A program made the translations under genes and the position numbers. A stretch of DNA of 64,000 bases. Origin: Anaerosomatales bacterium (GTDB lineage Bacteria > Actinomycetota > Coriobacteriia > Anaerosomatales > SLCP01). The stretch is from the NCBI GenBank assembly GCA_029210645.1, contig JARGFT010000005.1, positions 62,001-126,000 on the forward strand, in the 5' to 3' direction. The notes beneath the pieces are model-generated. The model saw nothing but the letters and a program-made list of their open reading frames with translations. It did no database searches and had not been told where the DNA came from. Below, in pieces: positions 1-64,000 of the stretch. Each line of letters starts with the position of its first letter. Position 1 is the stretch's first letter.

Positions 1-2
1 CA

Positions 3-515
3 CTCTGGGATTCACCGACGCTGCATCAGATGTTCGTGGAGAAGGTCGAAGCCGAGCGAGGCGACGTTCCCAGGGACAGAGTCGCGGTGCTACTGGTCGG
101 GCACGGACAGCCTGATGAGTGGGACGAGGAGTGGGCGACCGAGACCGAGCACGAGCTCGGGCTTCGCGAGCACATCATCGATGCGCTCGTCGCCGAGGGA
201 TACGACCGCAGCCTGCTCGATCTTGCGTGGATGTCCTTCAAGGAGCCGACGGTTCCCGAGCGTGCCGGCGAGCTTGCGTCCGCCGGGGCGGACAAGCTCG
301 TCTACTTCTCGACCGGCATCAGCGCCGAGTCAATCCACAGCCAGTACGACGTGCCCGAGCTAGTCGCTAAGGCCCGCATCGACGAATCGGTCGAGGTCGT
401 CAACCTCGGGGCGTGGAACAACCACGCTCTCACGATCCGGGCGATCGCCGAGAGCGTCGTACCGCTACTGCCGGAGACCGCCCGTGGCCAGGCGGATGTG
501 ACACGTGAGCAGTAG
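3..515 (+). CDS. Ferrochelatase/CbiX-like chelatase family protein, C-terminal part (gene runs off the left edge)
   Basis: The reading frame is open from the first in-frame codon at 3, so the gene starts upstream of the window; the ATG at 30 is probably internal. The visible part has a strand-loop LVGHGQP, then a helix with paired acidic residues, and a later YFSTGISAESIHSQYD segment. This arrangement resembles the second half of tetrapyrrole metal chelatases of the HemH/CbiX/CbiK fold, where a histidine after a beta strand and a downstream acidic residue bind the metal. It ends with TAG, and the next gene's ribosome site follows directly, so the two are probably co-transcribed. The subfamily and the metal are not decided by the sequence; a chelatase fold without chelatase activity remains possible. 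Confidence 0.55.
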   Translation, partial: LWDSPTLHQMFVEKVEAERGDVPRDRVAVLLVGHGQPDEWDEEWATETEHELGLREHIIDALVAEGYDRSLLDLAWMSFKEPTVPERAGELASAGADKLVYFSTGISAESIHSQYDVPELVAKARIDESVEVVNLGAWNNHALTIRAIAESVVPLLPETARGQADVTREQ

Positions 516-527
516 GGAGGAGTCGCG

Positions 528-1475
528 GTGAAAGCGCTCTGGCTCGAGGACCGCGAGCTCTCGGTGCGGGACATCGAGGTTCCCTCGGCAGGGGGCGAGG
601 CCCTCGTGCGCGTGCGCCTCTCGGGCATCTGCGGCACCGATCTGGAGCTGAGGCGCGGCTACTACCCGTACACAGGGGTTCCGGGTCACGAGTTCGTGGG
701 TGAGGTCGCCGAGGCCCCCGAGCCTTCATGGATCGGTAGGCGGGTGGTAGGCGAGATCAACGACGCATGCGGCGCGTGCGCGACATGCCGTCGCGGGCAT
801 CCGACTCACTGCGAACGGCGAACCGTCCTGGGCATCGTCGGTCACGACGGAGCACATGCAGAGTACGTGCGCATCCCGACGGCGAACCTGCATCGGGTGC
901 CCGATGGCGTCACCGACGAGGCGGCGGTGTTCACCGAGCCGCTCGCGGCAGCGCTCGAGGTCCTCGAGCAGGTCCACATCCGGCCGGGCGATCGGGTCCT
1001 GCTCGTCGGCGCCGGACGTCTCGGCCAGCTCGTTGGGCGGGTCCTTGCGCTGACCGGTGCACACCTGCGTGCGGTGGCACGCTACGAGAGACAGGCGGAG
1101 CTGCTCGCGCTCGCAGGCATCGAGCAGATCGCCGGGGACGAGGCGGGGGAGCGGTGCTGGGACGTCGTTGTCGAGGCCACCGGCTCGCCTTCGGGGCTCG
1201 ACCTCGCCCGCCGTACGCTCCGTCCGCGCGGCACGCTCGTGCTGAAGTCGACCTACCACGGCGAGGTCACGCTCGACCTCGCGCCCTTCGTCGTCGACGA
1301 GATCACCATCGTCGGTTCTCGCTGCGGACCCTTTGCGCCGGCGCTCGAGCTGCTGGCTACCGGTCGGATCGACCCGGTGCCCCTCATCGAGGCGCGCTAC
1401 CCGCTCGCGAGCGCGCTCGAGGCATTCGAGGCGGCCGTGCGCCCTGGAGCGATGAAGGTGCTGCTCGAGCCGTGA
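528..1475 (+). CDS. Zinc-dependent medium-chain alcohol dehydrogenase family protein
   Basis: This MDR-family oxidoreductase of 315 residues probably oxidises an alcohol or polyol with NAD(P). Cys35 (GICGTDLE) and His54-Glu55 (PGHEF) match the catalytic zinc site. Cys81, Cys84, Cys87 and Cys95 form the typical structural zinc lobe. GAGRLG at 161-166 is the dinucleotide-binding loop of the Rossmann domain. The protein is slightly shorter than the usual 340 or so residues. The start is GTG, placed 8 bases after GGAGG at 516-520, directly after the stop of the previous gene. The stop overlaps the GTG of the following degraded gene (GTGA), so the three were probably one operon. The substrate cannot be read from the sequence. 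Confidence 0.85.
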   Translation: MKALWLEDRELSVRDIEVPSAGGEALVRVRLSGICGTDLELRRGYYPYTGVPGHEFVGEVAEAPEPSWIGRRVVGEINDACGACATCRRGHPTHCERRTVLGIVGHDGAHAEYVRIPTANLHRVPDGVTDEAAVFTEPLAAALEVLEQVHIRPGDRVLLVGAGRLGQLVGRVLALTGAHLRAVARYERQAELLALAGIEQIAGDEAGERCWDVVVEATGSPSGLDLARRTLRPRGTLVLKSTYHGEVTLDLAPFVVDEITIVGSRCGPFAPALELLATGRIDPVPLIEARYPLASALEAFEAAVRPGAMKVLLEP

Positions 1476-2046
1476 GCGCCGGGATGACACAAGGCAGTCC
1501 GAGCCATCGGGTGCCGCGCAGGCAGCGCGTACGCCGCGTCCTGCTCCTGCTCTCGTTCATCGCGTTCCCGGTGACGATGAACCACTTCTCGCCCTATCTG
1601 ATCGTCGAAGGCGCCCCTTTGCCGGCGTCGTCACCACCGGCTTGTGTGGAAGCGCGCTGACCTCGCCAGGTGGATCGTCTGGGTCGTGTGGGTGGCCGTC
1701 ATCGTCGTCGGTGTGGTGCGGCCGGCGGGTACACTCGTGTTCCTCGGGTTTGCGCTCGCGCTCGGCCGCAGGGGCGGCTGTCACGCGGTCTGCTGGATGG
1801 CGCCGTTCGTGATCTCGGGCCGAGCGATGCGCAACCGCCTCGGCCGTGGCCCTCTCTGGGTCTCGTCACTGACGCATCGTCGTGCACGCAGTGTGGCATG
1901 TGCACGAGGGAGTGCCCGATAGCATCGACATGCGCGCCCGTGTGGCCTCCGGATCGATGGAGGACGCCGAGTGCGTACTCTGCGCAACGTGCATCGATGC
2001 CTGCCCGGACCGGGTGATCCGGTACTCGTTCAGCCGGGGAAGGTAG
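1472..2046 (+). pseudogene. Decayed 4Fe-4S membrane protein (NapH/polyferredoxin type)
   Basis: Pieces of one protein are found in three frames. From the GTG at 1472 a hydrophobic segment reads LLLLSFIAFPVTMNHFSPYL and stops at 1660. In the frame of 1644 comes WIVWVVWVAVIVVGVV, then GRRGGCHAVCWMAPF. A third frame carries CTQCGMCTRECP near 1890-1918. A further shift near 1918 restores DSIDMRARVASGSMEDAE, then CVLCATCIDACPDRVIRYSF, ending with TAG at 2046. Intact relatives have all these in one frame, plus an early membrane segment with a GRxWCGWxCPxGG motif that is absent here. At least two internal deletions and several frameshifts are therefore needed to explain the gene. Sequencing error could account for single shifts but not for the missing segments. 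Confidence 0.75.
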
Positions 2047-2067
2047 ACGCGAGGGAGGACCCGGTCG

Positions 2068-2754
2068 CTACCTGAGTGCGGTCTCATCCACTACTCGGCC
2101 GTCCTTGAGGAACACGATGCGGTCGGCGTAGCCCGCCATGCGGGGATCGTGAGTGACCATGACGATCGTCTGGCCGTCGGCTCGCAGCTCCTTGATGAGC
2201 ACCATGATCTCCTCGGCCGATACCGAGTCAAGGTTGCCGGTGGGCTCGTCGGCGAGCACGATCCGCGGGCCCTTGACGAGTGCGCGTGCGATGGCGACCC
2301 GTTGCTGCTCCCCGCCGGAGAGCTCCGATGCGGGTTGGCCGGCCTGGTCAGCGAGGCCGACGCGTTCGAGCATCTCGACGGCGCGCTCCCTGCGCTCGGC
2401 CCGCGGAAGACCAGCGTACTCGGCTGCCATCATCACGTTCTCGAGAGCGGTGCGGGTGGGGATGAGGCTGTAACCCTGGAAGACGAAGCCCACCCTGCCG
2501 GCCCTGATGCGGTCGAGCGCCCGATCACCCAACTTCGTGACGTCCTCGCCGTCGATCTCGATGTGACCGGCGGTCGGGCGTGCAAGGCATCCGATGACGT
2601 TGAGGAGCGTGGTCTTGCCCGAGCCCGAAGGGCCCATGACCGCAACGAATTCGCCTGCGGCTACCTCGAGTATCGTGCCCCTGAGCGCATGGACGACGCT
2701 CCGCGTGCCGAGGTGGAAGAGCTGCTCGACGTCGCGCACGGATATCGCTGACAT
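2068..2754 (-). CDS. ABC transporter ATP-binding protein (MacB/LolD type)
   Basis: This 228-residue ATPase powers the neighbouring FtsX-type permease. It has Walker [10 protein letters not shown] at about 41-49, a Q-loop (VFQGYSL), the signature LSGGEQ at 145-150, Walker B IVLADEP at 165-171 and a switch histidine at about 202. The [16 protein letters not shown] context and the short length are typical of the macrolide-exporter/lipoprotein-release subfamily. I chose the ATG at 2754 because AGGAGG sits 7 bases upstream on the minus strand; upstream codons in this frame lie inside the permease gene. The gene begins 11 bases after the permease stop and is the last gene of the PadR-permease-ATPase unit. 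Confidence 0.93.
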
Positions 2755-2765
2755 CCCGATTCCTC

Positions 2766-3932
2766 CTACTCGTAGGCGAGTGCGCGAGCCGGCTCGAGGC
2801 GTGACGCGTGCCGGGCAGGCCACGCCCCGCCGACGATGCCGAGCACGACCGCGAAGGCGATGGCGCCGATCGCCAGACGGCCGGTGACCACGAGCACGGT
2901 CGTCCCGGTCGTCGCGACCATCGCCGAGTTCATCGCCAGCGCGAGGGCAGCGCCGATCGCAAGCCCGATGATGCCGCCGATGAACCCGATGGCGGCAGAC
3001 TCCGAGAGGACCTCCCGTGCGATCCGCCACCGCGAAGCGCCGAGGGCCCGCTTCACGCCGATCTCACGGGTGCGCTCGCCGACCGCCATCATCATCGTGT
3101 TCACGATAGACAGTCCGCTCACAACCAGCGCGATCGCCGCAATGCTCCATACGATCGCGTTGAGCAGCCCGACCAGGCTGTCAACCGTGCGCATCATGGC
3201 GGTGGGACCGGTCGCGAGTACGCCGTTGACCTCACGGTTCATCCGCCCGGCGAGTTCATCGGGGTCCACCCCGGTCTCAGCGATCACCGTGATCTGCATG
3301 ATGAGGTCCTCCGGGGCCACGACTCCCTGGAAGGCCTCGGGCAGCGACGCGTAGTAGAGCTGCTGCGCGTCGGCGAGCGCGATGAACGCCGCAGCATCGT
3401 TGAGGTTCACGTAGCTGCGTTCGAGCACGCCGATGACGTCGAACGTCTCCCCCCGGATGTCGACCGTGTCCCCGACCCGTGCATCGAGCTGGGTGGCCAG
3501 GTCCGATCCCAGGACGGCGCCGCCGCGCTCACCATCCGCGAGCCGCCGGCCCTCGGCCAGTCCGAAGAACGTGTACTCGCGGCTGTCGGGAAGCAGACCG
3601 ATGGCCATGGGAGGGATGACCGACACATAATCGGTCTCGAGCAGCACCGTTACCATCGGATACGCAGCATAGACGCCGGGATACGCACGAATCTCCTCGA
3701 GAGTATCGACGGACAGGGGTCGATTCCCCGCGGACATGCCGACGAAGTTCGCGTCCTCGGCCTCGATCACGGTGACCACGTCTTCGTAGAAGCCCACCAG
3801 GTTCCCGATGTAGGTGTTCTGGTTCTCGGCCACGGCGCCGAGGACCACGAGAGCGATGACGGCGATGGTGATCCCGGAGATCGTGAGGACAGAACGCCCC
3901 TTCCTCCGGAAGATGTCCTTCAGCACGTTCAC
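2766..3932 (-). CDS. ABC transporter permease, FtsX/MacB family
   Basis: The 388-residue membrane protein has one N-terminal transmembrane segment (about 17-37), a large extracytoplasmic domain (about 40-255), then three C-terminal membrane segments at about 260-285, 310-335 and 350-375. This is the MacB_PCD plus FtsX layout. GERTREIGVKRALGASRWRI is the characteristic cytoplasmic coupling region and ARRLEPARAL-like sequence closes the protein. It would form a dimer driven by the ATPase encoded next to it and export a drug, peptide or lipid. The start ATG overlaps the stop of the PadR gene by four bases, so repression by PadR is likely. The substrate is not known. Confidence 0.92.
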   Translation of the reverse strand: MNVLKDIFRRKGRSVLTISGITIAVIALVVLGAVAENQNTYIGNLVGFYEDVVTVIEAEDANFVGMSAGNRPLSVDTLEEIRAYPGVYAAYPMVTVLLETDYVSVIPPMAIGLLPDSREYTFFGLAEGRRLADGERGGAVLGSDLATQLDARVGDTVDIRGETFDVIGVLERSYVNLNDAAAFIALADAQQLYYASLPEAFQGVVAPEDLIMQITVIAETGVDPDELAGRMNREVNGVLATGPTAMMRTVDSLVGLLNAIVWSIAAIALVVSGLSIVNTMMMAVGERTREIGVKRALGASRWRIAREVLSESAAIGFIGGIIGLAIGAALALAMNSAMVATTGTTVLVVTGRLAIGAIAFAVVLGIVGGAWPARHASRLEPARALAYE

Positions 3933-4558
3933 GTGCGCCCCCTCCTCGTGGTTGCGCCCTCTGCGTCCTCCACACCATCGGGCTGGCGTGTTCTTCCCGG
4001 ACGCCGCACCGCCGTCACTCCGGCGGGGTCGCTCATGGCAGACCTGCGGATCTTGGCTTCCGCACTGTCAAGCCAGCGAATGACCGCGTCGGTCTTCACG
4101 ATGGCAAGGTCAAGGCGGAGCACCGAGGCCAGGTCGAGTTTGACGTCGAGTCGTTCCTTGGTCTCTGTGAGCCGACCGATACGCTGCAAGAGCATCTTGC
4201 GCTGCGCCTGTATGATGTCCGCGACTTCGACGTCGCTGGTCAGTGCGAGTGCGATCCGGGCGTAGAGCTCGTCGCGGGCGGACTCGGCGTCGGGAACGGG
4301 GGAAAGGTACCAGGCGCGGAGTTCGGTCCGTCCGGCGGGAGTTGCGGTGTAGAGCTTGCGGTCGGGCGCATCTTCCGAGGATACAGTCGCGCAGTGCACC
4401 ACGAGACCATCGCGCTCGAGGCGCTCGAGCGTCGTGTAGATCTGACCGTAGTTGACCGCCCACTCGGGACCGAGCTCGTCCTCGAGTTCCCGGCGCAGTT
4501 CGTAGCCGTGCATGGAGCGGCGCTCGAGGAGTGCAAGGAGGCCGTGCTTCACGCTCAC
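3929..4558 (-). CDS. PadR family transcriptional regulator
   Basis: The protein of about 209 residues begins with a PadR winged helix: LLALLERRSMHGYELRREL, then YGQIYTTLERLERDGLV, then a beta wing and LYTATPAGRTELRAWYL. The C-terminal part is a helical dimerisation domain that runs on about 20 residues beyond the usual family end. I chose the GTG at 4558, seven bases after AAAGG; the longer frame would start inside the TA-rich operator. The gene overlaps the permease start and is the first gene of the exporter operon. By family precedent it represses its own operon and is released by a ligand that the exporter handles. Confidence 0.9.
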   Translation of the reverse strand: MSVKHGLLALLERRSMHGYELRRELEDELGPEWAVNYGQIYTTLERLERDGLVVHCATVSSEDAPDRKLYTATPAGRTELRAWYLSPVPDAESARDELYARIALALTSDVEVADIIQAQRKMLLQRIGRLTETKERLDVKLDLASVLRLDLAIVKTDAVIRWLDSAEAKIRRSAMSDPAGVTAVRRPGRTRQPDGVEDAEGATTRRGRT

Positions 4559-4578
4559 AGAGACACCTTTGCTCGTGG

Positions 4579-4603
4579 GTATATATACTGAGCATATATA
4601 TAC
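4579..4603 (-). promoter_or_regulatory. TA-rich inverted repeat, probable PadR operator and promoter
   Basis: GTATATATAC and its near mirror image GCATATATATAC face each other across a short spacer just upstream of the padR-type start. In a window this rich in GC, the 25-base TA block is exceptional. On the minus strand TTGCGT (about 4606-4601) and a TATATA in the left arm can be read as -35 and -10 elements about 16 bases apart, so a repressor bound here would block the promoter. The assignment to the adjacent PadR protein is inference from position. Confidence 0.6.
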
Positions 4604-4657
4604 GCAAGATATAGACCCTGTCAAGCAAGCGGTGTCCTTCATCGATGCGGCCGTGCG

Positions 4658-4689
4658 CAGGAGCCGGGTGGCGGACCACCCGGCTCCTG
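4658..4689 (-). terminator. Strong hairpin downstream of the M14 carboxypeptidase gene
   Basis: A perfect 14-bp stem, CAGGAGCCGGGTGG against CCACCCGGCTCCTG with a CGGA loop, lies 54 bases after the carboxypeptidase stop on the minus strand. No run of T follows on that strand, so it is either a terminator without a U tract or a 3-prime stabilising hairpin. It separates the carboxypeptidase gene from the exporter operon. Confidence 0.6.
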
Positions 4690-4742
4690 AACGCCATCTC
4701 CGGAGTGTCGCTCGGGAGATGTCTCCAGACGCTCGGCGCTTC

Positions 4743-7127
4743 TCAGTCGAGTCCGTTGTAGATCGCGTTGGCGATCAGGCGGAACGAGCCCTCCGGATGC
4801 GTGCGGAACGTGGCATCGGCGCCGATGAGCGTCAGGTTCGATGCCCCGTCGTTCCCGTGCACGATGAGCGGCATACCTGCGGCTCCGCTCATCTGCCACT
4901 CGGGCCAGTAGCCGCTCTTGAAGAAGTCTCCCTCTTCAAGCCACGCGGATACCTCGAGGCCGTCGTACTCGGTGAACCATACGGACCGGTACATGAAGGC
5001 GTGACCGCTCTGCAGATACCCGGCCGCCACGGGGTCGTGGGGATCGTAGTCGACCGCTACCACGCCGTTGCCGCTGGTATAGCCGTAGCTGACGTCCACG
5101 ATGCCTGCATCCACGGCAAAGTCGATCGCTCGACCGCGGTTGGGAAGCGCGATGTAGTTGCCTCCCGCTGCGTACCAGGCCTGGAACGCCGAACGACCGT
5201 CAACGTTTATGCTGCTCCACCGGAGCCCCAGGTTGATGAATACATCGTAGTCGGCAAGGGCATCGGCGTTGATCGCGTCGATCGAGACTTCGTCGTACTC
5301 GAAACCGAGTGCATCAAGCGCGAGACGGGTGCCCGTATCGGCGTACACCGCGATGTGCTGCTCTTTCAGCGGGACTGCTCCATCAGGCACGGCCCCCAGC
5401 GCGTACACGTCGAGGCCGTATCCGCCCGCCACCTTTCGTGCCAGTGCGGGGTCGCCGGGCAGGATGACAGCACCTGCACCGAAGCTACGGCCTCCGTCCT
5501 CGAACGGGCCTGCCACCCTGATGAGCTCCAGGCCTTGCGCGAGCAGCTCGTTGGTCGCTCTGATGGCGGCGTTGCTGGTCGGCAGGTACACATATGCAGC
5601 CGCCTTGCCGCTCTCGACGCTCGGGCCGGGTACGTCGGCCTTCTTCACCGGCGTGGTGCGAAGCGGGATCGGGTCATCCATGATCGCACGCGTCACGTCC
5701 CACAACAGCGGGTTGCTCCACGCGGCAGGCGGTGAGTAGAACACCATACCGGGCACGCCGGACAGATCGAGTCCGTCCTCGAGCAGGACGTTAGCCAGAG
5801 CGCGTTTGGGCTGGTCCATCCAGATCACGTACGTGCCTGCCGGATATATGACCCCGCCCAGGCTGAAGGCCTGAACGGCCTTCTCCACCTCCACACCGTT
5901 GTGAAGGAGGAACTCGATCAGCCGGTAGGGCTGGTGCGCGCTCGCCTGAAGCGGCGTTCCGGCCGGAATCACGTAAGCGGCCGGGAAGTCCTGGAGCATG
6001 AGCTCGGGGAACTGGTCGTACACCGGCAGAAGCTCCGGCGGGACCGGCTGCTGCTCGAGATCCAGGTATCCACGACGGTAGATCTCCACCTGGTCGTGGA
6101 CCATCTCCTGCCTGTTCTCGGCGATGAACTTCAGCGCTCCCCACACGGCATGATAGTGAGCATCTACTCCACGCTCGTCGCGGTAGGGCGTCTCCAGCGT
6201 GTGGCCGTAGGAGCCGTGGTACGAGGCGAACACCGGCATGTAGCTCGGCGCCCAGTCGTCCCAGCCGCCTGCCCTGTCGCGATAAGGGATCTGCGCCGCC
6301 CATCCGGTCCGTGCGAACAGCTCGGCCTCCATCGCTTCCGCCTGGGCGAGTGCCCACTTGATGTACAGGTCGTACTCGTAGTTCGGGTTGTGCGGTGGCG
6401 TGCACGGCTCGATGAGCATGGGCTTCACGAACCCGTGCAGGTCGAGCACGACCATCGGGCTCCACTCGGCCAGCAGTCCTGCGGTGATCTGCGCCTCGGG
6501 TTGTGACTGGGTGAAGAAGTCACGGTTCACGTCGACACCGTTAGCGTTCGATCGCGTGCCCAGCACCCGTCCATCCGGATTCTGGACGACGTTGACGAGC
6601 AGGATCACGTTGTCGAGGATCGCCCGCACCTCTTCGCTGTCGTCGTACGCGAGGGTCTCGATGAGCCGTATGGCCGCATCGGTCCCGGGATACTCGTTGC
6701 CGTGGATGCTTCCGTTGATGAAGACCGGCACCTTGAAGTCACCCAGCTGCTCGATCATGTCCTGGGCCTTCGCGGGATCCTTGAGCATCGTCTGGGCGAT
6801 CGCCTTGTAGCGTCCGAGGCGGCCCATGGCTTCCGGTGCCGAGAGTGTCACGAAGTACAGGTCACGGCCGCCGGCGGATTTCCCGACCACCTCGACCTTC
6901 ACCCGGTTACTGCTCTGCTCGATCTCGCGCAGTTTGGGCGCAATCTCGGAGTAGAGGATCGAGTCGTAAGACGTGGACGGACTCTCCGGCTCCGGCTCCA
7001 CGATCCACCAGGGACCCGAGTCCTTGCCCGAGCTGGCGGGTGCCGCGTTCGCTGCCATCGGGATCACCAGGGCGACCACCAGCAGCGTCGCCAGTACGGC
7101 GCGCCATAGCTTCTCTGATGAACGCAT
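4743..7127 (-). CDS. Secreted M14 family zinc carboxypeptidase
   Basis: The product of about 794 residues starts with a signal peptide: basic residues, then LLVVALVIPMAANAAPA with AxA cleavage near residue 30. The catalytic domain follows. NGSIHGNEYPG carries the HxxE zinc ligands, QNPDGR and NANGVDVNRDF are the substrate-binding region, and DLHGF should hold the third zinc ligand. The last 350 or so residues form an extra C-terminal region with alternating beta/alpha pattern, partly like a GATase1-type flavodoxin fold (IIYPAG, DYDVFINLGL), seen in large bacterial M14 proteins. The ATG at 7127 is 9 bases after GGGAGG; the ATG at 7133 is only 3 bases away and therefore less likely. The enzyme would trim peptides outside the cell, feeding the amino-acid pathways in this window. 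Confidence 0.88.
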   Translation of the reverse strand: MRSSEKLWRAVLATLLVVALVIPMAANAAPASSGKDSGPWWIVEPEPESPSTSYDSILYSEIAPKLREIEQSSNRVKVEVVGKSAGGRDLYFVTLSAPEAMGRLGRYKAIAQTMLKDPAKAQDMIEQLGDFKVPVFINGSIHGNEYPGTDAAIRLIETLAYDDSEEVRAILDNVILLVNVVQNPDGRVLGTRSNANGVDVNRDFFTQSQPEAQITAGLLAEWSPMVVLDLHGFVKPMLIEPCTPPHNPNYEYDLYIKWALAQAEAMEAELFARTGWAAQIPYRDRAGGWDDWAPSYMPVFASYHGSYGHTLETPYRDERGVDAHYHAVWGALKFIAENRQEMVHDQVEIYRRGYLDLEQQPVPPELLPVYDQFPELMLQDFPAAYVIPAGTPLQASAHQPYRLIEFLLHNGVEVEKAVQAFSLGGVIYPAGTYVIWMDQPKRALANVLLEDGLDLSGVPGMVFYSPPAAWSNPLLWDVTRAIMDDPIPLRTTPVKKADVPGPSVESGKAAAYVYLPTSNAAIRATNELLAQGLELIRVAGPFEDGGRSFGAGAVILPGDPALARKVAGGYGLDVYALGAVPDGAVPLKEQHIAVYADTGTRLALDALGFEYDEVSIDAINADALADYDVFINLGLRWSSINVDGRSAFQAWYAAGGNYIALPNRGRAIDFAVDAGIVDVSYGYTSGNGVVAVDYDPHDPVAAGYLQSGHAFMYRSVWFTEYDGLEVSAWLEEGDFFKSGYWPEWQMSGAAGMPLIVHGNDGASNLTLIGADATFRTHPEGSFRLIANAIYNGLD

Positions 7128-7133
7128 ACTCAT

Positions 7134-7570
7134 CTTCCTCCCTTTCTCGGTCCGCAACATCTCAGGGCGGCTCCTCCCGGCAGACGACTTCGTGAACTCA
7201 CCTCCTCGCGACTTGTGACGGTGCCCGGCATGTCCCCGCGCGATCCATCCGGACATGCAGTGGCACGCCGGGGCGCCGGGCGGCCGTGCGCCCGGTCCGG
7301 GGCGTGCCGAGGCACGCAGGATGCGTGTGCAGGGAGTGGGAGCGGCCCGTTTCCGATGGATCAGACTGGCCGCGCGATACGTGAACAGCACTGAGGGTGC
7401 CTACCTCAGATGCGGACGAGAGCGCTTGTCTGCAGGCAGGCGCGTGACGGAATGTGCGCGCCTTGAGCGATCTCACGTTCGTGCCCCTCACGAGACCGGC
7501 AACAAGGTGCTTGCCCGCTCGGCCGCGCCTCCAAACATGGTCGCGCGTGCTCCGCCCGAGATGCGCCGCT
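7134..7570. other. Intergenic region without a recognisable gene
   Basis: About 440 bases separate the divergent carboxypeptidase and zinc-ribbon genes. Frames that are open here have arginine- and proline-rich, non-protein-like composition. GGGAGG for the carboxypeptidase lies at the left end. I see no RNA gene and no clear repeat, so this is probably upstream control DNA for the carboxypeptidase. Confidence 0.5.
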
Positions 7571-7600
7571 TTGCCGCACGCCGTGCGGTTGCGGTAGAGT
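7571..7600 (+). promoter_or_regulatory. Probable sigma-70-type promoter for the zinc-ribbon gene
   Basis: TTGCCG at 7571-7576 and TAGAGT at 7595-7600 are separated by 18 bases. The ribosome site GAGAGGAGG and the GTG start at 7665 lie about 50-65 bases downstream, a normal leader length. Confidence 0.45.
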
Positions 7601-7664
7601 ACGCGAGCTGTGAGAGGATGGTTCCCGGACCGTCGCCATCGATCCGAGAGGAGGTGTGTTCCGA

Positions 7665-8051
7665 GTGCAGTCGCGCATCGTGTGCCCGACGTGTGGTGAG
7701 TCAGAGGAGCTGACCGGCTCTCCCTCGGCAGATGGGATACGCATCCGCTGCGGACGGTGTGATGCCGAGTGGCTGAGGGACGGAGTCTCGCAGACGTGTG
7801 CAACGTGTGGGGGCAGCGACCTGGAAACCCGCTCCCGCGCGCTCACCCAGTACTCGAGGGGAACGCAGCTGTCCATCGTAGGGTTGAGCGAGATTCTGCT
7901 CTGCCGCGTCTGCGACCACGATATGCTCGAGTGGTCTAAGGCGGGACGCCCGGTCCCGCACACGTATCGCTCCGCTGCGCTCGATGGTGAGGCAGGTCGC
8001 GAGCGCGGTGACTCCGGCACGCGAGGAGGAGCGGTTCGGATCGAGCCCTGA
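7665..8051 (+). CDS. Small zinc-ribbon protein of unknown function
   Basis: The product of about 128 residues contains two or three zinc knuckles: CPTCGESEEL paired with CGRCDAEW, then CATCGGSDLE paired with CRVCDHDM. Such tandem ribbons bind zinc structurally and often contact nucleic acid or protein. The C-terminal 40 residues are low in complexity and basic. I chose the GTG at 7665, 10 bases after GAGAGGAGG; the GTG at 7656 would be only one base from it. The gene precedes prfC by 59 bases in the same direction. I do not recognise a specific family. Confidence 0.7.
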   Translation: MQSRIVCPTCGESEELTGSPSADGIRIRCGRCDAEWLRDGVSQTCATCGGSDLETRSRALTQYSRGTQLSIVGLSEILLCRVCDHDMLEWSKAGRPVPHTYRSAALDGEAGRERGDSGTRGGAVRIEP

Positions 8052-8110
8052 GTCTGCGGTCACGAACCGCAGCTCGTCTCGTCCCGCCGCCGCTTACGTA
8101 AGGATCCCGA

Positions 8111-9709
8111 ATGTCACGCACTCCCCAGGCCCAGATTCGCCGAGAGGCGGCCCGCCGCCGAACCTTCGCGGTGATCAGCCACCCCGACGCCGGTAAGTCC
8201 ACGCTCACCGAAGCGCTGGCACTCCACGCCCACGTGATCGACGAGGCGGGAGCCGTGCACGGCAAGACCGGTCGCCGGGGAGTGACGAGTGACTGGATGG
8301 CCATGGAGCGCCAGAGAGGCATATCGGTGACCTCCGCTGCGCTCCAGTTCGAGTACCGCGAGTTGGTGTTGAACCTGCTCGACACCCCCGGTCACGCCGA
8401 CTTCTCGGAGGACACCTACCGGGTGCTCTCCGCAGTGGACTGTGCGGTGATGCTGCTCGACGCCGCCAAGGGTCTGGAGCCGCAGACGCTCAAACTCTTC
8501 GACGTGTGCCGCCACCGGGGCCTGCCGGTGATCACGTTCATCAACAAGTGGGACCGGCCCGGCCGTGAGGCACTCGACCTGCTCGATGAGATCGAGCAGC
8601 GACTCGGGATCACTCCGACGCCGGTGACCTGGCCTGTCGGCTATGCAGGAGGCTTCCAGGGGCTGATCGACCGGCGCGACCCGGATCGGGTCGTCCGGTT
8701 CTCGCGCACCGCAGGCGGGGCGACGGCCGCCGGCGAAGAGCATGTCCGCATCACCGATGAACTCGCGGAAGAGATGTCCGGTCTGCGGCCCGCACTCGAG
8801 GAGCTCGAGCTTCTTGACGGTATCGGTGCTCACCACGACGCCGGATCGTTTCTCGCGGGAGCGTCGACGCCGGTCTTCTTCGGTGCCGCAGTCTCGAACA
8901 TAGGGGTCCACCTGCTGCTCGACGCGATCGTCGACCTCGCGCCACCTGCCTCGGCGCGCTCCACACGCGATGGCGGCACGGTACCGGTCGACGCCGACTT
9001 CTCCGGACTCGTGTTCAAGGTGCAGGCGAACATGGACCCCGCCCACCGGGACCGGATCGCCTTTGTGCGCGTGTGCTCGGGAGTCTTCGAGCGGGGGATG
9101 GTCCTCACCCACACTGCTACCGGCCGTCCTTTCACGACCAAGTACGCACACTCGATGTTCGGCAGGGAGCGCACGTCGGTCGAGATCGCCTATCCCGGCG
9201 ACATCGTGGGGCTTGTCAACGCCGGAGCGCTGATCCCCGGCGACACGCTCACCGAGGGGCAGCAGGTCGAGTTCCCGCCGATGCCGGTGTTCGCACCCGA
9301 ACACTTCGCGACCGTGAGGACGACCGATCTCAGCCGCTCCAAGCAGTTCCGGCGAGGGGTGAGCCAGCTCGAGGCCGAGGGGGTCGTGCAGGTACTGGTC
9401 TCCGATCGCCGGGGCGGGCAGACCCCGGTGCTCGCCGCCGTCGGGCCGATGCAGTTCGAGGTCGTGCTCCACCGGCTCCAGCACGAGTTCGGAACACCCG
9501 CGGTACTCGACCCGCTGCCGTACACGGTCGCCCGGCGCACCGACCGCGCGGGTGAAGAGCAGCTCGGACGCATGCGCGGTGTCGAGGTGCTCACGCGCAC
9601 GCGCGACGGGGAGCTCCTCGCCCTCTTCATCGACGAGTGGCGCCTCGGCTCCGTCACCCGGGAGTTGCCCGATCTGATGCTGGAGCCACTGGTCGCCCAG
9701 GGGGCGTGA
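8111..9709 (+). CDS. prfC: Peptide chain release factor 3
   Basis: RF3 is the GTPase that removes RF1/RF2 from the ribosome after peptide release. The 532-residue protein has the P-loop SHPDAGKST at about 23-31, the switch region GRRGVTSDWMAMERQRGIS, DTPGHADF (G3) and NKWDR (G4), then EF-Tu-like domain 2 and the RF3 C-terminal domain (MQFEVVLHRLQHEFG). The switch region QRGISVTSAALQFEY matches RF3, not EF-G. Length is normal for the family. The ATG at 8111 follows a GGATCCC stretch, with no strong ribosome site. Confidence 0.97.
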   Translation: MSRTPQAQIRREAARRRTFAVISHPDAGKSTLTEALALHAHVIDEAGAVHGKTGRRGVTSDWMAMERQRGISVTSAALQFEYRELVLNLLDTPGHADFSEDTYRVLSAVDCAVMLLDAAKGLEPQTLKLFDVCRHRGLPVITFINKWDRPGREALDLLDEIEQRLGITPTPVTWPVGYAGGFQGLIDRRDPDRVVRFSRTAGGATAAGEEHVRITDELAEEMSGLRPALEELELLDGIGAHHDAGSFLAGASTPVFFGAAVSNIGVHLLLDAIVDLAPPASARSTRDGGTVPVDADFSGLVFKVQANMDPAHRDRIAFVRVCSGVFERGMVLTHTATGRPFTTKYAHSMFGRERTSVEIAYPGDIVGLVNAGALIPGDTLTEGQQVEFPPMPVFAPEHFATVRTTDLSRSKQFRRGVSQLEAEGVVQVLVSDRRGGQTPVLAAVGPMQFEVVLHRLQHEFGTPAVLDPLPYTVARRTDRAGEEQLGRMRGVEVLTRTRDGELLALFIDEWRLGSVTRELPDLMLEPLVAQGA

Positions 9710-9737
9710 GAGCGGAAGGATCGGACAGCAGACGGAA

Positions 9738-9764
9738 TTGTGCTGCCCGAGAGTCTGGTATACT
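9738..9764 (+). promoter_or_regulatory. Probable extended -10 promoter for transketolase
   Basis: TATACT at 9759-9764 is preceded by TG one base upstream, giving an extended -10. TTGTGC at 9738-9743 could be a -35 element, but the 15-base spacer is short. The transketolase ATG is about 120 bases downstream. Confidence 0.4.
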
Positions 9765-9885
9765 ACATGTTGTGGTGAGCGGGGCCGGTTGGACATCCTT
9801 CCGGTCTCGTTTGCTGTCCGACTCCGGCACCGAACGGGCATCAACAACGTAACCTGTCCATCACGGCGTAGTTGCGGAGAACACG

Positions 9886-11910
9886 ATGACGACACCCCGC
9901 GATGCCCTGAGCATCAACACGCTGCGTTTCCTCGCGGTCGACATGGTCCAGAAGGCGAACTCGGGGCATCCGGGCCTGCCGATGGGAGCAGCCCCGATGG
10001 CGTATACCCTCTGGGACCGGTATCTGAGCTTCGACCCGGAGCATCCGAAGTGGCCCGACCGCGATCGCTTCATCCTCTCAGCCGGTCACGGGTGCGCGCT
10101 GCTCTACGCGCTCCTTCACCTGGGCGGCTACGATCTTCCCATGTCCGAGCTTGAGGACTTCCGGCAGTGGGGCAGCCGCACCCCGGGGCATCCCGAGTAC
10201 GGGCTTACTTCCGGAGTCGAGGCGACTACCGGGCCGCTCGGGCAGGGCATCTCCAATGCGGTGGGCATGGCGATCGCCGAGGCATCCCTTGCGGCACACT
10301 ACAACCGGCCGGGTCACGAGATCGTCGACCACCACACCTACACGATATGCAGCGACGGCGATCTGATGGAGGGCGTGTCCGGCGAGGCGGCTTCGCTCGC
10401 CGGGCATCTCGGCCTCGGCAAGCTCATCGCGCTCTACGACGACAACCGGATCTCGATCGAGGGTTCGACAGACCTCGCCTTCACCGAGGACGTGGTGGCC
10501 CGCTTCGCCGCCTACGGCTGGCACGTGCAGCGTGTACAAGACGGTACCGACGTCGAAGCGATCGCATCGGCGATCGACGCCGCCCGCGAGGCGACCGACC
10601 GACCCTCGCTCATCGCGGTGCGCACGCACATCGGCTACGGCAGCCCCAACAAGCAGGACACCGCGTCGGCGCATGGAGAGCCGCTCGGGGCGGACGAGGT
10701 GCGGCTCACCAAGGGGCACCTCGGCTGGCCGCTCGAGCCGGCGTTCCACGTGCCCGACGAGGTGCGCGAGCGCTTCGGTGTCGCCGCGTCACGCGGTGCT
10801 CAGATGCGGGCCGCCTGGCACGAGCGCTTCGAGGCATACCGGCAGGCGTTCCCGGCCGAGGGAGCCGAGTTCGAGCGGCGGATGCGCGGGCGGCTCCCCG
10901 AAGGCTGGGAAGCCGATCTTCCTGTGTTTCGCGCAGAGAACGGTGCGATGGCCACGCGCGAAGCGGGTGGCAAGGTGATGAACGCCATCGCCGCGCGCGT
11001 GCCCGAGCTCATGGGCGGCTCGGCCGACCTCTCTCCGAGCACCAAGACGGTTCTGAAGGACTACGAAGGCTTCGCTGCGGACAACCATGCCGGTCGAAAC
11101 CTGCACTTCGGTGTACGCGAACACGCCATGGGATCGGTCGTCAACGGCATGGCGTATCACGGCGGCTTCGTGCCGTACGGCTCGACCTTCCTGACCTTCT
11201 CTGACTACATGCGTCCGCCGATCAGAATCGCAGCGCTGAGCCACCTGCACGCGATCCACGTCTTCACGCACGACAGCATCGGACTCGGCGAGGACGGCCC
11301 CACTCATCAGCCCGTCGAGCATCTTGCAGTTCTGCGCGCGATACCCAACGTGCTGGTCGTACGGCCGGCCGACGCGAACGAGACCGCCGGGGCGTGGCGT
11401 ATCGCCCTCACCGAGACCGGGCGTCCGACTCTGCTCGCGCTCTCGCGCCAGAAGCTTCCCGTCCTCGACCCTGCTGAGTACCCGGGCGTGACCGAGGGCG
11501 TTGCACGCGGTGCCTACGTGCTTGCCGACGCGGACGGAGGACAGCCGCACGCTGCCCTCCTTGCCACCGGTTCCGAGGTGCAGCTCGCACTCACTGTGCG
11601 GGAGAAGCTCGCGCACGAAGGGATTCACGTGCGGGTCGTGAGCATGCCCTGCATCGAGCTCTTCGCCGAGCAGCCGGAGTCGTATCGCGAGAGCGTCGTT
11701 CCTCCCGGCGTGCCAGTGGTTGCGGTGGAGGCCGGCGTCACGCTCGGCTGGACCACCTACCTCGGCGGCGGCGTGGCAGCGGTCGGCCTCGACCGGTTCG
11801 GCGCATCCGCGCCCGGAGAGGTCGCCATGGCGAAGCTCGGTTTCACGGTCGAGGCGGTGGCAGGGCGAGTGCGCCGCGCCGTGGACGACGCCGGCCCCGT
11901 CATGTGGTGA
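9886..11910 (+). CDS. tkt: Transketolase
   Basis: This thiamine-diphosphate enzyme moves two-carbon units in the non-oxidative pentose phosphate pathway. The 674-residue protein has the N-terminal motif [15 protein letters not shown] with a catalytic histidine, the ThDP/Mg motif [13 protein letters not shown] running on to DDNRISI, the pyrimidine domain with [37 protein letters not shown], and a C-terminal domain with [10 protein letters not shown]. Length and domain order are complete. GCGGAG lies 8 bases before the ATG. It is a stand-alone gene, unlike the split transketolase halves of many anaerobes. Confidence 0.97.
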
Positions 11911-12037
11911 GGCGGATCTCCAGCGGAGGCCCCGGCGCCACTTGAGCGAAGTCAAAGCGTTCACGTGTCATGAGGGCGCATCATGTGAGGACGCGCGGCG
12001 CGGCAGCGTCGATACGTCACGGTCACAGGAGCACCTC

Positions 12038-12334
12038 ATGCCAGTCACCTCGAGCGTCACGGTACGCACCATCGCGTTTCTCGATGCCTTCCAGAAGGAG
12101 CGTGGCAGGCCGAGTACCATCAAGGTCCATGTGCCGGCGAGCGGCATGAGCGCATCCGAACTTGCGACCGAACTCGGTTTGCCGCTCGACCGCGTCGAAG
12201 GCGTCTTCCTCAACCACGTCATCTGTGGACTCGACGCGATGGTGCACCCGGGCGACCGCGTGACCTTCGTGCCGCATGGCACTCCCGCGTCGCACCCCGC
12301 CTTCTTCGGGCCGTTCATCACGCGGCGCGGTTAG
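12038..12334 (+). CDS. ThiS/MoaD-like small sulfur-carrier-fold protein
   Basis: The 98-residue protein has the beta-grasp pattern of MoaD/ThiS-type proteins: an early strand TVRTIAFLDAF, a helix with SASELATELGLP, then VEGVFLNHVICGLDAMVHPGDRVTFVP, which matches the VxVNxxxxxxDxxLxDGDxVxxxP signature. It does not end in the Gly-Gly needed for sulfur transfer; the C-terminus is FGPFITRRG. It is therefore probably a non-carrier relative, such as the ubiquitin-like part of Mut7-C proteins. AGGAG is 7 bases before the ATG at 12038. Confidence 0.65.
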   Translation: MPVTSSVTVRTIAFLDAFQKERGRPSTIKVHVPASGMSASELATELGLPLDRVEGVFLNHVICGLDAMVHPGDRVTFVPHGTPASHPAFFGPFITRRG

Positions 12335-12728
12335 TAGTCGCCTCCTCAGGAGGCACAGCCGGGCCCACGCGCCCTCACGGGGCACATACAACACAAGGAG
12401 GCGCCACGATTCCGGCTGGAGGTGGAACGTGATGACCGAGAAGAGCCACTGGCCGTTCAGCACCGACGAGGAGATACGCGGAGCCCGGGGACGCAGGCGT
12501 TCGCGAGGGGAGAGTGGGAACGCACTCCATGCGAACCAGGCGATGTCCCGACGGCTTGTCCGTCACGATCGATTGATCGTCGGCGGCAGGGCCCATGCGA
12601 AGAAGAGCGGACTGAGCTAGGAGCGCACCTCAGCGGGATGATGGAGACCTATCGGAGGACCGGCGACATAGTGCAAGCTATCAGCCAGGGCGTGCGGTAA
12701 GGTCCGGGACCCGGACGAGGGGGAGAGC
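12335..12728 (+). other. Intergenic region with a hairpin and a possible decayed gene
   Basis: GCCTCC-TCA-GGAGGC at 12340-12354 forms a short perfect hairpin just after the ThiS-like stop. GGAGG at 12418-12422 introduces the small frame listed separately. A second frame near 12620-12700 reads HLSGMMETYRRTGDIVQAISQGVR before a stop and looks protein-like, although it has no start of its own. The two pieces in different frames may be remnants of one gene, but I cannot name it. Confidence 0.35.
12432..12620 (+). CDS. Possible small protein or gene remnant, 62 residues
   Basis: The ATG is 9 bases after GGAGG, a good ribosome site. The first residues, MTEKSHWPFSTDEEIR, look like real protein, whereas the rest is arginine-rich and ends KKSGLS. 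A frameshift shortly after residue 16 would explain the change of character. No family is recognised. Confidence 0.3.
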   Translation: MTEKSHWPFSTDEEIRGARGRRRSRGESGNALHANQAMSRRLVRHDRLIVGGRAHAKKSGLS

Positions 12729-13814
12729 ATGAACGACTTGCGAGGTCTTGCTCCGCACTGGCTGTGGAAGGCAGGCGTGCGCGGGTGGCTGCTCGGCGGC
12801 GTGCTCGTCACCGTCGCGGCGATCGGCTGGTTCGTCGGCTTCACCTCCGGGCTCATCGTCCCGCTGATCGTCGCAGTCATCCTCGGCGTACTGTTCGTGC
12901 CGGTGGTGGACCTGCTCAAGGCCAGGGGTGTGCCGCGTCAGGTGGGGGCCGTCGCAGTCATGATCTTCGTCGTCGCGCTGGCAGTTGTGGCCGTGTGGCT
13001 GACGGTAGCCGGCGTCATCGATCAGGGCGACGAGATCGTCAGGCAGACCCGCGGCGGCACCGAAGCTGCCGGTGCGTGGCTGGAGACGCTCGATCTTGAC
13101 CCCGCCGTGCTGGATCGTGTGTATGAAGAGGGCGAGAAGGCCCTGCCGCGTCTGGCCACGGGTGCGGCGACGTTCTTCACCGGAGGTCTGTCCGGGTTCG
13201 CTTCCTTCATCTTCGGCGCGTTCCTCGGCTTCTTCATGCTCTACTACATCCTCGTCGACTGGAGGAACCTCTCGGCGTGGTTCGGCGCGCACCTCGGCGT
13301 GCCGGCGGATCTCGGCGAGGGCATCGTGCTCGACTCGACGGCAGCGGTCCGCCAGTACTTCAAGGGCCTGACGATCTCGGCCATCGTGGTGGCCGTGCTC
13401 ATCGGTCTTGCGATGTGGGCGCTCGGCTTACCTCTCGCAGCGACCATCGCTGTCGTGACGTTCATCACCGCGTACATCCCGTTCCTGGGCGCGATCGTCT
13501 CGGGCGCGTTCGCCTTCGTGGTCGCTCTCGGAGCGGGCGGTGCGGCCAAGGCGTTCATCGTCCTGGCCGTGGTCCTTGTTACCCAGAACGTCATTCAGAC
13601 GATCGTCCAGAATCACTACGCGAGCCAGGAGCTCGAGCTCCATCCTCTGGCCACGCTCATCGGGACGATCCTGGGCGGTACGTTCGGCGGGCTGATCGGC
13701 GCGATGCTCGGTGCGCCGGTGATGGCGGTCGTCGTCCGCACGGCGGCGCGTGTCAGAGCGTACGCGGACAGAACCGCCGTGCCTGCGGAGGTTCCCGGGG
13801 AGGCGGGTGTCTGA
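12729..13814 (+). CDS. AI-2E family transporter (TqsA/PerM-like)
   Basis: The 361-residue integral membrane protein has about eight hydrophobic segments: two or three close to the N-terminus, a soluble stretch (about 95-145), then a paired C-terminal set. PLAATIAVVTFITAYIPFLGAIVSG is the family's characteristic conserved motif, and NHYASQELELHPLATLIGTILGG with GLIGAMLGAPVMAVV closes the domain. Members export small molecules or exchange ions; the substrate here is unknown. GAGGGGGAGAGC leads into the ATG. Confidence 0.92.
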   Translation: MNDLRGLAPHWLWKAGVRGWLLGGVLVTVAAIGWFVGFTSGLIVPLIVAVILGVLFVPVVDLLKARGVPRQVGAVAVMIFVVALAVVAVWLTVAGVIDQGDEIVRQTRGGTEAAGAWLETLDLDPAVLDRVYEEGEKALPRLATGAATFFTGGLSGFASFIFGAFLGFFMLYYILVDWRNLSAWFGAHLGVPADLGEGIVLDSTAAVRQYFKGLTISAIVVAVLIGLAMWALGLPLAATIAVVTFITAYIPFLGAIVSGAFAFVVALGAGGAAKAFIVLAVVLVTQNVIQTIVQNHYASQELELHPLATLIGTILGGTFGGLIGAMLGAPVMAVVVRTAARVRAYADRTAVPAEVPGEAGV

Positions 13815-13923
13815 GGGCGCCGCGCCGCGACAACCGTCGCTTCCTATACCCCGGCGGGCATAACAAAGGTAGAGCAACGCCCAATCCGGGGCGCGAGTAG
13901 CCCCGTGACTTAGGAGGATGACG

Positions 13924-14043
13924 ATGAGCGACAACAGGCAAGAGACACGCCTTCCAAGCGAACCGTCGCGGGCCTGCGGCCGGGAGGGGCGAGATGGCGC
14001 GGATGCGATCGGTCGGGGACGTACTGCACGGCGGGCAGGTTGA
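13924..14043 (+). CDS. Possible 39-residue peptide of unknown function
   Basis: AGGAGG is placed 6 bases before the ATG at 13924 (and abuts the ATG at 13918), an excellent ribosome site in a region with no other gene. The peptide is polar and basic with one cysteine and resembles nothing I know. It may be a leader peptide, a remnant or a chance frame. Confidence 0.25.
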   Translation: MSDNRQETRLPSEPSRACGREGRDGADAIGRGRTARRAG

Positions 14044-14076
14044 TGAGAGGGCCCGTTTGTTCCGGGCAGTTTCACC

Positions 14077-14466
14077 TTACGCCACGCGCTCGACCTCAAC
14101 TGGCACCAGGGACAGTTCCGGGCTGATCGAACGGGCGGTCGGCCGGAGACGCAGCAGAGTGCCGATGCCGGCAGGGCGCGTTCCGTACATGAGGATCAAG
14201 CTGACCATTCCGATACTGAACGCGAGGCTCAGGCTGTTCGTGATCAGCAGCGCGCGGGTTCCTGAGGTAAGCAGCACGTTGAGGGCGTAGACCTCCATCA
14301 GGAGCAGTCCGGCAAGGACGCTCAGCCACATCGTGAGACTCAGGTCATGCGCGGAGCGGGTGACTAGAATGCGCCTGATCTGCGGGATGTAGCCCGCGCA
14401 CAGGATGATACCGCCGCCGAGTTGAAGCATGTCCATGAGTCCAGCCACGTGAAGAGCCCTTTCCAT
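14077..14466 (-). CDS. PQ-loop/SemiSWEET-like small membrane protein
   Basis: The protein of about 129 residues has three hydrophobic segments and the PQ motif in GGIILCAGYIPQIRRILVTRSAHDLSLTMW, followed by EVYALNVLLTSGTRALLITNSLSL. This is one half of the MtN3/PQ-loop transporter fold, as in bacterial SemiSWEETs that work as dimers. The start is uncertain: ATG 14466 gives MERALHVAG, ATG 14436 would start right at the domain, and a GTG at 14559 would add a non-conserved leader. None has a strong ribosome site. The transported compound is unknown. Confidence 0.7.
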   Translation of the reverse strand: MERALHVAGLMDMLQLGGGIILCAGYIPQIRRILVTRSAHDLSLTMWLSVLAGLLLMEVYALNVLLTSGTRALLITNSLSLAFSIGMVSLILMYGTRPAGIGTLLRLRPTARSISPELSLVPVEVERVA

Positions 14467-14875
14467 TGAGAGTGCCGTCTGCGATGCGCTGTGAACGAGT
14501 GCAGACAGAGCGTAGGGCGCAGGCGCCATGGATACCAGATGCTGTTGCCGTGCCGTCACCTAGATGTAGTCGCCCGGATGCGAACGCCCGGCCAGACACA
14601 CAGCGGGGTCCCGGACCGCCTTCGCATAGAAATGCATATTCTTGTATACCCCCAGGAAGCACAGCGTTTCTTGAGGAAGGGGCATGCGACAGGTTTGCGA
14701 TGCTCAGCGACTTGCGTTACGGTTGTAGCGCTCCCCTCTTGGATGTGGCCAGACTTACTGGCGCGTCTTGCTTTGCATCGGCGGTAAGGTTGCTTGCATT
14801 GTAAGGTGTGCGGTGGGTCCCGGTCGTCGAGTGTGGGGTCGACACGTAACCGGAGAAGACCGGGAGGTCGCACAC
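14467..14875. other. Divergent intergenic region before the amino-acid ABC operon
   Basis: About 400 bases without a convincing gene. Near 14773-14806 two similar 17-base units stand in tandem: TTGCATCGGCGGTAAGG, then TTGCTTGCATTGTAAGG. These could be overlapping promoter elements or a repeated regulator site for the ABC operon. No riboswitch or T-box structure is apparent. Confidence 0.4.
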
Positions 14876-15667
14876 ATGAAGCGCACCAGGAAATGGATCG
14901 TGATCGCAGCACTTGCGGCGGTGGCGTCGCTCGCGCTCGTCGGCTGCGGGGGTGACGGAGCGGACAACGGCGATGCAGACGGTGCCGAGCCGTTCGTCTT
15001 CGCGAACAGCGGCGCGTACAAGCCCTTCAGCTTCGACCAGGGTGGCGAGATCGTCGGCTTCGATGTCGACATCGCCAACGAGATCGCCGAGCGCATCGGC
15101 AGGACACCGGAGATGGTGTCCCCGGTTCCCTTCGACACGCTGATCCAGGGCCTGCGCGACGGGCGCTACGACGCGCTGGTGGCAAGCCACGGCATCACCG
15201 ACGAGCGCAAGGAACAGGTCGACTTCTCGCGTCCTTACTATCGCTCGGGTGCTCAGACGTTCGTAGCCGAAGACAACACGACGATCACCTCCACCGATGA
15301 TCTGCCGGGCGCGAGGATCGGTGTCGTGAAGGCGTCGACCTATCTGGCGCTCGCGCAGGACATCACCGGTGAAGGCAACGTCACCACGTACGAGAGTGAC
15401 ATCGTCGCACTGCAGGATCTCACCACCGGCAGGCTCGATGCGGTCATCACCGACAAGCTCGTCGGCTTCATCGCCATGGACGAGTCCGACCTTGCCATCA
15501 AGGCCGTTGGCGACGTCCTCGAGCAAGACGAGATGGGTATCGCCGTCCAGAAGGGCGACACCGAGCTTCTGAACGCGGTCAACGATGCCCTCGAAGAGAT
15601 GATCGCGGACGGCACCTACGAGGAGATCAGCCTGCGCTGGTTCCCCGAGAACATTCTCGGCGAGTAG
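14876..15667 (+). CDS. Amino-acid ABC transporter substrate-binding lipoprotein
   Basis: The 263-residue protein has a lipoprotein signal ending in LVGC (lipidated Cys at about 22) and a SBP_bac_3 domain. FANSGAYKPFSFDQGGEIVGFDVDIANEIAERIG, DTLIQGLRDGRYDALV, ITDERKEQVDFSRPYY and IADGTYEEISLRWF are the standard signatures of polar amino-acid receptors. An arginine (ERKEQVDFSRPY region) and an aspartate would hold the ligand backbone. GGGAGG precedes the ATG at 14876. It heads an operon with permease and ATPase. The exact amino acid is not determined. Confidence 0.94.
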   Translation: MKRTRKWIVIAALAAVASLALVGCGGDGADNGDADGAEPFVFANSGAYKPFSFDQGGEIVGFDVDIANEIAERIGRTPEMVSPVPFDTLIQGLRDGRYDALVASHGITDERKEQVDFSRPYYRSGAQTFVAEDNTTITSTDDLPGARIGVVKASTYLALAQDITGEGNVTTYESDIVALQDLTTGRLDAVITDKLVGFIAMDESDLAIKAVGDVLEQDEMGIAVQKGDTELLNAVNDALEEMIADGTYEEISLRWFPENILGE

Positions 15668-15742
15668 CCGCCACCTACACGTAGGCCCGGATGGGGCCGA
15701 CCGCAGCGTCGGTCGGCTCCATCTCGCTGAAGGAGGTCATCC

Positions 15743-16411
15743 TTGCTTTCGTCCCTGTCGCAAGTCGTCGACATGCACTTCTTCGCGTTCCTGCGGGCAA
15801 CCGGCGTCACGCTCCAGCTCACTGCCGTGTCGCTCGCACTCGCGGTGGTCATCGGCTTGGCGTTCGCGTTCCTCAAGCTGTCGAGGAACCCGATCGCGAA
15901 TCTGCTGGCCAACGCCTACATCGGCGTCGTGCGGGGCACCCCGCTCATCGTACTGCTCATGTTCCTGTACTTCGGGATATCGTCGATCGTGGTGCTTACG
16001 TCGTTTTGGGCCGGCTCGTTCGCGCTCGCCATCCACGCCGGCGCGTACGTCGCCGAGATCTTCCGCGGCACCATCCAGAGCATCGATCACGGCCAGCACG
16101 AGGCCGCACGCTCGCTCGGCATGTCACGGCGCCTGTCCATGCGGCTCATCATCCTGCCGCAGGCGTTTCGGCGTGCCATCCCGCCACTCGGCAACCAGTT
16201 CATCATCGGGCTGAAAGACTCATCACTCGTCGCATTTCTCGGTGTGTCCGAGATCTACAGCACGGCGATGACGGCCGCGGCGGCCAACTTCAGGCCGTTC
16301 GAGACCTACCTCGTGGCGGGTCTCTACTATCTCGTCCTCGTGCTCATCTTCACTGTGCTCGTGAACCGGCTCGAGCTGAAGCTGACCCCGGACAGGAGGG
16401 CTGCGGCGTGA
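15743..16411 (+). CDS. Amino-acid ABC transporter permease (HisM/GlnP type)
   Basis: The 222-residue inner-membrane protein has about five transmembrane segments and the ABC coupling motif [55 protein letters not shown] at the N-terminus and [17 protein letters not shown] are typical of the His/Glu/Gln/Arg family. AAGGAGGT just upstream strongly supports the TTG start at 15743; the next ATG, at 15773, is too far away. The permease would act as a homodimer because no second permease is encoded. Confidence 0.95.
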
Positions 16412-17145
16412 ATGTCATAGAGACGCGGAACCTGCACAAACACTTCGGTGAACTACACGTGCTCAAAGGGATCGACCTTACCGTCGCCGAGGGTGAGGTC
16501 GTGGTCATCATCGGTCCGTCGGGATCGGGCAAGTCGACACTGCTGCGCTGCCTCAACTTCCTCGAGTTTCCCGACGAGGGCTCCGAGGTGCTTCTCGACG
16601 GTGAGCCTATCGATCCGGCGAGCAATAACCTCGACAAGGTGCGGGAGCGCATGGGCATGGTGTTCCAGCACTTCTACCTCTTCCCACACAAGAACGTACT
16701 CAACAACATCACCATCGCACCGGAGAACGTGAAAGGAATGACGCGTGCGAAAGCCAAGGAGATCGCGCGCGATCTCCTTGGCAAAGTCGGGCTGCCCGAC
16801 AAGGAGAAGGCATGGCCTTCGCAGCTCTCGGGCGGTCAGAAGCAGCGAGTGGCCATCGCCCGCGCGTTGGCGATGGACCCGGAGATCATGCTGTTCGACG
16901 AGGTTACTTCGGCGCTCGACCCTGAGCTCGTGGCCGAGGTGCTCCAGGTCATCCAGGACCTGGCGGCAGGCGGCATGACGATGGTCATGGTCACGCACGA
17001 GATGGGCTTCGCACGCGAGGTCGCCGACCGCGTGATCATGATGGATGACGGCATGATCATCGAAGAGGGTGAGCCTGCCGCGTTCTTCGCCAACCCGACC
17101 GAGGAGCGCACAAAGACGTTCCTCGGACAGGTGCTGCACGCGTAG
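16408..17145 (+). CDS. Amino-acid ABC transporter ATP-binding protein (GlnQ type)
   Basis: The 245-residue ATPase starts with GTG overlapping the permease stop (GTGA), so the two are translationally coupled. It has Walker [15 protein letters not shown]-loop [10 protein letters not shown], signature [15 protein letters not shown], Walker [16 protein letters not shown] and switch [14 protein letters not shown]. The EVTSALDPE variant is diagnostic for polar amino-acid importers. Insertions are absent and length is normal. Confidence 0.96.
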
Positions 17146-17170
17146 AAAAGTCGTGAGGGAGGTGGCGTTC

Positions 17171-18244
17171 GTGCTCGGCGAGATGCTTCCGGAGGTATCG
17201 ACCGTGCAGGCGGCCGCTGCGTCGGCGGCGATCGCGCTGGCGGTTGTCGTCGGCGGCCTGTTGCTGCACGCGATCGTGTACGCGCTTCTCGGACGCGTTG
17301 CCCGCGCGTCGGTGACTCCGTGGGCACAGCCGCTCCTCGATCGCTCGCGGGGGCCGGCGCGGTTGCTCGTCCCGCTACTACTGTTGAGTCTTGCGGTGCC
17401 CTCGCTCGACCTGCCGGAGCGAACGCTCGGCATGCTCGGCCATCTGACGACCCTGCTCTTCATCGCCGCAGTGGCCTATCTCCTCGTACGCCTGGTACGC
17501 GTGCTGCGCGATCTGCTGCTGGCACGCTACGACATGGCCGCGAGCGACAACCTCTCGGCGCGTCGCGTCTACACGCAGGTCCAGGTCCTCGAGAAGGTGC
17601 TCATCTCGGTCATCATCGTGGCGACGGCCTCGCTGATGCTCATGACCTTCGAGGGCGTTCGCCAGGTGGGCGTGAGCATTCTCGCCTCGGCGGGCGTGCT
17701 CGGTATCATCCTCGGCTTCGCGGCGCAGAAGACGATCGGGACGCTGTTCGCCGGAGTCCAGATCGCCATCACCCAGCCCATCCGTCTCGAGGACGTCGTG
17801 ATCGTCGAAGGGGAGTGGGGCGCGATCGAGGAGATCACGCTCACCTACGTAGTCGTGCGTATATGGGACCAGCGCCGACTCGTCTTGCCGATCACGTACT
17901 TCATCGAGACTCCGTTCGAGAACTGGACCCGAACCTCGGCCGAGGTCCTCGGCACTGTCTCGCTGTTCATGGATTACACGGTGCCGGTCGATGCCGTGCG
18001 AGCAGAGTTCGAACGCGTCGTGCACCACACCGATCTGTGGGACGGCCGGGCGGCGAGCGTGCAGGTCGTCAGCGCGAGCGCCGAAGCGCTCGAAGTCCGG
18101 CTGCTCGTGAGTGCGGCTGACGCGGGCAAGGCGTGGGACTTGCGGTGTCTCGTGCGCGAGCAGATGGTTGCGTTCATCCAGGAGCGCTATCCGGGTAGCC
18201 TGCCGCGCATCAGGGCGGAGGTACGGTCGGCTGCCGGAGCCTGA
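17171..18244 (+). CDS. MscS-family mechanosensitive ion channel
   Basis: The product of about 357 residues has four hydrophobic segments and the pore/beta-domain region. SILASAGVLGIILGFAAQKTIGTLFAGVQIAITQPIRLED is the pore-lining helix and the following conserved turn; VEGEWGAIEEITLTYVVVRIWDQRRLVLPITYF is the beta domain. It opens under membrane tension to release osmolytes. I chose the GTG at 17171, 8 bases after GGGAGG; GTG 17162 and ATG 17183 are alternatives. It follows the ABC operon by 25 bases and may be co-transcribed. Confidence 0.93.
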   Translation: MLGEMLPEVSTVQAAAASAAIALAVVVGGLLLHAIVYALLGRVARASVTPWAQPLLDRSRGPARLLVPLLLLSLAVPSLDLPERTLGMLGHLTTLLFIAAVAYLLVRLVRVLRDLLLARYDMAASDNLSARRVYTQVQVLEKVLISVIIVATASLMLMTFEGVRQVGVSILASAGVLGIILGFAAQKTIGTLFAGVQIAITQPIRLEDVVIVEGEWGAIEEITLTYVVVRIWDQRRLVLPITYFIETPFENWTRTSAEVLGTVSLFMDYTVPVDAVRAEFERVVHHTDLWDGRAASVQVVSASAEALEVRLLVSAADAGKAWDLRCLVREQMVAFIQERYPGSLPRIRAEVRSAAGA

Positions 18245-18311
18245 GCGCAGTCAGTGGCGTAGGGACACGATCGCGCTGGGAGTACTGCCGCTTTTCCGGC
18301 ACAGTGTCAGA

Positions 18312-18340
18312 GACCCCGCCCCTCGTGCTCGGGCGGGGTC
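18312..18340. terminator. Bidirectional terminator hairpin between convergent genes
   Basis: GACCCCGCCC and GGGCGGGGTC form a perfect 10-bp stem around a 9-base loop. It lies 68 bases after the mscS-type stop and 26 bases after the cytochrome gene's stop on the other strand, so it can serve both. Confidence 0.7.
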
Positions 18341-18365
18341 CCCATCGAGGCATCTCGGTACTGGT

Positions 18366-19613
18366 TCACTGGTCGGAAAGTGTCTTCATGAATGTGACGA
18401 TCGCCGCTTCTTCGGCTTCGGTCAGACCGAGGTCACCGAGCTCATCGCTGTTAACGGTGTCCGGTACCTCGGGCTCGGGCCACATCTCGACGTCTCGCGT
18501 GTTGTAGAAGTGGACGATCTCCTCGAGACTCTTGAAGAACCCGTTGTGCCCGTATGCCTTCACGAACTCCGGATACGGACGCTTGTCGACGTTGCGGAGC
18601 GTCGGGACCTTGTGCTTGCCCCACTCGGCTTCGTACACGTCGGCATCGAATCCAGCGGCCTGGAGGAAGCCACCCAGCCCGGAATCGATCCATTCGAACC
18701 CGTCAGGATTGAACTTCTTCTGCGTGTAGAACGGGTTCACAGGATTCTTCGGCAGGCCGAGGTTGTCGTACGTGAAGTCGGTGAAGAGCGGGTATCCGGC
18801 CGAGCCCTCATCGAGCGTGTGGCACAGGCCGCACATGCCCTTCTCTTCGTCGTTGAAGACGGCGAAGCCGAAGACCTCGTCCGCACTCAGGCCGTAGCCA
18901 TAGAAGCTCTCGTAGTTGCCCGTGTCAATCGAGGCGGGATCGAGTCCGCCACCTTTCGTTGCATCCCAAAACGCGTCGAACCTCGAATCGAAGGGGTTGA
19001 CGACACGCGAGCGTTCGTACGCCGCTATAGACCGGGCGATCCGCTCGTAAGAGCCGTAGACATCGGTCTGGTAGTCGAGCGATCCGGGACCCCAGACCTC
19101 CTCGAAAAGGAACCTGTACGGCGACAGCCAGACCCTGAGCACGACGAGCTTCATCGCGGGCATGTTCTGTTCGACCGGGTTGAGGAACGGCCCCATGGCC
19201 TGTTCTGCCAGGGGGTCTCCCAGCATCCAGCCGGTAGCGCGACCGTCCCAGAACATCCCGCCGACCCAGACCTCCTCGTCTGCGTCGTAGTAGAGAACAG
19301 GGCTGTCCCCGCCATATGCCGAGGTCGGCGGCTTGCGGTTACCGAAGCGGGTCTTGATGGCCCCCGGATACACCGAGCCCGCCGCATTGATCTCCTCATC
19401 AGGGCCGGTGTATCCGGCATCTGGATCGTGACAGGTCGCGCATGACTGCCCGTTCGGTGTCGACAGGGTGATGTCATCGAAGAGCAGGTCGCCGAGCATC
19501 TCCATGGGAGTGTCGTACTCCTCATCGGCGGCGAGTGCCCATGCGGGCAGGCTGAACAGCAGAGCCGTCGCAACCCCCACGAACACGAGCAACGCAACTC
19601 GTTGCAGTTTCAT
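18366..19613 (-). CDS. Secreted di-haem cytochrome c peroxidase/MauG-like protein
   Basis: The 415-residue protein has a signal peptide (LALLVFVGVATALLF-type core, cleavage near AWALAA at about 29) and two c-haem sites: CATCH at 58-62 and CGLCH at 261-265. DPLAEQAMGPFLNPVEQNM, WDGRA and KVPTLRNV are typical of the CCP/MauG family, which reduces hydrogen peroxide or oxidises other substrates in the periplasm or outside the membrane. The ATG at 19613 is preceded by AAAGGGGGG; the upstream in-frame ATG has no ribosome site. The gene is single, with no electron-donor gene next to it. Confidence 0.9.
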   Translation of the reverse strand: MKLQRVALLVFVGVATALLFSLPAWALAADEEYDTPMEMLGDLLFDDITLSTPNGQSCATCHDPDAGYTGPDEEINAAGSVYPGAIKTRFGNRKPPTSAYGGDSPVLYYDADEEVWVGGMFWDGRATGWMLGDPLAEQAMGPFLNPVEQNMPAMKLVVLRVWLSPYRFLFEEVWGPGSLDYQTDVYGSYERIARSIAAYERSRVVNPFDSRFDAFWDATKGGGLDPASIDTGNYESFYGYGLSADEVFGFAVFNDEEKGMCGLCHTLDEGSAGYPLFTDFTYDNLGLPKNPVNPFYTQKKFNPDGFEWIDSGLGGFLQAAGFDADVYEAEWGKHKVPTLRNVDKRPYPEFVKAYGHNGFFKSLEEIVHFYNTRDVEMWPEPEVPDTVNSDELGDLGLTEAEEAAIVTFMKTLSDQ

Positions 19614-19712
19614 CCGGATCCCCCCTTTCGCGGCGTACATCGCACGTCGCACCGCACATGAAAGATGCCCCGATGCAGCCTATCTACCCGGGCGCGCGCT
19701 GTTCCTGACCGG

Positions 19713-20639
19713 TCATGCGGAATCGCCCCGCTGTGCGATCCCCGCCGCAACCTCGAGCACGAGGAGCGCCGCGAGCCGTACGGTCCGTCCGTCGGCCGCG
19801 TCTGCCGTCGCATCGACCTCGGTGATGTCCAGCCCGCGGACGCGGGGGTCTCGTGCGAGGGCGCGTGCAAGCTGACGGAGTTCGTCGGCGGAGATGCCGC
19901 CGGGGGCCGAGGCCGGGCACGCCGGCGCGACCGAGCGGTTGCAGACATCGACGTCCAGGTCGACAAAGACCGGCCGCCCTCCCCGGCCGGCGACCGCGAG
20001 AGCCTGCTCTGCGATGTCAGCGGGGGAGCGGTGGCGCAGCTCGCTCCGGGAAATCACCGTGATGCCGTACTGCCGCGCACGGTCGGCATAGAACGCCGAG
20101 TTCACGAAGTCCGTGATGCCTATCTGCACGACGTGGGCGCCGGGAACTCCCGCCTCGATGAGTCGCCGGACGGGCGATCCGTTGTTAGCGCCGTCGCGCA
20201 GGTCGTGGTGCGCATCGACCGTGATGAGTCCCCACTCCCCGAGTGCATCGCCGGCCATGCCGAGCATCAGGGAGTAGGTGATCGAGTTGTCCCCGCCGAT
20301 GCCGAGGAGCACCGGGAAGCTGCGAGAGGCATCCGCCGCAGCCAGCGAGACGCGGGCCTCTCCGCCGTCGCCGTCGGGATCGTCCACGTCGCCGAGGTCG
20401 ACTGCGCTGAGCGCGCCGAGATCGAGGTCCGCGTCCCACGAGAAGGGCGAGTAGCGCCTGAGCGCCTCTCGCACCGCCGCCGGCGTCGTGTGGGCGTTCG
20501 ACGGAGAGAGCGAGGTAGCGTGGGCCGGTATGCCGAGAACTCCGAGGTCCCCCCCGGCGGGTGCTGTGGCGGGGGGGACCTCCAGCCACTCGGACGCCCT
20601 CGGCCAGTGCGGATTGTGCGGGAGGCGCGAGCCGGTCAT
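19713..20639 (-). CDS. hutG: Arginase-family ureohydrolase, probable formimidoylglutamase
   Basis: The 308-residue protein has the ureohydrolase metal motifs VDAHHD (141-146) and VDLDVD (226-231). The usual first motif GGDHS reads GGDNS at 115-119, so the first manganese-ligand histidine is replaced by asparagine. Its position, divergent from hutH-hutU-hutI, suggests it hydrolyses N-formimidoylglutamate to glutamate and formamide, the last step of histidine degradation. I chose the ATG at 20639, about 5 bases after GAGGTGAG. An agmatinase or another amidinohydrolase is possible on sequence alone. Confidence 0.75.
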   Translation of the reverse strand: MTGSRLPHNPHWPRASEWLEVPPATAPAGGDLGVLGIPAHATSLSPSNAHTTPAAVREALRRYSPFSWDADLDLGALSAVDLGDVDDPDGDGGEARVSLAAADASRSFPVLLGIGGDNSITYSLMLGMAGDALGEWGLITVDAHHDLRDGANNGSPVRRLIEAGVPGAHVVQIGITDFVNSAFYADRARQYGITVISRSELRHRSPADIAEQALAVAGRGGRPVFVDLDVDVCNRSVAPACPASAPGGISADELRQLARALARDPRVRGLDITEVDATADAADGRTVRLAALLVLEVAAGIAQRGDSA

Positions 20640-20788
20640 GATGCTCACCTCATCAGCGGGGGCGAGAGCGGGTGCCATCGCCGTGAATAGGGCAGATACT
20701 CTGCGTCGGGCGTGCACGCTCCCGGTTTCGGAGCGAACAGGCCCGCACAGAGAGTGTTCCACACTTCGGCGACGATGAGAGGGACCGG

Positions 20789-22333
20789 ATGAACGACAAG
20801 CCGCGAGTAGTCCTGCACACGGGTCCGCCCACGGCGGGTGACGTGCTCGCCGTGGCGCGCAACGGAGCAACGGTCGAGATCTCCGCGGCAGCTGCCGCGG
20901 CCGTCGAGGAGTCCCGCGCTCACGTCGAGCGTCTGGCGCGCTCGGGCGAGCCCGTCTACGGCATCAGCACCGGGTTCGGTGCGCTTGCCACGAAGTACAT
21001 CGAACCAGCGAAGCGCCGCGAGCTCCAGCGTGCCCTCATACGGTCTCATGCAGCGGGGGCGGGCTCCCTCGTCGAGACCGAGGTCGTGCGCGCAATGATG
21101 TTCTTGCGGCTGTCCACCCTGTGCACCGGCCGCACCGGCGTGCGTCTCGGGACCGCACGGGCGTACGCTGCGCTACTCACTGCAGGCATCACGCCGTGCG
21201 TGCCCGAATACGGGTCGCTCGGGTGCTCGGGCGACCTCGCTCCGCTGGCCCACTGCGCGCTTGCACTCATGGGCCAGGGCGAGGTGACCGACGCCTCGGG
21301 AATGCGTATGCCCGCTGCCGAGGCGCTCGCAGCCGCAGGCTTCGTCCCGGTCGAGCTGGAGGAGAAGGAGGGCCTTGCGCTCATCAACGGGACCGACGGC
21401 ATGCTCGGGATGCTCGTCATGGCTGTCGCGGACCTGCGCTCTCTCGTGAAGGTGGCCGACATCGGCGCCGCCATGACCGTCGAGGCGCTGCTCGGTACGG
21501 ACCGTGTCTACTCGGCCGACCTGCAGGAGCTCAGGCCGCAGCCCGGCCAGGCGGTCTCCGCGCGAAACCTCATGCGGATGCTGGAGGGCTCGCCGATCAT
21601 CGCCTCGCACCGCACCGGGGACCCGCGCGTTCAGGACGCGTACTCGTTGCGGTGCGCGCCCCAGGTTGCGGGCGCGGTCCGCGACACGCTCGCCCATGCC
21701 GAGGCGGTCGCGTTGCGCGAGATGGCTTCGGCCATCGACAACCCGGTCGTGCTGCCCGACGGGCGGATCGAGAGCAACGGCAACTTCCACGGGGCGCCCG
21801 TGGCCTACGTGCTCGACTTTCTCGCAATCCCGCTGGCCGATCTGGCGTCGATGAGCGAGCGCCGCACCGATCGCATGCTCGACCCGTCTCGCTCGGGAGG
21901 TCTGCCTCCGTTCCTCGCCGAGGACCCCGGTGTGGACTCCGGGCACATGATCGCCCAGTACACGCAGGCATCCGTGGTGACCGAGCTCAAGCGTCTTGCC
22001 TCACCGGCAAGCGTGGATTCCATCCCCTCCTCGGCGATGCAGGAGGACCACGTCTCGATGGGGTGGAGTGCGGCGCGCAAGCTTCGCCGGGGAATCGAGG
22101 GCCTCTCGCTGGTGCTCGCGATCGAGGTGCTCGTTGCAGCGCGTGCACTCGAGCTGCGCAGGCCGCTCGAAGCCGGTGCCGGGACCGCAGCTGCACAGCG
22201 GTGTCTGGGCGACCGACTGGCCGGGCTCGACCCGGACCGCGAGCTTTCCGTCGACATCGAGGTGGCGCACGAGCTGGTACGCGAAGGAGGGCTCGTTGCC
22301 GCTGTCGAGGAGGCCATCGGCTCGCTCGAGTGA
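20789..22333 (+). CDS. hutH: Histidine ammonia-lyase
   Basis: This 514-residue enzyme converts histidine to urocanate and ammonia, the first step of the hut pathway. [10 protein letters not shown] at about 53-62 carries the catalytic tyrosine region. [14 protein letters not shown] holds the MIO-forming triad, here Cys-Ser-Gly, not the more common Ala-Ser-Gly. [19 protein letters not shown] and [13 protein letters not shown] are family signatures. Length is standard. It begins the hutHUI operon, with the hutU reading frame starting 38 bases after its stop. Confidence 0.97.
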
Positions 22334-22371
22334 GTACGAACGGGACGGCAGTTGAGAGGGAGGAGCCCTTC

Positions 22372-24032
<1,661 letters not shown>

Positions 24033-24036
<4 letters not shown>

Positions 24037-25205
24037 CGACGACACTCATCACCGGCATCGGCGAGCTGATCACGAACGACCGCGCACGGGGCGACGGCAC
24101 CGCGCTCGGGATCGTGCGCGACGCGGCGCTCGTCATCGAGGGCGAGCGGGTGGCCTGGGTCGGCGCTGCTGCAGACGCTCCCGCAGCCGACGCGAGCGTG
24201 GATGTCGCGGGCCGTGCGGTCGTGCCGGGCTTCGTCGACAGCCACACGCACCTGGTCTTCGCCGGCGAACGCTCGGCCGAGTTTGCCGCACGCATGGCGG
24301 GTGAGCCCTACACGGGTGGCGGGATCATGACGACGGTCGCAGCGACCCGGGCCGCGACTCGCGACGAGCTGCACGCGAACACTCGGGTTCTGGCGGACGA
24401 GATGCTCTCGCTGGGCACCACCACCGTCGAGATCAAGAGCGGCTACGGGCTGACCGTCGCCGACGAGGTGAAGCTGCTCGAGGTTGCACGCGGGTTCACC
24501 GAGGAGACCACCTTCCTCGGCGCGCACGTGGTGCCGGCCGAGTACGCGCACGAGCGGGCGGCGTACGTGGCCCTCGTGTGCGGAGAGATGCTGAAGGCGT
24601 GTGCACCTCTGGCACGCTGGATCGACGTCTTCTGCGACACCGGCGCCTTTGACGAGGAGGAGACCCGGGCCGTGCTGGCGGCAGGGGTCTCGGCGGGTCT
24701 GCTGCCGCGGCTGCACGGCAACCAGCTCGAGCACGGGCCCGGCGTGCAGCTTGCGGCCGAGTTCGGCGCGGCGAGCGTGGATCACTGCACGCATCTGACC
24801 GACGACGACATCGGCGCGCTACGAGATTCGGGCGTGGTGGCTACGCTGCTCCCCGGGGCGGACTTCTCGACACGCTCGCTATACTCCGACGCCCGTGCCT
24901 TGCTCGACGCCGGTGTCACCGTTGCGCTCGCAAGTGACTGCAACCCGGGCAGTTCGTATGTGACCTCGATGCCGTTCTGCATCGCACTCGCCGTCCGCGA
25001 GATGCGAATGACGCCCGCCGAGGCGCTGTACGCCGCGACCGCGGGGGGAGCTGCTGCCCTTCGCCGAAGCGACGTCGGGCACGTGGCGCCGGGCGCCGCG
25101 GCCGATCTCGTGGTACTCGACGCTCCGAACCATGTGCATCTGGCGTACCGGCCGGCCGGCAGGGTGGTCGCTCAGGTGTGGAAGCAGGGAATCCGGATTC
25201 TGTAG
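24033..25205 (+). CDS. hutI: Imidazolonepropionase
   Basis: The 390-residue amidohydrolase opens the imidazolone ring to give N-formimidoylglutamate. [12 protein letters not shown] holds the two metal histidines, [13 protein letters not shown] follows, [10 protein letters not shown] and [10 protein letters not shown] provide further ligands, and [14 protein letters not shown] is the conserved aspartate region. It starts with GTG overlapping the hutU stop by four bases and is the last gene of hutHUI. Together with the divergent hutG-type gene the window holds a complete four-step route. Confidence 0.96.
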
Positions 25206-25230
25206 CCGGCTTCCCGAGCGCTTGTCTGCG

Positions 25231-25638
25231 CTACTTCACGCTCACCGATACCTCGAACGTCTCGATCGGATCGACTTCGGGCTCGAACGAGCGCCAGTAC
25301 TTGAGCCTGAGCGTTCCTTCGCCGGTAGAGACCACCTCGAAGCTCCAGACCTCGGAGCCTCCGGCGCCGATCGCGTCGGACTCCGCGGTGAACTCGGGCT
25401 CCCCGGCCTGTTCGAGCTGCATCGGCAGGTCCCCTTCGATCGCCCACTGGTATCCGGTGGTCGGGTTGGCCTCGAGGGTGATGCGGAGCTGCTGGCCGAC
25501 GTCCATCTCGAGTATCGATCCATTGTCCGCCTGTGTGGCCTCGATACCATGCGAAGACCCCTCCGAGCAGGCTGTTGCGAGGCCGATCATCGCGAGCACG
25601 ACCGAAACGACGAGAAGCACTGCACGTGCGCGCTTCAT
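25231..25638 (-). CDS. Chagasin-like (I42) cysteine protease inhibitor, lipoprotein
   Basis: The 135-residue protein has a lipoprotein signal ending LATAC (Cys at about 24). The mature part shows the three chagasin loops: NPTTGYQW (L4), GAGGSEVWSFE (L2 region) and LKYWRSFEP (L6). Family members block papain-like cysteine peptidases by inserting these loops into the active site. A surface-bound inhibitor fits a cell that secretes several peptidases, or one that meets foreign ones. It is convergent with hutI, 25 bases apart. Confidence 0.88.
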   Translation of the reverse strand: MKRARAVLLVVSVVLAMIGLATACSEGSSHGIEATQADNGSILEMDVGQQLRITLEANPTTGYQWAIEGDLPMQLEQAGEPEFTAESDAIGAGGSEVWSFEVVSTGEGTLRLKYWRSFEPEVDPIETFEVSVSVK

Positions 25639-25802
25639 CCGCTATCGCCTTCCTTCAAGCTGCGATCGTTCGACACCGGTGACCGAGTCCCACCGGCTGA
25701 CCGGATCCCGCCGCTGACGGTCCGGTATCTCCGCCGATGCTAGACTCTAAGACGACAGCGAGAGTGCCCGAGTTCTCTGTCGGGAACCACGAGAGGACGA
25801 AT

Positions 25803-26510
25803 GTGACGCCTGCAGCGCCCGAGAGTTCGAAGCCGTCGGCGGCTCTGTCGGAGCGCGCGACCTGGATCATCATCGCCGTCTCCTTTGTTGTCATCGTTGG
25901 CCTCGTCGGACTGGTCGTCTGGGCTATCACATCATCCGGCGGGGGCTCCTCCGCTCCGCGTCCGGGCTTCGAGCGCTACGAGGCTGCGTGGGAATCCGCG
26001 ATGGCCAAGGCGAGCGTGGACGCCACGTTCCCGGCGGGTCCGGTCGACGTCACTGCCCTACGGGTCACCGGCAGCCAGCCTCTCGAGGCGACCTTTACCG
26101 GCGAGGAGATGGCCGCACTGCTCAGCGTCTATCGCTATCGGGCCACGGTGGCTGGTCAGAGCTTTGCGCTCCGGGACGTCAGTGTCGAGTTTCCCGAGCC
26201 AGGCGTGACCGATCTGAGATTGACCCTCGATACCGGCGGCTCGAGCTACAAGGCCCGTGCCGAGGCACCACTATCCTACGAGCGCGGCTCGATCACCAGT
26301 CCGGGTCTGACGTCACTTCGGGTCGAGGGCTTCTCGGTCGGAGGGTCCCGGCGCCAGCAGGCGGGCGACGGGATTCTCGACTATCTCAACGAGTTCCTCG
26401 CTGCGACTCCGGGCCTCACCGTGGATGAGGCGCGCATCACCTCAGACGGACTGGAGGTCAGAGGAACGGTCCCCGAGAGCATCGAGCACCCGGAGCCGAA
26501 CGATTCGTAG
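25803..26510 (+). CDS. Single-pass membrane protein with an exported domain, unknown function
   Basis: The product of about 235 residues has a short N-terminal tail, one transmembrane segment (WIIIAVSFVVIVGLVGLVVWAI, about 23-44) and a 180-residue extracytoplasmic beta-rich domain without cysteines. A serine/glycine linker follows the membrane segment. The GTG at 25803 sits about 6 bases after GAGAGGA; the ATG at 25737 lies in likely promoter DNA (TAGACT nearby). I do not recognise the family; the pattern recalls LysM-less anchored sensor or DUF-type lipid-binding domains, but nothing specific. Confidence 0.7.
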   Translation: MTPAAPESSKPSAALSERATWIIIAVSFVVIVGLVGLVVWAITSSGGGSSAPRPGFERYEAAWESAMAKASVDATFPAGPVDVTALRVTGSQPLEATFTGEEMAALLSVYRYRATVAGQSFALRDVSVEFPEPGVTDLRLTLDTGGSSYKARAEAPLSYERGSITSPGLTSLRVEGFSVGGSRRQQAGDGILDYLNEFLAATPGLTVDEARITSDGLEVRGTVPESIEHPEPNDS

Positions 26511-26557
26511 CGCTGCGAACCCGGGTGCGGTCTTCGTCTCCACGCCACTTTGCCGCG

Positions 26558-27256
26558 CTACGGCTTGTAGAACCATCCGTCGATGCCTGTGATCACCTGG
26601 CCGCCGGAGGAGAGCGTGAGTGTGGTCGCCTGATCGAAGGTGGTCACGTACTCCCACCACTGGCTGCCGGTGTGCACGGTGAAGAAGCGTATTCGGTAGT
26701 TGCCGAGTGCCAGCGGCCCGCTCGAGTACGTGCCGTCCACCCCGGAGTACAGCGACACGGTCGGACTGCCCCAGCCGGGGCTGGTGGCGGGCCAGGTCCC
26801 GTCATCGTTCTGCTTGTAGAGCCAGATGTATGCGTTGGCAACGGGTGTCCTCGCCGTGCCCGACACCACCACACCGCTGATCTCGCCCGTCAGCAGAGCG
26901 GTGAACGATGATGGGAGCGTCACTTCGATCGTGTACGATCCGCCGCGTGCCATCACGAGTGTCCGGCTCTCGGGGTCGGTCCCAGGCGCGCTGAAGTCGA
27001 AGCGGTAGGTGTTGGGCTTGCCGGCGAAACCCCACTCACCGCCGGCACCCGATGACACTGTTGTGAGCAGTCTGAAGGTGCTGCCTTTGAGCTCGTTCAC
27101 GACGATGGTGGCACCGGCGATCGGAAGTCCGTTGTCATCGGTGACAGTGCCCGAGACGGACGACTGCGGCGGCGCGGCAAGGGCGGTGACCGGGGACAAG
27201 ACGAGCACCACCGCCAGGAGCCCCAGGGTGATCCGGGTGATTCGCGTACAACACAT
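26558..27256 (-). CDS. Secreted protein with carboxypeptidase-regulatory-like (CarbopepD_reg) repeats
   Basis: The 232-residue protein has a signal peptide (LGLLAVVLVLSPVTALAAPP, cleavage after ALA at about 27). Its mature part contains two prealbumin-like beta units. The first starts VSGTVTDDNGLPIAGATIVV. The second starts ISGVVVSGTARTPVANAYIWLY and reads on through GTYSSGPLALGNYRIRFF. Such domains mediate adhesion or stabilise partner enzymes. No catalytic residues are evident. GGGAGGGG stands 7 bases before the ATG. Confidence 0.78.
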   Translation of the reverse strand: MCCTRITRITLGLLAVVLVLSPVTALAAPPQSSVSGTVTDDNGLPIAGATIVVNELKGSTFRLLTTVSSGAGGEWGFAGKPNTYRFDFSAPGTDPESRTLVMARGGSYTIEVTLPSSFTALLTGEISGVVVSGTARTPVANAYIWLYKQNDDGTWPATSPGWGSPTVSLYSGVDGTYSSGPLALGNYRIRFFTVHTGSQWWEYVTTFDQATTLTLSSGGQVITGIDGWFYKP

Positions 27257-27395
27257 GACACAACCCCTCCCTCGTTCGATCGTGAGGTCGGGCTTGAGAT
27301 GCGACGGCCTCGCGATATGTCGCCTTCGCGCTCTATCTACCCTCGCCGGGCCGAGTCAGACTGCCGTTCGGCCGACGCGCATATCGTGTTTCCTA

Positions 27396-27423
27396 TTGAC
27401 CTTGTGAGCTGGCAGGGTATACC
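27396..27423 (+). promoter_or_regulatory. Probable sigma-70-type promoter for carbamate kinase
   Basis: TTGACC at 27396-27401 and TATACC at 27418-27423 are separated by 16 bases. The carbamate kinase ATG follows 50 bases later. This is one of the best promoter matches in the window. Confidence 0.6.
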
Positions 27424-27472
27424 AGACCTGTGAGCATCTCCGCGCGTTCCTACTCATTCCCGAGGAGTCTTG

Positions 27473-28393
27473 ATGCACAAGCAGACCATAGTGGTGGCGC
27501 TGGGCGGGAACGCGTTGCTCAAACGGTCGGAGCCGATGACCGCCGAGACGCAGCGTAAGAACGTCCGGATCGCCGCCCGTGCACTCGCTCCGATCGCGAT
27601 GGAGCACAACCTGGTGCTCGCGCACGGCAACGGCCCGCAGGTCGGCTTGCTGGCGCTCCAGGCAGCGGCATACACGGAGGTCGAGCCGTATCCGCTCGAC
27701 GTCCTCGGAGCACAGACCGAGGGAATGATCGGCTACATGATCGAGCAGGAGCTCGGCAACCTGCTCCCCTTCGAGAAGCCACTCGCGACGGTTCTCACCA
27801 TGGTCGAGGTCGACCCGGCCGACCCGGCGTTTGAGGACCCGACGAAGTTCGTGGGGCCCACCTACTCGAAACGCGACGCCGACCGGCTTCACAAGGCGAA
27901 GGGCTGGGTCTTCAAGAAGGACGGAGCGCACTGGCGTCGTGTCGTCGCCTCGCCCGAGCCGAAGCGCATCTTCGAGCTCAATCCCATCCGGTGGCTCATC
28001 GAGAAGGGGACGGTTGTAGTCTGTGCGGGCGGTGGCGGGATCCCGACGGCGTACCTCCCGGATGGCACCAGGACGCTCGTGGGTGCCGAGGCTGTCATCG
28101 ACAAGGACTTCGCGACCGCTCTCCTCGCGCGCGAACTCGGCGCCGATCTCTTCGTGATGGCGACCGATGCCGACGGCGTGTACCTGGAGTGGGGCAAGCT
28201 CACCCAGCAACTCCTCGAGCGAGTGACCGCGGACGAGATCGAATCCTACGATTTCCCCGCGGGCTCGATGGGGCCCAAGGTCGAAGCGGCCGTGCGCTTC
28301 GTCCGGGCGACAGGGAAGCGTGCGGCGATCGGCAACCTTGACGACATCGAGCGTATCGTTGCGGGCGAGGCGGGTACGAGCGTCGTCCCCTGA
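27473..28393 (+). CDS. arcC: Carbamate kinase
   Basis: The 306-residue enzyme transfers phosphate from carbamoyl phosphate to ADP, making ATP in arginine or citrulline fermentation. [10 protein letters not shown] near the N-terminus, [20 protein letters not shown] and [30 protein letters not shown] are signatures of the amino-acid kinase fold and of Arc[15 protein letters not shown] lies near the end. GAGGAG is 5 bases before the ATG. Arginine deiminase is encoded 31 kb away; arcB is not in the window. Confidence 0.95.
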
Positions 28394-28432
28394 CCCGCCG
28401 GGAGCCGCGCGTCGTGCGAGAGGTGAGGTGCC

Positions 28433-29674
28433 GTGAGAGAGCGCATCGAGGCGCATCTGAACGAGCTTGTCTCCTACCCGGACCGGCACGTCGGCGGCGA
28501 GGGCAACCGGGCGGCGACGGCGATGTTCGCCGAGCGCATGCAGGAGTGTGGCTTCCGCGTGCGTCGGACGACGTTCGGTTGTGTCGACTGGGAGCATGGG
28601 GACGCGCTGCTCGAGGCAGGAGAGGAGCGTTTCGAGACCCTCGTCGGACCGTACAGCCTTCCCTGCGATGTCACGGCGCCACTTGTCTCGGCCACCTCGG
28701 TCGAGAAGCTCGAGACCGAAGAGGTGCGGGGCAAAGTTGTCCTGGTCCACGGAAAGCTGGCCTCCGGGCAACTCATGCCGAAGAACTTCACCTTCTACAA
28801 TCCGGACAGCCATCGCAGAGTGATCCGCGCTCTCGAGGAGTACGCGCCGGCCGCGGTGATCGCGGCTACCGGGCGCGATCCGGCCATGGTAGGCAGCCAG
28901 TATCCGTTCCCGCTCTTCGAGGACGGCGATCTCGACATCCCGAACGCATACGTGAAAGACGTGGTGGGTCAGCGGCTACTGAGGCACGTGGGCGAACCGG
29001 TGCACCTGCGACTGGATTCGCGACGCGTGCCCTCCACCGGCGGGCACATCGTCGCCACCCTTCCCGGCGACGGGGCTGGTCGCATCGTGCTGACCGCACA
29101 CATCGACAGCCGCGAGGGCTCTCCGGGGGCGCTCGACAACGCGAGCGGAGTGGCGACACTCCTCGGCGTGGCGGAGCTGCTCGCCGGGTACCGGGGCGGG
29201 CCGAGCATCGAGATCGTGCCGTTCAACGGTGAGGACAACTACGCGAATCCCGGCGAGATGCTCTGGGTCGCCGAGAACGAGGGACGCTTCGACGACATCG
29301 TCCTGGGCATCAACATCGACGACCTCGGGCAGCGCGGAACCGTGAACCACGTTTCGTTCTATGACTGCGCTGCGGAGGTCGAAGCGGCGGTGCGACGGGC
29401 GCTCGAGAGGCATCCCCTGATGTCCGAGGGACCGCAGTGGTTCCAGAGCGATCATGCGATCTTCGGGCTGTACGGGCGCCCCGCCATCGCGCTGGCATCG
29501 AGCGATATCGAAGGATTCATGGCGGCCTACGCGCACAGCGAGCGCGACACGCTCGATCTCGTGGACTTCGATCTCGTCGTCGAGGCGGCGAGGTTCTTGC
29601 ACGACGTGGTGATGGAGGTCGCGGCGATGCGTGAGTTCAGCGGGGCAGGCGACGAGCAAGAAGGCGTTCGATGA
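28433..29674 (+). CDS. M28 family zinc aminopeptidase, cytoplasmic
   Basis: This 413-residue peptidase lacks a signal sequence. TAHIDSREGSPGALDNASGVATLL carries two metal ligands and the bridging aspartate; FNGEDNYANPGEMLW carries the general-base glutamate region; GINIDDLG gives a further ligand. A protease-associated-like insertion lies at about 80-190. It starts with GTG and its stop overlaps the nitroreductase ATG (ATGA), so they are coupled. It would remove N-terminal residues from imported peptides. Confidence 0.85.
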   Translation: MRERIEAHLNELVSYPDRHVGGEGNRAATAMFAERMQECGFRVRRTTFGCVDWEHGDALLEAGEERFETLVGPYSLPCDVTAPLVSATSVEKLETEEVRGKVVLVHGKLASGQLMPKNFTFYNPDSHRRVIRALEEYAPAAVIAATGRDPAMVGSQYPFPLFEDGDLDIPNAYVKDVVGQRLLRHVGEPVHLRLDSRRVPSTGGHIVATLPGDGAGRIVLTAHIDSREGSPGALDNASGVATLLGVAELLAGYRGGPSIEIVPFNGEDNYANPGEMLWVAENEGRFDDIVLGINIDDLGQRGTVNHVSFYDCAAEVEAAVRRALERHPLMSEGPQWFQSDHAIFGLYGRPAIALASSDIEGFMAAYAHSERDTLDLVDFDLVVEAARFLHDVVMEVAAMREFSGAGDEQEGVR

Positions 29675-29721
29675 ACGAGACGATCAGGCTGATGAACGAG
29701 ACGATCAGGCTGATGAACGAG
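29671..29721 (+). repeat. 21-bp tandem duplication at the nitroreductase start
   Basis: The 21-base unit beginning ATGAACGAGACGATC occurs twice in a row, followed by a 9-base partial third copy (ATGAACGAG). The length is a multiple of three and keeps the frame. It looks like a recent slippage product that multiplies the start codon. Confidence 0.85.
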
Positions 29722-30450
29722 CGCTGCTCGACACGTGTGTTCGCCGACGTCCCTGTGACCACCGGGGAGCGTGCCACCATCCTGCACGCCGCCACGCGCG
29801 CTCCGACCGCGGGCAACATGATGCTCTACTCGATCATCGAGATCGAGGACCAGTCCATCAAAGACGAACTCGCACTGACCTGTGACGATCAGCCCTTCAT
29901 CGCAAAGGCTCCCTGGGTGCTCATCTTCCTGGCGGACTACCAGAAGTGGACCGATCTGTTCGACGCGACAGGTGCCGCGGGTGACGCGCCGCGGCGGGCC
30001 CCGGGTGTCGGCGATCTCATGCTCGCGTGCGCAGACGCGCTCATCGCCGCTCAGAACGCGGTCATCGCCGCCGAGTCGCTCGGCATCGGGTCGTGTTACA
30101 TCGGCGACGTGATGGAGAACGGAGAGCGCCATGCGAAGCTGCTGAACCTGCCCCCGCACACGTTCCCGGTGGCGATGCTGTGCTTCGGCAGACCGCACGA
30201 GGCGCGCCCCCTGACAGGCCGGTACGAGAAGCACGTCGTACACCGGAACAGGTACTCTCGGCTGAGTGCCGATCAGATTGCCGCGGTGTCGGAGGACCTG
30301 CAGCAGGTGCATGCACCTCATGGGCTGCCGTCCGGGGCGGACAGCTATCCCGAGGTGGTCTACCGGCGCAAGTACGATGCGGACTTCACCCATGAGATGA
30401 ACCGGTCGGTCGCGTTCTGGATCGACCGCTGGCAACGTGAGGACGGGTAG
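29671..30450 (+). CDS. Nitroreductase family protein
   Basis: The 259-residue flavoprotein probably binds FMN. RCSTRVFADVPVT is the usual FMN-phosphate arginine region, followed by ATRAPTAGNM, and AESLGIGSCYIGDVMEN is the conserved second half. The N-terminus carries a 7-residue tandem duplication (MNETIRL twice, then MNER), so three in-frame ATG codons at 29671, 29692 and 29713 could serve as start. The first overlaps the upstream stop. The substrate, such as a quinone, nitro compound or flavin, is not determined. Confidence 0.9.
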   Translation: MNETIRLMNETIRLMNERCSTRVFADVPVTTGERATILHAATRAPTAGNMMLYSIIEIEDQSIKDELALTCDDQPFIAKAPWVLIFLADYQKWTDLFDATGAAGDAPRRAPGVGDLMLACADALIAAQNAVIAAESLGIGSCYIGDVMENGERHAKLLNLPPHTFPVAMLCFGRPHEARPLTGRYEKHVVHRNRYSRLSADQIAAVSEDLQQVHAPHGLPSGADSYPEVVYRRKYDADFTHEMNRSVAFWIDRWQREDG

Positions 30451-30451
30451 G

Positions 30452-32884
30452 GTGGACATCGCCACAGTCGGCACAGACGGAGCGCTCGGCACCCGTGCCC
30501 GCGCACGCGAGATCGTCTCGCGACTCTCGACCTGGGACAAGGTGCGTCTCCTGTCAGGCCGGGACATGTGGCACCTCGAGCCGGTGCCCGGCCTCGATAT
30601 CCCTGCGATCAGGATGGCGGACGGCCCGCACGGCCTGCGCCGGGAGATCGACCGTGATGGCAGGGGGTCGGGAATCGGACCCAGCGCGCCGGCGACCTGC
30701 TTTCCCGCCGCCGCTGCACTCGCCTGTTCCTGGGACCCCGGGCTTGCCGAGACGTTTGGACGCGCACTGGGCACCGAGGCCCGCTCCCAGGGTGTGGGCG
30801 TGGTGCTCGCCCCGGGCCTCAACCTGAAGCGCCACCCGTGCTGTGGGCGAAACTTCGAGTACTTCTCGGAAGATCCGCTGCTCTCCGGCACCATGGCCGC
30901 CGCTGTCGTGCGGGGGATCCAATCCACGGGCGTCGGCGCGTGCGTGAAGCACTACGCGGCCAACAACCAGGAGACCGACCGCATGGTGCTCGACACTATC
31001 GTCGACGAGCGGACGCTACGGGAGCTCTATCTGACGGGCTTCGAGATCGCGGTTCGCCAGGCGGCTCCCCAGGCCGTGATGTGTGCCTACAACAAGATCA
31101 ACGGCGTCTACTGTTCGGATGACCCCCGTCTCCTCACCACGATCCTGCGTGACGAGTGGGGCTTCGACGGCGTGGTCATGAGCGACTGGGGTGCCACCAA
31201 CGACCGGGTCGCAGGCGTGGCGGCCGGGCTCGACCTCGAGATGCCGTCGAGTGCCGGCGCTTCCGACGCGCTGCTCCGTGAGGCGATCACCGGCGGCGTG
31301 CTGCCCGAGTCTGCCCTGGATGCGGCGACCGAGCGCGTCATCGCGCTGGCACTCGGTGGGCTGCCTGCCGAGGGCGGCTTGGACGTCTCGCTCGATCCGG
31401 AGCAGCACCATGCATTGGCTCGCCGGATCGCCGCCGAGTGCACGGTGCTGCTCGCCAACGACGGCATCCTACCGTTGGAGCCGACAGGGCGCATCGGGAT
31501 GATCGGCGCGTTCGCAGAGTCACCCCGGTACCAGGGAGCCGGCAGCTCCCGGGTCACGCCGACCTTGCTCGACACCGCGCTCGGGGCGATGCGCGGGCGG
31601 GTCGAGGAGTCGGCCTCGCTGACGTATGCCCGGGGCTACGATGCAGAGACGGGCGAGTCGGACGACTCGCTCATCGACTCGGCGCTTCGGACGGCAGGTA
31701 CCGCTGACGCGGTCGTGCTCTTTGTCGGGTTGCCACCGGCGTACGAGTCCGAGGGAGCCGAACGCGAGCACATGCGCCTGCCTGCCGGTCAGGAACGACT
31801 CATCGATGCGGTGTGCGCGGCGAATCCGAGGACGGTCGTCGTGCTTTCGGGCGGCGCACCGGTCGAGATGGAGTGGGCGGAGCTGCCGGCGGCCATCGTC
31901 GACGGCTACCTCGGTGGCCAGGCCGGCGGCTCGGCCATCGTCGACGTGCTCTTCGGAGACCACGAGCCCGGTGGGCGGCTTGCGGAGACGTTTCCCGTGC
32001 GACAGGCAGACGTGCTCGCCGATGCCAACTTCCCCGGCGTAGACCGGCAGGTCGAGTACCGCGAGGGCCTCTACGTCGGCTACCGGCATTTCTGCACCGC
32101 CGGTACCCCGGTCAGGTTCCCCTTCGGTCACGGCCTGTCGTACACGAGTTTCGACTACGGCGAGCCCCGACTCTCGGTGGAGCGCGTCGAGGCGGGCGAG
32201 GAGGCGACGGTCACCGTACCGGTCACCAACATCGGAGAACGGCCGGGCAGCACGGTGATACAGGCCTACGTCGGACCGCCCCCGACCGGACGCGTAGACC
32301 GTCCGGCACTCGGCCTCGCCGGGTTTGCCAAGGTGCGGCTCGAGCCGGGTGAGTCGACCGAGGTCGTCATCACCCTGCCCTCCCGGGCATTCGAGCACTA
32401 CGACGTGGCGTCGGCTTCCTGGCAGACCGAGGGCGGGGAGTACGAGGTGCTCGTGGGCGTGTCGGCCACCAACATCACGGGCAGCGTGGCACTCAGCGTG
32501 GACTCAGACTTCGCACCCCCTCCCGAGGTGCGCCCTCGCGCACGTGTCGCGCGCGGCTCCGAGTTCTCCCGGATGCTCGGCCGACCGATCCCGACCCCGG
32601 TGCCGCCGGTGCCCTACACCCGCACGTCGATGGCGAGTGACCTGAACGCGAGCCGGATCGGACGCCGAGTGCAGCGGCGACTTCTCGCCGGGGCGCGGCA
32701 GCGTGCGGCGCAGACGGACGATCTGACCATGAAGGCGCTGATCGAAACAGCCGTGCTCCAGATGCCGCTGCGCAATCTGGTCACGATGTCGGACGGCGCG
32801 CTCTCGTGGAAGAGACTCGACGCCCTTATCGACGCGCTGAACGGCCGCTACTTCTCGGCGCTCAGGCGGCTGCTGAGTCGGTAG
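30452..32884 (+). CDS. Glycoside hydrolase family 3 beta-glucosidase-like enzyme
   Basis: The protein of about 810 residues has a GH3 N-terminal barrel (DGPHGLR, APGLNLKRHPCCGRNFEYFSEDP, KHYAANNQE), the nucleophile Asp245 in VMSDWGATND, a C-terminal alpha/beta domain, and a fibronectin-III-like domain with RFPFGHGLSYTSFDY. A 130-residue extension after FnIII is unusual and helical. There is no signal peptide, so it acts in the cytoplasm on imported beta-glucosides or glycosides. I chose the GTG at 30452, preceded by GAGG; the GTG at 30437 has no ribosome site. It overlaps the stop of the convergent PAP2-like gene by 23 bases. Confidence 0.92.
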   Translation: MDIATVGTDGALGTRARAREIVSRLSTWDKVRLLSGRDMWHLEPVPGLDIPAIRMADGPHGLRREIDRDGRGSGIGPSAPATCFPAAAALACSWDPGLAETFGRALGTEARSQGVGVVLAPGLNLKRHPCCGRNFEYFSEDPLLSGTMAAAVVRGIQSTGVGACVKHYAANNQETDRMVLDTIVDERTLRELYLTGFEIAVRQAAPQAVMCAYNKINGVYCSDDPRLLTTILRDEWGFDGVVMSDWGATNDRVAGVAAGLDLEMPSSAGASDALLREAITGGVLPESALDAATERVIALALGGLPAEGGLDVSLDPEQHHALARRIAAECTVLLANDGILPLEPTGRIGMIGAFAESPRYQGAGSSRVTPTLLDTALGAMRGRVEESASLTYARGYDAETGESDDSLIDSALRTAGTADAVVLFVGLPPAYESEGAEREHMRLPAGQERLIDAVCAANPRTVVVLSGGAPVEMEWAELPAAIVDGYLGGQAGGSAIVDVLFGDHEPGGRLAETFPVRQADVLADANFPGVDRQVEYREGLYVGYRHFCTAGTPVRFPFGHGLSYTSFDYGEPRLSVERVEAGEEATVTVPVTNIGERPGSTVIQAYVGPPPTGRVDRPALGLAGFAKVRLEPGESTEVVITLPSRAFEHYDVASASWQTEGGEYEVLVGVSATNITGSVALSVDSDFAPPPEVRPRARVARGSEFSRMLGRPIPTPVPPVPYTRTSMASDLNASRIGRRVQRRLLAGARQRAAQTDDLTMKALIETAVLQMPLRNLVTMSDGALSWKRLDALIDALNGRYFSALRRLLSR

Positions 32885-33524
32885 TCGGCTTCTCGTGGTA
32901 TCCCATGAGCATCTTGACCGGGCTGAAGAGACTCCCGTACTTCCACTCGCGGTGAACGAACAGTCCGAGAAGGATCCCTCCGGCGATGTCGATCGAGTAG
33001 TGCGCGTGCGAGAGCAGGATGGCGATCCACTGGGCGATCATGAGCGCGAGCGCGAGGCGCTTGAGCGCGGGCGCCTTGCGGGAGTCGATGAGCATCATGC
33101 AGAGCAGAGATGCCGTGACGTGGCCAGAGGGGAACATGCCGAGCTGGTCGAGGGGGATCATACCGAAGTGCTCCGAGCCGGTGTACGCGCTGGCGAACGG
33201 AGTGAGCACCATCAACACCGAACGAATGAGGTACATGATGCCGAACACCGCTACCATGCTGGGGATCTCGGTCCGCGCGTAACGGATCCCATACGCGAGC
33301 AGCACTACGAACGAGCCGATGATGGCGACCTCGGTGACGTACTGGGCGATCGTGGAGGCGGGCAACACATCCAGGAGGAGGTCGTGCGGCCGGGGGCGGT
33401 CGGGAAAGCGGCTTGCGATGAACGCGTTGCCGGCGAACGAGGTCATCCCGCTCAGCGCGAGCACGCTCATCGCCGCGACGAGCGCCCGTGCGGGGGGCAT
33501 GTCGGCGGAGGTGCGAAGATCCAT
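32862..33524 (-). CDS. PAP2/sphingomyelin-synthase-like phosphatase, membrane
   Basis: The 220-residue protein has about six transmembrane segments. FPSGHVTASL contains His135, and LSHAHYSIDIAGG contains His175 and Asp179. This His-His-Asp arrangement matches the PAP2_C/sphingomyelin-synthase type of lipid phosphatase or phosphotransferase. It probably acts on a lipid phosphate at the outer face of the membrane. The start ATG is 3 bases after the stop of the GNAT-like gene, so the two form an operon. Confidence 0.8.
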   Translation of the reverse strand: MDLRTSADMPPARALVAAMSVLALSGMTSFAGNAFIASRFPDRPRPHDLLLDVLPASTIAQYVTEVAIIGSFVVLLAYGIRYARTEIPSMVAVFGIMYLIRSVLMVLTPFASAYTGSEHFGMIPLDQLGMFPSGHVTASLLCMMLIDSRKAPALKRLALALMIAQWIAILLSHAHYSIDIAGGILLGLFVHREWKYGSLFSPVKMLMGYHEKPTTDSAAA

Positions 33525-33527
33525 TCT

Positions 33528-34691
33528 CTACAGCTCGCTTTGGTAGATGCGCCAGGTCTTGTAGCGTGTGCCGCCGGCGAACTCGGCGGCTCTGATCACC
33601 AGGTCGTTCTCCTCGAGGAGGAGGGATGCCTCGATGGTCCGGTAGCCGTGGGACAGCGCGTACTGGTAGGTCTCCTCGAAGAGTAGTGCGTCGATGCCTC
33701 TCACTCGGTAGCCCGGCACGATACCGAAGAACATCAGTCGGATGCGGGGGATGTGGCGCCGTTTCAGCAGTAGCCGGGCGGTGCGCACCGGGTCCGAGTC
33801 CCCGAGGACGCCCCAGCGCGGCCGAAGCGCCCAGTTCGGATCCGGGAACGCGCCGATCATCGCGACCGGTTCCCCGTCAACCGACACGATCCTGACCAGG
33901 CCGGGATCGATGATCGGGCGCAGTGTGTCGGCCACCGCGTCGGCCTCTCCGGACGTGAGCGGAAGGAAGCCCCAATTCTCGCTCCACGCCTGGTTGTATA
34001 TGTCGATAACGCGTCCGATCTCGGCGTTGAAATCGCTCATGTCGACGGTGTGGATCTCGAACCGGTTGCGCTTGCGCACCGCCTCGGCCACACGCACAAG
34101 CCGGTCAGCCGGAACCTCGTCGAGGTGGACAAGGTAGGCGTGGTAGTCCTTGACCTTCGCAAGTCCCCACCGCTCGAGGAACTCGGCATAGTAGGGGGGA
34201 TTGTGCGTGCACTCGACGGTGGGCGGCGTGTCGAACCCGTCGATGAGGATGCCCTGACGCTCGTGGGTGGCGTTCGAGTACTGCCCCGGCCCGCGCATCA
34301 CGGTCATGCCTCGCTCCGCCAGCCAGTCACGCGCCGCGTCGAGCAGGGCCGCAGCGGCCTCGTAGTCCTCCTCGACCTCGAAGAAGCCGAAGAACCCGAT
34401 GCCCGCGTACGAGGGCTGGTACTCGTTGAAGCGGCGGTTGATCGCGGCGGATACGGTGCCGACCGCGCGTCCGTCACGCCGTGCAAGGAAGTGGGTGACG
34501 GTGGCGTTGCGATGATAGGGATGCGCCGAAGTCAGCAGCCCGTCAAGGCCGAGGAGGCGGTTACCGAGCAGGTCACCGTTGAGCGGAGGCGTCCAGTTCG
34601 GGTCACCACGATAGAGGCGCCAGGGGAGCATCGCGAACTCGCGAATGCGGGGGTCGCCGAGCCCGAACTGCTCGATGGTCAGCGCGCTCAT
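33528..34691 (-). CDS. GNAT-fold acyltransferase-like protein
   Basis: The 387-residue protein belongs to the large GNAT-like group of uncharacterised bacterial proteins. RFNEYQPSYAGIGFFGFFEVEEDYEAAAALLDAARDWLAERGMTVMRGPGQYS is the first-half motif region, and NYQAWSENWGFLPLT-like sequence and IVPGYRVRGIDALLFEETYQYALSHGYRTIEASLLLEEN the second half. The acyl-CoA groove would be between these. The ATG at 34691 has a poor ribosome site, but sequence before it is not conserved-looking. The acceptor is unknown; the downstream lipid phosphatase hints at lipid or cell-envelope modification. Confidence 0.72.
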   Translation of the reverse strand: MSALTIEQFGLGDPRIREFAMLPWRLYRGDPNWTPPLNGDLLGNRLLGLDGLLTSAHPYHRNATVTHFLARRDGRAVGTVSAAINRRFNEYQPSYAGIGFFGFFEVEEDYEAAAALLDAARDWLAERGMTVMRGPGQYSNATHERQGILIDGFDTPPTVECTHNPPYYAEFLERWGLAKVKDYHAYLVHLDEVPADRLVRVAEAVRKRNRFEIHTVDMSDFNAEIGRVIDIYNQAWSENWGFLPLTSGEADAVADTLRPIIDPGLVRIVSVDGEPVAMIGAFPDPNWALRPRWGVLGDSDPVRTARLLLKRRHIPRIRLMFFGIVPGYRVRGIDALLFEETYQYALSHGYRTIEASLLLEENDLVIRAAEFAGGTRYKTWRIYQSEL

Positions 34692-34882
34692 TCGAGAAGC
34701 GTAGCAGATGCGCCGTGGTACGGGGCTATCCGTCCGATGGGGCAGCATTGCGGGAATATGCCGCCCGTGTCGAAACACGTAGTGGGGTGTGGTGCGTCCA
34801 GCCAAGTGGATGTGCTGCCCCCGGCCGCCGCCGACCCTGTCTGCGCCCTGACGACCGGGAGTAACCGGGGAGGTGCTCGGTG

Positions 34883-35089
34883 ATGGAAGGCCCGATCCTG
34901 ATCATCGTTGCGGTTGTCGTCATCACGCTCAACCTCGCGATTGCGGTCACGTGCTCCGACTCCAAGAGTGCGACGAAATCGACGGTTGTCGAGATCGCCG
35001 AGATGCTCGAGCCGGTGGAGCAGCGCCCGTCTGATCCGCAGCCGGGCTCTCACCCGCCCCGTACAGTATGCGTAGTAAACGCATACTAA
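34883..35089 (+). CDS. Small single-pass membrane protein of unknown function
   Basis: The peptide of about 68 residues has one hydrophobic segment (PILIIVAVVVITLNLAIAVTC, about 4-24) and a polar tail. GGGGAGG is about 10 bases before the ATG (6 before GTG 34880). Its last codons lie inside a perfect inverted repeat. It precedes cysK by 90 bases in the same direction. The family is not recognised. Confidence 0.5.
   Translation: MEGPILIIVAVVVITLNLAIAVTCSDSKSATKSTVVEIAEMLEPVEQRPSDPQPGSHPPRTVCVVNAY
35065..35087. promoter_or_regulatory. Perfect inverted repeat upstream of cysK
   Basis: AGTATGCGT and ACGCATACT form a perfect 9-bp inverted repeat with a 5-base spacer, 92 bases before the cysK ATG and across the stop of the small membrane-protein gene. 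The arm length and spacing suit a dimeric regulator; as RNA it would be a weak hairpin without a U tract. A possible -10 element, TAGTCT, lies downstream at 35119-35124. Confidence 0.5.
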
Positions 35090-35178
35090 TAGTGCGCGAA
35101 TACCAGGATGTTCCATGCTAGTCTGCAGGGGACGATACGCCCTTACGGGTCGGATCACCGGCTTACAGGAGGCATCCC

Positions 35179-36144
35179 ATGTCCGAGTTCTCGCACTACT
35201 TCGACAGCATCGTAGACACGATAGGTCATACACCGGTGGTCCCGCTGCGCCGGATCGCCGAAGGTCTCGGGGCAACTGTCCTGGTCAAGCTCGAGTCACG
35301 CAACCCCGGCGGATCGGTCAAGGACCGCATCGGCCTGGCGATGGTCAGGGATGCCGAGGAGCGCGGTGTGCTGACACCGGGCGAATCGGTGATCGTCGAG
35401 CCCACGAGCGGCAACACGGGCATCGCACTTGCGCTCGTGGGGGCCGAATGCGGCTACCGCGTCCTCCTCACGATGCCCGAGTCGATGTCGATCGAACGAC
35501 GCAAGCTGCTCGCCGCCTACGGCGCCGAGCTCGTGCTCACTCCCCGGGAGAAGGGCATGAAGGGCGCGGTCGAGGAGGCCGAGCGTATCGCCTCACAGAC
35601 GCCAGGCGCGTGGATCGCGGGCCAGTTCGACAACCCGGCCAATCCGGCCATCCACTACGCGACCACCGGCCCCGAGGTCCACGCAGCCGTGGGCGATCGC
35701 ACGCTCGGCGCCTTCGTCGTCGGCGTGGGCACGGGCGGGACGATCACCGGTGCCGGCCGGTATCTGAAGGAGCACCGGCCGGGGACCCTGGCGATCGCCG
35801 TGGAGCCCGCCGACTCGCCCATCATCACCCAGACGCGCGCCGGCGAGACAATCACCCCCGGCCCCCACCTCATCCAGGGGATCGGCGCGAACTTCATCCC
35901 GACGGTGCTCGATGTCGAGCTGCTCGACGAGGTGATCACCATCGACGGCGACACCGCGATTACCACGGCCCGTCGCGCCGCATCCGAGGAAGGCCTGCTC
36001 GTCGGCATCTCGAGTGGGGCGAACATAGCAGCAGCGCTTCAGGTCGCCGCCCGGCCGGAGCTGGCGGGCACCGTGATCGTCACGGTGGCACCGTCGACCG
36101 GAGAGCGGTATCTGAGCACGAAACTCTGGGAGGGGCTCGGCTAG
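35179..36144 (+). CDS. cysK: Cysteine synthase A (O-acetylserine sulfhydrylase)
   Basis: The 321-residue PLP enzyme makes cysteine from O-acetylserine and sulfide. NPGGSVKDRIGLAM carries the Schiff-base lysine, PTSGNTGIAL is the substrate loop, and GVGTGGTITGAGRYL binds the PLP phosphate; GISSGANIAAAL closes the fold. The ending KLWEGLG is typical. ACAGGAGG is 6 bases before the ATG. An inverted repeat upstream may be a regulator site. Confidence 0.96.
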   Translation: MSEFSHYFDSIVDTIGHTPVVPLRRIAEGLGATVLVKLESRNPGGSVKDRIGLAMVRDAEERGVLTPGESVIVEPTSGNTGIALALVGAECGYRVLLTMPESMSIERRKLLAAYGAELVLTPREKGMKGAVEEAERIASQTPGAWIAGQFDNPANPAIHYATTGPEVHAAVGDRTLGAFVVGVGTGGTITGAGRYLKEHRPGTLAIAVEPADSPIITQTRAGETITPGPHLIQGIGANFIPTVLDVELLDEVITIDGDTAITTARRAASEEGLLVGISSGANIAAALQVAARPELAGTVIVTVAPSTGERYLSTKLWEGLG

Positions 36145-36250
36145 GCGAGCATCTCCCGACGCTCTGATACGCTTGCTTCGTCGGCCGATGCGTTACCGCA
36201 CGGGCGGGCCGACGGCGGAGCGACGATCGTCAGAGGAACCGGAGGCGGAC

Positions 36251-36694
36251 GTGAACAGGGAGCTGCTCAACGCCGAGATCACACAGGCGATGCGCGACCA
36301 CGACAAGCCGCGCATCTCCATCCTGCGCATGGTCAAGAACGAGATCGACATACGCGAGAAGGACACGGGCGAGCCGGTCTCCGACGAGGACGTGGTCGCC
36401 GCTCTCAAGAAGGTTCTCAAGCAGACCGGCGAGACGCTCGAAGGATCGATCAAGGCAGGCACCAACCAGGAGCGGACCGACCTGCTCGGCCTGCAGGTCG
36501 AGATCTTGGAGGGGTACCTTCCCGAGCAGGTCACGGGGGATGCACTCGAAGCCATCGTCGACCGGGTCCTCGCTGAGCACGGGTTTACCGAGAAGCGCGA
36601 CATGGGCAAGGCGATCGGTCTGGTCGTAGCCGAGACCGGCGGCAACTGCGACAAAGCCGAGGTCGCCCGCCTCATGAGCAGCCGACTCGGCTGA
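36251..36694 (+). CDS. GatB/YqeY domain-containing protein
   Basis: This 147-residue protein is a stand-alone version of the C-terminal helical domain of GatB, the tRNA-amidotransferase subunit. ITQAMRDHDKPRISILRMVKNEID and LQVEILEGYLPEQ, then KRDMGKAIGLVV, are family signatures, and the length is exactly typical. It is thought to bind tRNA or related RNA. The GTG at 36251 follows GGAGG by 5 bases; the longer frame lacks support. The MBL gene starts 2 bases after its stop. Confidence 0.92.
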   Translation: MNRELLNAEITQAMRDHDKPRISILRMVKNEIDIREKDTGEPVSDEDVVAALKKVLKQTGETLEGSIKAGTNQERTDLLGLQVEILEGYLPEQVTGDALEAIVDRVLAEHGFTEKRDMGKAIGLVVAETGGNCDKAEVARLMSSRLG

Positions 36695-36696
36695 CG

Positions 36697-37476
36697 GTGA
36701 GCGGGCCGCGAGTCACCGAGGTCCTGCCCGGGCTCTGGACCGTCGAGGTGTCGCTGCCGGAGTTTGCCGTCCGCAGCGTGGCGCTGCTCGGGAGGGAGCG
36801 CATGCTCGTCTTCGACACGCTGCTCCACCCGGGAGACATGAGCGCGTTCGCCGGGCTGGCAGGGGGCCGCGAGATCGTGACCGTCTACAGCCACGCCGAC
36901 TGGGACCACATCTGGGGGACCGCGGGGCTGCCACAGGGCGGGGGCGAGGTTGTCGGCCACTCGGTGTGCGCCGACCGGTTCCGCGCGGAGGTCCCCGAGA
37001 CGCTTGCCGCCAGACGCGCCGGAGAACCCGGAGTCTGGGACGACGTCGAGATCATCGCGCCGACGACCGTCTTCGGCGGATCTCTCTCGCTGCACCTCGA
37101 CCCGTGGACCGTCGAGCTGCACCACGTGCCCGGTCACACTCGTGATTCGATCGTCGGATGGGTTCCGGCAGCCGGAGTCCTCCTCTGCGGGGACGTGGTC
37201 GAACAGCCCTGGCCGCTTGCGGGTGCAGGCTTGCCGCTCGACCCGTGGATAACCGCGCTGCGCGAGTGGGCGCTCCGGCCCGAGCTGCGGGTCGTCATCC
37301 CGTCCCACGGCGCCATCGCAGGGCCGGACCTGCTCGAGCGAAATGCCGACTACCTCACAGCTCTCCGGGATGGCGTCGAGTATCCGGTCCCCGGGGGTAT
37401 CGACTCCTTCTACGTGGAGCACCACGCTGCTGACCTGCGTCGATACAGAGAGCAGCCTGAAGTGGGTACTGACTAA
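36697..37476 (+). CDS. Metallo-beta-lactamase-fold hydrolase
   Basis: The 259-residue protein has the MBL zinc motif SHADWDH (HxxxDH form) at about residue 66-72, a second histidine in HHVPGHTRDS and an aspartate in LLCGDVV, then a final histidine in VIPSHG. It is related to glyoxalase-II-like and quorum-quenching hydrolases; no extra domain is present. It starts with GTG directly after yqeY and is likely co-translated. The substrate cannot be told. Confidence 0.88.
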   Translation: MSGPRVTEVLPGLWTVEVSLPEFAVRSVALLGRERMLVFDTLLHPGDMSAFAGLAGGREIVTVYSHADWDHIWGTAGLPQGGGEVVGHSVCADRFRAEVPETLAARRAGEPGVWDDVEIIAPTTVFGGSLSLHLDPWTVELHHVPGHTRDSIVGWVPAAGVLLCGDVVEQPWPLAGAGLPLDPWITALREWALRPELRVVIPSHGAIAGPDLLERNADYLTALRDGVEYPVPGGIDSFYVEHHAADLRRYREQPEVGTD

Positions 37477-37522
37477 GCACGGTCGATCGGTCACTCCTTG
37501 TCTTCAGGGGGGTGGTTGCATC

Positions 37523-38494
37523 ATGCGTCTTGGTCGGAAAGCACTGGCGTTGCTGATCGTCACCGCGGTGGCGATCGGTCTGATGGCGCCGGCGGCGATG
37601 GCGGCGAAACCGCTGTTGCCGAACGAGATGGGTGTGCGTGCCTACTACTACGTTCAGGAACTGAACGTCGAGTCACGCGTCGCGGAGACGGCCGCCGAGG
37701 TCCGCGGGGCCGAGAAGGTCAAAGGGTGGTTCGAACAGCTGGGCTACGAGGCCGAGATCCAGCCGTTCTCGTACGTGAGGGGCGGGCAGACCCGTAACTC
37801 CCAGAACGTCGTCGTCTTCTCGCTGGCGAGCAAGAAGCCCAAGACATCGCCCACCCCGATGGTGATCGTCGGCGCGCACCACGACTCCGTTGCCGCAGGC
37901 ATGGGAGCCGATGACAACGCGTCCGGTGTGGGCGCGATGCTCGAGATCGCCGAGCGCATCCGGCCGTTCACGCGGCAGTACGACCTCGTCTTCATCGCGT
38001 TCGGTGCCGAAGAGCGCGGCCTGCGCGGGGCCGACTACTACGTCGACCAGATGAGCGAGGAGGACATCGAGCGCACCATCGCGATGATCAGCTTCGACTC
38101 GCTCATCACCGGTGACAAGCTCTACGTCCACGCAGGTCAGGCGAACCGCATCACCTGGGTCCGCGACGAGATGCTCACGTACGCCGGGCGTCACAAGCTG
38201 CCCATCGAGATCCAGCCCGGCTTGAATACCGACTATCCGGCGGGCTTCAGCCCCGGCTTCAGCGACGTCGCTGTCTTCGATCGCGCGGGCATCCCGGTTG
38301 CGGGCTTCGAGGCCACCAACTGGGAGATCGACGATATGGACGGCTACACGCAGACCGAGGAGTTCGGCTCGTTCTGGCACACGTCGCGCGACAACCTCGC
38401 GACCATCGAGGAGATGGTGCCAAAGCGTCCGATGGTCCGGCTTGCCGCCTTCACCAAGGTGGGCTTCGAGTTCCTGAGGCACCTCAAGCCGTAA
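37523..38494 (+). CDS. Secreted M28 family aminopeptidase
   Basis: The 323-residue protein has a signal peptide (ALALLIVTAVAIGLMAPAAMAA, cleavage at about 28). AHHDSVAAGMGADDNASGV has two zinc ligands and the bridging Asp, GAEERGLRGADYYV the general base and a ligand, and FWHTSRDNL the last histidine. It resembles bacterial leucine aminopeptidases of the BSAP/SGAP type. GGGGGGTGG stands before the ATG at 37523. It is followed by a strong terminator. It would release free amino acids outside the cell. Confidence 0.92.
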   Translation: MRLGRKALALLIVTAVAIGLMAPAAMAAKPLLPNEMGVRAYYYVQELNVESRVAETAAEVRGAEKVKGWFEQLGYEAEIQPFSYVRGGQTRNSQNVVVFSLASKKPKTSPTPMVIVGAHHDSVAAGMGADDNASGVGAMLEIAERIRPFTRQYDLVFIAFGAEERGLRGADYYVDQMSEEDIERTIAMISFDSLITGDKLYVHAGQANRITWVRDEMLTYAGRHKLPIEIQPGLNTDYPAGFSPGFSDVAVFDRAGIPVAGFEATNWEIDDMDGYTQTEEFGSFWHTSRDNLATIEEMVPKRPMVRLAAFTKVGFEFLRHLKP

Positions 38495-38524
38495 CGGCAC
38501 CGCACCATCACGGCCGCACCACTA

Positions 38525-38555
38525 CGCCCGCCCCCGGCACGGGGGCGGGCGTTTT
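38525..38555 (+). terminator. Intrinsic terminator after the secreted M28 peptidase gene
   Basis: CGCCCGCCCCC and GGGGGCGGGCG form a perfect 11-bp stem around GGCAC, followed by TTTT. It is the clearest rho-independent terminator in the window, 30 bases after the stop. Confidence 0.88.
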
Positions 38556-38607
38556 GCTAGCGTATACAGCGTCGGTCCCGCCCGCTGCCCCGTACCCTGG
38601 AGAGTCT

Positions 38608-39711
38608 GTGCGACGTCTTTCTGCCCTCCTCGCGCTTGCCCTGCTGGCTGCCGCGCTGCTGCCGGGCTGTGCGCTGCCCGGCCTCGTGCCGCTTCCTCCC
38701 GACGTCGTCTACCCGAGCATCGAGCCCGTCGAGGACGCCGAACCGGTGGCACCGGTCTCCTTCGTGTGGCAGTTCGAAGGGGCCGAGGTCGCGATGAGCG
38801 TCCCCGTGGATGCGGCTGTCTACCGGGGAGCGAAGGGTTCGCAGAAGTCCGCGCTCTTCTTCCGGGAGATCGAGGAGCTGGAGTGGATCCCCGAGTACTA
38901 CCGGGCCTTCGTCGACGAGCCCCACCAGGAGCCGCTCTACAGCGAGATGCTCACGGGCCTGCGGGGGCTGCGTGACTCCCTCGGCCTGGACCACGATCGC
39001 TACGCCGAACTGATCGTCACCCTCGTGCAGTCGCTCGAGTACCGCACGGACCCCGTGTACCTGGAGCCGAAGTTCCCCGTCGAGACGGTGGGCGACAGGG
39101 ATGGCGACTGCGACGACAAGACCCTGCTCGCAGCCGCGCTCCTCGCCCGGGAGGGCTACGACGTCTCGATCCTGCTCTTCTCGGCCGAGCAGCATGTCTC
39201 GCTCGGCATCCGCAGCGACGGCACCACGTACGGCGACAGCGGGTATGCGATCGTCGAGACGACGACGCCGATCCTCTTCGGCTGGGTGCCGGACAGCCTG
39301 AACGGCGACATCTCGCTCGAGTCAGAGCCGATGGTGATCCGCATCGGCGAGGGCACACGCGGCTACGGTGCCGGCCGACAGACCGATGCGATCCGTGCGG
39401 CGTTCGACCGCATCGTCGTCGACGTCGAGGAGCTTGCGGAGCGCGTCACGCGGTCCCAGGCCGACCTCGAGAGCAGGAAGCGTGAGGCCGAGGAGCTCCA
39501 GGAGCGGATGGAGCGGCTCGCAGCCGCGGGGGAGGTTGCCGAGTACAACGAGCTCGTCCCGCGCTACAACACCCTGGCCGAGGAGTTCAACGTCGCAGTC
39601 GAGGAGCACAACGCACTCGTGGCCGAGCAGAACGAGGCCGTCGAGACGGCCAAGCGGATCAATGACGGTCAGACCGACCGGTACGGACTGGCACGCTCGC
39701 TGGGGCTGTAA
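38608..39711 (+). CDS. Transglutaminase-like lipoprotein with C-terminal coiled coil
   Basis: The product of about 367 residues has a lipobox (ALLPGC, Cys at about 20). The central domain contains DRDGDCDDKTLLAAALLAREGYD, with the transglutaminase-core cysteine, then SAEQHVSLGI with a histidine and YAIVETTT for the acidic residue. A heptad-rich region (REAEELQERMERLAAAGEVAEYN through VEEHNALVAEQNEAVETAKRI, about 285-345) forms a coiled coil. Members may act as peptidases or cross-linkers at the cell surface. The GTG at 38608 follows GGAGAG. The gene ends one base from the convergent glycosyltransferase gene. Confidence 0.82.
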   Translation: MRRLSALLALALLAAALLPGCALPGLVPLPPDVVYPSIEPVEDAEPVAPVSFVWQFEGAEVAMSVPVDAAVYRGAKGSQKSALFFREIEELEWIPEYYRAFVDEPHQEPLYSEMLTGLRGLRDSLGLDHDRYAELIVTLVQSLEYRTDPVYLEPKFPVETVGDRDGDCDDKTLLAAALLAREGYDVSILLFSAEQHVSLGIRSDGTTYGDSGYAIVETTTPILFGWVPDSLNGDISLESEPMVIRIGEGTRGYGAGRQTDAIRAAFDRIVVDVEELAERVTRSQADLESRKREAEELQERMERLAAAGEVAEYNELVPRYNTLAEEFNVAVEEHNALVAEQNEAVETAKRINDGQTDRYGLARSLGL

Positions 39712-39712
39712 G

Positions 39713-41083
39713 CTACCTCGAGGGTGACCGGTCCGAAACGCGCTGTCTCCAGGTGGCGAGAGTGTCTATCGGCACGCCCAGCCGGTAGCCCGCGATAACG
39801 GCTGCATTCATGGCGGTCGTACGCAGCAGACCGTGATCTTGCCAGGCGCGCGCCGACGTCCGAGCCGGTGCGGGTGCGAGTGAAAGGTCGCCGAGCCGGG
39901 CACAGCGCCGGGCAAGCTCGTAGTCCTCCATGACTGGGATGTCCGGGAAGCCGCCGAGGTCGAAGAAGTCCCGCTTCCGGATGAACGGCGCCTGGTCCCC
40001 GTAGGGAAGCCGGAAGACCCGGTGCCTCAGCGCTCCCACGAAGCTGATCAGCCGGTCTGCGGTGCGGGTGGGGTCTCCCGCGGCAAACCGGAATGCGCCC
40101 AGGGTGACCTCCGGGTCGGCCATCGCGTCCCGGATGAGCGCGAGCGCATCGGGTGGCAGCGTGGTGTCGGCGTGAAGAAAGAGCAGGATGTCGCCGTTCG
40201 CCCCGGCGGCGCCCGCGTTAAGCTGTCGTGCGCGACCCCGCTCGGCAGTGACCACGCGGGCCCCCGACTCTCTGGCCAGCGAGGTGGTCCGGTCGGCGCT
40301 CCCCCCATCGGCGACTATGACTTCTCCTGCTCCGGCGTGCCAGGCGCTCTCGATCGCCGATGCGATTCCGGGCTCCTCGTCGAGCGCGGGAATAACGACG
40401 CTCAGGCGCGGGTCGAGACGCGCCCGCTCCTCTCCGGCGATCACCGACTCCCACAGCTCAAGGTCGTCGGGCCGGTCGATGTCCCCGAGCGGGGAGAGCA
40501 GCTGCACCGTGAGTCCACTCGCCCTCGCGGCCGCGAGACTCTGGTCGAGTACCGACTCCGTGCCCCAGGCGATGTGCGGGCCGAAGAGCGCGGGTACGGC
40601 GCGGGCCGCAGACCCGGACGCGAGTGCTGCCAGGTAGTAGCCGCCATCGAGTGCGGGACCGAGAACGACGTCGGCGTCGGAGAGGGCCGCGAGCGCTTCG
40701 CGAACGCGAGCACCGCTGAGTTCGGGCGCATCTGAGCCGACGAGCACGACCGCCGGCGCTCCATCCGCTATCGCGCGCGTGCTCGGGGCGGCAAGGCGGT
40801 CGCCAAGGTCGCCCCCGACCTGCTGGCGGACGGCGACGCGGCGTCCGAGCCACCGTTGCGTCCGGCGCGCGCTCGCGCCGGAGACCTGCACTTCGAGGTC
40901 GACCGCTCCCGACAGCGCCGTCGCGTGCATCCGGCGCACGCAGCGGCGCGCGAGTTCGGAGTGCAGCGCGGCCGCTCCGTCGTCTCCCAACACGGGGGCA
41001 AGCCGTGTCTTCGTCGCTCCCGGTTGCGGGTAGCGCGTGAGTACGACGAGTCGGGGAAGCCGTGCGCGACCCGACCGGGTCAC
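39713..41083 (-). CDS. Fused DUF2064 (TIGR04282-type) and family 2 glycosyltransferase (TIGR04283-type)
   Basis: The protein of about 456 residues combines two domains often encoded separately. Residues about 10-205 match the DUF2064/cofC-like sugar-nucleotide-transferase fold (VVLTRYPQPGATKTRLAPVLGDDGAAALH, VGSDAPELSGARVREAL, LGPALDGGYYLAAL). From about 225, RLSVVIPALDEEPGIASAI, VADGGSADRT, NAGAAGANGDILLFLHADT and ALRHRVFRLPYGDQAPFIRK form a GT2 glycosyltransferase. Both families commonly flank ArsS, encoded 14 bases upstream. I chose the GTG at 41083, about 8 bases after AGGGGA; the longer frame would overlap arsS in a different frame. Confidence 0.85.
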   Translation of the reverse strand: MTRSGRARLPRLVVLTRYPQPGATKTRLAPVLGDDGAAALHSELARRCVRRMHATALSGAVDLEVQVSGASARRTQRWLGRRVAVRQQVGGDLGDRLAAPSTRAIADGAPAVVLVGSDAPELSGARVREALAALSDADVVLGPALDGGYYLAALASGSAARAVPALFGPHIAWGTESVLDQSLAAARASGLTVQLLSPLGDIDRPDDLELWESVIAGEERARLDPRLSVVIPALDEEPGIASAIESAWHAGAGEVIVADGGSADRTTSLARESGARVVTAERGRARQLNAGAAGANGDILLFLHADTTLPPDALALIRDAMADPEVTLGAFRFAAGDPTRTADRLISFVGALRHRVFRLPYGDQAPFIRKRDFFDLGGFPDIPVMEDYELARRCARLGDLSLAPAPARTSARAWQDHGLLRTTAMNAAVIAGYRLGVPIDTLATWRQRVSDRSPSR

Positions 41084-41097
41084 AGCAGGGTCCCCTG

Positions 41098-42030
41098 TCA
41101 ACCCGAGCCCGTCGATGCGGCGCAGGCGAAGCAGTGCTCGGCGAAGCGCACCGGACGGCTCTCGTGCACGGCGACGTCGAACTCGGAGACGTGTCGCGGA
41201 ACGCCCTCGACGAGGGGGAGTCCCCGGCCCAGATTGAAGTCGCAGTCCCACAGCGTACCGTCCCACGCGATATCGATGCACGTGCGACAGGCGAGGTAAG
41301 GAAGCGTCTCGGGGTTGAAGGATTCGCGCAGTCGGAGCAGGTAGGCATCGAGCGAGCGCTCGCGCTCGAGGCGCTCGTGGAAGCGGCCAACCGGAACGTT
41401 GGTGATCACCACGACGTTGTCGAAGGGGATGCCGAGCTGCCGGGCAAGTTCGCTGCGGAAGCGCTCCTTGATCGCGGAGTCGGAGAGTGCCGGTTCGTCG
41501 GCCCGCCGGTTCACCGCGAGATCCAGACGCAGGCCGCGGTCGCGCCCGTATCCCGCGTCGGAGAGACGCTGCAGTCCCTCAAGTGCCTGCGCGAAGACGG
41601 GTGCCCTCTCGGCTGCGAACTCGGCGTCGGTGGTTCCGGGGAGCGAGGCCAGTACGGAGACCCGGAGGTCTGCGAGCGTGGAGACGAGTCCCTCGGCTTC
41701 CGGTGTGAGAAGCGCGGTGAGGTTCGTGCGGAGCCGGACCGGGTGCCCCGATCCACGCAGCCGTGCGAGCAGGTGGCGAGTGTCGGGGTTGAGCTCGGGC
41801 GCACCTCCCGTGATGTCGACGAGCCGGGGTCGGACGTCATCGGCGACCGAAGCGACCATCTCCATCACGTCTGCGGACATGCGCTCGGTGCGCCGTGGCG
41901 AGCAGGACTGGTGACAGTGGGCACACGCCTGATCGCACCGCAGCCCGACGTTGACCATGAGCGTCTCGATGCGCACGGCGCGCAGGGCTGACGGGTCTGA
42001 ATGGTGGACGGCACGGGCGAACGCGCTCAT
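41098..42030 (-). CDS. arsS: ArsS-like radical SAM/Cys-rich protein (arsenosugar biosynthesis type)
   Basis: The 310-residue protein has the radical SAM cluster motif in VNVGLRCDQACAHCHQ (Cys32, Cys36, Cys39). VDITGGAPELNPDTRHLLA, RLRTNLTALL, VITNVPVGRF and FNPETLPYLACRT, then WDGTLWDCDFN and EHCFACA, match the ArsS family, whose C-terminal cysteines bind a second cluster. ArsS moves the adenosyl group of SAM to dimethylarsenite in arsenosugar synthesis; relatives may have other roles. AGGAG is 5 bases before the ATG at 42030. A methyltransferase ArsM is not present in the window. Confidence 0.85.
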   Translation of the reverse strand: MSAFARAVHHSDPSALRAVRIETLMVNVGLRCDQACAHCHQSCSPRRTERMSADVMEMVASVADDVRPRLVDITGGAPELNPDTRHLLARLRGSGHPVRLRTNLTALLTPEAEGLVSTLADLRVSVLASLPGTTDAEFAAERAPVFAQALEGLQRLSDAGYGRDRGLRLDLAVNRRADEPALSDSAIKERFRSELARQLGIPFDNVVVITNVPVGRFHERLERERSLDAYLLRLRESFNPETLPYLACRTCIDIAWDGTLWDCDFNLGRGLPLVEGVPRHVSEFDVAVHESRPVRFAEHCFACAASTGSG

Positions 42031-42095
42031 CGGGCTCCTGTCACGGTCAGGTTGGACTGAGTAGAACGATACCGCGGTTCCGCTTTCGGGCCAGT

Positions 42096-42614
42096 CTACC
42101 CGACTCCCATCGCCCTCCGCTTCTCCTCGATGGTCCCGACGTGACCTTCGAGGTGGTTCACTGTGTGCAGGAGGAGCTGCCGGAGCGTGACGAGTCCCGT
42201 CTCGGTGTGGATCGCCGTGCGCCTCCACACGCTCTCGTCCAGGCGCTCGAGATCGGCGGCCATCTGCGCTCGTGTCGCATCGACCAGCGCGAGCTCGAGC
42301 TTGATATCGCGCTGGTGGTATCTCAGTGCTTCGAGGTAGAGCCACCCGTCGACGCCGACGAGCAGCGGGCGTTCCATCGCGATCGTGCGCTTCATGCGGT
42401 CCGCGAGATAGGGCTCCGCGTCCGCGACGTGACAGACGACCTCCTGAGTGCTCATCTTGCCGCGAATCGGCCGTGCGAGCAGCTGCTCTCGGGTCAGTCC
42501 TGCGACCGAGTCGCGCAGAAACCGTGGCCCGCTGCGGTACGCCTCGATGAGCTCAGACACCGGACGGCCGTCGTCTACCTGGGCCCCGGCTACACGCGCT
42601 GCCTGATCGGACAC
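42096..42614 (-). CDS. DinB family protein
   Basis: The 172-residue four-helix-bundle protein shows STQEVVCHVADAEPYLADRM, a central metal histidine, and LRQLLLHTVNHLEGHVGTI, with the two histidines typical of the DinB/YfiT group. These bind a divalent metal and are linked to mycothiol- or bacillithiol-dependent chemistry in relatives. AGGGAGG stands before the GTG at 42614. It lies 65 bases upstream of the ArsS gene in the same direction and is likely in its operon. Confidence 0.85.
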   Translation of the reverse strand: MSDQAARVAGAQVDDGRPVSELIEAYRSGPRFLRDSVAGLTREQLLARPIRGKMSTQEVVCHVADAEPYLADRMKRTIAMERPLLVGVDGWLYLEALRYHQRDIKLELALVDATRAQMAADLERLDESVWRRTAIHTETGLVTLRQLLLHTVNHLEGHVGTIEEKRRAMGVG

Positions 42615-42744
42615 GTCGCCTCCCTTGTTGCCGTGGAGCCCATCATGTCACGGGCGCGATGTGCCCGGAAGCCGGTGTACACTGTGCACGGCCCGACCGC
42701 GGGCTGAACGGAGCCCTGTTTCGAAGGGGAGTATCCACACCGCC

Positions 42745-44208
42745 GTGAACGCCGACGCTGCCTACCCGCCCGAGCGGTTCCGGGCCGATCTCGCACGGTT
42801 CCTCGAGCGCTTCCCCGGATACGAGACCGGCGGCGATTTCGAGGCCCTCAGGGCGAGCGACTACTCGCGTCTCGACCGCCACGGCCACATCTACCTCGAC
42901 TATACGGGCGGAGGCCTCTACGCAGAGTCGCAGGTGCGTTCGCACCATGACATGCTTGCCGAGGGTGTGTTCGGCAACCCGCACTCTCACAACCCGACCT
43001 CGCTCGCCTCGACGCACCTCGTCGCCGAGGCACGCGAGGCGGTGTTCGGCTTCTTCAACGCCGACCCCTCCGAGTACGAGGTCATCTTCACCCCGAATGC
43101 ATCGGGTGCGCTGAAGCTCGTCGGCGAGTCGTACCCGTTCGAGGCCGGCTCCTGCTACCTCATGAGCTTCGACAACCACAACTCTGTCAACGGCATCCGG
43201 GAGTTCGCCCGCCGGGGCGGCGCCGACGTAGTCTACGTTCCGGTGCGTAAGCCCGAGCTGCGGCTCGACGAGACGCTCGTGCGTCGCGCCCTCGAGCGGC
43301 CCGCAGACTGCCAGCACCGGCTCTTCGCCTATCCTGCGCAGTCGAACTTCAGCGGGGTCCAGCACCCGCTCGAGTGGATCGCCGAGGCGCGCGAGCTCGG
43401 CTGGGACGTACTGCTGGACTCTGCAGCGTTTGCGCCGACGAACCGCCTCGACCTGTCTGTCGCCAAGCCCGACTTCGTGCCGCTGTCGTTCTACAAGATG
43501 TTCGGCTATCCGACCGGCATCGGCGCGCTCATCGCACGCCGCTCGGCGCTCGCGAAGCTCCGGCGACCGTGGTTCGCGGGAGGCACCATCACGCTCGCCT
43601 CGGTGCAGGCGGGAGTCCACCGGCTTGCCGAGGGGGCTGCGGGCTTCGAGGACGGGACGGTGGACTACCTCGGGCTGCCTGCGCTGACGATCGGCCTGGC
43701 CCACCTTTCCGGTGTCGGGATCGACACCGTGCACGAGCGCGTGACGGCGCTCGCGGGATGGCTCCTGCAGGAGATGACCTCGCTGACGCACGGGAACGGG
43801 GCGCCGATGGTGCGCGTGTTTGGACCGGAGACCATGGACCGGCGCGGTTCCACCGTCGCGTTCTACCTGCTCGACCCCGGCGGAGCGGTCTACGACGTGT
43901 ATCGCATCGAGGAACTCGCAGGCGAACAACGCATCTCGGTGCGCACGGGATGCTTTTGCAACCCCGGTGATGGCGAGGTGGCGCACGACATCACGCCCCA
44001 GGAGATGGAGGAATGCTTCAGCGTCCCGGAGGCGCCGGTGACGCTGCAGCACTGCCAGCGCCTCATCGAGGACACCACCGGCAAGGTGCCGAACACCATC
44101 CGCGCGTCGCTCGGTATCGCCTCGAACTTCTCGGACGTCTACCGCTTCATGGCGTTTCTGGCGGACTTTCGTGATCGGCCCGTCTCCGTGCTCGGGTTGG
44201 GAGCGTAG
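42745..44208 (+). CDS. Class V aminotransferase-fold protein, molybdenum-cofactor-sulfurase-like
   Basis: The protein of about 487 residues has the PLP lysine 251 in FVPLSFYKMFGYPTGIG, DYTGGGLYAESQV and IFTPNASGALKLVG near the N-terminus, and FAYPAQSNFSGVQHPLEWI and RTGCFCNPGDGE (Cys403, Cys405) near the C-terminus. These segments match the N-terminal sulfurase part of Mo-cofactor sulfurase, which takes sulfur from cysteine. The MOSC domain that follows in eukaryotic proteins is absent. The only in-frame start before the domain is GTG 42745, with a loosely placed GGGGAG. Related bacterial proteins are often annotated simply as aminotransferase class V. Confidence 0.85.
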   Translation: MNADAAYPPERFRADLARFLERFPGYETGGDFEALRASDYSRLDRHGHIYLDYTGGGLYAESQVRSHHDMLAEGVFGNPHSHNPTSLASTHLVAEAREAVFGFFNADPSEYEVIFTPNASGALKLVGESYPFEAGSCYLMSFDNHNSVNGIREFARRGGADVVYVPVRKPELRLDETLVRRALERPADCQHRLFAYPAQSNFSGVQHPLEWIAEARELGWDVLLDSAAFAPTNRLDLSVAKPDFVPLSFYKMFGYPTGIGALIARRSALAKLRRPWFAGGTITLASVQAGVHRLAEGAAGFEDGTVDYLGLPALTIGLAHLSGVGIDTVHERVTALAGWLLQEMTSLTHGNGAPMVRVFGPETMDRRGSTVAFYLLDPGGAVYDVYRIEELAGEQRISVRTGCFCNPGDGEVAHDITPQEMEECFSVPEAPVTLQHCQRLIEDTTGKVPNTIRASLGIASNFSDVYRFMAFLADFRDRPVSVLGLGA

Positions 44209-44230
44209 GGGACGCGTGGCGCAGAGCCGC

Positions 44231-45283
44231 TCAGGCCGGTTCGAATGCCTTCAGCGCCGTCAGCGCCCGCAACGTCACCCATCTGCTCGGCTGGCCCTTC
44301 GACTCGACGTCGGCAAGCATCTTACCGTTGAACGAGGTGCGCAGCTTCCAGCGCATCTGCGCGTCGGCGGTCTTCTCGACGAGCTCGATGGCCGCTTCGT
44401 ACTCGGGCCTGCGGGTCTCGCCGACCGCCGCGAGCGCAAGCAGCGACTCGAGCGCGTCGGAGTTATACGAGAGCGGAAAGCCGAAGCGCAACCACCCGGG
44501 CTTCTCCCTATAGTGCAGGGGCGCGTGCTCGGCGAGGAAGCGCTCGCGCGCCGCGGGTCGTTCGGCGGCCTTGAGCGGCCAGACCTCTGCCTGGAACTGC
44601 TTGAACTCCTCGGGAAGCGAGCGGAAGACCTCCTTGTCACGCAGCGCCGCCACGCACGCATCTCGCAACTCCCCGGCTCCACCGGGCCACAAGCCGCGTG
44701 GCACCTCGCCGAGGAAGAGCAACACCTTAGGAGTGAGCATGTGGCAATACCCGTTAAGTGAGAACGGACCCATGTCGGAGCACCCGAGGAATCCGAGCCG
44801 CTGGTAGCTCTCGACTATCGCTTCGAGTGCGTGCACGACGCGCGGATCGTCGTGCCAGCCCATCCGTGCGAGGGCGCGGCCGACGTTGGCCGTGAGGCAG
44901 GGCATGTCGTAGCTCGCCTTGGGGTTCGCGCTCCAGCCCCCATCGGCCTTCTGGCGGGAGAACGCGTACCCGGCTGCTTGCTGCACGCGCTCATCGTCGC
45001 CGTTCGCGTGAAGTTCGCCGAGGAAGTGGATCTGCCACAGCGACCCGCCGTACTTCTGGTAGTCGCGCGCGGGCGGCGCCCAGGACCCATCAGACTGCAT
45101 CACGTCGAGGATGTGCGCTACAGGCGGGTACTCGTTGCGTCGGGCCCAGAGCGCGTCGAGCTCGGCCGAGTCGGGCTCTGCCAGCAGATGTTGGCGCGTG
45201 AGCACGGCCACGGCGGGATTGTCCGGGTGTGAGAGCCAGTCGAGGGTCTCGTCCGGGATGCGTTCGATGAGAGAGACAGGCAC
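44231..45283 (-). CDS. Alpha/alpha-toroid (terpenoid-cyclase-like fold) protein of unknown function
   Basis: The 350-residue protein is almost all helix, with repeated units of the form LDVMQSDGSWAPP, YAFSRQKADGGWSANP and VESYQRLGFLG, separated by about 50 residues. The QxxDGGW pattern is the classical QW-like repeat of the squalene-cyclase/prenyltransferase alpha/alpha toroid. The DxDD motif needed for cyclase activity is not visible, so it may bind an isoprenoid, peptide or polysaccharide, or act as a hydrolase-like scaffold. It starts with a GTG whose ribosome site lies in the loop of a long hairpin. It is paralogous in fold to the N-terminal half of the 771-residue protein at 52740-55055. 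Confidence 0.7.
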   Translation of the reverse strand: MPVSLIERIPDETLDWLSHPDNPAVAVLTRQHLLAEPDSAELDALWARRNEYPPVAHILDVMQSDGSWAPPARDYQKYGGSLWQIHFLGELHANGDDERVQQAAGYAFSRQKADGGWSANPKASYDMPCLTANVGRALARMGWHDDPRVVHALEAIVESYQRLGFLGCSDMGPFSLNGYCHMLTPKVLLFLGEVPRGLWPGGAGELRDACVAALRDKEVFRSLPEEFKQFQAEVWPLKAAERPAARERFLAEHAPLHYREKPGWLRFGFPLSYNSDALESLLALAAVGETRRPEYEAAIELVEKTADAQMRWKLRTSFNGKMLADVESKGQPSRWVTLRALTALKAFEPA

Positions 45284-45322
45284 GGCGGCACCTCCCGCAG
45301 GAGTATGTACCGCCGTGCCTGT
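45276..45322. terminator. 13-bp perfect inverted repeat across the start of the toroid gene
   Basis: ACAGGCACGGCGG at 45276-45288 and CCGCCGTGCCTGT at 45310-45322 are exact mirror arms around a 21-base loop. On the minus strand the loop holds the GGGAGG ribosome site of the toroid gene, and one arm covers its GTG start at 45283-45281. The hairpin lies only 5 bases after the upstream lipoprotein's stop. No U tract follows, so it may act as a partial terminator or as a structure that hides the start. Confidence 0.65.
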
Positions 45323-45326
45323 TGTT

Positions 45327-45761
45327 CTACTCGGCAGCCCCGGGCGTGTCGCTCATCGCCTCGACCGTCTCGGCCACGATCTCCGGGCCGGCCATGCGGA
45401 TCGACGCACCGTCGAAGCGCTCGCCGATGACGGACACCTGCAGACCCTCGAGCGGCTCGAGTGTTGCCTGGAGCTCGTCACCATTGGCGATGACGGCGAC
45501 GTTGCCGCCCTCATCACCTGCGGACGTTCCGTCGGTGAGTGCCCAGAAACCGCCCTCAAGGTCGACCCATTCCAACGTGCCGATGGCCTGGACCGATCCG
45601 TCTGCGAGATCGTAGAGACCGGGTGCGAGCCGCAGCTCGCCTGCACCGGGGTCGTCGGGAAGCGCCGAGTCCTCACCGTTGGGATCGTCCGCAGGTGAAC
45701 AGGCGCCGAGCACGGCCGCCAGGGAAAGGGCGAACAGGATCGCGAGAACTCGTGTGCGCAT
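45327..45761 (-). CDS. Lipoprotein of unknown function
   Basis: The protein of about 144 residues has a lipobox (AAVLGAC, Cys at about 20), an acidic linker, and a beta-rich domain with LRLAPGLYDLADGSVQAIGTLEWVDLEGGFWAL and VAVIANGDELQATLEPLEGLQVSVIGE. The pattern is that of an OB-like or small beta-barrel domain. GAGGAGG is 6 bases before the ATG at 45761. The toroid-protein gene follows downstream behind a hairpin, so the two may form one unit. No catalytic motif is seen. Confidence 0.75.
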   Translation of the reverse strand: MRTRVLAILFALSLAAVLGACSPADDPNGEDSALPDDPGAGELRLAPGLYDLADGSVQAIGTLEWVDLEGGFWALTDGTSAGDEGGNVAVIANGDELQATLEPLEGLQVSVIGERFDGASIRMAGPEIVAETVEAMSDTPGAAE

Positions 45762-45850
45762 CGTCGACCTCCTCGGAATGGCTTCGTCTCTGCGTAAGAC
45801 GGGCCGCGTCGCGACTCTGTTCGCACGGTCTTCATCCCCCCTTGAGAGGG

Positions 45851-45879
45851 TGGCACGACGCCGAGCCTGCCAGTAAGAT
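45851..45879 (+). promoter_or_regulatory. Probable promoter of the TetR-MMPL operon
   Basis: TGGCAC at 45851-45856 and TAAGAT at 45874-45879 are separated by exactly 17 bases. The palindromic operator starts 8 bases after the -10, so bound repressor would cover the start of transcription. Confidence 0.5.
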
Positions 45880-45886
45880 GTACCCA

Positions 45887-45904
45887 TGACTGAACGTTCA
45901 GTCA
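45887..45904. promoter_or_regulatory. Perfect 18-bp palindrome, probable TetR operator
   Basis: TGACTGAACGTTCAGTCA reads the same on both strands. TGAACG/CGTTCA half sites like these are typical of TetR/AcrR operators. It lies immediately upstream of the TetR-type gene and next to a promoter, indicating autoregulation of the TetR-MMPL-exported protein operon. The divergent lipoprotein promoter may be affected too. Confidence 0.8.
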
Positions 45905-45928
45905 GCACACATGGATTGGATGAGTATC

Positions 45929-46528
45929 ATGGCGGAGAGCGGCGGCAAGGACACACGCGAGCGCATCCTCCGCTGTGCCGAGGAGCTCTTCGGGCAGCGG
46001 GGCTACGAAGCGGTCGCGGTGTCGGATATCGCGCAGGCGTGTGGCGTATCGACGGCCCTCATCTACTACCACTACACCGACAAGGAGTCGCTCCTGCGCG
46101 CTCTCGTCGAGCGCGCGTCGGCCGTGTTCGACGTTCACACCCGCACAGCGGTGGAGGGGACGGGCTCGGCTCGGGAGCGGCTCGAGACCTTCATCGAGTC
46201 CTGGGTCCGTTCCGCCGACGAGCACGAGAGCCTCCTGCGGATCCTCGTGCGACCCCTCACCGACCCGGGTGGCCCGCTCTCGGCCGAGCTACTCGAAGGC
46301 ATCGGGCGAACCGTGGAGGACCTGGCTGCGGTGATTGCCGAAGGTGTCGAAGGTGGAGAGTTCGCACCGGTCGATCCCGGCATGGCTGCCGAGTGTCTGC
46401 TCGGACTGGTGAACACCCGCGCAGCGGCAAGCGTACTCAGCAAGCTCGTGCCCGGTGAGCCGGTGGAGCCCGTGCGGGCGAACGCAGACTTCATCGTGCA
46501 GCTCTTCTTCCGGGGGACCTCCGCGTGA
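45929..46528 (+). CDS. TetR/AcrR family transcriptional regulator
   Basis: The product of about 199 residues has an N-terminal helix-turn-helix (RERILRCAEELFGQRGYEAVAVSDIAQACGVSTALIYYHYTDKESLLRALV, about 8-58) and a helical ligand-binding domain. Three in-frame ATG codons at 45911, 45920 and 45929 could start it; I give the one closest to the domain, although the upstream ones are near GGATTGG and GGATGAG. The stop overlaps the MMPL gene (GTGA). It probably represses the MMPL exporter and responds to a hydrophobic compound. Confidence 0.88.
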   Translation: MAESGGKDTRERILRCAEELFGQRGYEAVAVSDIAQACGVSTALIYYHYTDKESLLRALVERASAVFDVHTRTAVEGTGSARERLETFIESWVRSADEHESLLRILVRPLTDPGGPLSAELLEGIGRTVEDLAAVIAEGVEGGEFAPVDPGMAAECLLGLVNTRAAASVLSKLVPGEPVEPVRANADFIVQLFFRGTSA

Positions 46529-48594
46529 TACGCGTGACTCGCTTCATAGTGGACAAGCGCCGAGCCGTCCTTGCGCTCGCCGGGTTGCTGTTCATCCTCG
46601 GCGTGTACGGGGTCTTCAACGCCCGGATCAACTACGACATGCTCTCCTACCTGCCCGACGACCTGAACTCCGTGCAGGGCTTCGAGATACTCAACGACGA
46701 CTTTGCCCTGGGTAACACGGCCCAGGTGATGGTCGTGGACGCCTCGGACCGCGACGTTCGCCGCGTCATCGAGAGGGTCGAGACCATCGAGGGCATCGAG
46801 CAGGTCGGCTGGATTGACGACTTCGGGGACCTCGCCGTGCCTCGGGAGTTCTGGGACGGTGACCTCGCCGACCGGTACTTCTCAGAGGATGCGACCTTCT
46901 TCCAGGTCAGCTTCACCGCGAGTGCGAACGACCCGCTCACCAGATTGGCGGTCGAGGAGCTCCGCGAGGTCCTTGCCGAGGAGGAGCACCACATCGCGGG
47001 CACCCAGCAGCTCGAACTGGAAGACGTCATCAACGCCGACCGCAACCGGTTCGCGGTCGCCGCACTCGTCCTTGTCTCCGTGGCCCTGTTCCTGACGGTG
47101 CCCTCGGTTATCGTGCCGGTGTTGTTCGTCGCGACGATCGGCATCGCGGTCGTGTACAACCTCGGCATGTCGTTCTACCTCGGCCAGGAGATGTCGTACC
47201 TGACGGGCGTCATCGTGCTCGCGCTGCAGTTTGCGGTGACGATGGACTACGCGCTCTTCCTCTATCACCGGTACGAACAGGAACGCAGGCGCGCCGACAA
47301 CGAGACGGCGATGGCCGCTGCGATGGCGGCGACGTTCAGGTCGATCATGGCAGCCGCGCTCACCACGACGGCGGGCTTCATGGCGCTTGCGACGATGCGT
47401 CTGGGCTTCGGCGCCGACATGGGCTTCACGCTCGCGCGCGGCGTCATCATCACCGTCATCGCGGTGCTCACTATCCTCCCGGCGCTCCTCCTCGCCTTCG
47501 ACCCGCTCGTGCGACGCTACGCGCACCGGGTCCACCTGCCCGACTTCCACCGGCTCGGCGGTTGGGTGGCCCGTCATGCGGGCGTCCTGACGCTCGTGTT
47601 CGTGCTCGCGTTCATTCCCGCCATCTGGGGGTACTCGCAGCTCGAGCTGAGCTACGATCTGGACGGCGCGCTTCCGGACGACCTGCCGGCCATGGTCGCC
47701 TCGCGCAAGCTCGCCGACGAGTTCGACCGGGCCCAGAGCTTCTTCGTGGTCGCGGCGGACACGGGTCGCATCGCCGACCTCGACCTGCTCACCCGCGAGG
47801 TTGCCGGGGTCGACGGGGTGACACAGGTGATCTCGTTCACGGAGGTCGTTCCGTCGCTCATCCCGGGTGAGTTCGTACCGGAGGAGGCGCGCGAAGGCTT
47901 CTTCAAGAGCGGGCATACGTACGTGGGCGCCGACGTGGTCTTCGGCTTCGAGGACGAGCGTACCGAACGGGTGATCGAGGACCTGCGCGAGGTTGCACAG
48001 GAGTATCCGGGCCCATCGTACGTCACCGGCCAGAGCGTCCTCTTCAGCGACCTCGAAGAGACCTCCAAAGGCGACGTGGGCAGGGTGAATCTGATCTCGA
48101 TAGTGGCGGTCGCCGTCATCATCGCCGTGGCGTTTCGTTCGATCGCTCTGCCGTTCCTGCTGCTTGCGAGTATCGAGCTTGCCATCCTGTTCAACCAGGG
48201 GATCTCGGCGTTTGCCACCGGGGACATCATCTTCATCGCCACGCTTGCCATCGGTGCCATCCAGCTCGGGGCGACCGTCGACTACGCGGTCATCCTCACT
48301 ACCCGCTACGAAGAGGAGCTCGGGCTGGTTCGCGATCGCGAGGCGGCGATGCGCGAGGCTCTCGGTGGAGCAGCGCCGTCGATCCTGGTCAGCGCCGCGA
48401 CGATGTTCGCCGCGACGATCGGCCTGGTCTTCCTGAGCAGCGTCTCGATCATCAGCGACCTCACGCTGCTCATCGCGCGCGGCGCGATCATCAGTTTCTT
48501 CAGCGTCGTCATCCTCTTGCCACCCCTTCTGGTGGTTGCTCAGCCCGTCCTGGAACGCGCCAGCATCGGCTGGCCACGGCTACCGAGGAAGTGA
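46525..48594 (+). CDS. MMPL/RND family exporter
   Basis: This 689-residue membrane protein has 12 predicted transmembrane segments in two repeats, each with a large extracytoplasmic loop after the first segment (about 35-165 and 370-500). The family proton-relay motifs are FAVTMDYALFLYHRYEQER in the first half and LGATVDYAVILTTRYEEEL in the second. It would export lipids, drugs or peptides using the proton gradient. It starts with GTG overlapping the tetR-type stop and its own stop overlaps the next start, so the three genes are coupled. Confidence 0.94.
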   Translation: MIRVTRFIVDKRRAVLALAGLLFILGVYGVFNARINYDMLSYLPDDLNSVQGFEILNDDFALGNTAQVMVVDASDRDVRRVIERVETIEGIEQVGWIDDFGDLAVPREFWDGDLADRYFSEDATFFQVSFTASANDPLTRLAVEELREVLAEEEHHIAGTQQLELEDVINADRNRFAVAALVLVSVALFLTVPSVIVPVLFVATIGIAVVYNLGMSFYLGQEMSYLTGVIVLALQFAVTMDYALFLYHRYEQERRRADNETAMAAAMAATFRSIMAAALTTTAGFMALATMRLGFGADMGFTLARGVIITVIAVLTILPALLLAFDPLVRRYAHRVHLPDFHRLGGWVARHAGVLTLVFVLAFIPAIWGYSQLELSYDLDGALPDDLPAMVASRKLADEFDRAQSFFVVAADTGRIADLDLLTREVAGVDGVTQVISFTEVVPSLIPGEFVPEEAREGFFKSGHTYVGADVVFGFEDERTERVIEDLREVAQEYPGPSYVTGQSVLFSDLEETSKGDVGRVNLISIVAVAVIIAVAFRSIALPFLLLASIELAILFNQGISAFATGDIIFIATLAIGAIQLGATVDYAVILTTRYEEELGLVRDREAAMREALGGAAPSILVSAATMFAATIGLVFLSSVSIISDLTLLIARGAIISFFSVVILLPPLLVVAQPVLERASIGWPRLPRK

Positions 48595-50504
48595 GAGTCA
48601 CCATGCGCACGCACACACGCCCCCGGCCCCGGCGAGCATCGCTCGTGGCCGTCTCGCTTGCAGCGGTTATCACGTTCTCGACGCTGCCTGCTGCTGGCGG
48701 CGATACGGTGAGGGCCGATGACTTCGCCGTCCACGATGACGAGACCGTCTACGTCGTCGCGGATGCGTACGGCACTCCGCGCGACACCGTTGTGGTGAGC
48801 TGGTTGCGGGTGCTGGGGGAGGGCACCATCGTGCTCGACGACCCCGGCGACATCGAGGCGCCCGAGGCGCTCGAGGACGAGATCGAGCCGGAGCTCACCG
48901 GCGCCGGTGTCCGGTGGACGCTGGACGTCGATGGTCGGCGGGACTTCTTCTACCGGGCCAACACCGCTCGTGAACTGCCGATCTCGGTCGAGGTGACCTA
49001 CTACCTCGACGACCGGGAGGTGGACGTCGAGGCACTTGCCGGCACGAGCGGTCACGTGCGTATCGACATCACCCTCACCAACAACCTCGTCCGCACCGAG
49101 GAGGTCGTGTACACCGATGCGGACGGTGTCGCGCGCACTGAGGAGGTCGAGTTCTGGGTGCCGATGCTCGCTCCGGTGAAGATCGACGTCGATGGCACGC
49201 GCTTTCGCAACATTGTCGGCGACGCGGAGATCGTCACCGTCACCGGCTCGACCGTGAGCCACACCTTCATGGCATTCCCACAGCCGGAGGACACCGTCAG
49301 CATCGAGATGGACGGCACCTACATCGAGATCGACCCGATCGTGGTCTCGGTCTTTCCGAAGATGGCCGGTTCGCCCGACTTCTCCATGGCCGACGATCTG
49401 GCCGAGCTCAGGGACGGCCTTGATGGCCTCACCGCACTCTCCGAGGGTCACAGGGAGGTACTCGGTGCGGTGGCTGACGGCATCGATCCGGCAGAACTGG
49501 CTGGTGTGAGCGAGGCGGGTGCGGGCTTCGAGCAGCTCGCCGAGGGCGCTGCACAGATCGGGGAGGGCGCTGACGGGTTGGCCGCGCTGCTCGATGGCCA
49601 GATCGCGTACCTCGACGGCGTGATCGCCGGACTCGGTGCTCAGGAGCTTGCGGGCGTCACGCAGATACCGGACGCACTTGCCGGGCTTGCGGCCGGGGTT
49701 GCCGACATCAGGGACGGTGTCGACGGCCTGGTCGCCTTGCTCGGAGGGCAGCTCGCCTACCTCGATGCCATCGCGGAGTCGAACGCGGGGCTGGAGGGAC
49801 AGGCGTGGGCGCTGGCGTCGGCCTCGCCCGACGAGACGACGACCGCGCTCGCGGCAGGACTCTCGGCCCAGGGAGCGATGATCGGAGCGCTCAGGGACGG
49901 GGACCCCGCGATGGGGATGCCGCTTGGTCTCGCCGATACCCGGGACCGGCTCCAGGAGATCTCCGACGGCCTTACCACGATCGCCTCCTCGCTTGACGGG
50001 CTGGCTGCAGGCTCAGCGCCTCTGGCCGGCTTGCCGGGTCAGTTCGATGCGCTCGCGGCTGCGCTCGCCACGCTGCGCGATGGCGGGATGGTGCAAGGAC
50101 GCCAGCTGCCAGGGCTCGTCACGACCCGCTCGGGGCTGCTCGGCGTCGCCGACGGCATCGGGCAGGTGGGCGACGGGATCGGTCAGGCCGCAGCCGCGCT
50201 TGCCCCGCTCGAGGAGCTGCCGGGGATGCTCGAGGAGTTGCGGGCCACGATGCTTGCGCTGCGCGACGGAGGGAGTGTCCGCGGCACCGAGCTGCCGGGC
50301 ATCTCCACCACGGTGGAAGGGCTGTCCGGCGCAAGCGAGGGCCTGGCCGAGGGCATCGACGGGTTCTCGCTCGGGGAGGTTACCGTCGATCGCATGAAGA
50401 AGGCGGCCGAGGGCTACGACACCTTCCTCGGCAAGCCGGACGATGCGACCGGGGACGTCCGTTTCATCTTCAAGCTCGACGGGGTCGCACAGACCGCTGA
50501 GTAG
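48591..50504 (+). CDS. Exported low-complexity repeat protein linked to the MMPL exporter
   Basis: The protein of about 637 residues starts with a signal-like segment (SLVAVSLAAVITFSTLPAAGGD). A 230-residue beta-rich domain follows. From about 260 to 600 there are glycine/leucine/alanine-rich repeats of the type GLxALxxGxxxL, similar to the YhgE/Pip or X-X-G-A heptad-like regions that form long helical bundles. No C-terminal anchor is seen. GTG 48591 overlaps the MMPL stop (GTGA); ATG 48603 is an alternative. Its coupling to the exporter suggests a periplasm-like or surface partner. I do not recognise a named family. Confidence 0.7.
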   Translation: MRVTMRTHTRPRPRRASLVAVSLAAVITFSTLPAAGGDTVRADDFAVHDDETVYVVADAYGTPRDTVVVSWLRVLGEGTIVLDDPGDIEAPEALEDEIEPELTGAGVRWTLDVDGRRDFFYRANTARELPISVEVTYYLDDREVDVEALAGTSGHVRIDITLTNNLVRTEEVVYTDADGVARTEEVEFWVPMLAPVKIDVDGTRFRNIVGDAEIVTVTGSTVSHTFMAFPQPEDTVSIEMDGTYIEIDPIVVSVFPKMAGSPDFSMADDLAELRDGLDGLTALSEGHREVLGAVADGIDPAELAGVSEAGAGFEQLAEGAAQIGEGADGLAALLDGQIAYLDGVIAGLGAQELAGVTQIPDALAGLAAGVADIRDGVDGLVALLGGQLAYLDAIAESNAGLEGQAWALASASPDETTTALAAGLSAQGAMIGALRDGDPAMGMPLGLADTRDRLQEISDGLTTIASSLDGLAAGSAPLAGLPGQFDALAAALATLRDGGMVQGRQLPGLVTTRSGLLGVADGIGQVGDGIGQAAAALAPLEELPGMLEELRATMLALRDGGSVRGTELPGISTTVEGLSGASEGLAEGIDGFSLGEVTVDRMKKAAEGYDTFLGKPDDATGDVRFIFKLDGVAQTAE

Positions 50505-50516
50505 CCCGCGGGCGCC

Positions 50517-51014
50517 TCAGATGTCGACCGAGTCGGGGCGCTTGCGCTCGTCGGCGAACCATTCGGTCTGAAAGTCGCCCGCGGCGATGCGCTCGATGGG
50601 CATCTTCACGTACTTGCCCACCGCCTCGACCGCAACCGAGCCGTCTTCGAGCACGATCTCACCGGTACCCTCGAAGATCCGGCTGGTATCGCGCGTGATG
50701 CGTGCGATCGCGCGCACCTCGGCACCGGGAGGCACCGGCTTGCGGTACTTCACGGCAAGTTCGACCGTCACGCCCCACGTATCGGGGTGCGTGACGCTGA
50801 TCGCCCTCCCGATGGTCTCGTCGAGGATTGCCGAGGAGATCCCTCCGTGCAGGCGACCCGGGTAGCTCTGGTGCTCCTGCAGCGCGTCGAACACGCCGAG
50901 GAGTTCTCCGTCCTCGAGTTCGTAGAAGCGTGCCTTCAGGCTGAACGGGTTGTCCCGCCCGCAGATCAGACACATGCGGCTCACGTTCTGGGCTCCGGTG
51001 ATCGTGCGTTGCAC
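50517..51014 (-). CDS. PaaI-type hotdog thioesterase
   Basis: The 165-residue protein has an N-terminal CLICG pair (MCLICGRDNPFSLKARF) and a hotdog fold with LHGGISSAILDETIGRAI, where the glycine-rich start and the aspartate/glutamate of the long helix are the usual active-site region, then VELAVKYRKPVPPGAEV. It probably hydrolyses an acyl- or aryl-CoA. I chose the GTG at 51014, preceded by GAGGGAG; the upstream extension is non-conserved. It ends 12 bases from the convergent exported-protein gene. Confidence 0.85.
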   Translation of the reverse strand: MQRTITGAQNVSRMCLICGRDNPFSLKARFYELEDGELLGVFDALQEHQSYPGRLHGGISSAILDETIGRAISVTHPDTWGVTVELAVKYRKPVPPGAEVRAIARITRDTSRIFEGTGEIVLEDGSVAVEAVGKYVKMPIERIAAGDFQTEWFADERKRPDSVDI

Positions 51015-51155
51015 CTGTACTCCCTCTCTCGATCGTGTCGATGATGTGCGCAGGCGGGTTTGTGGTTTGCGAGAAACGGTACATACCAGGATACGGGGAA
51101 TCGGGCGCGCAGACACGCTGCTCCGCCGAGTCTGCCGCAGGGGGAGGAGCCCGCG

Positions 51156-52697
51156 GTGGCTAAGGTCGTACGGCGCCACGCACAGGTCCTGCCGTGGGTA
51201 CGGGCGGCACTCATGACCGCGGGCACCGCCTGGATGCTGGGCGTGTCGGGCTTCGCTCCTGCCGCCGTGGGCTGGCTCGTAGCCGTTGTGGCGGGCGGGC
51301 TGATGCTGGGCACTCCCATTGCGGCCATCCTCACTGCGGTGATAGCGATGGCGCTGCCCCTGGCCTCGGCGAGGTTCGTGGTGGCGGTGCTCCTCATCGT
51401 GCTCGCGCTCGCCGCGCTGTCGTTTCTCGCCCGCAATCACGGCGGCATCTTCCTGGTGGTCATCACGTCGGCCGTGGGCGTCGCGATCGGTCCCGCATGG
51501 GCCGCCGCAGTGTGTGCCGGGTATCTGTTCGGGGCTGCCCACGGTGCCACGGCGGCGGTACTCGCCTGCGTGGTCATCCAAATCGCCGGCTTACTTACCG
51601 GTGCGGACACGCTCGGCGTGCTCGCTACCGGCGGGAGTCTGCCGGCTTTTCTCTCCCCGGGCTCGGTGCCCGAGTCGCTGCTGGCGTTCGACTGGATCGG
51701 CGATGCGGTCTCATCTGTAACGTCCGATGTGCGGCTCCTCGGTGATGCGCTGTCCGGAGCCTCCTACCTGCCACTTCTCGTGCTGCAGCCACTGCTCTGG
51801 GGTGCCGGAGCGGCGACTGCCGGTTCTCTCAGGGGTACTCCGGGTACCCGCTGGACCCTGCTGAAGGGCGTCATCGCGGTATCGGCAGGGGTCCTCGTGG
51901 TCGCGGTAGGCAGCAGCGTTGCGCTCGCTCTGCTGGGAGGCCCGACGCCGGAGGTCGCGCCGCTTGTCGCGGGACTCGGTTCGCTGGTCGCGGCGGTCGG
52001 GGTGGTGGCACTTTCCGAACTCGTGTTCACGCCGCGCGTCGTGTGTCCGCCGGTTCGCTCGGCTCCCGGCAGCATGCGTGCTGAGGATGCCGAGGTCGAT
52101 GAACTCCTCCGGTTGATCTCGACCGCCGAGGAGGCGCTCTCTTCCAAACACACGACCGAGGCCGTCGTGATGATCACGGACATGAAGTCGTTCTCGGCGA
52201 TGACCGAGGAGGAGGGAAGCTTCACCTCGGCCAAACTGGTGCAGCGCCATCGCGACCTACTGCTACCGGTCATCAGCGCGCACAAGGGCTCGGGTAAGTC
52301 GACCGGAGGTGACGGTCTTGTTGCGTCGTTCTCGTCGTCGAAGCAGGCGGTCGGTGCCGCGGTCGAGATGCAGCGAGTTCTCGAGGAGTACAATGTCTTG
52401 CACACCGGCGAGCGGGACATCCTCGTGCGGATCGGCATCGCGTCTGGCGAGGTCGTTCTGGACAGCGCTGGCCGCCCCTTCATCGGCGCGGCACTCAACC
52501 TGGCCGCTCGCGTGATGAACCTCGGCGACGGTGGCTGCATCATGGTCACCCGACCGGTTGCCGCTTCGGCGAAGCAGCATGCAGCGTGTCTGCACAGCCA
52601 CGGCGACTTCACGCTGAAGAACATCGCCGAGCCGGTCGAGGTGATCGAGGTCCTCTGGAGCTCCGAGCGGGCTCCGTCTCCGCCGGGCCGCACGTGA
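51156..52697 (+). CDS. Membrane-bound class III adenylate/guanylate cyclase
   Basis: The product of about 513 residues has about ten hydrophobic segments (residues 15-315) followed by a cytoplasmic cyclase domain (about 345-505). VVMITDMKSFSAMT carries the first metal aspartate and GDGLVASF the second; IGIASGEVV and ALNLAARVMNLG carry the asparagine and arginine that stabilise the transition state. The membrane part is a multi-pass region unlike classical two-helix receptors. The GTG at 51156 is preceded by GGGGGAGGAGC. It should make cAMP or cGMP in response to a membrane signal; which base is used is not decided. Confidence 0.85.
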   Translation: MAKVVRRHAQVLPWVRAALMTAGTAWMLGVSGFAPAAVGWLVAVVAGGLMLGTPIAAILTAVIAMALPLASARFVVAVLLIVLALAALSFLARNHGGIFLVVITSAVGVAIGPAWAAAVCAGYLFGAAHGATAAVLACVVIQIAGLLTGADTLGVLATGGSLPAFLSPGSVPESLLAFDWIGDAVSSVTSDVRLLGDALSGASYLPLLVLQPLLWGAGAATAGSLRGTPGTRWTLLKGVIAVSAGVLVVAVGSSVALALLGGPTPEVAPLVAGLGSLVAAVGVVALSELVFTPRVVCPPVRSAPGSMRAEDAEVDELLRLISTAEEALSSKHTTEAVVMITDMKSFSAMTEEEGSFTSAKLVQRHRDLLLPVISAHKGSGKSTGGDGLVASFSSSKQAVGAAVEMQRVLEEYNVLHTGERDILVRIGIASGEVVLDSAGRPFIGAALNLAARVMNLGDGGCIMVTRPVAASAKQHAACLHSHGDFTLKNIAEPVEVIEVLWSSERAPSPPGRT

Positions 52698-52739
52698 CGC
52701 GAGCCGAATGCACGGCAGCTCCGGTCGCCACCCATCTTC

Positions 52740-55055
52740 TCAGCGCAGAGGCTTGAACACCGCACCCGCCGGTCGCCCGGTCAGTGGATCCATCGACCCG
52801 ACCAGGACCACCGGGACCTCTTCGCCGTGGAGGAAGCGGCCCGTGCGGGCGGCCTGCTCCGCGACAGTGGAGACCGCGTCGGCGCCAGGCTCTCCGAAGT
52901 GGTGGACGAGCACCGCGGGCTCGGGATCGGTGGCGCTGTCCCACACCCCCGCGATCCGCCCGTCAACGAGCACGACCGATGTCGCACGTCCCGCCGAATC
53001 GAAAACGTACGGGCGGTGTTCGTCGTCGAGGAAGCGGCCGCGCTTCCGGTACCCCATGAGCAGGGGATCGAGGCAGGGGAGTAGCGCGACCGACGGGCTT
53101 GGTGGGGCGCCGACCGAGGCGAGTTCGTCGACATCTGCCGCGTGCATCAGGAACTCGCCCTCGGCACCGAGCAGCACCACGGGAGCGATCTCGTCGCCGA
53201 GCGTTTCCAGAGCTTTGCGCGTGCGCTTGCGACCGATCCCGGTCCACCAGGCGGTGTCGTCGAAGAGCACCGGCCCGAACGCCCGAACGTGTGCACGCGT
53301 GAGCGCGACGTCCGCGTCGTCACGCCTGACCGAGTCGAGGCGGACTGTGGGCAGCGCATCGGCGAAGGGGATGTAGGTTGCGCGCCGGTCGCGCCAGTCA
53401 CCCACCGGGCAGTCCCGCAGCAGCGTTCCCTCTGCGCACATGACGTTCACTGCGGCCGCTATGTCCAGGTCGAGACCCGCCTTCTCGCGAATCGCGGCCG
53501 TGGTCAGCGGGCCGTCTGCCAGCGCGTCGAGTATCGCCTCCCGTGCCTGCTCGAGGCGTGCTCCGGACACGCCGCGAAACGATGCGTACGTGCGCGCGTA
53601 GTTCACGACGGGTCGGTTCGTGGCGGCGAAGACGACGGGCACCATGTCCGTGCGCACTGCGTACACCATGCCCCGCATGCAGCGGATCCTCGAGAGCGAC
53701 CGCCGCTGGTAGAGGGCCGAGTCGAGTTTGGCGGGCGTCATCGAGTCCAGGCGGGCCGAGAGCGCCAGATACGGCGTGGCGGGTACCGTGAACTGTGTGC
53801 CCACGACGTCGGCCACGACCGTCTCGATGCTCGCGGGCTCCCATGGATCCCCCAGGTGCTGACGGGCGAGCACGCGGGTCACGGCACGGGCCATCGGGAA
53901 CGAGGGCACCGTGGCAGGGACAGGACACGGTGCGGCGTCCCGTCTGCGGGGCGGCTGTGCGGCGATCGTGGCACTCCGCGAGCTCGGCAGCGCCTCGACG
54001 TCGATCGATGCGATCTCGTCGGCCAGCTCGGCCACGCGCGAGAGCGCGATCAGGCAGCGGGCGGTGGCAAAAGGCGACGGCTCGTGCTTCTGCCCGAACG
54101 AGAGGTCCGCGAACCCGCGGTAGACCCTTCTCGGGGTGACGCGCCCGTCCTCGTCGAAGTTGTACGCGATCAGACACGCGGCGAGCTCGGCGACCGAGCG
54201 CCGGTCATCGGCACGCGCCCGTGGCCCGCGCCACAGCTCGGGATACCTGCCGACGGTCTCGAGTACCCACAGTACGTCGTACCAGAAGTTCGGCCACTTC
54301 ACGCTCTTGAACTGGTATCCGTGGCCGAAGTCGTATGGGCGCTCCTCGGTGCGCCTGCGCCAGACCTCGAGGGGGGTCCGTGCCGCCTCGGCGATGCGTG
54401 GCGGACGCTCGTCGCGTGACAGCTGGGAGAACGCGCGAAGTCCCTCCAGTGTGACCTGCGGGCACACGTCGGCTCCACGGCCCGGCATGCGGAAGAACGC
54501 GCGTTGCTCCGGCACGCACTGCCAGGCTCTGCCCTGCGGCGTGGATGCGAGGTCGGCCGTCATTCGCTCGAGTGCGCGCTGCACTCCGCGCTGCTCGCCG
54601 CGGCCGAAGCGAAGCAGCACGTCGGCTATGACGTTCGTGTCGCACAGCAGCGAGCCGCTCTCGGGTTTGGGCCGGCCCCGGTCGGAGCCCGCTGCGTGGA
54701 AACGCCCGCGAGCGTCCTGCTGTGCGAGCATGCCGTCGAGCAACTCCTCCACGCGCGGGAAGTCGCCGGACGCGACCCCCATGTCGGCGAGCAGATTGAG
54801 CCGGTTGGGGAGGAACTCCGGACTGTGGTGCCCGGTGACGTCCTTGCCCGCCTCCCACGCAGGAAGCCGATCGACGAGTCGCCGGACCGCCTCGTTCTGC
54901 ACGACAGCCAGATGCGCTTCCCCCACGTCAGGGTCCCCGGGTGGCAGCCCGATGATCCCCGTGAGCGTTGCCCACACGGTGTACGGCTCGAGTGAGGCGA
55001 GGAGCCAGGGAAGCGGGTCGGCGCCGAGAAGCTCCGTGAAGTCGAAGTGGCTCAT
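52740..55055 (-). CDS. Alpha/alpha-toroid domain fused to AlkZ/YcaQ-like winged-helix protein
   Basis: The 771-residue protein has an N-terminal helical region (about 1-370) with toroid-type repeats such as LPNRLNLLADMG, LDGMLAQQDARGRF and LLCDTNVIADVLLRFG, then WPNFWYDVLWVLETV, resembling the cyclase-like proteins. The C-terminal part (about 385-771) matches the HTH_42/AlkZ family: ARQHLGDPWEP, VVADVVGTQFTVPATPYLALSARL, YQRRSLSRIRCMRG, then DPLLMGYRKRGRFLDDEHRPYVFDSAGRATSVVLVDGRIAGVW. AlkZ enzymes excise cross-linked bases; their usual QxQ or QxD catalytic motif appears here only as GTQFT, so activity is uncertain. It is convergent with the cyclase gene. Confidence 0.75.
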   Translation of the reverse strand: MSHFDFTELLGADPLPWLLASLEPYTVWATLTGIIGLPPGDPDVGEAHLAVVQNEAVRRLVDRLPAWEAGKDVTGHHSPEFLPNRLNLLADMGVASGDFPRVEELLDGMLAQQDARGRFHAAGSDRGRPKPESGSLLCDTNVIADVLLRFGRGEQRGVQRALERMTADLASTPQGRAWQCVPEQRAFFRMPGRGADVCPQVTLEGLRAFSQLSRDERPPRIAEAARTPLEVWRRRTEERPYDFGHGYQFKSVKWPNFWYDVLWVLETVGRYPELWRGPRARADDRRSVAELAACLIAYNFDEDGRVTPRRVYRGFADLSFGQKHEPSPFATARCLIALSRVAELADEIASIDVEALPSSRSATIAAQPPRRRDAAPCPVPATVPSFPMARAVTRVLARQHLGDPWEPASIETVVADVVGTQFTVPATPYLALSARLDSMTPAKLDSALYQRRSLSRIRCMRGMVYAVRTDMVPVVFAATNRPVVNYARTYASFRGVSGARLEQAREAILDALADGPLTTAAIREKAGLDLDIAAAVNVMCAEGTLLRDCPVGDWRDRRATYIPFADALPTVRLDSVRRDDADVALTRAHVRAFGPVLFDDTAWWTGIGRKRTRKALETLGDEIAPVVLLGAEGEFLMHAADVDELASVGAPPSPSVALLPCLDPLLMGYRKRGRFLDDEHRPYVFDSAGRATSVVLVDGRIAGVWDSATDPEPAVLVHHFGEPGADAVSTVAEQAARTGRFLHGEEVPVVLVGSMDPLTGRPAGAVFKPLR

Positions 55056-55062
55056 GCCCCCA

Positions 55063-55362
55063 TTATGGACCAGCGACGACGATGTCGACCTCGGCCTCCC
55101 GGGGCAGGGAGGTGCTGGCTATCGGGTCCTGCTCGATGACGGTTCCCGGCTCGGCGTCGCTGGTCAGGTCCACCGACACCTCGCCCACCACGTAGCCGGC
55201 CTCATCGAGAGCGTCACGGGCGGCCGCCTCGTCGAGTCCGACGACGCTCGGGACGATCGAGTGGAGCCCGTCTCCCTCGCCGGAACCGGACGACTGGGGT
55301 GCACAGCCGGCCGTCGTTGAGAGCAGGAGCATCAGCGCAAGCACGATCACGAGGCGTTTCAC
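55063..55362 (-). CDS. PASTA-domain lipoprotein
   Basis: The protein of about 99 residues has a lipobox (LLLSTTAGC, Cys at about 18), a serine/glycine linker and one PASTA domain: VPSVVGLDEAAARDALDEAGYVVGEVSVDLTSDAEPGTVIEQDP, ending VDIVVAG. PASTA domains bind peptidoglycan or muropeptides. The GTG at 55362 follows AAGGGGG. The protein probably anchors at the outer face of the membrane and contacts the cell wall. Confidence 0.88.
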   Translation of the reverse strand: MKRLVIVLALMLLLSTTAGCAPQSSGSGEGDGLHSIVPSVVGLDEAAARDALDEAGYVVGEVSVDLTSDAEPGTVIEQDPIASTSLPREAEVDIVVAGP

Positions 55363-55487
55363 GGGGGTCCCCCTTTGGCAGAGTGCTGTGCTGTCTAGAT
55401 ACCCATAACGGATATGCATGTCCATGGCGTGGCGCACTGGGTAAGCATGGTGCAGGGACGGGGACGAGAGTGTGAGGTAGGGACGCG

Positions 55488-56435
55488 ATGCACGCACGGG
55501 AGTGGCGACTGGTCACGAGCACCCTGCTCATACTCGTGGGCTGCCTCGCGTGTGGCGCGGCGATCGCAGCGCACTGGGTCGACACCGTCCTGCTGGACAC
55601 CGACACGTTCGTCGAGGCCTTCGAGCCGTTGGCGAAAGACGAGGGCGTGCGCCGGGTGACCTCGGCGCGGGTCTCATCGGCCATCGTCGAGGGCGCGGAT
55701 CTGACCGCCCGCGCAGAGGAGCTCCTGCCCGAGTTCGCCATGCCGCTTGCCGAACGGTTCATCGCACAGTTCGAAGAAGTGGTTCGCGAAAGCGTCGATG
55801 GCTTCGTCCACTCGGACCTCTTCGGGGACGTCTGGGTCGACAGCGTCAGGATCTGGCACGGGAGCTTCTCCGAAGCGGTCAGGGGCACCAGCACCGAGTA
55901 CCTCGCGTTCGAGCAGAATGCGATGCGCGTGGCGGTTGCGCCCTACCTCGCTGCGCTCGAATCCCGGGTCGACAGCCCGGTCCTGCAGCCGGTGGTGCGT
56001 CTTGTCTTCGATCAGGTGCGTGACTCGAGGGTCACTGTCTTCGAGTCCCGGCTGCTCTCCCGTACGGTGAGGGTCGTGCGCTGGCTCTACCACACGCAGG
56101 TCGCGCTCTGGTGGATCGCGGCCGCGGGATTGCTGCTCGGTGTCGCCGTTGCTCCCCGGCGCCTACTCGCGGTCACGCTCGGCGGTCTGGGGGTGGCACT
56201 CGCCGGAGCCGCGCCGGCAGTCTGGGTGGTCACGCAGCGCTCAACGGCCCAGACGGTTCTCGGCAGGCTGACCGGTGCGACGGCCGATTCGTCGCGCGTC
56301 GCTTACGACGCGCTGGCATCGCCGCTCCTCGGCTGGCTGCTGATCGCCGTCGGCGCGGGGCTTGCGGTGGCCGCGGTTGCGGGACTGGCCGAGCGCGTGT
56401 CGATCTCGCGCCGGGCCGTACGTCAGCCGGAGTAG
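55488..56435 (+). CDS. Multi-pass membrane protein with an external domain, unknown function
   Basis: The 315-residue protein has one N-terminal transmembrane segment (TSTLLILVGCLACGAAIAAHW), an external region of about 170 residues rich in charged helices (about 30-205), then three membrane segments (about 210-300). The layout is common in uncharacterised actinobacterial membrane proteins. GTGAGGTAGGGA precedes the ATG. No metal or catalytic motif is visible. It stands alone, divergent from the PASTA lipoprotein gene. Confidence 0.72.
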   Translation: MHAREWRLVTSTLLILVGCLACGAAIAAHWVDTVLLDTDTFVEAFEPLAKDEGVRRVTSARVSSAIVEGADLTARAEELLPEFAMPLAERFIAQFEEVVRESVDGFVHSDLFGDVWVDSVRIWHGSFSEAVRGTSTEYLAFEQNAMRVAVAPYLAALESRVDSPVLQPVVRLVFDQVRDSRVTVFESRLLSRTVRVVRWLYHTQVALWWIAAAGLLLGVAVAPRRLLAVTLGGLGVALAGAAPAVWVVTQRSTAQTVLGRLTGATADSSRVAYDALASPLLGWLLIAVGAGLAVAAVAGLAERVSISRRAVRQPE

Positions 56436-56442
56436 ACCCGCG

Positions 56443-57210
56443 TCAGATGCCGGCGGAGCCCGCCTCCTCGGCTGCTCGTCGCGCCCTGCTTGCCTCGGCG
56501 GCCGCCTGCGCTCCCTTCTGCAGCGTGCCCGCCATCAGGAACCCTGCAAGCAGCAGGGCCGAGGCCACCATCTCTGCGGCGTAGAGCCCTACGGTTATGC
56601 CGGCACGTGCCATCGAGCCGGCGCCGGCGATCACGATCGTCCCTGCGGCGATGAGTACGTTGGCCCACACCCGGTAGGCGTACTCGCGCTTGCGCGCGAA
56701 GCGCCAGATGGACACCACCGCCCCGCCGAGCAGGAATATGGTCCCGGTGATGTTGAAGGGGAGTGACATGATGCGCGGGAAAGACCCTCCCGGGCCGAGC
56801 GCCTGGCCCCCTACGACGATGCCGGCGACCAGCTTGTCCTCCTGCAGATCGACGGTGAGCGCTCCCCAGAAGAAGATCGCGAGACACACGAGCAGGAACG
56901 CGAGGTAGAGCGTCGGCCAGAGCCGTTTGCGTGAGATGAGGTAGAGCGTGCCCAGACCGAGGAAGCCGACGAGCGAGGCCGCCAGCACGATGTAGATGCG
57001 GTAGACCCAGGGGATCCACTCTCCGGTGAACTCCGAGTAGGACTCCATCGCAGCAGCGGCGCCGTACATGAACAGCCCGACCGACCACGCGAGCTGGTGT
57101 GGTTTGCGGCGGTGGTACCACTGGTTGAGCACCAGGCCGGTGAAGATGAAGCCGAGGATCGCCGTGGCCGCGGGCCACCACCATCCGGACCAGAACTCCT
57201 GCGTGCCCAT
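56443..57210 (-). CDS. Seven-segment membrane protein of unknown function
   Basis: The 255-residue protein has about seven hydrophobic segments: WPAATAILGFIFTGLVL, LAWSVGLFMYGAAAA, VYRIYIVLAASLVGFLGL, LYLAFLLVCLAIFFW, IMSLPFNITGTIFLLGG, VWANVLIAAGTIVIAGAG and MVASALLLAGFLM, then an alanine/arginine-rich tail. It lacks histidine pairs for haem b, although a few single histidines lie at loop ends. A mono-haem peptide gene is 30 bases upstream in the same direction, so the two are probably one membrane unit. Family not recognised. Confidence 0.7.
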   Translation of the reverse strand: MGTQEFWSGWWWPAATAILGFIFTGLVLNQWYHRRKPHQLAWSVGLFMYGAAAAMESYSEFTGEWIPWVYRIYIVLAASLVGFLGLGTLYLISRKRLWPTLYLAFLLVCLAIFFWGALTVDLQEDKLVAGIVVGGQALGPGGSFPRIMSLPFNITGTIFLLGGAVVSIWRFARKREYAYRVWANVLIAAGTIVIAGAGSMARAGITVGLYAAEMVASALLLAGFLMAGTLQKGAQAAAEASRARRAAEEAGSAGI

Positions 57211-57240
57211 GCGATCTCCTCTCGGTCGTGGGTCGGGGCG

Positions 57241-57420
57241 CTACGGTTCGCGGATGTCGGCGGACGCGCTCACGAAGTGACACGTCCAGCACGCAGAGGC
57301 AGGGTGCCCCGGAGGCGACGGTTGGTCGGGGTGCACCGGCGATATGAAGACGTGCAGGGCTCCCCACCCCAGCAGTGCCAGCGCAACGATAACTCCCACC
57401 CACACGGCCACGCGTCTCAT
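57241..57420 (-). CDS. Small membrane-anchored mono-haem c-type protein
   Basis: The 59-residue protein has one N-terminal hydrophobic segment (VAVWVGVIVALALLGWGALHVF) and a single c-haem site, CWTCH, in HPASACWTCHFVSASAD. GAGGAGG precedes the ATG at 57420. With the haem outside the membrane it could carry an electron between a membrane partner and an external acceptor. The downstream seven-segment membrane protein is the likely partner. Confidence 0.72.
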   Translation of the reverse strand: MRRVAVWVGVIVALALLGWGALHVFISPVHPDQPSPPGHPASACWTCHFVSASADIREP

Positions 57421-57469
57421 GCGTCCTCCTCGCTCACCGGACACATGCTAGCACCGATAGGCTGGCGGC

Positions 57470-58492
57470 TCACTCCAGGGCGAAGAATGCGTCGACCTCG
57501 GCCATGCGCGCGTCAATCTCGCCCGTCGGCAGAAACGATGCTTCGAACGAGTTGCGCGCAAGCGTCTGCAGGTGTCCACGCGTAAGCCCGAGACCCTCGA
57601 TCGCAGCGCGGAAGTTGTCCGCGATGTAGCCCCCGAAGTACGCGGGGTCGTCGGAGTTGATGCTGGCCACGATGCCCGCGTCGAGCATCTCGAGCAGCGG
57701 GTGTTCTGCCACCGAGGCAACACCGCCGAGCCTGACGTTGGAGAGTGGACAGACGGTCAGCGGTACGCGGTCACGCACCAGCCGGGCGACAAGTTCTGGG
57801 TCGCCCATCGCGGCGATGCCGTGGTCGACCCGGGAGACGTGCAGGATGTCGAGGGTCTGACGTACGTTCTCCGCATCTCCCTCCTCGCCGGCGTGGGACA
57901 CGGTCTGGAAGCCCTCCGAGCGCGCGAGATCGAAGACGCCTTCGAACTTCTCGGGCGGGTTTCCGATCTCGGCCGAGTCCAGTCCCACTGCGGTGATCAC
58001 GTCCCGGTAGGGGAGCGCGTCGCCGAGCGTCTGGATGGCATCGGTCGTCGACAGGTCTCTCAGGAAACACATGATGAGCCGCCAGCTGATGTTCAGATCG
58101 CGCTCGCCCTCGCGCAAGGCCGAGACGATGCCTCCCACGACATCGTCGAAGGTGACGCCGCGCTGCGTGTGCGCTTGCGGGTCGAAGAAGGGTTCGACGT
58201 GCCGAACGCCGTCCTGCGCAGCGCGATGCAGGTAGGCGGCGGTCAGGTCGTGGAAGTCCGCCGCCGTCTGCAGCACGGCCGTGCCCTCGTAGTAGAGATC
58301 GAGGAAACTCTGCAGCCCCGTGAACCGGTACGCTTCGCGAACCTCATCTGCGGATGAGAAGCGCACCGGCACGCCATTGCGCCGGGAGAGCTCGAGGAGC
58401 ATCTGGGGTTCGAGCGTGCCCTCGAGGTGCAGGTGGATCTCGGCCTTCGGCATGCGCCTGGCAAGGTCGGTCAGTACGTCGATCTCGGGCAT
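57470..58492 (-). CDS. Adenosine/adenine deaminase (adenine deaminase subtype)
   Basis: The 340-residue metal-dependent deaminase has HLHLEG (His20, His22), the catalytic base in TVSHAGEEG, the conserved histidine in RVDHGIAA and the aspartate pair in SINSDDPAYF. FFDPQAHTQRGVTFDDVV and LQSFLDLYYEG, then VLQTAADFHDL, are features of the adenine-deaminase branch of this family and not of classical adenosine deaminases. The frame starts at ATG 58492 with GGGGGATCCG upstream. It salvages purines. Substrate preference is inferred only. Confidence 0.88.
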   Translation of the reverse strand: MPEIDVLTDLARRMPKAEIHLHLEGTLEPQMLLELSRRNGVPVRFSSADEVREAYRFTGLQSFLDLYYEGTAVLQTAADFHDLTAAYLHRAAQDGVRHVEPFFDPQAHTQRGVTFDDVVGGIVSALREGERDLNISWRLIMCFLRDLSTTDAIQTLGDALPYRDVITAVGLDSAEIGNPPEKFEGVFDLARSEGFQTVSHAGEEGDAENVRQTLDILHVSRVDHGIAAMGDPELVARLVRDRVPLTVCPLSNVRLGGVASVAEHPLLEMLDAGIVASINSDDPAYFGGYIADNFRAAIEGLGLTRGHLQTLARNSFEASFLPTGEIDARMAEVDAFFALE

Positions 58493-58520
58493 CGGATCCC
58501 CCGGTCCTCGGCTGTGACGC

Positions 58521-58532
58521 GTGACGCGTCAC
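58521..58532. promoter_or_regulatory. 12-bp palindrome in the divergent intergenic region
   Basis: GTGACGCGTCAC is a perfect palindrome, preceded by a half copy TGACGC. It lies between the divergent deaminase and DUF454 genes and may be a regulator site for one or both. Confidence 0.35.
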
Positions 58533-58570
58533 GTGTGGCTGGCGCGGTGCTCGCTGGTACAGTATTCCTC

Positions 58571-58993
58571 ATGCGACCGATGATGCGCGTGCTGCTGATA
58601 CTCATAGGAACGATCTCGCTCGGCCTCGGTGTCTTTGGAATGTTCGTTCCCATCCTGCCGACGACACCGTTCCTTCTGTTGACTGCGTTTTGCTACGGGC
58701 GCTCATCGGAGCGCCTGCATCGCTGGCTGATCAACCATCCCAGACTCGGAGTCTATCTGGTCGGCTTCCTGTACGGGGGCGGCATCCCGAGCCGCGCAAA
58801 GCGGGCGGCGCTCCTCACGCTCTGGCCCGGCATCGCACTCTCGAGCGTCATCATGGTCTGGCGTGTCAGCAACCCCGTTGTCTACATCGGCGTGCCGGTA
58901 CTGATCGTCGCCATCGCGACCGCGGTGACCGTCTACATCGTCACGCGGCCGGAGTGCGTCGAGCTCACCGAGGATGCCGAACCGTTCTGCTAG
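58571..58993 (+). CDS. DUF454 (YbaN) family inner-membrane protein
   Basis: The 140-residue protein has three or four hydrophobic segments and the family motif LGVFGMFVPILPTTPFLLLTAFCYGRSSERLHRWLINHP, followed by GGIPSRAKRAALLTLW. No ribosome site is seen before ATG 58571. TACAGT at 58558-58563 lies 7 bases upstream, so the message could be leaderless. ATG 58583 is an alternative start. Function is unknown in the family. Confidence 0.88.
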   Translation: MRPMMRVLLILIGTISLGLGVFGMFVPILPTTPFLLLTAFCYGRSSERLHRWLINHPRLGVYLVGFLYGGGIPSRAKRAALLTLWPGIALSSVIMVWRVSNPVVYIGVPVLIVAIATAVTVYIVTRPECVELTEDAEPFC

Positions 58994-59033
58994 TCTCTTG
59001 TCAGGCGCGCACCCGCATCGGGAAGGAGCTCGC

Positions 59034-60302
59034 GTGGAGCAGATCGGAGCGTACTCCGAGGTCGGAAGGTTGCGCACGGTGCTCGTGCACCGGCCCGGTA
59101 AGGCGCTTGAGCGTCTGACGCCGCACAACCGCGAGGAGTTCCTCTTCGACGACCTGGTGTGGGTCGAGCGCGCGCAGCGCGAGCACGATGAATTCGTTGC
59201 CGCGCTTCGTGACCGCGGGGTGGAGGTCCTCTACCTGAGTGACCTGCTCGTCGAGACCCTGGCAGCATCGGATGACGCCCGCAGCCACATCGTGGCACGC
59301 GCCGTGTCGGCGTACACGGTCGGACCCTCCCTCGTTCAGGATCTCAGGCAGTATCTCGTCGGGCTGCCGGCGGAGCGCCTCGCCGAGGCGCTCATCAGCG
59401 GGCTGCTCATCAGCGAGATCGAAGGGCTCGATGCCGCCGAACTTGCGCGCTACTCGCTCGGCGCGGTGTTGACCGACGAAGGCGGATTCGTCCTGCCGCC
59501 CCTGCCCAACACCATGTTCACGCGCGACTCCAGCGCCTGGCTCTACGGGGGAGTCGTGCTCCCGCCGCTCTTCTGGCACGCTCGCCGGCTCGAGGTCGTG
59601 AACGCCTCGACCGTGTACCGCTACCATCCCCGCTTCGCCGATGCCGACTTCCGTTTCTGGTACCCGCCACAGGGCGATGCCGAGCGTTTCGCGGTGGAGG
59701 ACCTCGGTCAGGGCGTGTCGCTGGAGGGCGGCGACATCATGCCGATCGGCAACAAGACCGTGCTGGTGGGAATGGGTGAGCGCTCGACCGGACGCATGGT
59801 CGAGCACATCGCGCACTCCCTGTTCGCGGCAGGGGCTGCCGACCGCATCATCGCGTGCCGGATGCCGCAGGACCGCGCCTACATGCACCTCGATACCGTC
59901 ATGACCTTTGTAGACCACGACGCGGTTACGATCTACCCCCGGGTCATCGAGGCGACGAAGGTCTACAGCGTGCGCCCGGGAGACCGGCCCGACGGGTTCG
60001 AGATCACCGAGGAACCCGGTCTGCTCGAGGCACTTGCCGATGCGCTCGATGTCGGCGAGATGCGGATCATACCCACGGGGGGCGATGCGTTCCAGGCGGC
60101 GCGCGAGCAGTGGGACGACGCCAACAACGTGGTGGCTATCGAGCCCGGCGTCGTGGTCGGCTACTCGAAGAACACCCACACCAACGCCGCGCTCAGGGCC
60201 GCCGGCGTCGAGGTCATCGAGGTCGAGGGCTCCGAGCTCGGCAAGGGGCGCGGCGGGTGCCACTGCATGACGTGCCCCATCTCGCGGGACTCGATCGTCT
60301 GA
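59034..60302 (+). CDS. arcA: Arginine deiminase
   Basis: The 422-residue enzyme turns arginine into citrulline and ammonia. It has the N-terminal LRTVLVHRPG, PPLPNTMFTRDSSAWL with the guanidino-binding aspartate, SLEGGDIMPI, YMHLDTVMTFVD with the catalytic histidine and aspartate, and the catalytic cysteine 411 in GRGGCHCMTCP. A second cysteine (409) two residues before it replaces the usual glycine. AAGGAG is 6 bases before the GTG at 59034. With the carbamate kinase at 27.5 kb it would support ATP formation from arginine, given an ornithine carbamoyltransferase elsewhere. Confidence 0.96.
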   Translation: MEQIGAYSEVGRLRTVLVHRPGKALERLTPHNREEFLFDDLVWVERAQREHDEFVAALRDRGVEVLYLSDLLVETLAASDDARSHIVARAVSAYTVGPSLVQDLRQYLVGLPAERLAEALISGLLISEIEGLDAAELARYSLGAVLTDEGGFVLPPLPNTMFTRDSSAWLYGGVVLPPLFWHARRLEVVNASTVYRYHPRFADADFRFWYPPQGDAERFAVEDLGQGVSLEGGDIMPIGNKTVLVGMGERSTGRMVEHIAHSLFAAGAADRIIACRMPQDRAYMHLDTVMTFVDHDAVTIYPRVIEATKVYSVRPGDRPDGFEITEEPGLLEALADALDVGEMRIIPTGGDAFQAAREQWDDANNVVAIEPGVVVGYSKNTHTNAALRAAGVEVIEVEGSELGKGRGGCHCMTCPISRDSIV

Positions 60303-60331
60303 TGCTCGGTTTGCGCCGGCCGCGTCCCGCC

Positions 60332-61090
60332 TTACGCCGGTGCCAGCGTGTTCGCGAACACCAGCCACGCCAGCAGTGACTTGGCCGTGAGGCTCAGCAG
60401 CACGTACGTCGCCTCGCCCCACAGGTAGTCGCGCCACTTGCCGATCTGCTTGTACTGCAGCACCTGGTTGATCGCGAAGCTGTTGAAGAATATGAACATC
60501 GAGACGAAGATCCAGTAGACGAAGCTCGGCGGGTTGGCCTCCGAACCGGGGCTCCAAAGGTAGTATCCGATCGCGAGCCACGGCACGATCCCCGTGATGC
60601 ACCCGAAGATGAACGGCATCCAGTTGGGCCTGCCGGGCTCCTCGTAGTGCTCCATCAGCAGGCCGAAGAGGATCATCGAGACGTTCACGCCGAAGATCGC
60701 GACGAGCGCGGCTATGTCGAAGATGCCGGGGAGCATGGCGATGAGCACGACCATCAGCGACGAGCTCAGCGAGTACTCGATCCAGCGCGCGTAGTTCCGG
60801 TTGCGCTTGAGGTTCTTCACGTACCACGGGTAGATGCCTGGCGACGCGATCATGAAGTGGGCGAGCGCCGAGAGAAAGATGAAGGTTGCCACGGCGAACC
60901 CGAGTGGGACCTCGAACAGGGTCTCGGGGGCTCCGAGTGGCGTACCGAGCCGACCCTGAAGAAAGCTCGTGGTGACCGGCAGGGAGAAGTCATTGGAGAG
61001 CACGGCGATGGCCACGCCCTGCCCAAGGTGGAAGAGCCCCATCACCACGTTGTAGATGCGCAGCCGCCTGAACCGTGCTTCCTCGGCCAT
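60332..61090 (-). CDS. Heliorhodopsin
   Basis: The 252-residue protein has seven hydrophobic segments and the heliorhodopsin signatures: RLRIYNVVMGLFHLGQG (His21), LSALAHFMIASPG (His78), NYARWIEYSLSSSLMV (Glu105, the Schiff-base counterion position), MILFGLLMEHYE, FVSMFIFFNSFAINQVLQYKQIGKWRDYL, and LSLTAKSLLAW (Lys237, the retinal lysine, with Ser233 four residues before). The offsets between these residues agree with the described heliorhodopsins. This family has its N-terminus inside and does not pump ions in known members. GAGGGGTG precedes ATG 61090. The upstream SDR-DUF2867 gene ends 25 bases away on the same strand. Function as a light sensor is the general hypothesis for the family. 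Confidence 0.95.
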   Translation of the reverse strand: MAEEARFRRLRIYNVVMGLFHLGQGVAIAVLSNDFSLPVTTSFLQGRLGTPLGAPETLFEVPLGFAVATFIFLSALAHFMIASPGIYPWYVKNLKRNRNYARWIEYSLSSSLMVVLIAMLPGIFDIAALVAIFGVNVSMILFGLLMEHYEEPGRPNWMPFIFGCITGIVPWLAIGYYLWSPGSEANPPSFVYWIFVSMFIFFNSFAINQVLQYKQIGKWRDYLWGEATYVLLSLTAKSLLAWLVFANTLAPA

Positions 61091-61115
61091 TTCCGACACC
61101 CCTCTCATCTGCCGC

Positions 61116-62651
61116 CTATGATGCCTCGTCCCGCTCCGCCGACCTACGCTTGTCGAGCGCGGCCTCGTACGCGCCTGGAAGCGGGCACGTGTTCGGGCCC
61201 TCGACCAGCGCACGGCACTCACGGTCTATACCCTTGAGCGTCCCTTCGAAGACGAAGTGATGAAACGGGAGTACGAGATACCAGTACGCCCGGCCGATCA
61301 CGCCCTTCGCGTGGAAGATCGCCGTCTGCCTCACGAGAGAACCCTCGTCGTGCGGTTCGATCTCGTACTGGAGCCAGCCAGCTCCCGGAAGGCGCATCTC
61401 CGCGTGCAGGCGGAGCAGTCGCGGGGGACGGACCGTCTCGACACGCCACCATTCGAGGAAGTCCCCCTCCACGAGCGCGTACTGGTCGCGTCTGCCGCGC
61501 CGGTGTCCCGGCCCTCCGACGAGGATGTCGAAGAAGCCACGGATGTCCCACAGCGTGTCGAATGCGTACCAGCCGCGCTCGCCGCCGATGCACGCGATCG
61601 GATCGAATGCGGCTTCCGGCGGGCAGTGTGCGTGGATAGTGCGTGAGTCGACGTACCGACCCGCGCGCACGAGTGAGATCGGGGTCGTCTTCCCCCGGAA
61701 CTCGTCGGACCAGGCCGTTTCTGCAAACGACTCGTCCTCCTCGGCGAAGGTGCGGGCGATCGCCTCGGTCGCGCCGATGGGACGGATCGAGGGAAAGTCG
61801 CGGGTGGCCGTGTCGTTAGAGACAACCGTCGGGAAGCGTAGTGACTCGGCGAGCTGGCGGCCGACGGTGGCCTCTTTGGGGGTGAACAGGTAGAGCCACC
61901 ACCCCGACAACCCCGGGGAGAGGACCGGCACCGGAATGATGAGCCGGCGAAGCCCTCGGCTTGCCGCATAGAGGCGCAGGAGGCCGCTGTAGGAGACGAC
62001 CTCGGTACCTCCGATCTCGTAGACGGTGTGCGGGTCGGCGCGGGCAGGGAGGTCGATCGCGGCGGAGAGGTAGGCGAGCACGTCGGATATCGCGATGGGC
62101 TGTGCGTCCATGCGCACCCACCTCGGCGTGGTCATCACGGGAAGCTTCTCCACGAGGTTGCGGATCATCTCGAAAGAGGTCGAGCCTGTCCCGATCACGA
62201 TGGACGCCCGAAACTCGACGACTTCGACTCCCGTCGAGGCAAGGACGCGCCCCACCTCCTGGCGGCTTGCGAGGTGCTCGGAGAGTGCTGTCGAGGTGTC
62301 GCCGAGCCCTCCGAGATAGACGATGCGCCGGACTCCCGCGTCGCGGGCCGCCCCGGCGAAGATGCGCGCCGCCTGCCGGTCGCGTTCGGCGTAACCCGCT
62401 CCGCCGCCGAGGGTGTGCACGAGGTAGTACGCGGTGTGGACCCCGCGCATCGAGGAGGCCACCGCCTCCGCGTCCATGGCCTCGGCCCGCACGACCTCGA
62501 CCTCCGGCAGCTGTCTGACCTTCTCGGGCGAGCGTGCGGAAGCGCGCACCCGGTGGCCCGCCGAGGACAGCGAGACCAGAAGCTGCGAGCCGATGTAGCC
62601 GGTCGCCGCGTTCACGAGCACCAGCCGATCGCCGCGTGCCGCTGTCTCCAT
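61116..62651 (-). CDS. NmrA-like SDR fused to DUF2867 domain
   Basis: The 511-residue protein has an N-terminal atypical SDR/Rossmann domain (NAATGYIGSQLLVSLS at about 14-29, then IVYLGGLGD and VVEFRASIVIG) and, from about 330 to 490, a DUF2867 domain (WYAFDTLWDIRGFFDILVGG, FLEWWRVE, LLRLHAEMRLPGAGWLQYEIEP, FHAKGVIGRAYWYLVLPFHHFVFEGTLKGI). The combination is known from bacterial epimerase-like proteins; the DUF2867 part has a START/SRPBCC-like look and may bind a hydrophobic ligand. GAGGGGG precedes ATG 62651. It is co-oriented with and probably co-transcribed with the heliorhodopsin gene. Confidence 0.88.
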   Translation of the reverse strand: METAARGDRLVLVNAATGYIGSQLLVSLSSAGHRVRASARSPEKVRQLPEVEVVRAEAMDAEAVASSMRGVHTAYYLVHTLGGGAGYAERDRQAARIFAGAARDAGVRRIVYLGGLGDTSTALSEHLASRQEVGRVLASTGVEVVEFRASIVIGTGSTSFEMIRNLVEKLPVMTTPRWVRMDAQPIAISDVLAYLSAAIDLPARADPHTVYEIGGTEVVSYSGLLRLYAASRGLRRLIIPVPVLSPGLSGWWLYLFTPKEATVGRQLAESLRFPTVVSNDTATRDFPSIRPIGATEAIARTFAEEDESFAETAWSDEFRGKTTPISLVRAGRYVDSRTIHAHCPPEAAFDPIACIGGERGWYAFDTLWDIRGFFDILVGGPGHRRGRRDQYALVEGDFLEWWRVETVRPPRLLRLHAEMRLPGAGWLQYEIEPHDEGSLVRQTAIFHAKGVIGRAYWYLVLPFHHFVFEGTLKGIDRECRALVEGPNTCPLPGAYEAALDKRRSAERDEAS

Positions 62652-62679
62652 GTCCCCCTCGCCGGACGCCGTCAGAGCG

Positions 62680-62717
62680 TGTATACCCGTCACCCGATGA
62701 CAACAGCCATAATGGCT
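62680..62717. promoter_or_regulatory. Divergent control region: -10 element and palindrome
   Basis: On the minus strand TATACA (62685-62680) is a good -10 for the SDR-DUF2867/heliorhodopsin operon, about 28 bases before its ATG; a well-spaced -35 is not evident. AGCCAT-A-ATGGCT at 62705-62717 is a perfect 6-bp inverted repeat upstream of it, and contains CATAAT, which could be the -10 of the divergent SDR gene. A single regulator could therefore control both directions. Confidence 0.4.
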
Positions 62718-62786
62718 ATGGGCATGGCCCTCTCGATCATCCGGGCGGCGCGATGCGGGGCGGGAGCGATGTGAGCGGAGGATGCT

Positions 62787-63647
62787 GTGGGCGCGATGGA
62801 AGGCAAGCGGGTACTGGTCACCGGTGCGAGCAGCGGGATCGGCCTGGCCGCCGCGCTCGAGTTCGCGCGGATGGGCGCCGAGGTCGTGCTCCACGTGCGC
62901 CACGAGCAGCGTGGGCAGGCCGCACGGGAGTTGATCGCACGTGAGACCGGAAGCGAGCGGACCGAACTCCTGCGTGCCGACTTCGGCGATCTGTGCGAGG
63001 TGCGCGCGGTGGCCGAGCGCTTCACTGGCCTGCACGACCGGCTCGACGTGCTCGTGGCCAATGCAGGTGCCATCTACCCGCAGCGCCAGCTGACCATCCA
63101 GGGCAACGAGATCACCTTCCAGGTCGATCACCTTGCCCACTTCCTCCTGTGCGCGCTGCTCGAGCCGGTTCTCGTCGCTTCGGCCCCCGCACGGGTGGTC
63201 ACGGTGTCGAGCGATGCGCACTGGGCGGCGTGGCGCGGCGTGCGGCTCGACGATCCGACCTACGAGCATGGGTGGAGTCCGTTCGGTGCGTACGCCAATG
63301 CCAAACTGGCCAACATCATGTTCTGCTACGAGCACGCACGAAGGTTCCACGGTACCGGCGTGACCAGCACGGTCATGCATCCCGGTCTGGTCGATAGTGG
63401 CTTTGGTGCGGCAGGCTACGGGGTGTTCGGCTCGATGATGCATCGCCTGTCACCCCTGATCGCATCGACACCCGAGGTCGGCGCGGACACCCTCGTGTGG
63501 CTCGCCTCCTCACACGAGGTGGAGGGCGTCACCGGCCGCTACTTCTACCGCCGTGACACGCGGCGCTCGTCGCCCGCAAGTCACGACCGCGATGCGCAGC
63601 GCGCACTGTGGGAGCTGAGCGCCGAGCTCACCGACTCCGCCCGTTAG
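62787..63647 (+). CDS. SDR oxidoreductase, retinol-dehydrogenase-like subfamily
   Basis: The 286-residue protein has the classical cofactor motif TGASSGIGLA at about 13-22, an arginine after strand 2 (HVRHE) favouring NADP, NAG at about 92-94, and the catalytic serine (VVTVSSDAHW) with YANAKLAN for the Tyr-x3-Lys pair. NEITFQVDHLAHFLL, YANAKLANIMFCYE and GTGVTSTVMHPGLVDSGFG match the retinol-dehydrogenase-like branch of the SDRs, whose members have diverse hydrophobic substrates. GGAGG is 5 bases before GTG 62787. It is divergent from the heliorhodopsin operon and overlaps the convergent symporter gene by 20 bases. Confidence 0.88.
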   Translation: MGAMEGKRVLVTGASSGIGLAAALEFARMGAEVVLHVRHEQRGQAARELIARETGSERTELLRADFGDLCEVRAVAERFTGLHDRLDVLVANAGAIYPQRQLTIQGNEITFQVDHLAHFLLCALLEPVLVASAPARVVTVSSDAHWAAWRGVRLDDPTYEHGWSPFGAYANAKLANIMFCYEHARRFHGTGVTSTVMHPGLVDSGFGAAGYGVFGSMMHRLSPLIASTPEVGADTLVWLASSHEVEGVTGRYFYRRDTRRSSPASHDRDAQRALWELSAELTDSAR

Positions 63648-64000
63648 GTCCACCGGGCTGCCGGCCGAAGTAGAGCAAGCCGAGTGCGAGGAAGGCCGCA
63701 AGCAGCACAGAGGTGATGCCGAGCACGGGCCACGGTCCGAGTTGCGCGATGAGCGGCACCGAGAGCGCGGTGAACAACCCGCCTCCGACGAACGGCTCGA
63801 ACAGCAGTTGTTTATACCCGAAGCTCTCCATCGCGTTGGCCCGGTTGGCCGGATCCGCCATGCGCACGAGTGGCAGTCCGGTGACGGTCATCCTCGTCGA
63901 CTGACCGAAGTCCGCCAGCCCGCGCTGGTACGGGTAGTCGCGCACCATCCGCGGCGCGAGCAGCAGGAAGGCCCCGATGCTCCAGGCCACGCCGGCTCCC
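63628..64000 (-). CDS. Sodium:glutamate symporter-like (GltS-type) transporter, C-terminal part
   Basis: The frame stays open to the right edge, so only the last 124 or so residues are visible. GLADFGQSTRMTVTGLPLVRMADPANRA and ESFGYKQLLFEPFVGGGLFTALSVPLIAQLGPWPVL, with two C-terminal membrane segments, resemble large sodium:glutamate symporter proteins of bacteria. The family match is by pattern and incomplete. The gene's stop overlaps the convergent SDR gene by 20 bases. A glutamate carrier would fit a histidine- and arginine-degrading organism. Confidence 0.6.
   Translation of the reverse strand, partial: GAGVAWSIGAFLLLAPRMVRDYPYQRGLADFGQSTRMTVTGLPLVRMADPANRANAMESFGYKQLLFEPFVGGGLFTALSVPLIAQLGPWPVLGITSVLLAAFLALGLLYFGRQPGGPNGRSR

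Follow-up and report, generated by a model that had tools for sequence, protein, structure and literature searches.

The described systems closest to the heliorhodopsin (HeR) locus considered here are 48C12, the HeR of a freshwater actinobacterium (PDB 6su3, 6su4 and 6uh3), and TaHeR, from the Thermoplasmatales archaeon SG8-52-1 (PDB 6is6 and 7u55). HeR hosts that lack retinal synthesis are already known: such a lack has been reported for the host of TaHeR (PMC9385722) and for 'Ca. Actinomarinales', which carry HeR and no retinal synthesis genes (PMC7771536). Other members of the same family are AbHeR, TfHeR and OcHeR, which are paired with glutamine synthetase, photolyase and the ABC transporter OmrDE, respectively (PMC9529153, PMC9769723, PMC11109279), and the same light-dependent control of a neighbor's product is presumed for the HeR described below. 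Of these, OcHeR has its absorbance band at 554 nm. More generally, the gene neighborhoods of HeRs have been published as promiscuous, and HeRs have been linked to redox genes (PMC8612252).

The window, by which we mean the whole stretch of 64,000 nucleotides that was analyzed, comes from a member of the order Anaerosomatales (former OPB41; Coriobacteriia) whose genome is 1.98 Mb in size and 100% complete. The HeR gene and the features that surround it are collected in Table 1.

Table 1. Features of the HeR locus, with positions in the window
Feature	Position	Strand	Basis and remarks
Heliorhodopsin (HeR) gene, 252 aa	60332..61090	(-)	ORF reading, profiles, residues, modeled fold
Shine-Dalgarno-like GAGAGGGG, 8 bases 5' of the HeR ATG	61099..61106	(-)	sequence reading
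Upstream gene, 511 aa, NmrA/NAD(P)-binding + DUF2867	61116..62651	(-)	domain search; 25 bp between its stop codon and the HeR start
Arginine deiminase (arcA), convergent with HeR, whose stop is 29 bp away	58974..60302	(+)	domain/family search
Classical short-chain dehydrogenase (PRK06197-like), divergent	62787..63647	(+)	domain/family search

The HeR open reading frame begins with an ATG at 61090 and ends with a stop at 60332. The mechanical reading frame extends as far as 61222; a start at the ATG is favored by both the match to the family and the ribosome site. The protein matches the Pfam HeR model PF18761 with E=7.4e-102 and 340 bits (cut-off 26.7) over model positions 1-242 of 242, the NCBIfam HeR equivalog NF038020 with 335 bits (cut-off 100), and 48C12 in a PDB search with E=1e-78, scores that rule out a chance match. 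Identity is 53% over 246 residues to 48C12 and 50% to TaHeR. The preliminary description had assigned the protein to the heliorhodopsins on the strength of five residues, and all of these lie where it placed them: Lys237, the retinal lysine, and Ser233 (SxxxK, helix 7) align with K241 and S237 of 48C12, the helix 3 counterion Glu105 with E107, and His21 and His78 of the Schiff-base region with H23 and H80. The NSFAINQVLQYKQIGKW that it also reported is found in the protein. The Arg102/Glu147 pair (R104 and E149 in 48C12) is conserved as well, as are Q26, S76 and W246 (48C12 numbering), all of them positions considered in connection with the 48C12 and TaHeR structures. All tested residues of the Schiff-base region are thus common to 48C12 and the window HeR, whereas W163 of 48C12 is replaced by I161; S112 and N138 of 48C12, which are A and T in TaHeR, correspond to S110 and N136.

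An AlphaFold2 model of the protein (mean pLDDT 91) has seven transmembrane helices and superposes on 48C12 (6su3) with a TM-score of 0.92 at 1.5 A, as against TM-scores of about 0.5-0.65 and identities of 11-17% in structural alignments with type-1 rhodopsins. The charge bias of the loops fits a cytoplasmic N-terminus, and the homologues are oriented N-in. In a tree built from heliorhodopsins only, with no type-1 outgroup, the window HeR falls among the HeRs of its order, and the branches of 48C12 and TaHeR lie next to this group. Profiles, residues, tree and fold all uphold the earlier assignment. Judged by its sequence and modeled fold, the gene product is a genuine, ordinary and intact heliorhodopsin of the known family; homology, residues and model predict that Lys237 binds retinal, that Glu105 is the counterion and that the N-terminus is inside.

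The host of 48C12 is a freshwater actinobacterium, whereas that of the window HeR is an anaerobe of the Coriobacteriia. Cultured Anaerosomatales, whose sources were a deep aquifer and a mud volcano, are obligate anaerobes (PMC9686372), and neither a heme-copper oxidase (COX1) nor cytochrome bd was found in the host genome. Genes of amino-acid catabolism in the window encode arginine deiminase, an aromatic amino acid lyase, an imidazolonepropionase-like amidohydrolase, an amino acid kinase and M28 peptidases, and an adenosine deaminase represents nucleoside catabolism. The earlier picture of a possibly anaerobic, amino-acid-degrading actinobacterium fits this setting. The amino acid kinase family protein (27470-28393, plus strand), about 31 kb from the arginine deiminase, is possibly a carbamate kinase, which if true would complete the arginine deiminase route. 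A di-heme cytochrome c peroxidase/MauG family protein is encoded at 18366-19652 (minus strand) in this presumed anaerobe.

The supply of retinal is where the interest of these hosts lies. Phytoene/squalene synthase (PF00494; control genomes positive in 7 of 14), RPE65-type carotenoid oxygenase (PF03055; positive controls matched) and Blh/BCD-type dioxygenase (PF15461) were each found in 0 of 69 Anaerosomatales genomes, the last search being validated at phylum level, where the same model matches 13 of 246 genomes. Known cleavage of beta-carotene to retinal requires oxygen. BCD was detected in only 5 of the 70 HeR genomes of the wider phylum, which indicates that its absence is common among HeR hosts. 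The possibility of further rhodopsins, raised in the preliminary description, was followed up in the host genome, which has zero matches to the type-1 model PF01036; no type-1 rhodopsin was found in the 69 genomes of the order either. A type-1 match in one of them (G007) was rejected, as it falls in the same place as that genome's heliorhodopsin. In this respect the Anaerosomatales differ from the 'Ca. Actinomarinales', which share the lack of retinal synthesis but are aerobic photoheterotrophs with a type-1 proton pump.

HeR is present in 41 of the 69 Anaerosomatales genomes and in 70 of 246 genomes sampled across the phylum, and was found in none of the other Coriobacteriia listed in that sample. 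Within the order, 6 of the 17 genomes that have an oxygen reductase carry HeR, against 35 of the 52 that lack one (Fisher p=0.025, with genomes treated as independent); HeR is not tied to oxygen respiration. The Anaerosomatales HeRs form a single group (UFB 99) with two subgroups, the copy of G009 excepted, which branches with those of Parasporobacterium and others and is probably a separate acquisition. This HeR (locus L076, in a complete genome) shares about 51% identity with the window copy. One genome of the window's own genus (G058) holds a HeR of the other subgroup, and another genome (G067) has two HeRs, one per subgroup (L078 and L098). The tree pattern implies that HeR is old in the Anaerosomatales, with some exchange, replacement or duplication. 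Among the HeR-bearing genomes, G004 and G008 are probably those of the obligately anaerobic type strains Anaerosoma tenue M08DHB and Parvivirga hydrogeniphila Es71-Z0120; the name Es71, together with a published well list (PMC11708057), suggests that the source well of the latter strain is 999 m deep. The HeR-bearing relatives probably include deep-aquifer and mud-volcano strains, and some of these relatives probably come from lightless habitats.

The pocket residues H21, Q24, S74, H78, R102, E105, E147, S233, K237 and W242 are invariant in all 35 full-length Anaerosomatales HeRs, a set that includes the copies of G004 and G008, and dN/dS is 0.12-0.20 (about 0.13 in summary), with values of 0.12-0.15 when the window copy is compared with its closest relatives. 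Together these observations imply that the gene is in use and its pocket constrained, and a constrained pocket points to bound retinal over an empty opsin. The simplest reading of the sequences is that the Anaerosomatales HeRs still bind retinal, which would hence be scavenged.

None of the partners of AbHeR, TfHeR and OcHeR adjoins HeR in the window. The upstream NmrA/DUF2867 gene is likely co-transcribed with HeR, to judge from the arrangement of the two genes; the same order recurs in one sister species (G060), and this neighbor is present at 2 of 38 Anaerosomatales HeR loci. A published survey counts SDR oxidoreductases among ten frequent HeR operon partners, although its SDR class may not cover DUF2867 (PMC11109279). 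The divergent short-chain dehydrogenase lies near HeR solely in the window genome and G060. A role for it as a retinol dehydrogenase is unsupported: the solved structures nearest to it belong to protochlorophyllide reductases and to other short-chain dehydrogenases, and only one sister has it near HeR. Clustering of neighbors revealed no general partner gene beside HeR at most of the 38 loci, which agrees with the promiscuity described for other HeRs. Two further genes near the window HeR recur elsewhere. A 255-aa membrane protein with several hydrophobic stretches (56443-57210, minus strand), which has zero Pfam or NCBIfam matches, occupies a conserved position in three species of the genus. 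The other gene (52740-55055, minus strand) encodes 771 aa, with an AlkZ-like DNA glycosylase domain in the C-terminal half and no assignment for the N-terminal half; its homologues lie close to HeR both in G036 and within the genus.

Genes for hemerythrin-, AhpC-, SOUL-, FUR- and nitroreductase-like proteins number 11 in 208 kb around Anaerosomatales HeRs (within 3 kb), against 1 in 716 kb of control DNA drawn from other parts of Anaerosomatales genomes, an enrichment that is inflated because the seed proteins were picked from HeR neighbors. Only four redox recurrences, in further genera, are free of this choice (Poisson p 0.0002 to 0.01, by assumed background), and some of the four may be inherited synteny. 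The linkage of redox genes to HeR is therefore taken as support, not as proof. In two other genomes a SOUL heme-binding protein (L075 9849-10415, G027) and a GGDEF protein whose sensor domain is Tll0287-like (L086 9875-11122, G021) directly flank HeRs, and for these a heme or redox link is possible.

We hold with moderate confidence that the window HeR acts as a regulatory photosensor on scavenged retinal. Since the cell has no known route of retinal synthesis, the protein would be loaded with external retinal or a retinoid, which would probably enter sideways from the membrane via the fenestration described for HeRs. By analogy with characterized HeRs, light would then induce a change in the shape of the protein and modulate a partner on the cytoplasmic side, with no ion pumping. 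In the Anaerosomatales this partner would most likely have a redox or oxidative-stress function, and light may thereby signal to an obligate anaerobe that its surroundings are oxic or photo-oxidative. The NAD(P)-binding NmrA/DUF2867 protein of the presumed operon might be the best candidate that the window offers. HeR would most likely be a light-dependent regulator of redox defense or metabolism. Counting against a photosensor, a light sensor has no evident use in those HeR-bearing relatives that probably come from lightless habitats.

That same difficulty, together with the finding of retinal synthesis in 0 of 69 genomes, is what recommends a light-independent membrane protein, in which the opsin would act as an apoprotein or through a hydrophobic ligand, be it a retinoid or not. 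We consider this unlikely, as the retinal lysine, the counterion and the Schiff-base histidines, all needs of retinal photochemistry, are kept in 35 of 35 HeRs. A related proposition, that selection keeps HeR in lineages without retinal synthesis or usual light for a function independent of light, in which the retinal pocket senses the redox state or some membrane ligand, retinoid-like or otherwise, appears slighter still in its prospects.

To a comparable degree we doubt that HeR signals as a light sensor to a histidine kinase and an OmpR-type response regulator encoded about 4-6 kb upstream in the host. The two genes lie side by side in the vicinity of HeR in G030 and in three species of the genus, with the shortest distance to HeR in G059, and kinases are about 3.4 times denser around HeRs than in control DNA, a trend also seen by Bulzu et al. 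(PMC8612252); this excess is weak, however (Poisson p about 0.03), and an orthologue of the response regulator (~65-70% identity) occurs in about 40 of the 69 genomes, with or without HeR and mostly elsewhere in the genome. The pair was rejected as a specific HeR partner, since the regulator is order-wide and usually unlinked.

A nitrogen or arginine regulator, in which HeR would work with arginine deiminase as AbHeR does on glutamine synthetase, is very unlikely. HeR binding of glutamine synthetase has been published (PMC9529153), and the convergent HeR/arcA pair, with 13-34 bp between the genes, recurs in G036, which belongs to another family, as well as in three species of the genus; but the pair is missing from most HeR loci of the order, inherited synteny explains it, and the two genes, being convergent, are not co-transcribed. 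An ion transporter resembling the viral V2HeR3 is scarcely credible: this one viral HeR of the same family is reported to transport protons (PMC9448325), but OcHeR does not pump ions (PMC11109279), the prokaryotic HeRs are in general said not to pump (PMC8612252), and the window HeR carries the residues of 48C12.

No report of HeR in the Anaerosomatales by name was found in the literature searched, although the genomes may figure in supplementary tables of HeR surveys, and rhodopsin goes unmentioned in the published description of the order. The protein itself is a routine HeR; its interest lies in an order of anaerobes that keeps a perfect retinal site without known retinal synthesis. The Anaerosomatales offer a clean natural test of the need for light and of the source of retinal: most of their genomes combine a fully conserved retinal site with the lack of known retinal or carotenoid synthesis, of any other rhodopsin and often of an oxygen reductase. 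Two described type strains probably carry HeR, and yeast extract is not needed for the growth of one, P. hydrogeniphila Es71-Z0120, which is grown with vitamins; this makes the question experimentally tractable.
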